A stretch of DNA of 43,342 nucleotides from Clostridiales bacterium (GTDB taxonomy: Bacteria; Bacillota; Clostridia; Christensenellales; Borkfalkiaceae), in assembly GCA_015069505.1 (NCBI GenBank), contig SVIL01000004.1:1-43342 (forward strand), written 5' to 3'. Of this stretch, positions 1-43,342 are shown piece by piece. The position numbers and the translations under genes were made by a program. The notes below the pieces were generated by a model. It had not been told where the DNA came from, searched no databases, and saw nothing but the letters and a program-made list of their open reading frames with translations. Positions within the stretch are counted from its first letter, which is position 1. Each line of letters begins with the position of its first letter.

Positions 1-535
1 CGAGTCCGACTTAGTCGTTTTGGCTACGGCAATCGAACCTGAACCCGCAGTTAGAAAGGTCGCAACTATGCTCGCCGCAAGTATCGACACGAACAACTTC
101 TTAACCGAAGCACACCCCAAACTTCGTCCCGTTGAAAGCCCGACTGCAGGTGTTTTCCTTGCGGGTGTATGCCAAGGGCCAAGGGATATTCCCGAAACGG
201 TTGCTATGGCAAGTGCTTGTGCCGCTAAGGTTATAGGGCTTTTGGTTAAAGATAGTCTTAAAACTAACCCGTGTATCGCACAGTCCAACGAAAATATGTG
301 TAACGGTTGTTCACAATGTGCTAACGTCTGTGCATACGGTGCTATATCCTATATTGATAAAGAATTCCGCTTGCCGGGTGGCAAGAGTGAAGTTAGGCGT
401 GTTGCCTACGTCAACCCCGCAGTTTGTCAGGGTTGCGGTGCTTGTACGGTTACTTGTCCGTCGGGTGCTATGGACTTAAAGGGATTCTCATCTAAGCAAA
501 TTATGTCGGAGGTTGAAGCAATATGCAAGAAGTAA
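1..535 (+). CDS. hdrA: CoB-CoM heterodisulfide reductase subunit A-like protein (HdrA), C-terminal part; 5' truncated by window edge
   Basis: Frame is open from base 2 (ESDLVVLATAIEPEPAVRK...). Contains NFLTEAHPKLRPVESPTAGVFLAGVCQGPRDIPETV and two CxxCxxCxxxC clusters (CNGCSQCANVC, CQGCGACTVTC) typical of the HdrA C-terminus. Confidence 0.93.
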   Translation, partial: ESDLVVLATAIEPEPAVRKVATMLAASIDTNNFLTEAHPKLRPVESPTAGVFLAGVCQGPRDIPETVAMASACAAKVIGLLVKDSLKTNPCIAQSNENMCNGCSQCANVCAYGAISYIDKEFRLPGGKSEVRRVAYVNPAVCQGCGACTVTCPSGAMDLKGFSSKQIMSEVEAICKK

Positions 536-975
536 CCGAAAATAAAAATTACGTGCCAACGATAGTGGCGTTTTGCTGTAACTGGTGTTCGTACGCAGGT
601 GCGGACCTTGCGGGGACGAGTAGGCTTGAATATCCCGCAAACGTAAAGATTATCAGAGTGCCTTGTTCTTGTAGGGTTAACCCGATGTTCGTTTTGAAGG
701 CTTTCCAACGTGGTGCCGACGGCGTTATCATCTGCGGTTGCCACCCTGGGGACTGCCACTATATGACGGGTAACTATTATGCAAGAAGAAGAATGAGCCT
801 TTTATTCAACTTCCTCAACTATTTGGGAATTGAAAAGGAAAGGACGAGAGTAGAGTGGGTTTCGGCTGCCGAAGGTGCAAAATTCTCGGCGGTTATGAAC
901 GACTTTGCTAAGACCATAAACGCTCTTGGCGAAAACAAACGCTTACAAGATTTAAGGGTCAAGGAGGATAAGTAA
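523..975 (+). CDS. Hydrogenase iron-sulfur subunit, MvhD/FlxD family
   Basis: CCNWCSYAGADLAGTSRLEYP...RVPCSCRVNP...GADGVIICGCHPGDCHY is characteristic of MvhD/FlxD. Overlaps the hdrA end (coupled). Confidence 0.92.
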   Translation: MQEVTENKNYVPTIVAFCCNWCSYAGADLAGTSRLEYPANVKIIRVPCSCRVNPMFVLKAFQRGADGVIICGCHPGDCHYMTGNYYARRRMSLLFNFLNYLGIEKERTRVEWVSAAEGAKFSAVMNDFAKTINALGENKRLQDLRVKEDK

Positions 976-977
976 TA

Positions 978-1967
978 ATGTCTAATATGCAAGAACTTAT
1001 TATTAAAAAAGCCACCGACCTTTTAACCGACAACACGGTTGATAGAGTTATCGGCTGGAAAAAGGGCGAGTTCGTATTCGACCCAAGCCCTGCAATCTTT
1101 AATTCGGTCGATGAACTTAAAGACTTCGTTTATAATCCTTTCTGTGGTGCAAACCTTTCCAAATACCTTATTGCAGAGTGCAAAAAGGGTGGCAAGATTG
1201 CAGTTTTCTTGAAGGCATGCGATACTTACAGTTTTAATCAACTCTTGACCGAAAAGAGAATTAAAAAGGAAATGATAGTACCCGTTTTGGTTCAATGTGA
1301 CGGGATGCTTGATATAAGCAAAATCAAGACCGAAGAAACGGGTGCGGTTTTAGACGTTAAAGACGATGGCGATAAAATCACGGTCGTTTCACCTTACGGC
1401 GACAAAGTAATTGCAAAAGCCGACGCACTTTTGGTTAAGTGTGAAACTTGTAAAGGCTTTGCTAACGTTGACGGGGCAGAAAAGATTGAAGTGGGCGAAA
1501 GCACCCTTCCACAAGGCGACCGTTTCGATATGGTAAAGAAGTTAGAAGCGATGAGCGAAGAAGAAAGATTTGCGTTCTGGAAAGGCGAACTTTCAAAATG
1601 TATTCGTTGTAACGCTTGCCGTAACGTATGTCCTGCTTGTTCGTGTACCAAATGCGTTTTCGATAACGTAAATTCGGGTGTGGAAAGTAAGGCTAACGCC
1701 GATTCTGTTGAAGAACAGATGTTCCACATTATCAGGGCTTTCCACGTTACGGGTAGATGTACGGACTGCGGTGAATGTTCAAGGGTTTGCCCACAACACA
1801 TACCCCTTCATCTCATAAATAGAAAGTTTATTAAAGATGCAAACACCTTGTACGGTGAATACCAAGCGGGCGAAGTCGTTGACAGTAAAACACCGTTGAC
1901 TTCTTATACCGAAAAAGACCTTGACCCCACGGTTGCGGTTAATACGGAGGGCGTACGCAATGCTTAA
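978..1967 (+). CDS. 4Fe-4S dicluster protein, FlxC-like
   Basis: CIRCNACRNVCPACSCTKCVF and CTDCGECSRVCPQHIPL clusters; position between flxD-like and flxB-like genes. Confidence 0.75.
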   Translation: MSNMQELIIKKATDLLTDNTVDRVIGWKKGEFVFDPSPAIFNSVDELKDFVYNPFCGANLSKYLIAECKKGGKIAVFLKACDTYSFNQLLTEKRIKKEMIVPVLVQCDGMLDISKIKTEETGAVLDVKDDGDKITVVSPYGDKVIAKADALLVKCETCKGFANVDGAEKIEVGESTLPQGDRFDMVKKLEAMSEEERFAFWKGELSKCIRCNACRNVCPACSCTKCVFDNVNSGVESKANADSVEEQMFHIIRAFHVTGRCTDCGECSRVCPQHIPLHLINRKFIKDANTLYGEYQAGEVVDSKTPLTSYTEKDLDPTVAVNTEGVRNA

Positions 1968-2982
1968 AATTAAAACTGATAAATTAAACGAATTATATAG
2001 TAGAATCGCCGAAAGCGAGGCTTTGTACCTTCCTATAAATAAGGCGAACGCCGCAAACTACGACGAGTGGACGAGTGAGGCGGAAGTTTCCCTCACCACC
2101 TTAAAGACTGTAAAATCTCCTAAGGATTTGTTTTTCCCACAAACGCAAGATATGATGAGGTTTAAGACCGAAGGTAAAAACATCTCGATCATAGACGTAA
2201 GAAGCCCCGAACAACCTTTCGTGTTGATGGGCGTTAAGGCTTGCGACTTTAAGGCTTTTGAGGTTTTGGATAGGGTTTTCCTTTCCGACCCCGTGGATAC
2301 TTATTACAAGGCTAAGCGTGATGCAGGTACTATCGTAACTCTCGCTTGCGGTAAGCCCGAAGAAAGTTGTTTCTGTAAGGTTTTCGGAATCGACGCAACC
2401 TCGCCTATGGGCGACGTAACTACTTGGATTTGTGGGGACGAACTTTTCTGGCAACCTAACACCGAAAAGGGCAAGGCTTTGACCGAAAGAGTTAAAGACC
2501 TTTTCGCAGAAGGGGACGACGCTGCCGTAAAAGAACAACAACAAAAAACCAAAGAAATTATTGAAAAGTTGCCTTTCTCAAACCTTGACTTATCTTACTT
2601 TGAAGAAAACGGCGTAAATGATATATTTAATCGCCCCGAGTGGCAAGACCTTTCAGAAGGTTGTTTGGCTTGCGGTACGTGTACTTTCGTTTGCCCGACT
2701 TGTCAATGTTTTGACGTAAAAGATTACAAGACTAACAAGGGCGTAATCAGATATCGTTGTTGGGATTCTTGTATGTATTCGGACTTTACGCAAATGTCGC
2801 ACGGGAATAACAGAACGACCCAAATGCAACGTTATCGCCAAAGGTTTATGCACAAGTTAAAGTATTATCCCGAAAACAACGACGGGCTATACTCGTGCGT
2901 GGGCTGTGGTAGGTGCGTAAACAAATGTCCGCAAAGGCTTAATATCGTAAAAGTTGCTAAAACGTTGGGAGGTAAAAAATAA
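1960..2982 (+). CDS. 4Fe-4S dicluster protein, FlxB / anaerobic sulfite reductase A-like
   Basis: ATG at 1960 preceded by GGAGG and overlapping the previous stop. GCLACGTCTFVCPTCQCFDV and CVGCGRCVNKCPQRLNIV; 'VLMGVKACDFKAFEVLDRVF' is typical of the AsrA-like family. Confidence 0.8.
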   Translation: MLKIKTDKLNELYSRIAESEALYLPINKANAANYDEWTSEAEVSLTTLKTVKSPKDLFFPQTQDMMRFKTEGKNISIIDVRSPEQPFVLMGVKACDFKAFEVLDRVFLSDPVDTYYKAKRDAGTIVTLACGKPEESCFCKVFGIDATSPMGDVTTWICGDELFWQPNTEKGKALTERVKDLFAEGDDAAVKEQQQKTKEIIEKLPFSNLDLSYFEENGVNDIFNRPEWQDLSEGCLACGTCTFVCPTCQCFDVKDYKTNKGVIRYRCWDSCMYSDFTQMSHGNNRTTQMQRYRQRFMHKLKYYPENNDGLYSCVGCGRCVNKCPQRLNIVKVAKTLGGKK

Positions 2983-3809
2983 TGAACACAGAATCTTTGA
3001 TACCTGTAGTTGGCGTAATAACCGACGTGAGAAGGGATACGCCTGACGTAAAGACGTTTAGAGTAGTAACCCCCGACGGAAAAAAACCTTTTGACCATTT
3101 GCCCGGTCAATGTGCTATGGTTTCAATCCCCGGCGTAGGCGAAAGTATGTTCTCTATAACTTCGTCGCCGACGAACACCGAATTTATGGAATTTTCTATA
3201 AAGAAGTGTGGTTGCGTTACCGAAGTTATCCACTCTTTGGAAGTTGGTCAACAAATAACCGTGCGTGGACCTTACGGCAGGAACTTCCCCGTAGAAGAAG
3301 ACCTTAAGGGCAAGGACCTCGTTTTCGTTGCGGGCGGTATCGGTTTAGCACCGCTTAGAAGCGTTATAAACTACGTAAGGCACTACCGTAATAACTATGG
3401 CAAAGTAGCCATCGTTTACGGTGCAAGAAGTTCGGCGGACTTAGTTGACATTGAAGAAATTAAGAACGAGTGGATGAACGAAAAGGATTTTGACGTATAT
3501 TTGACGATAGACCGTGAAGAAGCGGAATGGGACAAGCACGTTGGCTTCGTACCGTCCTACGTCAAAGAGGTTGGGCTTAACCCTAACGCCACGGCACTTT
3601 TGTGCGGTCCACCCATTATGATTAAGTTTACCTTGCAAGCACTTTTGGAATTAGGGTTCAAGAAGGAAAAGGTTTATACCACGCTTGAACTTAAAATGAA
3701 GTGCGGTGTAGGTAAGTGTGGTCGTTGTAACGTAGGTTCTAAATACGTTTGCAAAGACGGTCCGGTATTTAGAATGGACGAAATAGATGAATTGACCGGC
3801 GAATATTAA
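2982..3809 (+). CDS. FAD/NAD(P)-binding oxidoreductase, FlxA / AsrB / HydG-like
   Basis: GQCAMVSIPGVGESMFSITSSPT (FAD), VAGGIGLAPLRSVINYV (NAD(P)), KMKCGVGKCGRCNVGSKYVCKDGPVF (2Fe-2S). Confidence 0.88.
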   Translation: MNTESLIPVVGVITDVRRDTPDVKTFRVVTPDGKKPFDHLPGQCAMVSIPGVGESMFSITSSPTNTEFMEFSIKKCGCVTEVIHSLEVGQQITVRGPYGRNFPVEEDLKGKDLVFVAGGIGLAPLRSVINYVRHYRNNYGKVAIVYGARSSADLVDIEEIKNEWMNEKDFDVYLTIDREEAEWDKHVGFVPSYVKEVGLNPNATALLCGPPIMIKFTLQALLELGFKKEKVYTTLELKMKCGVGKCGRCNVGSKYVCKDGPVFRMDEIDELTGEY

Positions 3810-3851
3810 TAACCGATTATAATTAAGTTTCTTAAAAAGGAGAAAATTACG

Positions 3852-4526
3852 ATGGAAAATAAAGTAAACGTATTTTTGTTTGGTAAAAAATATCAAGTTC
3901 CCGAAAGCCTTACCATTATGAAAGCAATGGAATACGCAGGCTATAAATTAGTGCGTGGTTGCGGTTGCAGAAACGGGTTTTGCGGTGCTTGTTCTACCAT
4001 TTACAGAATTCAAGGTCAACAAGAATTAAAGACTTGTCTTGCTTGCCAAACCAAGGTTGAAGAAGGTATGTACGTAGCAACCCTTCCTTTCTTCCCGTTA
4101 GTTAAAAAAGTTTATGACGTAGAAAAGATTTCACCCGAAGCACAAATCATGATGCAATTATATCCTGAAATCTATTCGTGCGTAGGCTGTAACGCTTGTA
4201 CTAAGAGTTGTACGCAAGGTCTTAACGTTATGCAATACATTGCGTTTGCACAACGTGGCGATTTTGAAAACTGTGCAGAAGAGAGTTTTGACTGCGTAAT
4301 GTGCGGCGTATGTTCGTCACGTTGCCCCGCAGGGATTTCTCATCCGCAAGTCGCAGTTTTGGCAAGAAGACTTTACGGCAAATATTTGGCACCTAAGTCT
4401 GAACACCTTGAAAAGAGAGTTGCTGAGATCAACAATGGCGATTACACTAAACTTTTAGAAGACGTTATGAATAAGCCCGTTGAAGAACTCAAAGAACTTT
4501 ACAATCATAGGGAAATTGAAAAATAA
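3852..4526 (+). CDS. Fumarate reductase/TfrB-like iron-sulfur protein: N-terminal 2Fe-2S domain plus HdrC-like double 4Fe-4S domain
   Basis: GCGCRNGFCGACSTIYRI...CLAC (2Fe-2S), CVGCNACTKSC and CVMCGVCSSRCPAGI (4Fe-4S). RBS AAGGAG at about 3837. Confidence 0.85.
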   Translation: MENKVNVFLFGKKYQVPESLTIMKAMEYAGYKLVRGCGCRNGFCGACSTIYRIQGQQELKTCLACQTKVEEGMYVATLPFFPLVKKVYDVEKISPEAQIMMQLYPEIYSCVGCNACTKSCTQGLNVMQYIAFAQRGDFENCAEESFDCVMCGVCSSRCPAGISHPQVAVLARRLYGKYLAPKSEHLEKRVAEINNGDYTKLLEDVMNKPVEELKELYNHREIEK

Positions 4527-4539
4527 GGGGGATAAAAGT

Positions 4540-6153
4540 ATGTATAACTATACCGAAGAACAATTATTGTCAATGAAAAAGGTGGAAGCGAGCAGAGAAG
4601 AAAGACTTAAAAATCTTTTCCCACGCATGACCGCTGAAGAAAAACAAACCGTACTTAAAGAAAATCACCCTGACTACATAGAATCGGCTTACGAAGAATT
4701 GAAAGTAGGTCCTAACAAGGGCGAAAAGGTTTTACACGAACTCGCTGACCTTTTACAAGGCAAGCCGAGAGTATCGACCTTAAAAGTAGATTTAGATAAC
4801 CCCGACTACGACGTTGACGTTTTGGTTATCGGTGGTGGCGGTGCAGGTTCGTCTGCCGCTATTACCGCACACGCAAACGGTGCAAACGTTATGATGGTTA
4901 CCAAACTTCGTATAGGCGACGCTAATACAATGATGGCAGAAGGTGGAATACAGGCTGCGGATAAAGAAAACGATAGTCCTGCAATTCACTACCTTGACGC
5001 TTTTGGTGGCGGTCACTTTGCTGCAAAGCACGACCTTTTATATAAGTTAGTTAACGAAGCCCCCGACGCTATTAAATGGCTTAACGACCTCGGCGTTATG
5101 TTCGATAAGGCACCGGACGGCACGATGATTACCACCCACGGCGGCGGTACTTCAAGAAAGAGAATGCACGCTTGTAAAGACTATTCGGGTGCGGAAATTA
5201 TGAGAACGCTTCGTGACGAAGTGTTAAACCGTCAAATCCCTGTAGTTGATTTTACCGCTGCTATTGAAATTATTAAAGACGACAAGGGTAACGCCGCAGG
5301 TGCCGTATTACAAAATATGGAAACGGGTGAAGTTTTAGTCGCAAAAGCAAAGACCGTTATTATAGCAACGGGTGGTGCAGGTAGGCTTCACTATCAAGGT
5401 TTCCCAACCTCTAACCACTACGGTGCAACGGCAGACGGATTAGTTCTTGCATACAGAGCAGGTGCAAAACTTCTTTACGCCGATACTTTGCAATACCACC
5501 CGACGGGTGCTGCTGAACCTACACAAATTTTCGGTGCGTTGGTTACTGAAAAGGTTCGTTCGTTAGGTGCTCAATTAGTAAACAAGGACGGCGAGGCGTT
5601 CGTATATTCTTTGGAAACGAGAGACGTAACGGCTTCAACCATCATTAGAGAGTGTAAACAACGTGGCAACGGCGTTAAGACCACCGACGGCGAAGGCGTA
5701 TGGCTTGATACACCTATGATTGAAATGATAGGCGGTGAAGGCACTATCGAAAAACGTATCCCTGCAATGATGAGAATGTTCGGCAAATACGGCATTGACA
5801 TCAGAAAAGAACCTATCCTTATTTACCCGACTTTGCACTATCAAAACGGCGGTATTTACATCACTTACGATAACGAACGTGGCGGTCAAAGTGATATTGA
5901 CAACCTTTACGTTGCGGGCGAAGCAGTTGGGGGAATCCACGGCAGAAATAGGCTTATGGGTAACTCACTCTTAGATATTATCGTATTCGGTAGAAACGCA
6001 GGTAAGTTCGCAAGCGAAAAGGCAAAGAGCGTTAAGGTTGGAAAACTTACGCTTTCACACGTGGACGACTTTAATAAGGAACTTAAAGACGCTGGTTTAA
6101 GCCCCGATAAAGTTTCACCACAATTATTGCCCGACTACACCAGAAAGGCGTAG
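4540..6153 (+). CDS. FAD-dependent fumarate reductase/succinate dehydrogenase/aspartate oxidase family flavoprotein
   Basis: VDVLVIGGGGAGSSAAITA (FAD Rossmann), NTMMAEGGIQAA, HYQNGGIYITYDNE, GEAVGGIHGRNRLMGNSLLDIIVFG. True ATG likely at 4540 (RBS AAGGGGG); the ORF-track start at 4480 lies inside the upstream gene. Confidence 0.9.
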   Translation: MYNYTEEQLLSMKKVEASREERLKNLFPRMTAEEKQTVLKENHPDYIESAYEELKVGPNKGEKVLHELADLLQGKPRVSTLKVDLDNPDYDVDVLVIGGGGAGSSAAITAHANGANVMMVTKLRIGDANTMMAEGGIQAADKENDSPAIHYLDAFGGGHFAAKHDLLYKLVNEAPDAIKWLNDLGVMFDKAPDGTMITTHGGGTSRKRMHACKDYSGAEIMRTLRDEVLNRQIPVVDFTAAIEIIKDDKGNAAGAVLQNMETGEVLVAKAKTVIIATGGAGRLHYQGFPTSNHYGATADGLVLAYRAGAKLLYADTLQYHPTGAAEPTQIFGALVTEKVRSLGAQLVNKDGEAFVYSLETRDVTASTIIRECKQRGNGVKTTDGEGVWLDTPMIEMIGGEGTIEKRIPAMMRMFGKYGIDIRKEPILIYPTLHYQNGGIYITYDNERGGQSDIDNLYVAGEAVGGIHGRNRLMGNSLLDIIVFGRNAGKFASEKAKSVKVGKLTLSHVDDFNKELKDAGLSPDKVSPQLLPDYTRKA

Positions 6154-6173
6154 ATTAAATTTAGTTTTTAACG

Positions 6174-6203
6174 TTTACCCGACTGTTTTTGCAGTCGGGT
6201 AAA
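6174..6203. other. 12-bp perfect inverted repeat (intercistronic stem-loop, no U-tract)
   Basis: TTTACCCGACTG-TTTTTG-CAGTCGGGTAAA between the flavoprotein and transporter genes. Confidence 0.8.
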
Positions 6204-6258
6204 AGAACGTAATAAGTGGGAATAGATGAAATATCTTAAAATTTTATAGGAGTTAAAA

Positions 6259-7743
6259 ATGGAAAAAGAAAAAGAATTGACTTCTAATGAAGTCGCTTCT
6301 GAAGGAAATCAAAGCCCCGCCCCAAAAAAGAAAAGCCTTAAATGGCTTTGGATAACCATTGCACTCGTCGTAGTCGCAGGTATCGGCGTTTGGTGCGGTA
6401 TAGCGTCAAGTTGGGGAAAGACTGTCAACGACAAGTATGGTGATTACAAAACAACGCTATTTGGCATTGATTCTATTATGTCAATATCGTCGTTGTTGTT
6501 TGGTATTTTCGTTGTAACCGCACTCGGCTATATGCTTGGTAGAATTACCATTAAAGGCGTATCACTCGGTACGGCAGGCGTATTCTTAGTTGCAATTTTG
6601 TTCGGATTTTTATGCACTCTTATCCCAGAAGATTTGCCTGTTTTAGGTTCTTTACACTTACAAGCAGAAATCTTGGATAAAGTAAATAAAGTAGAAATTC
6701 AAAAAGCATCAACAAACCTTGCTTATTATAAGAGTGTTGTTCAAAACGTGGGCTTGGTAATGTTCGTCGGCTCGGTTGGTTTTATCGCAGGTCCAAAATT
6801 CTTCCGTGACCTTGCAAAAAACTTTAAAACTTATATCCTTATGGGTATAGTTATAATCCTTACGGGTACGGCAGTTGCAGTTGGGTTTGCGTTGCTTCCC
6901 GGTATCGGACCTGAATTTTCTGCAGGTATCTTATCCGGTGCATTGACTTCGACCCCCGGCTATTCCGCAGCACTTGAAGTTGCGGGTGACGCACAAGGCT
7001 TGGTAACCTTAGGACACGCAATCGCATATCCTTTTGGCGTTATCGGCGTTGTTTTGTTCGTTCAACTTATGCCTAAATTCTTAAAGTCTAATATGTCTCA
7101 CGAAAGAAGCCTTCTTAAATCGGACGTGATGGCAGAAGCGGAAAAAGGCAGCGGTAAAAAGTTGTTCAAGTGCGACGACTTCGGTCTTATGCCACTTGCA
7201 CTCGCTATCGTTTGCGGTTTAATCGTAGGTAGCATCAAAATCCCGCTAACGGGTGCAGGCTATAACGGTGCTTGCTTCTCACTCGGTACTACGGGTGGCG
7301 TACTAATTATGTGCTTAGTATTCGGTCACTTTGGCAGAATCGGTAGGCTTTCGTTAGAAGTACCCGCACAGTCGGCAAAGGTACTCCGTGAACTCGGTCT
7401 TATGTTGTTCCTCATCGGTGCAGGCGTTGACGGTGGCGTATCGCTCGTAAGTCAAGTTGCCGCAGCAGGTGGCGGACTAATCGTACTTTGGGGTTTCTTA
7501 GGCGGTGCGTTAATGACCCTTACGCCTATGATAGTAGGTTTCTTCCTCGGCGGGAAAGTGTTAAAGTTGCCGCTCTTAAACAACCTCGGTTCAATAACCG
7601 GTGGTATGACGAGTACCCCTGCACTCGGCACGCTTATCAATACTGCGGAAACCGAAGACGTTGCAGGTGCGTACGCTTCAACCTATCCGATAGCGTTGGT
7701 ACTTATCGTTCTTGCTTGTAACCTTATGATAGGTCTTATCTAA
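6259..7743 (+). CDS. AspT/YidE/YbjL-family putative dicarboxylate or aspartate antiporter, short form
   Basis: Multi-TM protein with two related halves (…GAGPEF/'SAGILSGALTSTPGYSAALEVAG' and 'SITGGMTSTPALGTLINTAETEDVAGAYASTYPIALVLIVLACNLMIGL'). Confidence 0.8.
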   Translation: MEKEKELTSNEVASEGNQSPAPKKKSLKWLWITIALVVVAGIGVWCGIASSWGKTVNDKYGDYKTTLFGIDSIMSISSLLFGIFVVTALGYMLGRITIKGVSLGTAGVFLVAILFGFLCTLIPEDLPVLGSLHLQAEILDKVNKVEIQKASTNLAYYKSVVQNVGLVMFVGSVGFIAGPKFFRDLAKNFKTYILMGIVIILTGTAVAVGFALLPGIGPEFSAGILSGALTSTPGYSAALEVAGDAQGLVTLGHAIAYPFGVIGVVLFVQLMPKFLKSNMSHERSLLKSDVMAEAEKGSGKKLFKCDDFGLMPLALAIVCGLIVGSIKIPLTGAGYNGACFSLGTTGGVLIMCLVFGHFGRIGRLSLEVPAQSAKVLRELGLMLFLIGAGVDGGVSLVSQVAAAGGGLIVLWGFLGGALMTLTPMIVGFFLGGKVLKLPLLNNLGSITGGMTSTPALGTLINTAETEDVAGAYASTYPIALVLIVLACNLMIGLI

Positions 7744-7756
7744 AAATAAATAAAAA

Positions 7757-7788
7757 TAAAAACGGCTTGAAATTCAAGCCGTTTTTTT
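7757..7788. terminator. Bidirectional intrinsic terminator
   Basis: AAAAACGGCTTGA-AAT-TCAAGCCGTTTTTTT between convergent genes. Confidence 0.9.
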
Positions 7789-7810
7789 GTATCTTTTTCC
7801 TACCGTTTTT

Positions 7811-9037
7811 TTATATAACCCACTCGCCGTCCTTAAAGATAAGTATAGAACTGCCGTCCTCTTTTATACCGTGAACGTTTAGGTCGGGCGTACCTATCAT
7901 AAAGTCCACGTGTTCAACTGAATCGTTTACACCAAGGCTTTTAAGTTCTTTTACGCTTAACTTTTCCCCGTTATCGACAGTGGTTGGGTAACCCTTTCCA
8001 AGTGCTAAATGGCAACTTGCGTTTTCATCAAATAAGGTATTGTAGAATAAGATTTGGGATTTTGCTATGGGTGAGTTTTTGCCGATTAAAGCGACTTCGC
8101 CAAGGGATAGCGTGCCTTTGTCGGTATTTATAAGTTCTTTTAGAGTACCGTAACCTTTCTTTGCCGAAAATTCAACTATCTTGCCCTTTCTAAACTTAAA
8201 GCAAAACTCGTCGATAACTTGCCCGTTATAAGAGAGCGGAAGGGCAGAGTAAACAATGCCGTCAATCCTATCCTTGTGTGGTGCGGTAAAGACCTCTTCG
8301 GTGGGGATATTTGCAACGAAACCCACGCCGTCTTTTGCTAATTCTTTGGCGGAAAGCCACTTGTGATTATCCGCAAGCCCTACTTTTATATCCGTGCCGA
8401 GCGAGTTAGTAAAGTGCAAATACTTAAAGCGGTTGGCGTTCAAAAATTCCGCACGGCTTTCTAACTTGAAAATATGTGCCTGCCACTCTTTAACGGGGTC
8501 GTTTGAGTTTAGACGCATAGTTTTAATAATCTCGGCAAAAAGTTTGTTTTGTGGGTCAGCGTCGTTTGGAAAAACCTTTTCCGCCCAACCCTTGCTCGGC
8601 AGAGAAACCACACACCAACGAATACCGTTAGACATAACGCTATCAGAGAATTTTTTTAATGCTTTGCTTTTGGCTTTTTGTACTGCGAAAAGTTTTTCTG
8701 CGGGGATATCCTTAAACGCAAAGGGATCGTCGCTATCTATCGCTATATAACAAAAATTGTTTTCTACAAGATAGTTTTTACTATCCACAAACCATTTGGG
8801 TACTTCTTTAAGTGCGTCAACGCTTGCGTTTTCAAAGTTGATTTTATCCACGCTTTCGCACGACCAACGGATTTTAACGATTTTCGCACCGTGAAGGTAA
8901 GCCCTTTTGGCAAAAATTTCAGCGATATATGCGTTTTCAACGGGGCAAGCGATTTCTAAACCTTGATTTTTTTGTAGGTTTACGCCGATTTTTAGAACGA
9001 GGTCGGCGTACTTTGTCAAAATTTCAGTACTATACAT
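7811..9037 (-). CDS. Aminopeptidase, M29 family (AmpS-like)
   Basis: MYSTEILTKYADLVLKIGVNLQKNQGLEIACPVENAYIAEIFAKRAYLHGAK; GIPTEEVFTAPHKDRIDGIVYSALPLSYNGQVI; DFMIGTPDLNVHGIKEDG. Confidence 0.93.
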   Translation of the reverse strand: MYSTEILTKYADLVLKIGVNLQKNQGLEIACPVENAYIAEIFAKRAYLHGAKIVKIRWSCESVDKINFENASVDALKEVPKWFVDSKNYLVENNFCYIAIDSDDPFAFKDIPAEKLFAVQKAKSKALKKFSDSVMSNGIRWCVVSLPSKGWAEKVFPNDADPQNKLFAEIIKTMRLNSNDPVKEWQAHIFKLESRAEFLNANRFKYLHFTNSLGTDIKVGLADNHKWLSAKELAKDGVGFVANIPTEEVFTAPHKDRIDGIVYSALPLSYNGQVIDEFCFKFRKGKIVEFSAKKGYGTLKELINTDKGTLSLGEVALIGKNSPIAKSQILFYNTLFDENASCHLALGKGYPTTVDNGEKLSVKELKSLGVNDSVEHVDFMIGTPDLNVHGIKEDGSSILIFKDGEWVI

Positions 9038-9142
9038 AATATATCCTTTCAGTAAATTAATTCTTATTTGTATTTTACAAGTATTTTATAAATTCGTCAA
9101 GCGACAAATGGGAATAGTGAGTGCATAATTTATCGAAAAGTA

Positions 9143-9171
9143 TTGATTTTTAAGTCTTTTAAGTGTATAAT
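9143..9171 (+). promoter_or_regulatory. Sigma-A-type promoter of dxs
   Basis: TTGATT (9143-9148), 17-bp spacer, TATAAT (9166-9171). Confidence 0.85.
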
Positions 9172-9178
9172 AAAGAAT

Positions 9179-10972
9179 ATGTCGTTATTAGAGAGTATAA
9201 AAACTTCATCTGACTTAAAAAAACTAAGTATTGCCGAACTTAAAGACCTTGCCGAGGAGATAAGGCAACGCATTTTGACGGTCGCAACCGCTAACGGTGG
9301 ACATCTTGCTTCAAACCTTGGCGTAGTTGAAACGACCTTAGCAATACATTACGTTTTTGATTTGCCCACGGACAAACTTATATTTGACGTTGGGCATCAG
9401 TGCTATGCTCATAAAATGCTTTCGGGTAGAAACGAAAGATTTGATTCTATCCGTCAAGGCGGTGGATTATCGGGTTTTCCGAATAAGGACGAAAGCGACT
9501 ATGACGTTTTCACCGTAGGACACGCAGGTACTTCTATAGCCCAAGGGCTTGGCGTATGTTCGGCAAGGGATGCTAACGACGAGGACTACTTCGTTTTGAC
9601 TTTGGTTGGTGACGGTTCTTTTATAAACGGGCTTAATTTAGAAGCCTTTTACGCAAAAACGTTTAAGCCCAAAAAGTTCGTCATTATTCTAAACGATAAC
9701 GGGATGTCGATTTCCAAAAACAAAAACGGGCTTTATAACTTTATATCCAAGAAGACTATCAGAAAGGGATATATAAAGAGTAAAGGGTTTATTAAAAAGG
9801 TATTTAAAAATTCGTTCGTCACTAAAATTTTGAGAAAGTTTAGGGGCGGGCTTAAACGACTGTTTAACCGCAATAATTATATAGAAAGTTTTGGCTTTAA
9901 GTACGTTGGATTAATCAATGGCAACGATATTGAAGATATGGTTGAGATATTGAAAGACGTTAAAAACGCCACCGACAACAAGGCTGTGTTCTTGCACGTT
10001 AAGACCACCAAGGGCAAGGGGTATAACGAGGCGGAAGAAAACGCTTCTATGTACCACGGCGTTGGTAAAGACCTTAAAGTTCAAGGCGGTGCTTTCTCGA
10101 AAGTCGTTGGCGAAACCATCTCTAAAATTATAGAGGGCGACAAGAGAGTCGTGGCTATAACCGCAGGTATGAAGGACGGCACGGGACTTAAAGTTGTTGA
10201 AGAAAATCATAAGGATAACTTCTATGACGTGGGCATTGCCGAAGAATACGCGGTTACTTTTGCGGGTGGGCTTGCTAAGGGCGGGCTTAAACCTATCGTT
10301 TGTATGTACTCTACCTTTTTGCAACGTTCGTACGACGAGATTATGCACGACGTATGCTTGCAAAATTTACCCGTAGTGTTCTGCGTGGATAGAGCGGGGT
10401 TCGTAGGTGCGGACGGTGCTACGCATCAAGGCGTGTATGATTTAAGTTACGCTTCACATTTGCCCAACCTAACCATTTTAGCCCCCACAACCAAGGAAGA
10501 AACTGAACAGGCTATCGAGTACGCTTTGTCAAAATCTTCGCCCGTGCTTATAAGATACCCTAACGATAAGACCATTGAAAGTAGAGAGTTCGTACCGTTT
10601 GAAAACGGTTGGGAAGAACTATCAGACGGCTCTGACACAGTAATTCTTGCGGTGGGACCACGTGCGGTTAATATAGGCAGAAAGGTTTTGTTAAAGACGG
10701 ATAAAAGCGTGGGGCTGTACTCGGCAAGGACGGTTAAACCTCTTGATGAAGCCGTGCTTAATAAGATTGCTGATAAGAAGATAATTACCATAGAGGAAAA
10801 CTGTATATCGGGTGGGTTTGGTGACGCAGTTATGCGGTATTACGCTTTGAAAAAAATAAACGCAAGCGTTATGCCTTTCGGTGCAAAAATCGGATTTACC
10901 GAACATTGCAGTATTGACGAACAGTTTAAGTTGAACGGGATTACCGTTGACGAGATACTAAAAGAACTTTGA
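9179..10972 (+). CDS. dxs: 1-deoxy-D-xylulose-5-phosphate synthase
   Basis: GHQCYAHKMLSGR, LTLVGDGSFINGLNLEA, DVGIAEEYAVTFAGGLAKGG, HQGVYDLSY. Start reassigned to 9179 because the ORF-track start (9143) lies in the promoter. Confidence 0.95.
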   Translation: MSLLESIKTSSDLKKLSIAELKDLAEEIRQRILTVATANGGHLASNLGVVETTLAIHYVFDLPTDKLIFDVGHQCYAHKMLSGRNERFDSIRQGGGLSGFPNKDESDYDVFTVGHAGTSIAQGLGVCSARDANDEDYFVLTLVGDGSFINGLNLEAFYAKTFKPKKFVIILNDNGMSISKNKNGLYNFISKKTIRKGYIKSKGFIKKVFKNSFVTKILRKFRGGLKRLFNRNNYIESFGFKYVGLINGNDIEDMVEILKDVKNATDNKAVFLHVKTTKGKGYNEAEENASMYHGVGKDLKVQGGAFSKVVGETISKIIEGDKRVVAITAGMKDGTGLKVVEENHKDNFYDVGIAEEYAVTFAGGLAKGGLKPIVCMYSTFLQRSYDEIMHDVCLQNLPVVFCVDRAGFVGADGATHQGVYDLSYASHLPNLTILAPTTKEETEQAIEYALSKSSPVLIRYPNDKTIESREFVPFENGWEELSDGSDTVILAVGPRAVNIGRKVLLKTDKSVGLYSARTVKPLDEAVLNKIADKKIITIEENCISGGFGDAVMRYYALKKINASVMPFGAKIGFTEHCSIDEQFKLNGITVDEILKEL

Positions 10973-10979
10973 TAAAAAA

Positions 10980-11008
10980 ATACCGTTTGCGATTGCAAAC
11001 GGTATTTG
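10980..11008 (+). terminator. Intrinsic terminator after dxs (hairpin with A-rich/U-rich flanks)
   Basis: ATACCGTTTGC-GATT-GCAAACGGTATTTGATTT. Confidence 0.7.
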
Positions 11009-11024
11009 ATTTATGACGTTTTTA

Positions 11025-11300
11025 TTAGTTGAAAGAATCTTTATAAGCCTTGCCAAATTTGAAGATAGGTGTTTTAGAAGCAGCGATAGAAATCTTTTCG
11101 CCCGTTTTTGGGTTAAAGCCTTCTCTTGCATCTTTAGATTTTAGTTCAAAAGTTCCAAACCCTGAGATTTGAATCTTTTCGCCGTTGTTAAGGGCTTCGG
11201 TAATTGCATCGATAACGCTATCAAACACAACGTTTGCATCCTTCAAGGTTATTCCTGCTTTGTTGGCAACAACTCTAATTAATTCACTTTTATTCATCAT
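11025..11300 (-). CDS. hup: HU-family DNA-binding protein
   Basis: MNKSELIRVVANKAGITLKDANVVFDSVIDAITEALNNGEKIQISGFGTFELKSKDAREGFNPKTGEKI; RBS GGAGGAAATTATG. Confidence 0.97.
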   Translation of the reverse strand: MMNKSELIRVVANKAGITLKDANVVFDSVIDAITEALNNGEKIQISGFGTFELKSKDAREGFNPKTGEKISIAASKTPIFKFGKAYKDSFN

Positions 11301-11414
11301 AATTTCCTCCGAAAATATTATTAAAATTATTATACCATATAAAAAAAATATTTCAACCCCTTTTTAAATTTTTTTGTCAAAATATGCAAAAAAACATAAA
11401 AAAACTCTTGATAC

Positions 11415-11443
11415 TTGACTTTTTTACGGTTTTGTACTATTAT
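11415..11443 (+). promoter_or_regulatory. Sigma-A-type promoter
   Basis: TTGACT (11415-11420), 17-bp spacer, TATTAT (11438-11443). Confidence 0.8.
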
Positions 11444-11449
11444 TGCAGT

Positions 11450-12667
11450 ATGAATATTAAAGAAAGTAATCTAATCAACAAACTAAATCAATTATCCACC
11501 GATTACGCATCGAAAAAAAACTTACCCAAAGTAAAGTTTTACGGCGGAATTTACACTGAGATTTTGCAAAATATTATAACCGCTTATTATCCGTATTCAA
11601 AGGTTTGTCTTTTGGCGAGTGAGCGAACCTACCTTAAATACGGCAAAAACTTTTCGGGTGCGGTTAAAGGTGCGGGCGGACGGTTTGTTGGCATAACTTT
11701 GGACGTTTTGGGGCTAAGCGATATAGACGATGTTGCACCTCTGTTTAATCTGCCTGACGACGTAAGGATTATCGCAGTCTGCGATAAAGAACTTTTGGGT
11801 GTTGCCACTTATTTTGCCACCATACGCTCTTTGACGGTTATCTACGTTCCGTTTACGCTTGATTTATCCGTCGTTTATTCGCCCAAATTTAACTTAAAGA
11901 ACGGCGACGTGGTGGATAGGGTTAAACTTTCAGCCGAAAAGATAGTTATTTTGGATAATAATCTTATCGACGCTAAAACTATACCATCTACTTATTCGTT
12001 GGTTATAAGCGGACTCGTTTCGCTTGCCGATTATAGAATTTACACTACGGCTAACAAGATTAAACCAGATAAAGATTGTTACCTCTTAGCAAAAACTTGC
12101 GTAAACAAGGCGTACGGTGTTATCAAGGAAAAGCCGTCGGATAGGGCGGGTGTGCTAATGGAAGCCTCCTGTGGGTTTGGTATCGCAAACGCCGTCACGG
12201 GCGGTACGCTTAACGATTTTTCTGCGGTGGAACAGGCGTGTAGGCTGATTAAAAGTGAGAATAGAATACTTTTAAGCGAAAAGATTTTGGGGCTTTATTC
12301 GGTCGGGTTTAGTAGCGATAAGGATTTGTTGTTTACGCACGACTATCTTAAACGTTGTGAACACGTTTCGGATAAAACGGGCTACAACTTGTCGCAAATT
12401 GCCTCTGGGTTAGAAAGTCAGTCCCGCACTTATAAAAAATACGAGGGCGGATTAAAAAGCGTTTGCGAAAAAATAGGGGTAGAGTCAAAAGAAAACCTTA
12501 AACTTTTTGCATCTATTAAAAACACCTATTCAAAACTCGGTGGGAAGGATTCTGCCGCTAATAGCGAAGATATTAAAAACGCCGTGTATTATTCGGGCGA
12601 TACACCCTTTTATTCTAACGGGCTTTCCTGTTTAAGAGAGATAGGGGTCTTGGAAAATATTTTTTAA
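11450..12667 (+). CDS. Divergent protein, possibly iron-ADH / glycerol-1-phosphate dehydrogenase-like (likely degenerate active site)
   Basis: Weak family resemblance in KIVILDNNLIDAKTIPSTYSLVISGLVSLADYRIYT and CGFGIANAVTGGTLNDFSAVEQA. Start reassigned to 11450 (MNIKESNL). Confidence 0.35.
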   Translation: MNIKESNLINKLNQLSTDYASKKNLPKVKFYGGIYTEILQNIITAYYPYSKVCLLASERTYLKYGKNFSGAVKGAGGRFVGITLDVLGLSDIDDVAPLFNLPDDVRIIAVCDKELLGVATYFATIRSLTVIYVPFTLDLSVVYSPKFNLKNGDVVDRVKLSAEKIVILDNNLIDAKTIPSTYSLVISGLVSLADYRIYTTANKIKPDKDCYLLAKTCVNKAYGVIKEKPSDRAGVLMEASCGFGIANAVTGGTLNDFSAVEQACRLIKSENRILLSEKILGLYSVGFSSDKDLLFTHDYLKRCEHVSDKTGYNLSQIASGLESQSRTYKKYEGGLKSVCEKIGVESKENLKLFASIKNTYSKLGGKDSAANSEDIKNAVYYSGDTPFYSNGLSCLREIGVLENIF

Positions 12668-12696
12668 TCGGTATATATCTTATATTTATTGTCAAT

Positions 12697-12727
12697 ACTC
12701 TCCTTGCAAAAGCAGGGGGAGTTTTTT
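12697..12727 (+). terminator. Terminator-like hairpin incorporating the Shine-Dalgarno of the next gene
   Basis: ACTCTCCTTGC-AAAA-GCAGGGGGAGT then T-tract directly abutting ATG 12728. Confidence 0.7.
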
Positions 12728-13141
12728 ATGTTCAAAAAGTTGTGCTGTGTTGCAGTATGTATGGTGCTTGCGGGGTATTTGGCTATCTCGTACCGAACGC
12801 CTATCTTTGAAAGGTATTCGGATACTTTTACAGTCTATCTAAATTCCCCGTCCTCGCTCTCTACCGAGATAGCCGTGGACAGGTGGGATTTCCTTACGTT
12901 AAATAAAGTGTATGGCGAAAGTTTTGTGACGAACGCTGAGTTTGACCTTCAAAAACTCATCGACGATTTTTCCGCAAAGTTGGTGTTGACCGAAAGCGGT
13001 GGTGGAGTGATAAACTATTATTTTTATTCACCTATGATAAAGTATAAAAAATCCATCAAAAACCAAGCGGTGAATTTGCACGTAGCCTATCGTGGCGAGG
13101 TGTTAACGATAGGTTCGCCGATAATTTTTGGAAGTTTTTAA
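12728..13141 (+). CDS. Secreted protein, YwmB-like C-terminal region
   Basis: Signal peptide MFKKLCCVAVCMVLAGYLAIS. The tail NLHVAYRGEVLTIGSPIIFGSF resembles the YwmB terminus; next gene is SpoIIQ-like as in many sporeformers. Confidence 0.4.
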   Translation: MFKKLCCVAVCMVLAGYLAISYRTPIFERYSDTFTVYLNSPSSLSTEIAVDRWDFLTLNKVYGESFVTNAEFDLQKLIDDFSAKLVLTESGGGVINYYFYSPMIKYKKSIKNQAVNLHVAYRGEVLTIGSPIIFGSF

Positions 13142-13213
13142 TATTTATACGTATAAAAAAATTTTTAGAGGGAATACATAGAGAAACAAAAATTTTTTAG
13201 GAGAAACAAAAAA

Positions 13214-13864
13214 ATGAAAAAAACACAAAAATTTTCTGAGTTTATCAAACGCAACTCTGCGTATTTCGTGCTTGCACTATGTATTATCGCAGTCGGGCTT
13301 TCTATAACCTTTGCGGTTATCAACGCCCCTAATCTTTCCGAGAACGGAAGCGGTGCTATCGACGTAGTTGACCCGACCCCCGAAGGTCCGTCAGACCCCG
13401 TTGTTGACCCTACGCCATCAGAACCAAGCACGCCCGTGGTAGAGACAATTACCTTTATTATGCCCGTTGCAAGCCCCGAAAGGACGAGTGTTTATTCGGA
13501 TACGTTGGTTTTTAACGGTACGTTAGGTAGGTATTCATCGCACAGCGGTATTGACTTTTTTGCGGATGAGGGTACGCCCGTTTACGCCGTTTACGGCGGT
13601 GTTATCGAGTCGGTTACTAACGACGTGATAAAGGGCGTAACGGTAATTATAGACCACGGAAAGGGGCTAAAAACCTTATATAACTCTTTGGCGGACGGCA
13701 TAGAAATTGAGGTCGGACAAGTGGTTGCAAAAGGGGATATTATAGGCGAAGTTTCAACCTCTAATCGTCAAGAATATAAGGACGGGGCACACTTGCACTT
13801 TGAAGTTTTTGAAAACGGTGAGTCGATAGACCCGGTAAAATATTTGACCATAGACGAAAAATAA
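13214..13864 (+). CDS. M23/LytM-family peptidase with one TM segment, SpoIIQ-like
   Basis: N-terminal TM; SHSGIDFFADEGTPVYAVYGGVIESV, VTVIIDHGKGLKTLYNSL, HLHFEVFENGESIDPVKYL. Confidence 0.75.
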   Translation: MKKTQKFSEFIKRNSAYFVLALCIIAVGLSITFAVINAPNLSENGSGAIDVVDPTPEGPSDPVVDPTPSEPSTPVVETITFIMPVASPERTSVYSDTLVFNGTLGRYSSHSGIDFFADEGTPVYAVYGGVIESVTNDVIKGVTVIIDHGKGLKTLYNSLADGIEIEVGQVVAKGDIIGEVSTSNRQEYKDGAHLHFEVFENGESIDPVKYLTIDEK

Positions 13865-13891
13865 ATATAGTATTATCATATAACTAAAAGG

Positions 13892-13934
13892 CTCTGAATA
13901 AATTTGTACTAAAACATTTATTCGGAGTTTTTTT
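13892..13934 (+). terminator. Terminator-like hairpin incorporating the Shine-Dalgarno of the next gene
   Basis: CTCTGAATAAAT-(12 nt)-ATTTATTCGGAG-TTTTTTT directly abutting ATG 13935. Confidence 0.75.
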
Positions 13935-15389
13935 ATGCGTAAATTAAGTTTTGTGTTGTGCGTAGTACTTTGTCTATCCGTTTTTACCAACGTTTCTTGT
14001 AAAAGAAACGAGGATAAGATAACATTTTACGACATTGAGTTTACTTTATCGGATGATTACGTTTTAAGCGGTAGAGAGTGCGTAACCTTTTATAACGGCA
14101 CGGACAAGGCGTTTGAGGAACTTAAATTCAACATCTTTGGCAATGCGTTTAGAAAGGGTGCGACTTTCAACCCCGTATCCACCCAGTATCAAATATCTGC
14201 CTACCCCAACGGGCTTTCGTACGGTGAGATGAGCGTCAGCGAGGTGCTTGTGGGTGAGCGAAATTTAGAGTTTAATATTTGCGGTGTGGATAAAAATATT
14301 CTATCCGTAAAACTGCCTGAAGTGGTTTTCCCGAACGAGAGCGTGTGCGTTGAGATTAGTTATACCCTTAAACTTGCAAACGTGGTTGCAAGAACGGGGT
14401 ATAACGACAGCACTATAAACTTAGCCTCTTTTTACCCTATACTTTGCGGGATAGACGAGAACGGGTTTTACGAGTGCGTTTATTATTCGACGGGCGACCC
14501 GTTTTTTAGCGACGTTGCCGATTATAGGGTCACCGCTACCGTAAACGAAAATTTAGTTATTGCGTCTGCGGGGAAGGTGGAAAGTAGCGTTGTAAAAGAC
14601 CAAAAAATAACTTCTACTTATTCTTTAAAAAAGGCACGGTCGTTCGCAATGGTACTGTCAAGTGGGTTTGAGTGCGTTACCTCAACAGAAACGGGTACGG
14701 AAATCAACTATTATTACTATGACGATTCTTTTCCGCAAGAAAGCCTTGATTACGCTATAAAGAGCGTAAGACTGTTTGAAGATAAGTTTGGGGATTATCC
14801 GTACCCCACTTATACGGTGGTGCAGACCGAGTTCGTGCAAGGGGGTATGGAATTTCCGACCTTGGTTATGATAAGCGACGAACTTGAAAAAGATAGTTAC
14901 GGCGAGGTTATCGTACACGAAACGGCACATCAATGGTGGCAAAGCGTGGTCGGGAACAACGAGATTGAGTTTGGGTTTTTAGACGAGGGGTTAGCCGAGT
15001 ATTCGGTGGTCGTGTTTTACGAAAATTATCCCGAGTACGGCTTGACGAGAGAGAAGATGATAAAGTCCTCAGAGGATACGTATAAGGTGTTTTGCTCGGT
15101 TTACGATAAACTTTTCGGCTCTGTTAATACCGTTATGCTTAGACCGATAAAAGACTTTACCAGCGAATACGAGTACGTAAACCTATCATACGTTAAGCCG
15201 TGCATTATGTACGACTATTTAAGGCGGACGGTAGGGGATAAGACCTTTTTCGGCGGGCTAAAAAAGTACTATACCGACTACGCGTTTTCTAACGCTAAGC
15301 CCGACGATTTGGTAGGTACCTTTGAAAAGTTAGGGGCGGGCACTAACGGATTTTTTGATAGTTTTTTCACGGGGAAGGTCATAATCTAA
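13935..15389 (+). CDS. M1-family metallopeptidase, lipoprotein
   Basis: Lipobox-like VFTNVSC; HEXXH (VHETAHQWWQ) and downstream GFLDEGLAEY glutamate; GGMEFPTLVM. Confidence 0.9.
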   Translation: MRKLSFVLCVVLCLSVFTNVSCKRNEDKITFYDIEFTLSDDYVLSGRECVTFYNGTDKAFEELKFNIFGNAFRKGATFNPVSTQYQISAYPNGLSYGEMSVSEVLVGERNLEFNICGVDKNILSVKLPEVVFPNESVCVEISYTLKLANVVARTGYNDSTINLASFYPILCGIDENGFYECVYYSTGDPFFSDVADYRVTATVNENLVIASAGKVESSVVKDQKITSTYSLKKARSFAMVLSSGFECVTSTETGTEINYYYYDDSFPQESLDYAIKSVRLFEDKFGDYPYPTYTVVQTEFVQGGMEFPTLVMISDELEKDSYGEVIVHETAHQWWQSVVGNNEIEFGFLDEGLAEYSVVVFYENYPEYGLTREKMIKSSEDTYKVFCSVYDKLFGSVNTVMLRPIKDFTSEYEYVNLSYVKPCIMYDYLRRTVGDKTFFGGLKKYYTDYAFSNAKPDDLVGTFEKLGAGTNGFFDSFFTGKVII

Positions 15390-15440
15390 GCGATAAATAA
15401 AAAAATATTCATATAAACCCTTTAAAATAAACTTTATTTA

Positions 15441-15469
15441 TTGACAAAGCTTTGTTAAAATGTTAAAAT
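15441..15469 (+). promoter_or_regulatory. Sigma-A promoter
   Basis: TTGACA, 17 bp, TAAAAT. Confidence 0.85.
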
Positions 15470-15513
15470 TGTAAAGCATAATGGCGGATAGTATGTCCGC
15501 ATAAGGAGTTTTT

Positions 15514-16608
15514 ATGAAGAAATTTTTGAAGATAGCGGTGCTTGCCGTGATTCTTGCGATATCCTGCATAGGTCTTATCGCTTGTAATTCCGGTGACCCC
15601 GCAGGTGCAGAGAAGGGCTTGGTGTACAAAGTTTTGACGGGTGACGATTATTATACCGTTACGGGCTACGTTCAAGAGGACGGCAAAACAACCCTTGATC
15701 TTGGCGACTACAACAAGGACGGCGTAACTATCGGCAGAATTATGCCGGGTGCTTTCGACGGCAATGCAAAGCTTACTGAAATTATCGTTCCCGATACCGT
15801 AGTTAAGATTGACCAAGGTGCGTTCAAGGGTATGCAAAAACTTGAAAAGATAACCCTTCCGTTCATAGGTGAAACCGCAAATTCAGACCCGACTTACAAC
15901 AATTCGTCTTCTGACGATAAGTCGATCGATATGGAAAGGACTTTCGGATATATATTTGGCAAGGAAGAATATAATTACAGTATTAAACTTACCCAAAAGT
16001 ATAACGAAGCCGAAACGAGTGTTCAAGATTATTACGTTCCTATGACGCTTACTGAAGTTACCGTAAAGCCGAAGGTAGGAAGCAATTATAGTATTCCGAT
16101 GAACGCTTTTAGCGGAAATAGGTTGGTTAAGACGGTTGTTTTAACGGCGGACGTTGTTGGAATCGGCGAATACGCTTTTGAAAACTGCGTGGCTTTGGAA
16201 TCCGTGACGGGTATGACGGGTGTTAAAACCATTTACAAGTACGCATTTGCTAACACGAGTTCTTTTGATATAGACCTTGATACATTGACCGCATTAGAAG
16301 ACGTTAGAGAATACGCATTTACTAAATCGGGTATTCAAAACGTAGTTATGAACGACGGCGTAGCGTTCGGTAGTTACGTGTTTAAGGAAAGCGAAGTAAA
16401 GACGGTTACTTGTAATTTAGACGAAATCAAATACGGAACGTTCTACGGCTGCAAGAAACTTCAAACGGTAACGCTTAACTTTGCTAATACAAACATTAAA
16501 TCTTACGCATTTGCGTCCTTGCACGAAACCAAGGCTTTGAATATTACGGGTACTTACAATTCAGAAGCCAACGCATTTGCAGATACCAACTTAGCTAATA
16601 ACGATTAA
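15514..16608 (+). CDS. Leucine-rich-repeat (BspA-like, LRR_5) lipoprotein
   Basis: Lipobox SCIGLIAC; MPGAFDGNAKLTEIIVPDTVVKIDQGAFKGMQKLEKITLP, VVGIGEYAFENCVALESV repeats. Confidence 0.9.
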   Translation: MKKFLKIAVLAVILAISCIGLIACNSGDPAGAEKGLVYKVLTGDDYYTVTGYVQEDGKTTLDLGDYNKDGVTIGRIMPGAFDGNAKLTEIIVPDTVVKIDQGAFKGMQKLEKITLPFIGETANSDPTYNNSSSDDKSIDMERTFGYIFGKEEYNYSIKLTQKYNEAETSVQDYYVPMTLTEVTVKPKVGSNYSIPMNAFSGNRLVKTVVLTADVVGIGEYAFENCVALESVTGMTGVKTIYKYAFANTSSFDIDLDTLTALEDVREYAFTKSGIQNVVMNDGVAFGSYVFKESEVKTVTCNLDEIKYGTFYGCKKLQTVTLNFANTNIKSYAFASLHETKALNITGTYNSEANAFADTNLANND

Positions 16609-16622
16609 TTAAAATTACAAAC

Positions 16623-16656
16623 TTAAAAAGCCTTTCCAAAACGGAAAGGCTTTTTA
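16623..16656 (+). terminator. Intrinsic terminator for the LRR lipoprotein
   Basis: TTAAAAAGCCTTTCC-AAAAC-GGAAAGGCTTTTTAA. Confidence 0.9.
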
Positions 16657-16678
16657 AGTAAAATAACCGTCTAAAAAA

Positions 16679-16702
16679 ATCCGCACTAACTTAGTGCGGA
16701 TT
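16679..16702 (-). terminator. Intrinsic terminator for the minus-strand lipoprotein
   Basis: ATCCGCACTAA-C-TTAGTGCGGAT with a U-tract on the minus strand. Confidence 0.85.
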
Positions 16703-16707
16703 AATTT

Positions 16708-17802
16708 TTATGCGGTATAAATAACTGACGTTAAATCGTATTCTAACGCACCCATAAGTAGGTAGGAGCCGTATTCGGTTAAAGGCGTAACGTATTTAAT
16801 CATTAGGCGTTTGTTTGGAATAACGACCGTTTCAGCACTGTTTTTAGCATCAGCGTTTTGAACGTAAACGAGTTGGGCTTTGCCGGAGTTTTGTGCGTTT
16901 ATAGCGAACGATAGGCAATTTACGGGAACTTCTAAGTTATCGTCGATGTCCGTACCGTTTACTGTAAGTTCGCTCTTTACGATTTGGTTTTTGGTGTTGT
17001 AGGACGAAACTTTTAACGTTTGTGCATTTTTATACGCAGGACTTATCGTTGGAAGATTCGTGCTTGCGTCTTTTTGAAGGGCAAGATTTCTTATAGCGAG
17101 TAAGAGTGATGCGTTGTCGATAGCCGTTCTGTAAGTGTAACCGATAGAACTCGTTTCCTTAGGCTCAACTGCCGTTTTGTCGGATGCGTTCATATATTCG
17201 TCGTAATCAAAAGTTTTTATCACGTATTCCGATTTGTTATAAAGGGTAGTGGAAACGACCTTTTCGGTAAAAGTTTCAACCCCTTTTTTACCCTCGTTCT
17301 CTTTTATTTTTGCCATAGTGTAGATTGAACTTTTGTGTGAGTAGATAGGTGCGAGCGAGGTGTCGGTCAATCTGAAATAACTTTCCGTCTCAGCATTGTC
17401 GGTAAAGGCAACTTCATCGCCGTTTACGGGGGTATATTTACCCGTTATTGAAAAACTTGTAGTTTGCTTAATAATTGACGGGCGTGTTTCCGCTTGTGTG
17501 TCAAGCACGTCGCTTACGACGTAAGAGGGAACGCTTGATTGTTCAATAATCTCAATTACCGAAGTGTAAGTTCCTTGCTCGAACGAAGGGGTAAAGTACT
17601 GTGATAAAGTTTCAATTTGTTTAAAGTTGTGTAAGTCGCCATCCACGTAATCGGACTTAAAGTTTACGGCGTAAGTTGTGGTTTCTTTATAACCCGAAGC
17701 AGATTCCCAGTCGCTAAACGACAAGGTTACGGGGTTATTACAACTACACCCAGCAAACATTAATACCAGTGCGAGTAATAGGGCAAAAATTGACTTTTTC
17801 AT
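16708..17802 (-). CDS. Hypothetical lipoprotein
   Basis: Signal peptide and lipobox MKKSIFALLLALVLMFAGC; no family recognised. Confidence 0.75.
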   Translation of the reverse strand: MKKSIFALLLALVLMFAGCSCNNPVTLSFSDWESASGYKETTTYAVNFKSDYVDGDLHNFKQIETLSQYFTPSFEQGTYTSVIEIIEQSSVPSYVVSDVLDTQAETRPSIIKQTTSFSITGKYTPVNGDEVAFTDNAETESYFRLTDTSLAPIYSHKSSIYTMAKIKENEGKKGVETFTEKVVSTTLYNKSEYVIKTFDYDEYMNASDKTAVEPKETSSIGYTYRTAIDNASLLLAIRNLALQKDASTNLPTISPAYKNAQTLKVSSYNTKNQIVKSELTVNGTDIDDNLEVPVNCLSFAINAQNSGKAQLVYVQNADAKNSAETVVIPNKRLMIKYVTPLTEYGSYLLMGALEYDLTSVIYTA

Positions 17803-17932
17803 TTATATTCTCCTTAAAGATAGGTTGACTTAAATAACATTATATATGATTTTAGCATAAATATTCAAAAATGTAAACCTATACGAAAAAAAACTTTAAT
17901 ATCTTTTTAAAATGTGTTATAATAAAGACACT

Positions 17933-20900
17933 ATGAAAACAGTTAATCTTTTGTACACCGATTCGTACTTTAACACGTTTCCTATTTTGGTAAGTAAAAT
18001 CAAAGGAAAGGCAAATACGCTTACGGGTAGAAACTTAATTTTTTGTGAAGAAAAAATTTCGTTGATGGCAGAGCGTCATCTTTGTAACGATGTTTCGGCA
18101 ACCTTTAATACCGACGTTTATTCGTTCGGCAACTATTTACGCTGCGTTCAAAACGATAAAGCGATATTAGATAAAGAAGGGTCTATAATGGCGATAAAAA
18201 GCATTGTGGATAAGTCGAATTTACAGTGTTTTTCAAAGAGTAAACAGAGTTTAGCACCCTCTTTATACGATCTTATAGTGCAACTTAAAAGTGCAAAGGT
18301 TATGCCTAAGCACGTGAAAAGTGCACTCGAAAAGAAAGACGGAAGCCAAAACAAAGACAAGATAGAGGGGTTGCTTAGAAATAAGTTGACCGATATCTAT
18401 ACCATATATAATGCGTACGAGAAGTTTTTGGGAAACAAATACGACGACCAAAGTTCAGTCTTATCAAAACTTCCGCCTATTATCAAAGAGGACAAGAAGA
18501 TGGCGGATACCGACGTATATCTTTTGGGTTATACTTCGTGGACCAACCAAGCAAAGGAAATCATATCTACGCTTATCGAGGTGGCAAAGTCCGTAACGGT
18601 AATCTTGACGGGGGGGAAAAACGAGTTCTTATTCACCAACGAAACGGTTAAATTTTTAAGAAGTATTTGTAGGGAATTAAAAGTCAAACTTACGGAAGAA
18701 AAGTTTATCCCTTCCGAATATAACGGCGAAGCAAAAGCTATCGTTGACGGGATATATAATCCCATTACCTTTAAGAACTACGATAAAGACGAAAACAAGA
18801 TTAAAACGGATAAGATTTTTATTTCGCCAAGGGCGGGGATTAGAGAGGAAGTTCGCGTTATTGCCGAAACGATAAAAGCAAAAATCATCGACGAACGGAA
18901 TAATTTTCGTTATCGTGACTTTACCGTTTGCGTACCCGACGTAAATACGTACGCAAGGGATATTAAGTCCATTTTTAACGAGATGGGAATAAAATATTTT
19001 ATCGACAAAAGGGAAAACGCACTATTGCACCCTTATCCAAGGCTTTTAATTGCTTACGCCAAAGCGTTCGTAAAGAATTTTGAAAGGCGTGCGTTGTCCG
19101 ATTTTTATAAAAACCCACTTTTTTGCGAGGATAAAGAGTTTGCGGATAGGTTTGAAAACTATCTTATAAAATACAACGTAAACTATTCTGCCATCAAAAA
19201 ACCTTTCAACAGGGGTACGGATAATCAAGAATTTGAAAGGTACCAAGAGTTCCGTGAGAAGATATGTTCGTTTTTGGACTATTTCAACGTTGACCATTTG
19301 ATTGAAAAACTTAATATCGAAGGAAAACTTGACGAGTTTTCAAATAGGCTTGAAGGTATGGGTAAGATGGTCGAGGCGAAAGTTAACGACCAAGTTTTTG
19401 GTGCCGTAAATCGCATCCTTTCTCAAATGAAAACTCTACTCGGTGAAAGCGAAGTATCAACGAGAGAGTTCGTGAAGCTTTTTGAAAGCGGGTTGTTAGG
19501 ACTGGAAATTTCGGTACTTCCACAGTATAGCGATGCGGTTTTCGTGGGAGGGTTTAGAGAAGTTGCTCTTGCAAAAGCGGAATACTTGTTCGTAGTGGGG
19601 CTTTGCGACGGCGTTCCACCCATAAAGGCGGACGTTGCAATGTTAACCGATTCGGATCTTGAAAAGTTGGATGAAACCATTGAAAAGGCGGAAGGTGACG
19701 AAGGCAAAATAGGCCCGACCATAAAGGTTATAAACAGGCGTGCGATAGAAAACGTAGGGCTTGCCCTATCTTCGTTTAACCGTGCGTTGATAGTGTCTTA
19801 TCCATTGCTATCCGCCGATGGTAAGGCGACGAGTAAGAGCGAAGCGGTGGAATATCTTGAAAGGATGTTCAAGACGAGAAAATACGAGTTTAGTCAAGAG
19901 TATATGACGGTTGATCAAGGGCTTAAAAACTTTGCAAAGGCGTGTGACGATTTTGCTTGTGGTAGGCTTAATGATTTTACCGAGCCGTCAACCTTTTATC
20001 TTGCACTTGAAGACAAATCGACTGCGGACGCAATTTTGGACACCGCCAACAAAAAGGGTGGGGTAGAAAAAATCAACGTTGGCGATGCGTCTATATTAGG
20101 TGATATAATTTCGCCTACGACCATTGAAGCGTTTTACGAATGCCCGTACAAGGCGTTCTTGTCTAAGATAATAAGACTTTCCGAGCGTGAGAGTGGTGAA
20201 CTTGACCCGAGTTCGATAGGCGTTTTTATGCACGACGTTTTTGAAAGGTTCGTCCGCTACGTAAAAAACAAAACGCTTGACAGAGCGGGTGTGGAAAAAG
20301 TAGTTGAAGACGTGGTTAACGAACTTCTAAAAGAAGACGAGTATTCAAGATACAACGAAGACCCGATACAAGAATACGCACTTAAAAATGCGGTTAGAGA
20401 GTGTAAGAGCCATTGCTATAATATATACAATTCTTACGCCAACTCTGACTTCGTGCTTAAAAATAGCGAGATTGAATTTACCGTACCGCTAAAGGGTACC
20501 AAAATTAAGTTGTACGGTAAGGTTGATAGGATTGACGAAAGCGGTGAGTACTGTCGTATAGTGGATTATAAGACGGGGCACTGTGATGAGAGTGCAAGTA
20601 GTTTATACACGGGGCAAAAACTTCAACTATTCCTTTATCAAAAGAGTTTAGAAGCGGGTAGAAAAATTGCGGGGCTTTATTACTTGCCGATAACGGACGA
20701 GTTTACGGATAGCGTTGAAAAGAAGAAAGTTCGTGCCGTAGGTTGGACTTTTAACGACCCGAAAGTTATAGATATGCTTGATAAGACCGTTGGAACGGGG
20801 GATGCCAAAGGCTTTTTGCCGATAGACGATAAGGGTAAACTTGATAATTTGTTGGATGGCGATACATTAAAAGCGATGACCGATTATGCGGACGAGATGT

Positions 20901-21106
20901 GCGTTAAATGTGTTGAGCAAATAGGTAGTGGCGTGATAGTTTCATCGCCCACCGATTCGGCGTGTAAGTACTGTTCGTATAAAGGTATGTGCGACGGCGA
21001 GTACTATGCAAAAAGATGTAAACCTAAGGTAACGCCACAAGACGTTAAGGGTATTATAGATAGAAAAGTCAAGAGTGAAAACGAAGGTAGCGAAGATGGA
21101 AGATAA
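17933..21106 (+). CDS. addB: AddAB helicase-nuclease, subunit B
   Basis: ISPTTIEAFYECPYKAFLSKIIRL, VDRIDESGEYCRIVDYKTG (RecB-type nuclease), CKYCSYKGMC Fe-S cysteines; addA follows. Start reassigned from 17912 to 17933. Confidence 0.9.
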   Translation: MKTVNLLYTDSYFNTFPILVSKIKGKANTLTGRNLIFCEEKISLMAERHLCNDVSATFNTDVYSFGNYLRCVQNDKAILDKEGSIMAIKSIVDKSNLQCFSKSKQSLAPSLYDLIVQLKSAKVMPKHVKSALEKKDGSQNKDKIEGLLRNKLTDIYTIYNAYEKFLGNKYDDQSSVLSKLPPIIKEDKKMADTDVYLLGYTSWTNQAKEIISTLIEVAKSVTVILTGGKNEFLFTNETVKFLRSICRELKVKLTEEKFIPSEYNGEAKAIVDGIYNPITFKNYDKDENKIKTDKIFISPRAGIREEVRVIAETIKAKIIDERNNFRYRDFTVCVPDVNTYARDIKSIFNEMGIKYFIDKRENALLHPYPRLLIAYAKAFVKNFERRALSDFYKNPLFCEDKEFADRFENYLIKYNVNYSAIKKPFNRGTDNQEFERYQEFREKICSFLDYFNVDHLIEKLNIEGKLDEFSNRLEGMGKMVEAKVNDQVFGAVNRILSQMKTLLGESEVSTREFVKLFESGLLGLEISVLPQYSDAVFVGGFREVALAKAEYLFVVGLCDGVPPIKADVAMLTDSDLEKLDETIEKAEGDEGKIGPTIKVINRRAIENVGLALSSFNRALIVSYPLLSADGKATSKSEAVEYLERMFKTRKYEFSQEYMTVDQGLKNFAKACDDFACGRLNDFTEPSTFYLALEDKSTADAILDTANKKGGVEKINVGDASILGDIISPTTIEAFYECPYKAFLSKIIRLSERESGELDPSSIGVFMHDVFERFVRYVKNKTLDRAGVEKVVEDVVNELLKEDEYSRYNEDPIQEYALKNAVRECKSHCYNIYNSYANSDFVLKNSEIEFTVPLKGTKIKLYGKVDRIDESGEYCRIVDYKTGHCDESASSLYTGQKLQLFLYQKSLEAGRKIAGLYYLPITDEFTDSVEKKKVRAVGWTFNDPKVIDMLDKTVGTGDAKGFLPIDDKGKLDNLLDGDTLKAMTDYADEMCVKCVEQIGSGVIVSSPTDSACKYCSYKGMCDGEYYAKRCKPKVTPQDVKGIIDRKVKSENEGSEDGR

Positions 21107-24100
21107 AAAACAAAAAAACACCCCGGAACAAGACGCCGCCATTTATCACGACGAAGGGGACGTTTTGATTTCCGCATCGGCGGGCAGTGGCAAAACTTCA
21201 ACGATGATAACGAGGTTGACGAGGCTTATCGCTGAAAAGAAGGCGAAAATATCTGAAATCCTTGCCGTTACTTTTACCGAGGTTGCGGCGAGTGAGATTA
21301 AGTCTAGATTAAAAGCCGAAATCAGTAAAAAGGTTGCGGAAACGGGTGATGAAGACTTGGCGAGTCAACTTGCTGAAATAGACACCTCGGATATAAGCAC
21401 CATACACGGATTTTGTGCAAAACTTATTCGCACTTATTTTTATATGGTGGACGTTGCACCAGATTTTTCAGTTGCGGACGACGTGGTTGCAAAAGAACTT
21501 AAAAACCAAGCGATCGTGGAAACTTTTAATTCGCTTTATAAATACGACGACGTGGGCGGAATAGGATTTTTGGGGCTTGTTTCCAGATACGGTAAAAAAC
21601 GAAAAGACAAGGATTTTAGGGATATAGTAATCAGTCTTTACGAGTTTGCGTCCGAAGAAGTCGATGCGTTTGAATTTTTAAATAGAACTCTTGGCTACTA
21701 CACGGGCAGTTGGTATAACGATTTGTGTGATAGTTATCTCGCAAGTGTAAAAGAACGCCTTGCCCCTTTCTCTGATAGGTTAGACGAAGCGTATCGGGCG
21801 TTTATGGGCGTGGAAAGTGACGACTTAAAATATCAAGAGTATGCCGAAAAGATAAAGGTGCTTAGTTGCCATATAAACAAGATAGTCAATGCTAAGTCCC
21901 TTTTAGAAATAAGCAAATACTGCGATTTTGAAGACAGTTTTGATAATCGTGGTTTGAAAAAGGTCGTTTTGCCATATGGGCGATTAGTTAAGAGTGTGGC
22001 TGCCGAATTGACGGACTGCATAAAAACACATAAAAGATGTTTTTTGGGCAAGGAAGACTACGCTAAAACAAGCGAGCAACTTTATCAACACAGCCTTGCT
22101 TTGATAGAGGTCGTGAAACGTTACGAGGAAAGATATACGGCGTTAAAGAGAGAGGAAAACGTTCTCGACTTTTCGGATTTGCAACACCTTGCGTTGCAAG
22201 TGCTTTCAAACGCCGATATTTTAAGAGTTTTAAAGGGCGAGTACGACGAGAAAGAAAATAAATTCCTAAACGGTAAATATAAATATATTTTCGTGGACGA
22301 ATACCAAGATGTAAACGGTGTTCAGAACGAGATTATTTCAAGACTTGGTGCGGATAACGTTTTTATGGTCGGGGATTTGAAGCAGAGCATCTACGCCTTC
22401 CGTGGTTGCCGTGCAGATTTTTTCCAAAACCGCTTTAACGAAATGAAGGCGGCGGGTAAAAAGACAATTATCTTTAATAAAAATTTTAGGTGTTCACCTG
22501 CGGTTATCCGTGCGGTAAACGACGTGTTTGACTTTTCTATGACCAAAGAAGTCAGTGGGGTTGACTACGCAAAAGAGGCACGGTTAGACGGTGGCGACGC
22601 TTATCCGAAAGAATATAGCGGTAGGGCGGTACTGCACTTTCTTGCAAAGCCTAAAAAGGAAGAGAAGGACAAGTTTAAAGACGGTGAGAAAGATAAGAAG
22701 TTAAATAATGAGTTAGGCTTTTACGATATCTTAAATCATCTTAAAGAACCCGAGGATGAGGGTGTTAATAAAAACGTAGAGATGATAAAGGATATCATCG
22801 ATAAAGAAATATGCCAAAATTATTACGACCCAAATCCAAAAGCCCCTAAGGTTGATAGAATAACTTACGGTAAAATAGTAATCTTGGCTAGAAGCGGTGG
22901 GGATAAAGACTGGGTGAAAAAGATTGCGTTAGGGCTTATGAGCCGAAACGTCCCCGTCGTAAGCGAGTGCGAAATTTCCACCAAGGACGTAAAAGAGATA
23001 AAGATAATGCTTTCGTTTTTAAGCATTATAGATTGCTATTCACAAGACGTTCATCTTGCGACGGTACTTAAAAGCCCGATAGGTAAGTTTACGGACGAGG
23101 ACTTTTTAGAGATATGTGAATTTTTTGCAGTACATTGCCCTAAAAAAGTTAAGAAAAGAACTTTTTTTGAGGCGTATAAGTATTATATTGAAAATGCAGA
23201 AGGCGAGTTGAGAGAGAAACTCAAAAAGTTTGACGAGTACGTTACCGAAGTTAGGTTTTTAGCGGACTTCCAAGGTGCGGGGGATATCTTGGAAAAGGTT
23301 ATCGAGGATAAAAATATAGAGAGTTATATCCTTGCGTTTAAGGACGGTAGGAGCAAGATAAAATATTTATACAAATTGATTAGTGCGACTTCTTCGGGCG
23401 GTAAAAAATTGTCCGTAAAAGAATTTTTACGTAAGGTTGAACTTGACCCCGAGTGTATAGCGTTGCAAAGTGAAGGCGGAGAGGATGCGGTTAGGATAAT
23501 GACTATGCACTCGTCAAAGGGTGCGGAATTCCCCGTCGTTATCGTCTGTGGGTTAGAAAGACCGATGAGTAAGGCGGGCGAGGACACGATGAAAATTGAC
23601 GTTATGATGTCAAGGATGCACGGGTTTGGCGTTATGAACTACGACGACGAGAATAGGGTGCGTACGAGTACGCCGTTTAGGTGGTTTTTGAATAATGAGG
23701 TTGTTAAAAATCGCGTAATGGAAGAACAACGGTTATTTTACGTTGCGTTAACACGTGCAAAATACGCTTTGCATATGGTTTGTGCAACGGAAAAGGACGA
23801 GCGTGAAGAAGTTTTCAGTACCGCAAGTAAATTTATACACTATATCCCCAAAAGTATGGACGCAGAGTATTTTGCGATGGACGGGGGGCTTTCAAGCAAA
23901 AAAAGTGATAGAAGAGAAGTCTTGATTAATGAAGTTCCGTTGGGAATAGTGGATAGCAAAAAGAAGATTCTTTCTGCCGTATATAAATACGACCCTGACA
24001 CGACTTTGCCTATAAAGAGTTCGGTTACCGAAGCGGGCAAAGCCGAAAAGGAAGAGTTTTACAAGGTTGAACGGGTTGAGAATATTTCCGAAACGAACAC

Positions 24101-24581
24101 CGTTTTGGGTACTAACGCTCATAGGATTTTGGAACTCTTTGACTTTTCAAGACGAGAAGAGTTTTTTGAGCAGATTGACGAGTTGAAAGGTCGTGGGCTT
24201 TTGACCGACACTGAAATCGAGGGGCTTGACTTAGAAAAAATTGCACTTGCTATCAAAGGGGCTGCTTTCGACGGCATAGACGGAAAGACTTTATATAGAG
24301 AAAAAAGTTTTATAATGAACGTTCCCGCAAGAATGCTGTACGGAACGGATAGTGACGATTGCGTTTTGGTGCAAGGGATTATCGACCTACTCGTAATAGA
24401 CGGCGACGACGCTTATATCATCGATTACAAGTACTCTAATTCATCCGAGAAACATCTTAAAGAAAGATATTCCACTCAACTAAACCTTTACGCGTATGCG
24501 GTGGAAAAGGGGTTAGGATTAAAAGTCAAAAGCAAAACTATTATAAGTTTATTAAACGGCAAAAGCGTGGCGATTGACTAA
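21096..24581 (+). CDS. addA: AddAB helicase-nuclease, subunit A (UvrD/Rep helicase plus nuclease)
   Basis: TPEQDAAIYHDEGDVLISASAGSGKTSTM (Walker A), FVDEYQDVNGVQNEII, VGDLKQSIYAFRGC, IIDYKYSNSSEKHLKERYSTQLNLYAYAVEK. Confidence 0.96.
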   Translation: MEDKKQKNTPEQDAAIYHDEGDVLISASAGSGKTSTMITRLTRLIAEKKAKISEILAVTFTEVAASEIKSRLKAEISKKVAETGDEDLASQLAEIDTSDISTIHGFCAKLIRTYFYMVDVAPDFSVADDVVAKELKNQAIVETFNSLYKYDDVGGIGFLGLVSRYGKKRKDKDFRDIVISLYEFASEEVDAFEFLNRTLGYYTGSWYNDLCDSYLASVKERLAPFSDRLDEAYRAFMGVESDDLKYQEYAEKIKVLSCHINKIVNAKSLLEISKYCDFEDSFDNRGLKKVVLPYGRLVKSVAAELTDCIKTHKRCFLGKEDYAKTSEQLYQHSLALIEVVKRYEERYTALKREENVLDFSDLQHLALQVLSNADILRVLKGEYDEKENKFLNGKYKYIFVDEYQDVNGVQNEIISRLGADNVFMVGDLKQSIYAFRGCRADFFQNRFNEMKAAGKKTIIFNKNFRCSPAVIRAVNDVFDFSMTKEVSGVDYAKEARLDGGDAYPKEYSGRAVLHFLAKPKKEEKDKFKDGEKDKKLNNELGFYDILNHLKEPEDEGVNKNVEMIKDIIDKEICQNYYDPNPKAPKVDRITYGKIVILARSGGDKDWVKKIALGLMSRNVPVVSECEISTKDVKEIKIMLSFLSIIDCYSQDVHLATVLKSPIGKFTDEDFLEICEFFAVHCPKKVKKRTFFEAYKYYIENAEGELREKLKKFDEYVTEVRFLADFQGAGDILEKVIEDKNIESYILAFKDGRSKIKYLYKLISATSSGGKKLSVKEFLRKVELDPECIALQSEGGEDAVRIMTMHSSKGAEFPVVIVCGLERPMSKAGEDTMKIDVMMSRMHGFGVMNYDDENRVRTSTPFRWFLNNEVVKNRVMEEQRLFYVALTRAKYALHMVCATEKDEREEVFSTASKFIHYIPKSMDAEYFAMDGGLSSKKSDRREVLINEVPLGIVDSKKKILSAVYKYDPDTTLPIKSSVTEAGKAEKEEFYKVERVENISETNTVLGTNAHRILELFDFSRREEFFEQIDELKGRGLLTDTEIEGLDLEKIALAIKGAAFDGIDGKTLYREKSFIMNVPARMLYGTDSDDCVLVQGIIDLLVIDGDDAYIIDYKYSNSSEKHLKERYSTQLNLYAYAVEKGLGLKVKSKTIISLLNGKSVAID

Positions 24582-24692
24582 ACCTTGATTTTTGCACTTT
24601 CGACTAAATGCGTCATAAAACCCTAATAACTATAAATATTTTCGCACTCTTAACGGGTAAAATGTTTTCGTCGCATAAGGGGGATGTTTTAA

Positions 24693-25349
24693 GTGGGGTT
24701 TATAGGTGACGTAGCCAAAGTATTTAGCGGAAGTGTGTTTGAGATAGTTGCGTTGTCGTGTATATTCGTTTACTCTGTCTTTCAAACGGTGTTGTCGGTA
24801 CGGGGCAATAATAGGCTTTGTGGAAAGCCTAAACTTGCACTCGTTACGGGTATTGCACTTTTGTCTATATCGTCCGCGTTTTATATAAAAGATATTTACG
24901 GCGGGCTAGGCAGTGTGGCGTTATTCCTTGCAGTAGGGTGCGTTACCGACGTTTTTCCCGCTGTATTTATGGGTAAAGTAAAGGTAAAAAAAGAAGAAAA
25001 AGAGTTTATTGATTATATCGATAAAGAGATAAAAAAACAGGACGAAAGCCCTTACGTGACAAAGGAAGAAAAACCAACTTTTAACGGTCAAGTTCTTTCA
25101 AGGCTGACAGTCAAAGATAAGCCCGAGATAAAACAAAGCCCCGTAACGGACATAGATTTTACCCATGTTAAGAACGTGATAGAGCGTATTTCTTACTACA
25201 ACTTAAATTCCACGGACAAGCGTACGTTAAGCGAATTGTCGTCCGCAGTTATTGAGGCGGAAACCGTTGGACTTACGCCACCTTTAAAAGGCAAAATAAA
25301 CGATTATTTAGGTGCGTTGCTTAAAATAATGTCAAAATACAACGTTTGA
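24693..25349 (+). CDS. Hypothetical membrane protein (GTG start)
   Basis: RBS AAGGGGGA; N-terminal hydrophobic helices, charged C-terminal domain. Confidence 0.65.
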   Translation: MGFIGDVAKVFSGSVFEIVALSCIFVYSVFQTVLSVRGNNRLCGKPKLALVTGIALLSISSAFYIKDIYGGLGSVALFLAVGCVTDVFPAVFMGKVKVKKEEKEFIDYIDKEIKKQDESPYVTKEEKPTFNGQVLSRLTVKDKPEIKQSPVTDIDFTHVKNVIERISYYNLNSTDKRTLSELSSAVIEAETVGLTPPLKGKINDYLGALLKIMSKYNV

Positions 25350-25360
25350 TAACTAATTTT

Positions 25361-25402
25361 ACCCCAAAATCTTAGACGAATTGAGAGATTTTGGGGTTTT
25401 TG
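25361..25402 (+). terminator. Intrinsic terminator
   Basis: ACCCCAAAATCT-...-AGATTTTGGGGTTTTT. Confidence 0.9.
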
Positions 25403-25431
25403 TTGACAAATGTTTATAAAAATGTTAATAT
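25403..25431 (+). promoter_or_regulatory. Sigma-A promoter
   Basis: TTGACA, 17 bp, TAATAT. Confidence 0.85.
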
Positions 25432-25477
25432 TGACGTGTAGTTTTAATATTTAAGAATAAACTAAATAGGGGTACTT

Positions 25478-26650
25478 ATGAAATTAAGAAGAATTTTGAC
25501 GATAATTTTGTCGTTGGTAATGTGCTTTGGTCTTGCAACGGGCATAGGTTGCGGTGAAGAACGTGCGATTTTTACCATAACCTTTGACGCTGACGGCGGT
25601 ACTGTTGCAGAGCAAACCAAACAAGTGGAACTGTCAAAAAAAGTTGGAAAATTACCTGTGGCTGAAAAAGAAGGTTGGGTTTTCCAAACTTGGGTATTCG
25701 ACAATAACGGAACGGAAGTGGAAATCGATGCCGATACGATATATTCGTATAAAAAGGATATAACCTTAAAGGCTACTTATACGCAAGAACCGTGCTTTAC
25801 GATAACGCTTAATCTTACGGCGGACGTTGGCGGTACGCCAGTAACGGCAACTCTAACCGAAGGAAGTAACGTAATTGAAAACGTTCCGTACGGTAGCAAG
25901 TTAGCCGACTATTTGCCAGATGCAGAGGATATCCAAATCGGTGCTAACGGTTGTGAATTTGAAGGTTGGTGTTATGAGAACGGAAATCAAATCGACCTTG
26001 AAACGACGATTCTCAACAAGGCGACTTTCGGTAACCAAAGATCCATACTTATCAACATAAACATTACGGGTGCGATTATCCCTATTTTGCCACAATATAC
26101 CGTAACGCTTAATCTTACGGCGGACGTTGGCGGTACGCCAGTAACGGCTGCTTTAAGCGAAGGAAGTACGGTTATTGAAGACGTATCTTATGGTAGAAGA
26201 TTAGTTGACGTGTTGCCGACTTTGGATAAAATCGTGTTAGGCGATGCTTATCTATTTGCGGGTTGGACTTACGAAAATGGTGCTAAGATAGACCTTGAAA
26301 CGGCAGTATTTGACACGGCTGCGTTTGGTGAACAAAGGTCGGTAACTATTAATATTGCACTCACCGACGAATACACCATGGATGTTATAATGAACGTTGG
26401 TAACGTTAAATACGCGGGTGGGGATTATACTATAAAGGCTAAGATAGGGCAAAAACTCAGTGCTTGCGGTCTTTTGGGTTACGACGTTATAGATAACGGT
26501 ATTTCACCTGATAAGTACGGTTTGGAAGGGTATAAACTTGGTGAAGAGGACGTTTCTGCGGAAACGGTCGTTACCAAGGCACTTTTCGGTAATGCTAGTA
26601 AAATTACCATTACTGCCGTTTACGAAGAGGTATATTCAGACTGGGTATAA
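25478..26650 (+). CDS. Lipoprotein with InlB B-repeat-like domain and tandem ~100-aa repeats
   Basis: Lipobox GLATGIGC; TITFDADGGTVAEQ...FQTWVFDNN...ITLKATY; duplicated TVTLNLTADVGGTPVTA modules. Confidence 0.8.
   Translation: MKLRRILTIILSLVMCFGLATGIGCGEERAIFTITFDADGGTVAEQTKQVELSKKVGKLPVAEKEGWVFQTWVFDNNGTEVEIDADTIYSYKKDITLKATYTQEPCFTITLNLTADVGGTPVTATLTEGSNVIENVPYGSKLADYLPDAEDIQIGANGCEFEGWCYENGNQIDLETTILNKATFGNQRSILININITGAIIPILPQYTVTLNLTADVGGTPVTAALSEGSTVIEDVSYGRRLVDVLPTLDKIVLGDAYLFAGWTYENGAKIDLETAVFDTAAFGEQRSVTINIALTDEYTMDVIMNVGNVKYAGGDYTIKAKIGQKLSACGLLGYDVIDNGISPDKYGLEGYKLGEEDVSAETVVTKALFGNASKITITAVYEEVYSDWV
25803..26148 (+). repeat. Two copies of a 46-bp exact direct repeat exactly 300 bp apart
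   Basis: TAACGCTTAATCTTACGGCGGACGTTGGCGGTACGCCAGTAACGGC at 25803-25848 and 26103-26148. Confidence 0.95.
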
Positions 26651-26726
26651 AATTTTTAACGCCTACGGAATTTAGTGGGCGTTATTAAATTTTTTATATG
26701 TGAAATATAAAAAAGGTGAAAAAAAT

Positions 26727-26755
26727 TTGATTTTACTCTTAAACTGTGTTAGAAT
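26727..26755 (+). promoter_or_regulatory. Sigma-A promoter of the cpsD-cpsB unit
   Basis: TTGATT, 17 bp, TAGAAT. Confidence 0.75.
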
Positions 26756-26800
26756 ATGTAATAGTACTTTTAGGATATAAATTTTTTTGGAGAAAGATAA

Positions 26801-27631
26801 ATGTTGTTCAAGAAGAAAAAATCGGTTGAAAACGTCGGGATTATAGTTAAAGAAAATTCTTTATCTAGCAAGATTGAAGGGTACAATAGATTAAAGGATA
26901 ATATTTTGTATCTCAATGCGGACGGTACGAAAAAGGTTATTCAAGTTGAGTCTTCCGTTTCGCACGAAGGTAAAACCACCATTGCTTGTAACCTTGCCGT
27001 AAGTTTAGGGCTTACCGATAAAAAGGTCGTTGTCGTTGACCTTGACTTCCGTAGGCCAAGGATTCAACAAAGATTTGAGATGAGTATTGAAAACGGTATT
27101 TCCGAGTATATGCTTGGAACTATCGGCAAAGACGAACTTATTAAACACACCAAGTATAAGAACGTTGATATCGTTACTCGTGGTGCTAAAATTTACAACT
27201 CGTCACTCGTTTTGGTTTCGGATAAGTTTAAGCATCTTATCGACGAACTTAGAGAGGAATACGATTTCGTTCTTTTAGACTGTGCACCTGTTTTGCAAGT
27301 TTCCGACTATATCAATATCCTTCGTGTTTCGGACGGTGTGCTTTTCTTAGTCGCATACGGTATGACGACGAGAATGCAAGTTTCCGATGCAGTAAAAGAA
27401 CTTCGTAAAAACGGTGCGGAAATCCTTGGAACTGTTTTCTCTATGTACGATAGGAAAAAGGACAAGGGGTACAGTTATTACGGGAAAGGATATTATGGTA
27501 AGGGTTACTACAGCTATTACAAGAGTTACCTTGATGAAGAAAACGAAAAGCAACAACAAGACGAACTTATTCCAGAAAACAATACTTCAGAGGATATGAG
27601 TGAAATAGACGTAGAAGATCCCAAAAAATAA
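26801..27631 (+). CDS. cpsD: CpsD/CapB-family bacterial tyrosine kinase
   Basis: VESSVSHEGKTTIACNLAVSLG (Walker A), VVVVDLDFRRPR, FVLLDCAPVL, Tyr-rich tail GYSYYGKGYYGKGYYSYYKSY. Confidence 0.95.
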   Translation: MLFKKKKSVENVGIIVKENSLSSKIEGYNRLKDNILYLNADGTKKVIQVESSVSHEGKTTIACNLAVSLGLTDKKVVVVDLDFRRPRIQQRFEMSIENGISEYMLGTIGKDELIKHTKYKNVDIVTRGAKIYNSSLVLVSDKFKHLIDELREEYDFVLLDCAPVLQVSDYINILRVSDGVLFLVAYGMTTRMQVSDAVKELRKNGAEILGTVFSMYDRKKDKGYSYYGKGYYGKGYYSYYKSYLDEENEKQQQDELIPENNTSEDMSEIDVEDPKK

Positions 27632-27649
27632 TTTTTTGGCAGGTTTTTT

Positions 27650-28339
27650 ATGATAGATATTCATACACACATTTTACCGTGCGTTGACGATGGAAGCGTT
27701 TCCGCTAAGGCGTCTTTGGCAATGCTTAAAGAGGAAGTTGCACAAGGCGTTGACTCTATCGTTTTGACACCGCACTACCGTGCGAGTTACACTAAATCAA
27801 AGGAAGAACTTTTATCTGCCTTTGAGGACTTTAAGCAAGCGGTTAAGGCTGAGGGGATTCCCGTCGAACTATATTTAGGGCAAGAGATTTTCGTTTCTGC
27901 GGATACTAAAAATCTTCTAAAAGAGAATAAACTTCTTACGCTAAATAACAGCAGGTTCGTGCTTGTTGAGTTTGACTTTTTGCATCGTTGCGAAATCGCT
28001 GAGGTCGTGCATGAACTTAAATGCGAAGGGTTTAAGCCGATAGTCGCACATCCCGAACGCTATGATTACGTTACGCTTGAAGATGCTTATGAAATCAAGA
28101 CCATAGGTGGATTTTTGCAAGTTAACGCCGAATCTATAGTTGGTGAAAACAAGCGTGTTTATAAAAAACTAGTTAAAGGTATGTTCAAGGAAGGCTTTGT
28201 TGACTTCGTTGCGTCCGATATACATACCGGGCGTAAAAATTTTATGGAAAGTGCGTTTAAGCACGTAAAACGCAAGTTCGGAAACGATGCGGCAGAGGTG
28301 GTATTTAACCTTGATGCTAAACAGATTTTGAGGGGTTAG
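27650..28339 (+). CDS. cpsB: CpsB/CapC-family PHP tyrosine phosphatase
   Basis: MIDIHTHILPCVDDGSVSAKASLAML, VLTPHYRASY, PIVAHPERYDYV, FVASDIHTGRKNFM. Confidence 0.95.
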   Translation: MIDIHTHILPCVDDGSVSAKASLAMLKEEVAQGVDSIVLTPHYRASYTKSKEELLSAFEDFKQAVKAEGIPVELYLGQEIFVSADTKNLLKENKLLTLNNSRFVLVEFDFLHRCEIAEVVHELKCEGFKPIVAHPERYDYVTLEDAYEIKTIGGFLQVNAESIVGENKRVYKKLVKGMFKEGFVDFVASDIHTGRKNFMESAFKHVKRKFGNDAAEVVFNLDAKQILRG

Positions 28340-28358
28340 ACAGAGGTCTAACCCTTTT
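28333..28358 (+). terminator. Intrinsic terminator overlapping the cpsB stop codon
   Basis: GGGTTAGAC-AGAG-GTCTAACCC-TTTT; stop TAG lies inside the 5' arm. Confidence 0.7.
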
Positions 28359-28369
28359 ATATAGGAATT

Positions 28370-29071
28370 ATGGAAAGAAAAATTATTGCTATCGGCGGTG
28401 GTGAGATTAAGAATAAAACCACCTTAAAAATTGATGAATACGTTGTGTCCCTTGCTAAAAAAAATGCGGGTGAACGCCGTGCAAACGCATTGTTTATAGG
28501 CACGGCTTCTCACGATAGTATGCCGTATTTTAACAGTTTTAGAAAGACTTATACTTCCGTTTTCGACGTAAAAGCCGAAGTCGGGCTTATCGTTTACGGT
28601 GAAATGGATGTAGATAGAATTGCTATGAAAATAGAGAACGCCGACGTTATTTATATAGGTGGGGGCGATACCGTGTTTATGCTTGACAAGTGGAAGGAAA
28701 CGGGGCTTGATAAACTTATTCTTTCTGCGTACGAGCGTGGCAAAATTATCGTGGGGCTATCTGCCGGTGCGATATGTTGGTTTACGGATATGTACACCGA
28801 TTACGCTATAATGAGAGGGGAAAGTTCAGAATACGTCCTTAAAAAGGGGTTGGGGATTTTGCCTAACGCAATGTGCCCGCACTTTAACGAGCGTGAAGAA
28901 GATTTTACGCGTGCGGTTATAAACGCAAAAATTCCTTTTTCTTACGCAGTTGAAAACGACTGTGCGTTAGAGTTTACCGACGGCACTCTTACCAAAGTGA
29001 TTAGTAGTGGTGGAAAGGCGTTTACTGTTGAATACACCGACCAAGGCGTCAAAAAGACTGAAATATTATGA
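28370..29071 (+). CDS. Peptidase S51 / dipeptidase E-like class I glutamine amidotransferase-fold protein
   Basis: VIYIGGGDTVFMLDKWKETGLDKLILSAYERGKIIVGLSAGAICWF. Confidence 0.9.
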   Translation: MERKIIAIGGGEIKNKTTLKIDEYVVSLAKKNAGERRANALFIGTASHDSMPYFNSFRKTYTSVFDVKAEVGLIVYGEMDVDRIAMKIENADVIYIGGGDTVFMLDKWKETGLDKLILSAYERGKIIVGLSAGAICWFTDMYTDYAIMRGESSEYVLKKGLGILPNAMCPHFNEREEDFTRAVINAKIPFSYAVENDCALEFTDGTLTKVISSGGKAFTVEYTDQGVKKTEIL

Positions 29072-29670
29072 ATAAGATAAATTACGACCTTGCTATGCAA
29101 GAAATTATCAAAGGCTTGAACGGGCGAAAGCAAAGACTGTTGATGCACGTGTGTTGTGCCCCGTGTGCGACGACGTGTATTGAAAGACTGATGGGCTTTT
29201 TTGATATTACGCTTTATTTTTACAACCCTAATATCGACGGCGAAGAAGAATTTTCGTTAAGAGAGGCGGAAGTTAAAAGGCTTGCAAAAGAGTTTAAGGT
29301 AAACGTAGTTACCGCACCCTTTGAAAAAGATAGGTTTTATCAAACGGTAAAGGGGCTTGAAGATTTAAAAGAAGGCGGTGCAAGGTGCGAAAGGTGTTTT
29401 GAACTTAGACTTGCCGAAACGGCGAAGTTTTGCAAGCAAAACGGCTTTGACTTTTTTGCGACTTCTCTTACGCTTAGCCCACTAAAAAACGCCTTTCTTA
29501 TAAATAAGATAGGCTGTGACGTAGCCGAAAAGTTTGGCGTCGGGTATTTACAATCGGACTTCAAAAAACGCAATGGGTATTTGAGGTCAATCGAACTATC
29601 CAAAGAGTACGGGCTATATAGACAAAATTATTGTGGATGTGAATTTTCAAAAAACAAAACGGCTAACTAA
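29068..29670 (+). CDS. queH: Epoxyqueuosine reductase QueH
   Basis: RLLMHVCCAPCATTCIERLMGFFDITLYFYNPNIDGEEEFSLREAEVKRL; CERCFELRLAETA; YCGCEFS. Confidence 0.95.
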   Translation: MNKINYDLAMQEIIKGLNGRKQRLLMHVCCAPCATTCIERLMGFFDITLYFYNPNIDGEEEFSLREAEVKRLAKEFKVNVVTAPFEKDRFYQTVKGLEDLKEGGARCERCFELRLAETAKFCKQNGFDFFATSLTLSPLKNAFLINKIGCDVAEKFGVGYLQSDFKKRNGYLRSIELSKEYGLYRQNYCGCEFSKNKTAN

Positions 29671-29686
29671 TTAGCCGTTTTTAAAA
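29656..29686. terminator. Bidirectional intrinsic terminator shared by convergent queH and DUF4363 genes
   Basis: AAAACGGCTAA-CTAA-TTAGCCGTTTT; queH stop in the loop. Confidence 0.9.
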
Positions 29687-30058
29687 TATATTGCCAAGCC
29701 TAAATTTAAAGGTTAATGGAATTTGCTCTGAGAGTTCGATAAGCACTTCTAACTTAGAGATTGCGTCCGCCCACTCTTTGTCCCTAACCAAGGTTACAGT
29801 TTCCGATAACCACATATCAAACTCTTTAATCTCGGTGTGCGGAATAAATACGTGTAGAGATTTTTTCTTTTCAAGCCACAGTTTTTGTATAGAAAGAACG
29901 TCGTCAGAAGTGGCGGTTTGCTCGTCGATTTTGTCGTATAAAAGATGGAAGCCTAAATTTAGTTCGTTAAAGGTGTTGTCGATATGTTTGCCCTCGTATA
30001 GTACGCCAAAAAATATTATAACGCTTGCACATATAATAGAAACGATGCTTCTTACCAT
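29681..30058 (-). CDS. DUF4363-family protein
   Basis: N-terminal TM; EQTATSDDVLSIQKLWLEKKKSLHVFIPHTEIKEFDMWLSE; overlaps the DUF421 gene. Confidence 0.75.
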   Translation of the reverse strand: MVRSIVSIICASVIIFFGVLYEGKHIDNTFNELNLGFHLLYDKIDEQTATSDDVLSIQKLWLEKKKSLHVFIPHTEIKEFDMWLSETVTLVRDKEWADAISKLEVLIELSEQIPLTFKFRLGNIF

Positions 30059-30735
30059 GACGTGCCCTCGGGTAAAAGGAATTTGGGCGTGGTGTATTTT
30101 TGGTGTTTTTGTTTTAGGTACGTTCTGCCCGTGCCGTCCACTGTTAAGATTTCGGTGCTTTTTATACTGCCGTTATTTTGTTTGATAAAACTTTCAATAT
30201 CCTCTTTTTTTAGTCTGGTGATTTGTAGGTTTTGGTTGTATATTTTTCCGTTTACGACCATTACGAGGGGGATAGAAGTGGATTTGGGTGCGTCGGCGTT
30301 TTCAAAGGCGGAAAGTTTACCGTTAGACTCAAAAATGGCGTAGTCAAGTTCCTCTAATGAAAAATAGCCGAGTGCACGCATAGAGTCTAAAAGGTCACTT
30401 ATATCCATATTATTTTTTTTAAGTTCGTTAACGTCCACGCCGTTTTTGTTTATCACAACGCTGGGGCTTCCGGATATAATCTTTTTTAATATAAACCCGC
30501 TCTGTTCTAAGACGGACAAGAGTTGGTGAAGTATAAAAAGCCCTAAGATGGCAACAATCCCGTATATAAGCGGAATTGACACGTCCGCCATCGGAATACA
30601 CGCAAGGTCTGCTATGATAAGGGTAACTATAAACTCAAACGGTTGCATTTCACCGATTTGACGTTTGCCCATAAGTCGCATAACGATAATTAAGGTGATA
30701 AAAATTATAAACGTTCTAATAAGCGTAACAAGCAT
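30052..30735 (-). CDS. DUF421 (YetF-like) membrane protein
   Basis: RLMGKRQIGEMQPFEFIVTLIIADLACIPMADVSIPLIYGIVAI; GSPSVVINKNGVDVNELKKNNMDISDLLDSMRALGYFSLEELDYAIFESNGKLS. Confidence 0.92.
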   Translation of the reverse strand: MLVTLIRTFIIFITLIIVMRLMGKRQIGEMQPFEFIVTLIIADLACIPMADVSIPLIYGIVAILGLFILHQLLSVLEQSGFILKKIISGSPSVVINKNGVDVNELKKNNMDISDLLDSMRALGYFSLEELDYAIFESNGKLSAFENADAPKSTSIPLVMVVNGKIYNQNLQITRLKKEDIESFIKQNNGSIKSTEILTVDGTGRTYLKQKHQKYTTPKFLLPEGTSW

Positions 30736-30777
30736 ATACTTAATATGGTTATCAAAACATATTTTTATGCTTAATGC

Positions 30778-30807
30778 TTGACGAAAAGGATAGGGGTGTG
30801 GTATTAT
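30778..30807 (+). promoter_or_regulatory. Sigma-A promoter upstream of the THF riboswitch
   Basis: TTGACG, 18 bp, TATTAT. Confidence 0.75.
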
Positions 30808-30815
30808 TTATAAAA

Positions 30816-30908
30816 ATAGAGTAGTAAAGATGCGTCAAGTGTTGCAAAATGGGATGTCGTTTGCAAACGAAAGGCTTTTGTCCTGCGGTATCTTTACGCG
30901 TCCGCTAT
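30816..30908 (+). ncRNA. THF (tetrahydrofolate) riboswitch, folT class
   Basis: Conserved blocks in order: GAGTAG, GCGTCAAGTG, AATGGGATGTCG, ACGAA, GCGGT, GCGTCCGCT. Helices ATAG/CTAT, TAAAGAT/ATCTTTA and TTGCAAA/TTTGCAA. Upstream of a FolT-like gene. Confidence 0.93.
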
Positions 30909-30948
30909 AAATGGTCTTCGCTTTTTTGCGTATTCCAAACTATATCGG

Positions 30949-30978
30949 TCTCTCTAAAATTAAAAGGGAGATTTTTTT
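30949..30978 (+). promoter_or_regulatory. Riboswitch expression platform: terminator/SD-sequestering hairpin abutting the ATG
   Basis: TCTCTCT-AAAATTAAA-AGGGAGA-TTTTTTT-ATG. Confidence 0.75.
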
Positions 30979-31638
30979 ATGCTTAATCTACTTAAACCCG
31001 TGGCGTTTGATTTCGTCGCTATCTTTGGCAACGTGGTGGACAAATGGTATTTTTACCTTGCACTAATCGTTTTTTTGGCTTTGCTAACCGTTTACTGCTT
31101 GGTTAAAAAACCCGAGTGTAACGCACTAACCAGTACGCAAAAGTTGGTATATACCGCAATACTGTCCGCACTATGCTTTATGGCAAACTATTTTACCATA
31201 AAGGTAAGCGACTTGTGGCAAATATCCTTAGTCTCTTGCGTAGGCTTTATCGCAGGCTACCTTTTGGGTGGTGGATACGGGTTTGCGGCGGCGTTTATAG
31301 GCGACTTGATTTGTGGAATAGTTGCACCCTTTGGTGCGTATAACCCCATTATAGGCATGGGTACGGGGCTATTTGGTTTCGTTCCCGGCGTTATATTTAG
31401 CCATTTTAGGAACGGGAATAAATACGTTAAGGTGATAATCTCTTTTGCGATATGCTTTTTGTTGAATTCGTTTGTCGTAAACACCTTGGGTTTATCGCTT
31501 ATGTACGGTATGAGTTTTGAGAGCCTTTTGGTGCTTTTGCCACTTAAATTAGCAACTACGGCTGTGAATATGGTCATTTGTATTTTGGCAGTGACTTTCT
31601 TGCCCAAAATATTGCCAAGAAGTAAATTTTTTATATAG
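30979..31638 (+). CDS. folT: ECF transporter S component, FolT-like (folate)
   Basis: LTSTQKLVYTAILSALCFMANYFTIKVSDLWQISLVSCVGFIAGYLLGGGYGFAAAFIGDLICGIVAPFGAYNPIIGMGTGLFGFVPG, plus the THF riboswitch upstream. Confidence 0.88.
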   Translation: MLNLLKPVAFDFVAIFGNVVDKWYFYLALIVFLALLTVYCLVKKPECNALTSTQKLVYTAILSALCFMANYFTIKVSDLWQISLVSCVGFIAGYLLGGGYGFAAAFIGDLICGIVAPFGAYNPIIGMGTGLFGFVPGVIFSHFRNGNKYVKVIISFAICFLLNSFVVNTLGLSLMYGMSFESLLVLLPLKLATTAVNMVICILAVTFLPKILPRSKFFI

Positions 31639-31646
31639 GTGATTAA

Positions 31647-31844
31647 ATGAAGATATCTTTAAACCCCGATAAAGAAGCGGTAAAAATGCTTAAACAAGCG
31701 TTGAAAGAGAAAAACGGGTACTGCCCTTGCCGTAGAGAGATTATTGAGGACAATAAATGTATGTGCAAGGAATTTAGGGATCAAATTGCAGACCCTGAGT
31801 TTGAAGGGTTTTGCCATTGTATGCTTTACTATAAAGAAAAATAA
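31647..31844 (+). CDS. Ferredoxin-thioredoxin reductase catalytic-domain-like mini-protein (65 aa)
   Basis: GYCPCRREIIEDNKCMCKEFRDQ...GFCHCMLYYKE: CPC/CMCKEF/CHC pattern of the FTR beta subunit. Confidence 0.8.
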   Translation: MKISLNPDKEAVKMLKQALKEKNGYCPCRREIIEDNKCMCKEFRDQIADPEFEGFCHCMLYYKEK

Positions 31845-31856
31845 ATTTTATAATTA

Positions 31857-31894
31857 AAACCGCCTCAAAAGAAAAGACTTTTGAGGCGGTTTTT
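31857..31894. terminator. Bidirectional intrinsic terminator
   Basis: AAACCGCCTCAAAAG-AAAAGA-CTTTTGAGGCGGTTTTT. Confidence 0.93.
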
Positions 31895-33415
31895 CTACGC
31901 TTTTAATTTTTTTGAAAACCCAAAATTTTTTATCGTGGTCTTAAACCACTCAATCTTGATTACGCCAAACACGAGGTGTAATAGTGCGTTAAAGATAACT
32001 ACTATAAGCCCCGTAACCACTAAACTTAAAAACACGCCCATAACTTTAATTAAAAGATTTTTTAGCAAGAACCCCATTAGTATTGACGGGATTAAAAATA
32101 GAACGCTGTACCCGCAAAAAGTTAGGTATTTTGGTTTTACGACGCACTTTTTGTTTAGCAGTATAAGGTTTAGCACCGCTGTCAGCCCGTAAACGAAGGT
32201 TAAACCCACTATAAGCGAATATATGCCCATATATGGGGGTAATATCCAAATGGATAAAAGCATAAAAACCGCACCTATTATAAAAAAGATTAGGGTCTTG
32301 TTTTCAAAGCCCATAGAGTTAAGCATACTCGTAGTGATGTTTGAAAGGCTCATAAACAACATTAAAAAGGCAGATGCAGTTAAAAAACTTCCGCAGTCGG
32401 CACTGTCAAAAACGACTATGCCTATCTCTTGCCCACATACCGTAAATAATGGTATAAATAGGCATGCGGTTATAATGGTAAACTTTAACGCCCGTTCTAT
32501 ATCTTGTTTTAAAAGTTTATAGCGTTTTTTGTAGTAGTGTTCGGAAATCTCGGGGATAAGTACTAAGGTGAACGAACCGATGAGGGTTATGGGCGTGAAT
32601 AAAAGGGGTACGGACTGACCCATTGCCACGCCAAAGACGCTCATCGCTTGCGATTCCGTAAACCCCGATGCGATAAGTTTAAGCGGTAATACTATGGACA
32701 CTAAGGACGAGGCGAAAGAGTTTGCCGTCCGCATTGCGGTAATGGGCATTGCCGATTGCAGTAGAGGTTTAAGTTCGCTAAGCGGGTTTTTAAGTTTGTT
32801 TTTGCGGATAAAGAATACGATAGAGGCGAGGGTGAACGAAAACACATACGAAACGAGTACTGCTACACCCGCCGAAAATGCACCGCTAAACGGGGTAGTG
32901 GCGTAGCGTATTAAGATTATCCCCACGATAATCATACAAATTTCTTCTAAAAGTTCTATTATGCTATACGGTAAAAAATCTTTATTCCCCCAGAATACGC
33001 CTCTAAGTACTGCGTAGATAGAAGTGAAGATAAGACCCGGCAACACTACTAAAAATACGCTTACACACCGTTCATCCGCAAAAAGAAAGGAAAGGTCGTT
33101 TCTAAAAATAAAAAACGCCATGCATATAGGTAGCGTGGTTAAAAAGGTTACCAAGATACCCGCAGTTATTACCTTAAAAACCCTTGTGCCGTTGTTTTCC
33201 GCCTTGTATTTGGTCATAAGCCGTGATACCGTGACGGGCGTTCCCGAACAACTTATCGTAAGTAGAAGTGCGAATACCGACAATGCGACTTGATAAAGCC
33301 CCATACCTTCCGAACCTATCGTTCTCGACAAAAAAATGCGGTATAAAAACCCCAAAAACTTTTCGCTTACCGAAAAAACCGTAACCACCGCCACGGTTTT
33401 GAAAAACCGTTTCAA
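31895..33415 (-). CDS. SpoVB/MurJ-like MOP-superfamily polysaccharide flippase
   Basis: FLGFLYRIFLSRTIGSEGMGLYQVALSVFALLLTISCSGTPVTVSRLMTKYKA; ~14 TM segments. Confidence 0.88.
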   Translation of the reverse strand: MKRFFKTVAVVTVFSVSEKFLGFLYRIFLSRTIGSEGMGLYQVALSVFALLLTISCSGTPVTVSRLMTKYKAENNGTRVFKVITAGILVTFLTTLPICMAFFIFRNDLSFLFADERCVSVFLVVLPGLIFTSIYAVLRGVFWGNKDFLPYSIIELLEEICMIIVGIILIRYATTPFSGAFSAGVAVLVSYVFSFTLASIVFFIRKNKLKNPLSELKPLLQSAMPITAMRTANSFASSLVSIVLPLKLIASGFTESQAMSVFGVAMGQSVPLLFTPITLIGSFTLVLIPEISEHYYKKRYKLLKQDIERALKFTIITACLFIPLFTVCGQEIGIVVFDSADCGSFLTASAFLMLFMSLSNITTSMLNSMGFENKTLIFFIIGAVFMLLSIWILPPYMGIYSLIVGLTFVYGLTAVLNLILLNKKCVVKPKYLTFCGYSVLFLIPSILMGFLLKNLLIKVMGVFLSLVVTGLIVVIFNALLHLVFGVIKIEWFKTTIKNFGFSKKLKA

Positions 33416-33483
33416 AAAAATACCTTCCTTAAATAGACCTTTTTTCTATTCTATTCGTGGCTAAAAGTAAATATAATAGGAAT

Positions 33484-33765
33484 ATGAAAAAGTTTTTTTA
33501 TAGGGTACAACGTGGGGAAACGCTTTTTGATATCACAAACCGTTTTAATCTGCCTATAACGGTTATTATAAAACTTAACGGGTTAAAAGAAGAAGTGCAA
33601 AAGGGCGACCTACTTTATATAGAAGAGAAAGACGCACCGCTTTACGTGGTTAAGCCGACCGATAGGATTGACGAACTTGCAAAAATTTGCAATAAAACTA
33701 AAGACGAAATCCTTGAAGAAAACGGTTTACCCTTTTTGTACGTAGGTGCAAAAATATATCTGTAA
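33484..33765 (+). CDS. LysM-domain protein (two LysM-like modules)
   Basis: YRVQRGETLFDITNRFNLPITVIIKLNGL and LYVVKPTDRIDELAKICNKTKDEILEENGL. Start reassigned from 33457. Confidence 0.85.
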   Translation: MKKFFYRVQRGETLFDITNRFNLPITVIIKLNGLKEEVQKGDLLYIEEKDAPLYVVKPTDRIDELAKICNKTKDEILEENGLPFLYVGAKIYL

Positions 33766-33770
33766 AAATA

Positions 33771-33798
33771 AAAGAAGGTCAATATTGACCTTCTTTTG
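33771..33798. terminator. Bidirectional intrinsic terminator
   Basis: AAAGAAGGTCAATATTGACCTTCTTTT. Confidence 0.88.
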
Positions 33799-33814
33799 TA
33801 ACGTTAAGAGGTGT

Positions 33815-35206
33815 TTAGACCCTTTTAGATAGCACTTTAAGGGGTTTAAGCGTATTCTTTTCAGGGTGAGTATTTTCACGTTCTAAAATTAAAGTGATTA
33901 CGTTTATAAAGATTACAATCATCAAAAATTCACCGCAGTCAATAAAACAATAAGCCATATAAAAGATAATTGATAAAAGTCCGTAGAAGTTGAAGTCGGA
34001 AAAATTTTGGGCGGCGATTTTTATGCGTTTATACGTAAGGTATGCGTACGCCAAGAACCCGCATATGCCAGTCGTTGCAAGGGCGTGATGGATGGTTGAG
34101 TGATAGTTGATATAGCCAACGGAACCTTTAAGAACGGGGTAATATACGCCGACCCCAAATATAGGGTGTTTTGCAAATAGTTCCATTGCTTGTTTATAGA
34201 TACGCGTCCTACCCGTATCGTTAAAAAAGTGCGTATTTAAATAGCCTATCAAATTTCCACTCGCTATGGATATGATTAGTAGTATAATTGCAATCGTTAA
34301 TAAAACAGCGTATGCAAAGTATATAACGGCTTGCTTTTTATTCACCGTAACTCTTTTATAGGTAAAGTAAAACAAAAAGGGTGTGCATACGATTAATATA
34401 CCGGTAGCACCGTCGCAAGATATAAAGAGTATGGATATTAAGAAAAAAACTAACGCACCCATATATATGTACATACGTTGTTTTTGTGCTTTGACGATAA
34501 AATAAAAGCAGATGGGTACGGCTAGTAATATCATATATCCGATAAAGTTTTTATCACCCCAACCTAATGTTTTATACGTGATTACGCCGGTAGGACAGTT
34601 GATAAAAAACAGGGTGGAAAAGAACATTTCCATACACGGCACGGCACATATGATTAAAAGGCTATGATAAAAGTAATGCTTATTATCAAATGCTTCACTT
34701 GGGCATATGTATTGAGAAAGCACCACGTAGGCGAAAAGCATTGCAAAGCCTATCCCGAATATTTGCACAAGCCCAAGTCCGTAGCTTAAAATTTCATCTG
34801 AAAATATCCCGCCTAATAGCATAGTAAAAAATATTAGGAATAGCGGGAATAAAAGTTTCCCAAAATAGAATTCTTTTAACGGATATTTTATAAAGTGATA
34901 GATAAGCCCGCCAAGTGCGGGTAAAAATACCAAATACGATAATATATTAGAAAATATGCTTAGATTGCTTGGCAAAAAGAATATTGATAAAAGCAAGGGC
35001 AAAACGGGTGTCATATCCCTTTGAACGACGAATATAAAAGTGCCGATTAGCGAAAATAACAAAACCCCCGCAAGTGAAAACCCTGACACCCAAAAAAAGA
35101 GAGTCAGAAGTGCAACTAGCGGGGCATAGAAGTCGGTATAAATAAATTCAACCGCTTTTTTTGTGATGGTCGATAGGGTATTGATAACCCTTACTTTTGT
35201 AAGCAT
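33815..35206 (-). CDS. O-antigen ligase/Wzy-like polymerase family membrane protein
   Basis: Multi-TM; GNLIGYLNTHFFNDTGRTRIYKQAMELFAKHPIFGVGVYYPV...YHSTIHHALATTGICGFLAYAYL is typical of the family. Start reassigned from 35230. Confidence 0.82.
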   Translation of the reverse strand: MLTKVRVINTLSTITKKAVEFIYTDFYAPLVALLTLFFWVSGFSLAGVLLFSLIGTFIFVVQRDMTPVLPLLLSIFFLPSNLSIFSNILSYLVFLPALGGLIYHFIKYPLKEFYFGKLLFPLFLIFFTMLLGGIFSDEILSYGLGLVQIFGIGFAMLFAYVVLSQYICPSEAFDNKHYFYHSLLIICAVPCMEMFFSTLFFINCPTGVITYKTLGWGDKNFIGYMILLAVPICFYFIVKAQKQRMYIYMGALVFFLISILFISCDGATGILIVCTPFLFYFTYKRVTVNKKQAVIYFAYAVLLTIAIILLIISIASGNLIGYLNTHFFNDTGRTRIYKQAMELFAKHPIFGVGVYYPVLKGSVGYINYHSTIHHALATTGICGFLAYAYLTYKRIKIAAQNFSDFNFYGLLSIIFYMAYCFIDCGEFLMIVIFINVITLILERENTHPEKNTLKPLKVLSKRV

Positions 35207-35274
35207 AGGTATATTATACCATAAAACCAAAGTTTAACAACCCTAAAAGGCAAAATTAAAAAATATTTTTACGC

Positions 35275-35303
35275 TTTACATTGAAATGATTTTGTGTTAT
35301 AAT
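35275..35303 (+). promoter_or_regulatory. Sigma-A promoter of the ABC transporter gene
   Basis: TTTACA, 17 bp, TGTTATAAT (extended -10). Confidence 0.75.
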
Positions 35304-35341
35304 ACATAAAGTTAAGCATTTTTTATTTTCGGTAGGGTAAA

Positions 35342-37003
35342 ATGAAAGACGGAAGCACTATAAAATGGATTGCAAAAAAATCCAAAAAACAAAACTTAAA
35401 GATGTTCCTTTTGATACTTGCGAACGTCGTTTTTTCCGTGCTTTCGGTAGTATTTGCTTTCGCCATAAAAAAGACTATAGACGGTGCCGTTGTTAAGGAT
35501 AAAAATTTGCTAATCTTCGGGGCGGTTGCACTCGGGGTAATTGTCATATTGCAATTCGCTTTTAGGCTTATTATCAACGGACTTACCGAACATATTAGGG
35601 CAAGGTTAGATATAACTTTCCGCTCAGATATATTTTCAAGTATTTTAGGTAAAAAATATTCTACTACGAAAGCCTTTCACAGTGGGGAACTGATAAACCG
35701 TTTGAGTAGTGACGTATCAATCGTTACCGACGGGGTGACGAGCATTTTGCCGTCCGTTGTATCCGCTATCGCAAGACTGCTTTCGGCGGTCGTTGCACTT
35801 ATAATTTTAGACCCCGTTTTTGCTATCGCGTTTACCGTTGCGGGGGCTATGGTGTTTGCCGTTTTGGGGCTTTTGCGTGGCAAACTTAAAAACCTACACA
35901 AAAAAGCACAAGAAACAGACGGAAAGACTCGTTCTTTTATGCAAGAGTGTATTGAAAACCTTTTGGCGATTAAGGTCTTTGACGTGAACGAAAAGGTTGA
36001 AGGTGAATCAAAAGAACTTCAAGAAGAGAACTTTAAGGTTAGGATGAAGCGTAGGAATTATTCAATCTTAGGGCACGCAACCTACAACTTTATTTTTAGT
36101 GCGGGGTACTTGTTCGCCTTAATTTACGGCGGCGTAAAGATATTCACAGGCGTTGCGGGGTTTGGTTATGGCGACTTGTCGGCGGTATTGCAACTCGTAA
36201 ACAACGTTCAGGTCCCGTTTATGTCTTTGTCGGGGGTATTGCCTAAATATTACGGTATGTTAGCATCTGCTGAAAGGCTTATGGAAATAGAAGATTTGGA
36301 AGACGAGCCTGAAAAAACGGTAATAGATTTTAAGGAACTTTACGCAAAAACTAAGGCGATAAATTTTGAAGGCGTAACCTTTACGTATGATAGAGATAAG
36401 GTTTTAGACGGTGCTGCTTTTACCATTAATAAGGGCGATTTTGTTGCAATAACGGGGTTGTCGGGCATAGGTAAAAGTACGCTTATGAAACTTATGTTAG
36501 GCGTATATCCGTTAGATGACGGAAGCATTTATTTTGATACCGCTAACGGAAAAATTTGTTTGGATAATTCGACTAGGGGTATGTTTTCGTACGTTCCGCA
36601 AGGCAATATGTTGTTTAGCGGCACTATTAAAGACAATGTAACCTTCGTTGCGAAGGACAAGACCGAAGAAGAAATTAATTTAGCACTTAAAAACAGTTGT
36701 GCGGACGAGTTTATCGGCGATTTACCAAATGGGCTTGACACCATAGTCGGTGAAAAGGGCGTAGGACTTTCAGAGGGTCAAATTCAAAGGATTGCCATAG
36801 CAAGGGCGTTACTTTGTGATTCGCCTATAATCCTTCTTGACGAGGCGACTAGTGCGTTGGACGAACAAACAGAACTTAAACTTTTGAGCAACCTAAAAGC
36901 ACTTGACGGTGTAACGCTTGTAATAATATCTCATAAAAAAGCGGCACTCGATATTTGCAACAAACACCTATTAATAAGCGAGAAAAAGGTATTAGAAATT
37001 TAG
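35342..37003 (+). CDS. ABC transporter, fused permease/ATP-binding protein
   Basis: TM domain, Walker A GLSGIGKSTLMKL, signature VGLSEGQIQRIAIARAL, Walker B PIILLDEATSALD. Confidence 0.95.
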   Translation: MKDGSTIKWIAKKSKKQNLKMFLLILANVVFSVLSVVFAFAIKKTIDGAVVKDKNLLIFGAVALGVIVILQFAFRLIINGLTEHIRARLDITFRSDIFSSILGKKYSTTKAFHSGELINRLSSDVSIVTDGVTSILPSVVSAIARLLSAVVALIILDPVFAIAFTVAGAMVFAVLGLLRGKLKNLHKKAQETDGKTRSFMQECIENLLAIKVFDVNEKVEGESKELQEENFKVRMKRRNYSILGHATYNFIFSAGYLFALIYGGVKIFTGVAGFGYGDLSAVLQLVNNVQVPFMSLSGVLPKYYGMLASAERLMEIEDLEDEPEKTVIDFKELYAKTKAINFEGVTFTYDRDKVLDGAAFTINKGDFVAITGLSGIGKSTLMKLMLGVYPLDDGSIYFDTANGKICLDNSTRGMFSYVPQGNMLFSGTIKDNVTFVAKDKTEEEINLALKNSCADEFIGDLPNGLDTIVGEKGVGLSEGQIQRIAIARALLCDSPIILLDEATSALDEQTELKLLSNLKALDGVTLVIISHKKAALDICNKHLLISEKKVLEI

Positions 37004-37048
37004 AAAAGCAAAAATTTAAAATAATATATTTTAATGGGGCGAGTTTTA

Positions 37049-37077
37049 TTGCTTTTTGTTATCTTTTTTGGTAAAAT
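37049..37077 (+). promoter_or_regulatory. Sigma-A promoter of the wzz pair
   Basis: TTGCTT, 17 bp, TAAAAT. Confidence 0.65.
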
Positions 37078-37119
37078 GGTAAAGATAAAATGTAACCTTA
37101 AAGGGGGCGTTTAATAAAA

Positions 37120-38022
37120 ATGGAACAAAAAAACGAAATTCAGTTTGGTGAATTACTGCGTAGAATAGGTATTTCGCTTAAAAAGAATTGGATAATTATC
37201 CTTATCGTCGTGGTTTTGTGTACGGGTATCGGTTTGGGATACGCTTTAATCAGAAAGCCAACCTACACCGCTTATGAAACTGCAAACTATAAGGCACAAA
37301 TAAGTGAAGATAAGTCACTTAACGACTATACAATTACACTCGCTTATCTTGATACTTTTGCAGATTTTTGTAAACAAGACTGCGTACTTGATAGGGCGAA
37401 CTATTATTATTCCGAGTTCATTAAAAATGGTGGAACTTACCAAACAGTTGACGATTACATTAAAGGGATTCGCGGTGACGATGGAAACGGCAATCCTCTT
37501 TTGACGGATAAGGTCATAGGCAGTTCTGCGGTTTATAAAAATGACACGTATAATTACGAGTATGAAGGTGAAGAATATTTCACCGCGGAAAACGTTAGTG
37601 TTTCGGCTTCGTCATCTAACGATAGTAGCGTAAGTTTTAGTTTTCTCGTCGGCTGTTCTGATCTTAATCAGGTAGAGGCACAAATTAAATCAAAGATATT
37701 TATTTTTGCAGTTGATACTGAAGTCAAGGTTGGTACTTGGAAACAAAAGACAACGGATGACGGTGTTGAGGATTATATTGAATATAAATATTTCGGTATA
37801 AAAATTAACTTTGATGATTACGGCATATATGGTAAGCCCGTGGTTGATCTTTCTGAAACTAAAATCGTTATTATCTCTTTTGGAATTGGTGTGGTTTTTT
37901 CGCTCGTTTTTGTTTATCTATCATACTTACTAAATCGTACGGTTCGAGAGAAAGAAGAATTAGAAGCGTTGACGGGGTCTTCCGTTTTGGCGTTCATAAC
38001 AAATACAGGGGAGGCAAAATAA
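37120..38022 (+). CDS. Wzz/CpsC-like polysaccharide co-polymerase
   Basis: N- and C-terminal TM helices; GELLRRIGISLKKNWIIILIVVVLCTGIGLGYALIRKPTYTAYETANYKA; RTVREKEELEALTGSSVLAFI. Confidence 0.82.
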   Translation: MEQKNEIQFGELLRRIGISLKKNWIIILIVVVLCTGIGLGYALIRKPTYTAYETANYKAQISEDKSLNDYTITLAYLDTFADFCKQDCVLDRANYYYSEFIKNGGTYQTVDDYIKGIRGDDGNGNPLLTDKVIGSSAVYKNDTYNYEYEGEEYFTAENVSVSASSSNDSSVSFSFLVGCSDLNQVEAQIKSKIFIFAVDTEVKVGTWKQKTTDDGVEDYIEYKYFGIKINFDDYGIYGKPVVDLSETKIVIISFGIGVVFSLVFVYLSYLLNRTVREKEELEALTGSSVLAFITNTGEAK

Positions 38023-38023
38023 T

Positions 38024-38725
38024 ATGGAAGAAAATAAAGTTATTATTGAAGAATCCGAAAAAGTTTTCCCTTTGTGGCGTGTGCTTTATAAAAGTATTTG
38101 GTTGATACTTGCCGTTACCATAATATGTGGTGCAATCGGAATTACTTTGGGCTTTTTAAGGTCCACCCCGACCTATACTGCAAGTAGAAAAATTTTGTTA
38201 AACGTTGACTTTGATACGAAGGGCTCAACGAGTGAAGCGACCGCTGTTGTAAACAATAACACACTTGCAAAAAGGACATTGCCGACCATTGCAGATATAA
38301 TCAAAACGAGAGCAGTTGTTGATAGGGCAAATTCTTACGGACACGGAGGTGAAATAAACAGTAAACAAATTAGCGTAACGTATAGTGAAAAGAGTTTGAT
38401 TTTTACCATAAGTTACACGGATTTGACAGAAGCCGAAGCCGTTGTCGATTTAGAGGACGTTGTAAAAGCGGCTAACGAAGTTATAAAAGAAAAAGAACCG
38501 ACGGTATTTACAAGTCTTGAATTCGTTGAAACGCAAAACGTTGCGACGGTTACTAAGAATACCAACATTGCCACATATATAATTTTAGGATTTGTTGGTG
38601 GTTTGGTTCTTGGCGTTGTTTTGGCATTGCTTATATTTATTCTTGACAACAAGGTTAAAGATGGTTATGAACTTGAAGAAATAACCGGTTCAAGCGTTAT
38701 TGCGATTATAGAAAAGAATTCATAA
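38024..38725 (+). CDS. Second Wzz/CpsC-like polysaccharide co-polymerase
   Basis: FLRSTPTYTASRKILLNV; TKNTNIATYIILGFVGGLVLGVVLALLIFILDNKVKDGYELEEITGSSVIAII. Confidence 0.87.
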   Translation: MEENKVIIEESEKVFPLWRVLYKSIWLILAVTIICGAIGITLGFLRSTPTYTASRKILLNVDFDTKGSTSEATAVVNNNTLAKRTLPTIADIIKTRAVVDRANSYGHGGEINSKQISVTYSEKSLIFTISYTDLTEAEAVVDLEDVVKAANEVIKEKEPTVFTSLEFVETQNVATVTKNTNIATYIILGFVGGLVLGVVLALLIFILDNKVKDGYELEEITGSSVIAIIEKNS

Positions 38726-38743
38726 CACTAATTTTTACTAAAG

Positions 38744-38782
38744 TACGCCTCGCAATCTTTATGATAGCGGGCGTAATTTTTT
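38744..38782 (+). terminator. Intrinsic terminator between the wzz genes and the COG2426 gene
   Basis: TACGCC(T)CGC-loop-GCGGGCGTA-ATTTTTT. Confidence 0.75.
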
Positions 38783-38793
38783 AAGGAGAAATA

Positions 38794-39426
38794 ATGACCG
38801 AATTTTTAAGTAACCTTATAGGGAACGATTATCTATCAACAATAATTATGTCGTTTGTTCCACTTATTGAATTAAAGGGCGGAATTGTGTTTGCAAGGAA
38901 CGTAGGGTTTTCATACCTATTAGCGTTCGGGCTTGCCTACTTAGGCTCAACTGCGGTGTTCTTTCCGATATACTGGCTACTTCGTCCCATACTTAACCTT
39001 TTAAAGAGAATAAAGTGGTTTAATGGGTTTGCCGTTAGGGTGGAAAATTACTTTGTTAAAAAAGCGGACGAAACTTTGCAAAAACAGACCGAAAAAGAAC
39101 GAAAAAAACCGCTTAGCCAAACTTTTATAAAACAACTTGGCGTGTTTATTTTTGTTGCTATACCTCTTCCTATGACAGGGATATGGACGGGTACGGCTAT
39201 TGCAGTATTTTTAGGTTTGAAATTCCGTGAGGCTATTTTACCTGCAGTGTTAGGGAATATGGTTGCTGGCGGGCTTATATGCCTACTATCTTTCGTGTGC
39301 CAACTCATAGGGATAAATCTTGATTACGTTTTGTACGCATTATTTGCACTCGCGGTGATAATGCTTGTCGTGTTTATAGTAAAAGTTGCACTTTCTAAAC
39401 CCAAAAAGAATTCGGACGGCGAATAA
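38794..39426 (+). CDS. Small multidrug export protein family (COG2426)
   Basis: MSFVPLIELKGGIVFARNVGFSYLLAFGLAYLGSTAVFF; FVAIPLPMTGIWTGTAIAVFLGLKFREAILPAVLGNMVAG. Confidence 0.88.
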   Translation: MTEFLSNLIGNDYLSTIIMSFVPLIELKGGIVFARNVGFSYLLAFGLAYLGSTAVFFPIYWLLRPILNLLKRIKWFNGFAVRVENYFVKKADETLQKQTEKERKKPLSQTFIKQLGVFIFVAIPLPMTGIWTGTAIAVFLGLKFREAILPAVLGNMVAGGLICLLSFVCQLIGINLDYVLYALFALAVIMLVVFIVKVALSKPKKNSDGE

Positions 39427-39437
39427 AAGGTGAGTTT

Positions 39438-40247
39438 ATGAACTTTTTTAAATGGCTATTTTCAAAATTTAAAAAACCACGTCCGTTAAAACTTGGTCTT
39501 GCACTTGGTTCTGGTGGGGCAAAGGGCTTTGCCGAACTTGGGGTTATTAAGGCTATGGAAGAAAACGGCATTGAATTTGATATCGTTGCGGGGACTAGTA
39601 TCGGCAGTATTATAGGTGCTTTTTATGCGGACGGATATACTTCGACGGATATATACGAACTTTTTAAAAAAGTGGATTTCATGAAAATCATAAGCCCACC
39701 GATGCTTAAAATGGACACTTCGGGGCTAAAAACCGTCATTGATAGGGCGATAGGTGGCAAGAACATTGAAGAACTAAAAAAGCCGTTTATGGCGGTTGCG
39801 ACAGAAGTTGAATCGGGCGAGGAAATGGTTTTTAAGTCGGGTAGCGTTTCTACTGCACTTTCCGCATCAAGTTGTTTTCCGCCCTTTTTTAAGCCCGTGG
39901 TAATAGATGACAAAAGATATCTTGACGGGGCTTTTACCAACTCTATCCCTGCCGATTTGGTTAGGGAAATGGGTGCGGATTACGTCGTGGGCGTTGACCT
40001 TTCGGATAGGGACGCAAAGCCAAATCTATTGTTTAGGATTATCCCGACTTATGAAAGCAAGATTAAAGAGCCTTGGAAAAAGGGTTACACGAACAGCGAT
40101 TTTATGTTGCACCCTGACCTTACGGGGTATAGTTCGGTGTCCTTTTTATCGGGAAGCCAGATATACGAGATAGGGTATAGAACGGCGATAGAGAATATGC
40201 CAAAGATAAAAGCGGAAATAGAAAAATTAAAAAAGAAAAAACGATAG
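39438..40247 (+). CDS. Patatin-like phospholipase (RssA-like)
   Basis: LGLALGSGGAKGFAELGVIKAME, VAGTSIGSIIGAFYADG (GxSxG), DGAFTNSIPADLVREMGAD (catalytic DG). Confidence 0.95.
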   Translation: MNFFKWLFSKFKKPRPLKLGLALGSGGAKGFAELGVIKAMEENGIEFDIVAGTSIGSIIGAFYADGYTSTDIYELFKKVDFMKIISPPMLKMDTSGLKTVIDRAIGGKNIEELKKPFMAVATEVESGEEMVFKSGSVSTALSASSCFPPFFKPVVIDDKRYLDGAFTNSIPADLVREMGADYVVGVDLSDRDAKPNLLFRIIPTYESKIKEPWKKGYTNSDFMLHPDLTGYSSVSFLSGSQIYEIGYRTAIENMPKIKAEIEKLKKKKR

Positions 40248-40268
40248 TTTGCGTTTTGAGTACAAAAG

Positions 40269-41243
40269 ATGATGAAACGGGTTTTAATAGTTATAATTTC
40301 GCTATTATTATTTTGCTCGTCGTGTGGTTGTGTCGTAGCGTCTTCTGTTAATAACGGTCTGCCTGATGCGTTGGGGCTTTTAGAAGTGCATTATCTTGAC
40401 GTAGGACAAGGGGACTGTATAATAATTAAATTGCCTGACGGCACTTGCGGTATGATTGACTGCGGTGAGTTTGATAAGGAAAATCAAACGCTTATATCAA
40501 AGTGGCTTAGTCGTGTTTGCGGGGATACTCTTGAATTTTTAGTGCTAACGCATCCTGATTCCGACCACGTCGGCAATGCGGAATACGTCATAGCAAATTA
40601 TAAAATCAATAAACTTTATATCCCTTTTATCGTTGACGATAGCCCTTATCCGTACTTTCACGATGCGTTAGGGAAGGTGGATAGGTCTAAAACCAAAGTG
40701 ATAATCTCTGAAGATACCGTCTATAAATGTACGGACGATTATATACTTGCCTTTTTAGCACCGAAAAACGTCGGGCTTAACGGTAGTATATATTTTGATT
40801 TTAACTATTCAGAGTTTGACCCTAAGTATATGACGAATAGGCTTTCACCGTTTATATTTTTAGAGTGTTACGGCGTAAAATTCTTGTTTTCGGGTGATGC
40901 GTCCGCTATTGAAGAAAAGGGCGTAATGGATTACTATAAACTTGGCTTTTATAATTTTAAGTACCCGAGAAAAGTGGATTTGTACGATATTGACTTTTTT
41001 AAGGTTCCACACCACGGAAGCGACGACGGGTGTTTGCAAAGTTTTGTTTTGCTTTTAAGCCCCGCTAACGCAATAATATCCGTCGGTGAAAATAATATTT
41101 ACGGTCATCCGTCTTTTGATACGCTACGTAGGCTTATAGAATATAGTAACGGCGTTAACCTATATAGAACGGATTTTATGGGTACCGTTTCCGTTTTGGT
41201 AGATAGTAGTGGGAACTACAAAATTTATACGAATAAAAAATAG
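40269..41243 (+). CDS. ComEC-C-like metallo-beta-lactamase-fold hydrolase with signal peptide
   Basis: LEVHYLDVGQGDCIIIKLPDGTCGMIDCGE, LTHPDSDHVGNAEYVI, LFSGDAS, KVPHHGSDDGC. Confidence 0.93.
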   Translation: MMKRVLIVIISLLLFCSSCGCVVASSVNNGLPDALGLLEVHYLDVGQGDCIIIKLPDGTCGMIDCGEFDKENQTLISKWLSRVCGDTLEFLVLTHPDSDHVGNAEYVIANYKINKLYIPFIVDDSPYPYFHDALGKVDRSKTKVIISEDTVYKCTDDYILAFLAPKNVGLNGSIYFDFNYSEFDPKYMTNRLSPFIFLECYGVKFLFSGDASAIEEKGVMDYYKLGFYNFKYPRKVDLYDIDFFKVPHHGSDDGCLQSFVLLLSPANAIISVGENNIYGHPSFDTLRRLIEYSNGVNLYRTDFMGTVSVLVDSSGNYKIYTNKK

Positions 41244-41270
41244 TCCGAAGTTTTCGGACTATTTTTTTTG
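41236..41270. terminator. Bidirectional intrinsic terminator
   Basis: AAAAAATAGTCCGAA-GTT-TTCGGACTATTTTTTTT. Confidence 0.92.
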
Positions 41271-41275
41271 TTAGT

Positions 41276-41920
41276 CTATACGACTTTTAGAACAGTTATG
41301 CCTGAATCGTTAAGGGTCAAGGCGGCGTCGCTTGTGTTATAAATAGAAATACTATCGCCCGCCGCACCCGAAATCAACACCGTTTTACTGCCCGAAGACA
41401 AAGCGTTTGCCGTGTTGGTTAGAACAATGTTTTCACCCGTTACGGCAACTGCGTTTTGATATAGCGTGGTTTCTAAGTTCCCGTTAGGAACGCTACCGTT
41501 AACGTAGTAGGTTACTAAATAATAGCCCGCCTCTGATAAAACGATAGAGTTATCGGAAACGCTCATACTACTCGTAGGGGTTGATGCGTCCAAAGTTAAC
41601 GGTATGACGGTGTTAGCGGGAACGGTGGCGGTGCCACTTGAAGCAAATATCGCATCTGAACTGCCTTGCGGACCTTGAGGACCCGTAGCACCCGTAGCAC
41701 CCGTTGCACCGATAGGACCTTGCGGACCAACAGCCCCGGTAGCCCCGATAGGACCGGCAGGACCTTGTGGGCCGATAGCACCCGTTGCACCTTGCGGACC
41801 GATAGGTCCCCTTGGACCTGCGGGACCGGTTGGGCCCATAGGACCACGTAAAACTATTCTTTGGTTACAGCAACGGTTACAATTATTATTGTTATTATTA
41901 CAACCGAATAAACAGCACAT
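41276..41920 (-). CDS. Collagen-like (GXY) repeat protein with BclA/C1q-like C-terminal domain; candidate exosporium/spore-surface protein
   Basis: About 20 consecutive G-X-Y triplets ([22 protein letters not shown]...); Cys/Asn-rich N-terminus [21 protein letters not shown]-terminal beta-rich domain. Confidence 0.92.
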
Positions 41921-41953
41921 AAATTAAAAAAATCCTCCTTTGTGATGCTATAA

Positions 41954-41981
41954 TACATTATGCAAAAAGGTGGATTTTTGT
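41954..41981 (-). promoter_or_regulatory. Candidate sigma-K/sigma-E-type promoter of the collagen-like gene
   Basis: Minus strand: AC-(17 nt)-CATAATGTA, matching AC-N16/17-CATANNNTA. Confidence 0.5.
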
Positions 41982-41988
41982 TAAAAGG

Positions 41989-42498
41989 TTATTTTATTGT
42001 TTCGGGAAAGTCAATCTCTGTAACCGAATCTTCAATAAGATAAGCCATTTCCTCGTGAACGTCTGCGTTGGCAGAGATTTTTGTAGTGTCAAGTTTAAGG
42101 TATTTGGCTTCGCCCTCAGCAAGCAAATTCCCGCTCATATCGTAAACGTAGCCAACGCCTGAAAAACCTCTTGGTGAATTAAAATTAAGCACCGCTCTCG
42201 CTTTAAGAGGCGTGCCGTAGGGGACGGGTTTTCTGAATTTTACGTTAAGCGTTGTCGTTACCCCGTAAACGTTCGGCTCGGTTACCCATAACGCTCTACC
42301 GATAAGTTCGTCAAGCAAAGCCGAAATCATACCGCCGTGAACACGTTCGGGAAAACTTTGGTGATAAAATCCGTACTGCATAAGACACCCGACGCTTCCG
42401 TCTTCTAAATTATAGAACTGTGCTTTAAGCCCTGAATCGTTATCCATACCGCAAATAATACAACTTTTACTGTTCGTTTGTTTAGCCGTAACTTTCAT
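41989..42498 (-). CDS. PaaI-family hotdog-fold thioesterase
   Basis: VHGGMISALLDELIGRALWVTEPNVYGVTTTLNVKFRKPVPYGTPLKARAVL. RBS GGAGATCAAATATG supports the start at 42498. Confidence 0.9.
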   Translation of the reverse strand: MKVTAKQTNSKSCIICGMDNDSGLKAQFYNLEDGSVGCLMQYGFYHQSFPERVHGGMISALLDELIGRALWVTEPNVYGVTTTLNVKFRKPVPYGTPLKARAVLNFNSPRGFSGVGYVYDMSGNLLAEGEAKYLKLDTTKISANADVHEEMAYLIEDSVTEIDFPETIK

Positions 42499-42583
42499 AT
42501 TTGATCTCCTACCCGTATATTTTACCACTCGTTCTCTTAAAATTCAACGTTAATCGCAAAATTTTTTTATAAAAATGACATTT

Positions 42584-42690
42584 TACAATAGGTTTGCAAT
42601 GCAAAAGCAAGTCTATTTATTTATTGCAAAATTCAACCTTGATTAATAAAACCATAAACGCAGAGATAAATTTTCTGCGTTTTTTCTTTT
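42584..42690 (+). ncRNA. Candidate small non-coding RNA ending at an orphan intrinsic terminator
   Basis: Long-range pairing AGGTTTGCAAT...ATTGCA-AAATTC-AACCT, then ACGCAGA-loop-TCTGCGTTTTTTCTTTT; no plus-strand CDS feeds the terminator. Confidence 0.35.
42656..42690 (+). terminator. Orphan plus-strand intrinsic terminator
   Basis: AAACGCAGA-GATAAATT-TTCTGCGTTTTTTCTTTT. Confidence 0.8.
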
Positions 42691-42704
42691 ATTAAAGGGA
42701 TAAG

Positions 42705-42715
42705 TGTGGTATAAT
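42705..42715 (+). promoter_or_regulatory. Extended -10 promoter
   Basis: TGTGGTATAAT (TGnTATAAT form). Confidence 0.65.
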
Positions 42716-42809
42716 GTTTTAATAAATCTAATTTACCACTCAAAAATTTTTAATCAAGCGTATATCGAGCGAAAAATTTCCACAAAATACCTATATACGG
42801 GGGGAATTA

Positions 42810-43183
42810 TGCTTGATAACAAATGTATGACGCTACTGCGTTATATAAACAGCAACTGCCCAAACGGTGGGTACGGGGTTTTAGAGGTTAAAGAGATTTT
42901 GACGGCTATGCCCAAAAAATGCGGTATAGACGAAAACGGGTTAAGAGAGTGTTTGTCCACCCTTTCAAGAGGGGATTGTATCAACCTTAAATATCAAGAC
43001 CAAGAGGAAGTTTGTCTATCTACGTCGGTCAAGGGCAGAAGCCTTTGCGAAGCCGATATTGAAAGGGTAAGTAAAACCCGTTCGGATAACAAGCGTCTGT
43101 TCACCTATGCGTTGATAGGCGGAATTACGGGCGGGGCTATAACTGCACTTGTCTCTGCGGTTATATCTATGGTGATGCCCTAA
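42810..43183 (+). CDS. Small protein: wHTH-like N-terminal domain plus C-terminal TM helix
   Basis: MLDNKCMTLLRYINSNCPNGGYGVLEVKEILTAMPKKCGIDENGLRECLSTLSRGDCINLKYQD...; GGGGGG RBS before 42810. Start reassigned from 42704. Confidence 0.65.
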
Positions 43184-43342
43184 TGCTATCCAAAACCGAA
43201 AATAGGATTATGTCCTTCATCTCTGAGTGGGGAAAGGAAAAACCCTCGCTACTCATAAACCCCACCGATTTTATAAACCAACTTGGGTTTAAGGGTATGA
43301 CTTCCGCCCAACTTGAATTGAGTCTAAGCGTTGTCGTCAGAC
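43183..43342 (+). CDS. Paralogue-like wHTH protein, truncated by window end
   Basis: ATG overlaps the previous stop (TAATG). MLSKTENRIMSFISEWGKEKPSLLINPTDFINQLGFKGMTSAQLELSLSVVVR.. runs open to the window edge. Confidence 0.65.
   Translation, partial: MLSKTENRIMSFISEWGKEKPSLLINPTDFINQLGFKGMTSAQLELSLSVVVR

Follow-up and report, generated by a model that had tools for sequence, protein, structure and literature searches.

In THF-I riboswitches a pseudoknot is formed between L3 and J2/1, and the regulatory THF site sits within it (PMC9881143, PMC11477058). Dual attenuation of transcription and translation is an already described class of riboswitch output, as given in the accessible part of a survey by Barrick & Breaker (2007; PMC2258182). 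In the yxjA purine riboswitch, the expression platform is reported to compete with P1 of the aptamer during transcription (PMC9756952).

The window, a stretch of 43,342 nucleotides from a Clostridiales bacterium (contig SVIL01000004.1), carries a folate-sensing RNA switch ahead of a folate-importer gene. The switch is genuine and of a mostly known kind, with an unusually well-resolved switching mechanism. An initial annotation, made from the letters alone, had proposed a THF riboswitch whose platform combines a terminator with sequestration of the Shine-Dalgarno sequence (SD) upstream of folT, and the Rfam check bore out the THF riboswitch. The THF-I match scored 75.5 bits in cmscan, well above the gathering score of 36 (E = 1.1e-15), spanned the full model (1–99), and was the sole above-threshold Rfam match in the window as well as the single THF match genome-wide. 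The complement between L3 and J2/1 is present in the sequence, with one G-U pair. A promoter-like site just upstream places the predicted transcription start at about the first base of the aptamer. The coordinates of all features are collected in the table.

Table. Features of the folT leader in window coordinates.
Feature	Position	Strand	Basis or remark
Sigma-70-type promoter-like site, TTGACG-N18-TATTAT, extended TG	30778..30807	+	10/12 consensus matches; consensus match only
THF-I riboswitch aptamer (RF01831)	30815..30909	+	cmscan
P1 5' strand AUAG, partner 30905-30908 in ligand-bound form	30816..30819	+	Rfam consensus structure
UAGAG, 5' antiterminator half, pairs with CUCUA 30952-30956	30817..30821	+	Pair probability 0.93, transcript cut at 30958
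L3 GGAUG, pseudoknot partner of J2/1 CGUCC 30899-30903	30852..30856	+	Read from sequence
J2/1 pseudoknot strand and P1 3' strand CGUCCGCUAUA; 30902-30909 is the 3' antiterminator half	30899..30909	+	
UAUAUCGG, platform partner of 30902-30909	30941..30948	+	
UCUCUCU, terminator 5' arm / anti-SD arm	30949..30955	+	
AGGGAGA, hairpin 3' arm carrying Shine-Dalgarno GGGAG	30965..30971	+	Conserved in relatives
U7 tract directly before AUG	30972..30978	+	Sequence; U-rich tract conserved in relatives
folT-like ECF transporter S component (folate family)	30979..31638	+	TIGR04518, PF07155/PF12822, 5d3m chain C

The platform reads UCUCUCU, an A-rich loop, AGGGAGA, U7 and AUG, and the coordinates given for this arrangement in the initial annotation are exact in the window sequence. 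Its further claim, that the SD lies within the hairpin stem and the U-tract directly adjoins the start codon, was verified in the sequence and is conserved across relatives. Downstream of the aptamer there is a terminator-like hairpin with its U-tract, and the SD (GGGAG, 30966–30970) lies inside the 3' arm of this hairpin, 8 nt ahead of the AUG. The segment 30910–30978 folds at −15.8 kcal/mol (z = −3.3), a stability reached by 0 of 200 shuffles. The hairpin itself, with one G-U pair and a 9-nt A-rich loop, is of moderate stability (−8.7 kcal/mol) and remains the preferred fold of the leader at full length. It was not listed by the built-in terminator scan, because that scan permits only loops of 3–8 nt. 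That the hairpin hides the SD is well supported.

The gene that follows begins about 70 nt after the end of the aptamer. Its assignment as folT, also made in the initial annotation, is backed by a match above cut-off to TIGR04518 (FolT family; 72.5 bits, cut-off 60), by matches to PF07155/PF12822, and by a sequence match to a solved structure (5d3m chain C, ‘S-component for folate’, E 1e-4). About 50 residues of the protein precede the region covered by the family model (window 30979–31130). A search of genome contigs for loci related to the FolT protein returned no relatives. Directly after folT lies an ORF for a 65-residue cysteine-rich protein (31647–31844) with the motifs CPC, CMC and CHC, which has no Pfam or NCBIfam match. 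A FolT-like gene is located downstream in all 41 same-genus loci. Dihydropteroate synthase over the family cut-off was found in 0 of 41 genomes (this one and 40 of the same genus), which suggests folate auxotrophy. With no convincing dihydropteroate synthase in the sampled genus, the riboswitch therefore probably guards the cell's sole folate supply.

THF aptamers were present in 80 of 101 relatives, 303 of 398 genomes of the family and 153 of 245 genomes of the class, and the comparison set comprised about 160 aptamer-platform regions. A G-rich SD, a U-run of at least 4 and then the start codon were found in 40 of the 41 same-genus loci of the main type and, order-wide, in about 128 of 159. 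Within the window's genus the platform hardly varies and reads (A)UAUCGG(A)UCUCUCUA - variable loop - GGGAGA - U7 - AUG; the other genera sampled from the family and order have (GC)GGACCUCUC - variable loop - GGGAGG - U-rich - AUG. The hairpin arms co-vary (CCUCUC/GGGAGG, CCUUCU/AGGAGG, ACCACU/GGUGGU), with loop lengths between 3 and about 17 nt. THF platforms sampled beyond the order have a different appearance. A second THF riboswitch occurs in some genomes of the same genus (L032, L063 and L065; genomes G024, G031 and G043). Two of these, L063 and L065, and also L062, belong to a divergent type that has the GGACCUC platform and is followed by a FolT-like gene.

The initial annotation had noted that TAGAG of P1 is complementary to CTCTA of the terminator 5' arm and had called the resulting P1/antiterminator switch speculative, the pairing being only 5 bp. 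Both the positions and the complementarity are correct. The transcript was folded with RNAfold up to 30958, where the 5' arm of the hairpin has emerged and the 3' arm is not yet made; pseudoknot, ligand and kinetics lie outside the energies so obtained. In this unconstrained fold UAGAG (30817–30821) is predicted to pair with CUCUA (30952–30956) at a probability of 0.93 and CCG-UAUA (30902–30909) with UAUA-CGG (30941–30948; UAUAUCGG) at 0.99, and the probability of P1 is near zero. The antiterminator is the minimum free energy structure at −36.3 kcal/mol, against −29.1 kcal/mol with P1 forced, a penalty of 7.2 kcal/mol. When the 3' arm is included, P1 plus terminator (−37.8 kcal/mol) and antiterminator (−36.3 kcal/mol) are nearly balanced, and such near-balance of the two full states is what a co-transcriptional switch would be expected to need. 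The two antiterminator helices are nested and therefore make up one continuous alternative fold, of which the 5-bp helix is the outer half. The proposed pairing was thus one half of the predicted antiterminator, and the longer half had been missed. The second helix alongside, the value of 0.93 in the truncated fold and the better complementarity within the own genus described below strengthen the case for the switch.

Compensatory changes across homologues, named at the outset as a check, were found in the 3' half. Pairing of the tail GUCCG with the platform CGGAC is retained in 14 groups, nearly all of those compared, with changes across genera of the kind G-C/G-U/A-U and C-G/U-A/U-G/A-U. In one genus the tail AUCCAA is matched by a platform UUGG, and in several members of the order the tail GUCCGUUG is matched by the platform CAAUGGAC. 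Among 80 distinct tail-platform pairs, 82% of cells were paired, against 27–47% when slid by 1–3. The observed core score was attained by 0 of 1000 platform shuffles, a count that is inflated by the relatedness of the sequences and is not to be read as a probability. An antiterminator formed from aptamer strands and mutually exclusive with the terminator is indicated computationally, by both predicted fold and covariation.

Capture of the anti-SD arm was computed for 141 homologues and averaged 0.37 for the 5' P1 strand and 0.28 for the 3' P1 strand, with 0.15 and 0.03, respectively, in the shuffled-platform control. Part of the complementarity of the 5' half is automatic, because AGAG of the aptamer resembles an SD; this conserved, SD-like element would compete naturally for the anti-SD arm. 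In the window's genus, the 5' half (anti5) reaches −5.7 kcal/mol with its own platforms, compared with −3.9 kcal/mol with platforms of other genera, and the 3' half (anti3) −5.1 kcal/mol. In three other genera (g3, g8 and g9) the 3' half lies at −11.1 to −11.8 and the 5' half at −4.2 to −4.5 kcal/mol. Across genera, a gain in strength of one half thus goes with a loss in the other. The 3' helix of this genus contains a C-U mismatch and alone barely overlaps the terminator stem, so that switching here depends on the 5-bp half.

We consider it probable that the leader acts as a genetic OFF switch for folate import, in which THF causes P1 and the pseudoknot to hold their strands, the hairpin to form and folT to be turned off. 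Polymerase would make the THF-I aptamer first and then the anti-SD arm UAUAUCGGUCUCUCUA. Without THF, P1 and the L3-J2/1 pseudoknot would be unstable and the platform would capture both P1 strands, UAGAG with CUCUA and CCG-UAUA with UAUA-CGG. This bipartite antiterminator would occupy the 5' arm of the hairpin, giving read-through, a free SD and expression of folT. With THF bound, P1 and the pseudoknot would retain both strands and the anti-SD arm would be released to AGGGAGA; the resulting hairpin, adjoining U7 and AUG, could stop transcription just before the start codon and, should termination fail, would still mask the SD. The 3' half takes CGUCC, which is also the pseudoknot strand with the regulatory THF site, and THF should therefore withhold both halves together. 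In this scheme we infer that the ligand binds, that termination truly occurs, that translation is repressed and that the steps follow one another in this kinetic order.

The hairpin might instead do no more than hide the SD, with the U-tract serving as an unstructured spacer between SD and AUG and no termination taking place. The moderate strength of the hairpin is in keeping with this, as are the interruptions of the tract in several genera (e.g. TTTTTATT, TTATTTTT) and the occurrence in the genome of U6-7 before ATG at genes without an SD hairpin; for this last reason, a U-run before ATG was rejected as sole proof of termination. The genome-wide spacer statistics are pattern searches, in which the pattern GGRGRTTTTTTWTG was replaced, having left the seven T of the window's site unmatched. 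At about 128 of the 159 loci, however, the U-rich tract comes right after the hairpin, and the FMN riboswitches of the genus have the same hairpin-U-tract-ATG form. In the window, moreover, 4 of 4 ATGs preceded by at least 5 T have a stable upstream hairpin, whereas the spacers at most other starts are A-rich or mixed. We therefore regard purely translational control as unlikely.

Lower still is the probability that the terminator contains the SD only incidentally and that read-through mRNA is translated regardless of THF. The terminator form with U7 would fit this, and termination would act ahead of translation; on the other side, the SD in the 3' arm has a normal 8-nt spacing and is conserved in nearly all relatives, and in the complete leader no fold is more stable than the hairpin. 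That THF activates the gene, or leaves the hairpin uncontrolled, seems very improbable indeed. In RNAfold the full-length leader forms the terminator irrespective of P1, which would suit a leader that does not switch, but the conserved antiterminator uses exactly the strands of P1 and the pseudoknot, so that a ligand-stabilised P1 opposes an ON state, and repression of an importer gene by its product is the expected logic. The OFF switch acting on both termination and translation remains our preferred reading.

Related hairpins were observed elsewhere. The FMN riboswitch of the same genome (L163, 2282–2466) and most of the readable ones in genus relatives (L172–L201) show an SD-hairpin, a short U-tract and ATG, and the 5' strand of the FMN aptamer, GGGGCG, is a repeat of the 3' arm of its platform hairpin. 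At 13890–13934 of the window, a 12-bp hairpin includes the SD GGAG and runs into U7-ATG of the gene at 13935; no known aptamer precedes it. Strong SD-containing hairpins with U7-ATG and without an Rfam aptamer also precede spoIVA-like (L166/L170) and spoVT-like (L167) genes of the same genome. The idea that all riboswitches of this genome are dual was rejected, as a weak TPP match precedes a separate, ordinary terminator.

Expression platforms diverge quickly and are therefore rarely resolved by comparison. Here, about 140 homologues keep the platform sufficiently to show the antiterminator through compensatory change, with its strength moving between the P1 strands. We tentatively propose, with a confidence that falls somewhat short of even, that the bipartite antiterminator clamps the anti-SD arm from both sides with a strength shifted between genera, and that the fused terminator/SD/start hairpin is the standard output of vitamin-importer riboswitches (THF, FMN) in this order. 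The order is well suited to testing how such outputs evolve and whether termination and translation are both controlled by a hairpin that ends at the start codon.

The locus shares with THF-I (RF01831) the sequence and structure of the aptamer, the L3-J2/1 complement and a downstream folT. The Rfam model consists of the aptamer only, whereas here the aptamer is fused to a hairpin/SD/U-tract/AUG platform with a two-strand antiterminator. A literature search outside the main THF-I papers (Ames 2010, Trausch 2011) returned no description of dual platforms in THF riboswitches. The platform follows the logic given in the accessible part of the Barrick & Breaker survey (PMC2258182), whereby a terminator hairpin near the ORF carries the ribosome binding site on its 3' side; the classes treated there are other ones, whereas here it is the THF class, the arrangement is the rule within one order, and the U-tract touches the AUG. 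Competition between P1 and platform is shared with yxjA (PMC9756952), from which, judged by the accessible part of that report, this leader differs in the predicted capture of both P1 strands. The same-genus FMN riboswitches are alike in having the SD in the hairpin 3' arm, U5-7, ATG and an ECF S component downstream, and differ in aptamer and ligand. Dual attenuation is thus of a known kind; what may be new is the detail of the bipartite strand exchange.
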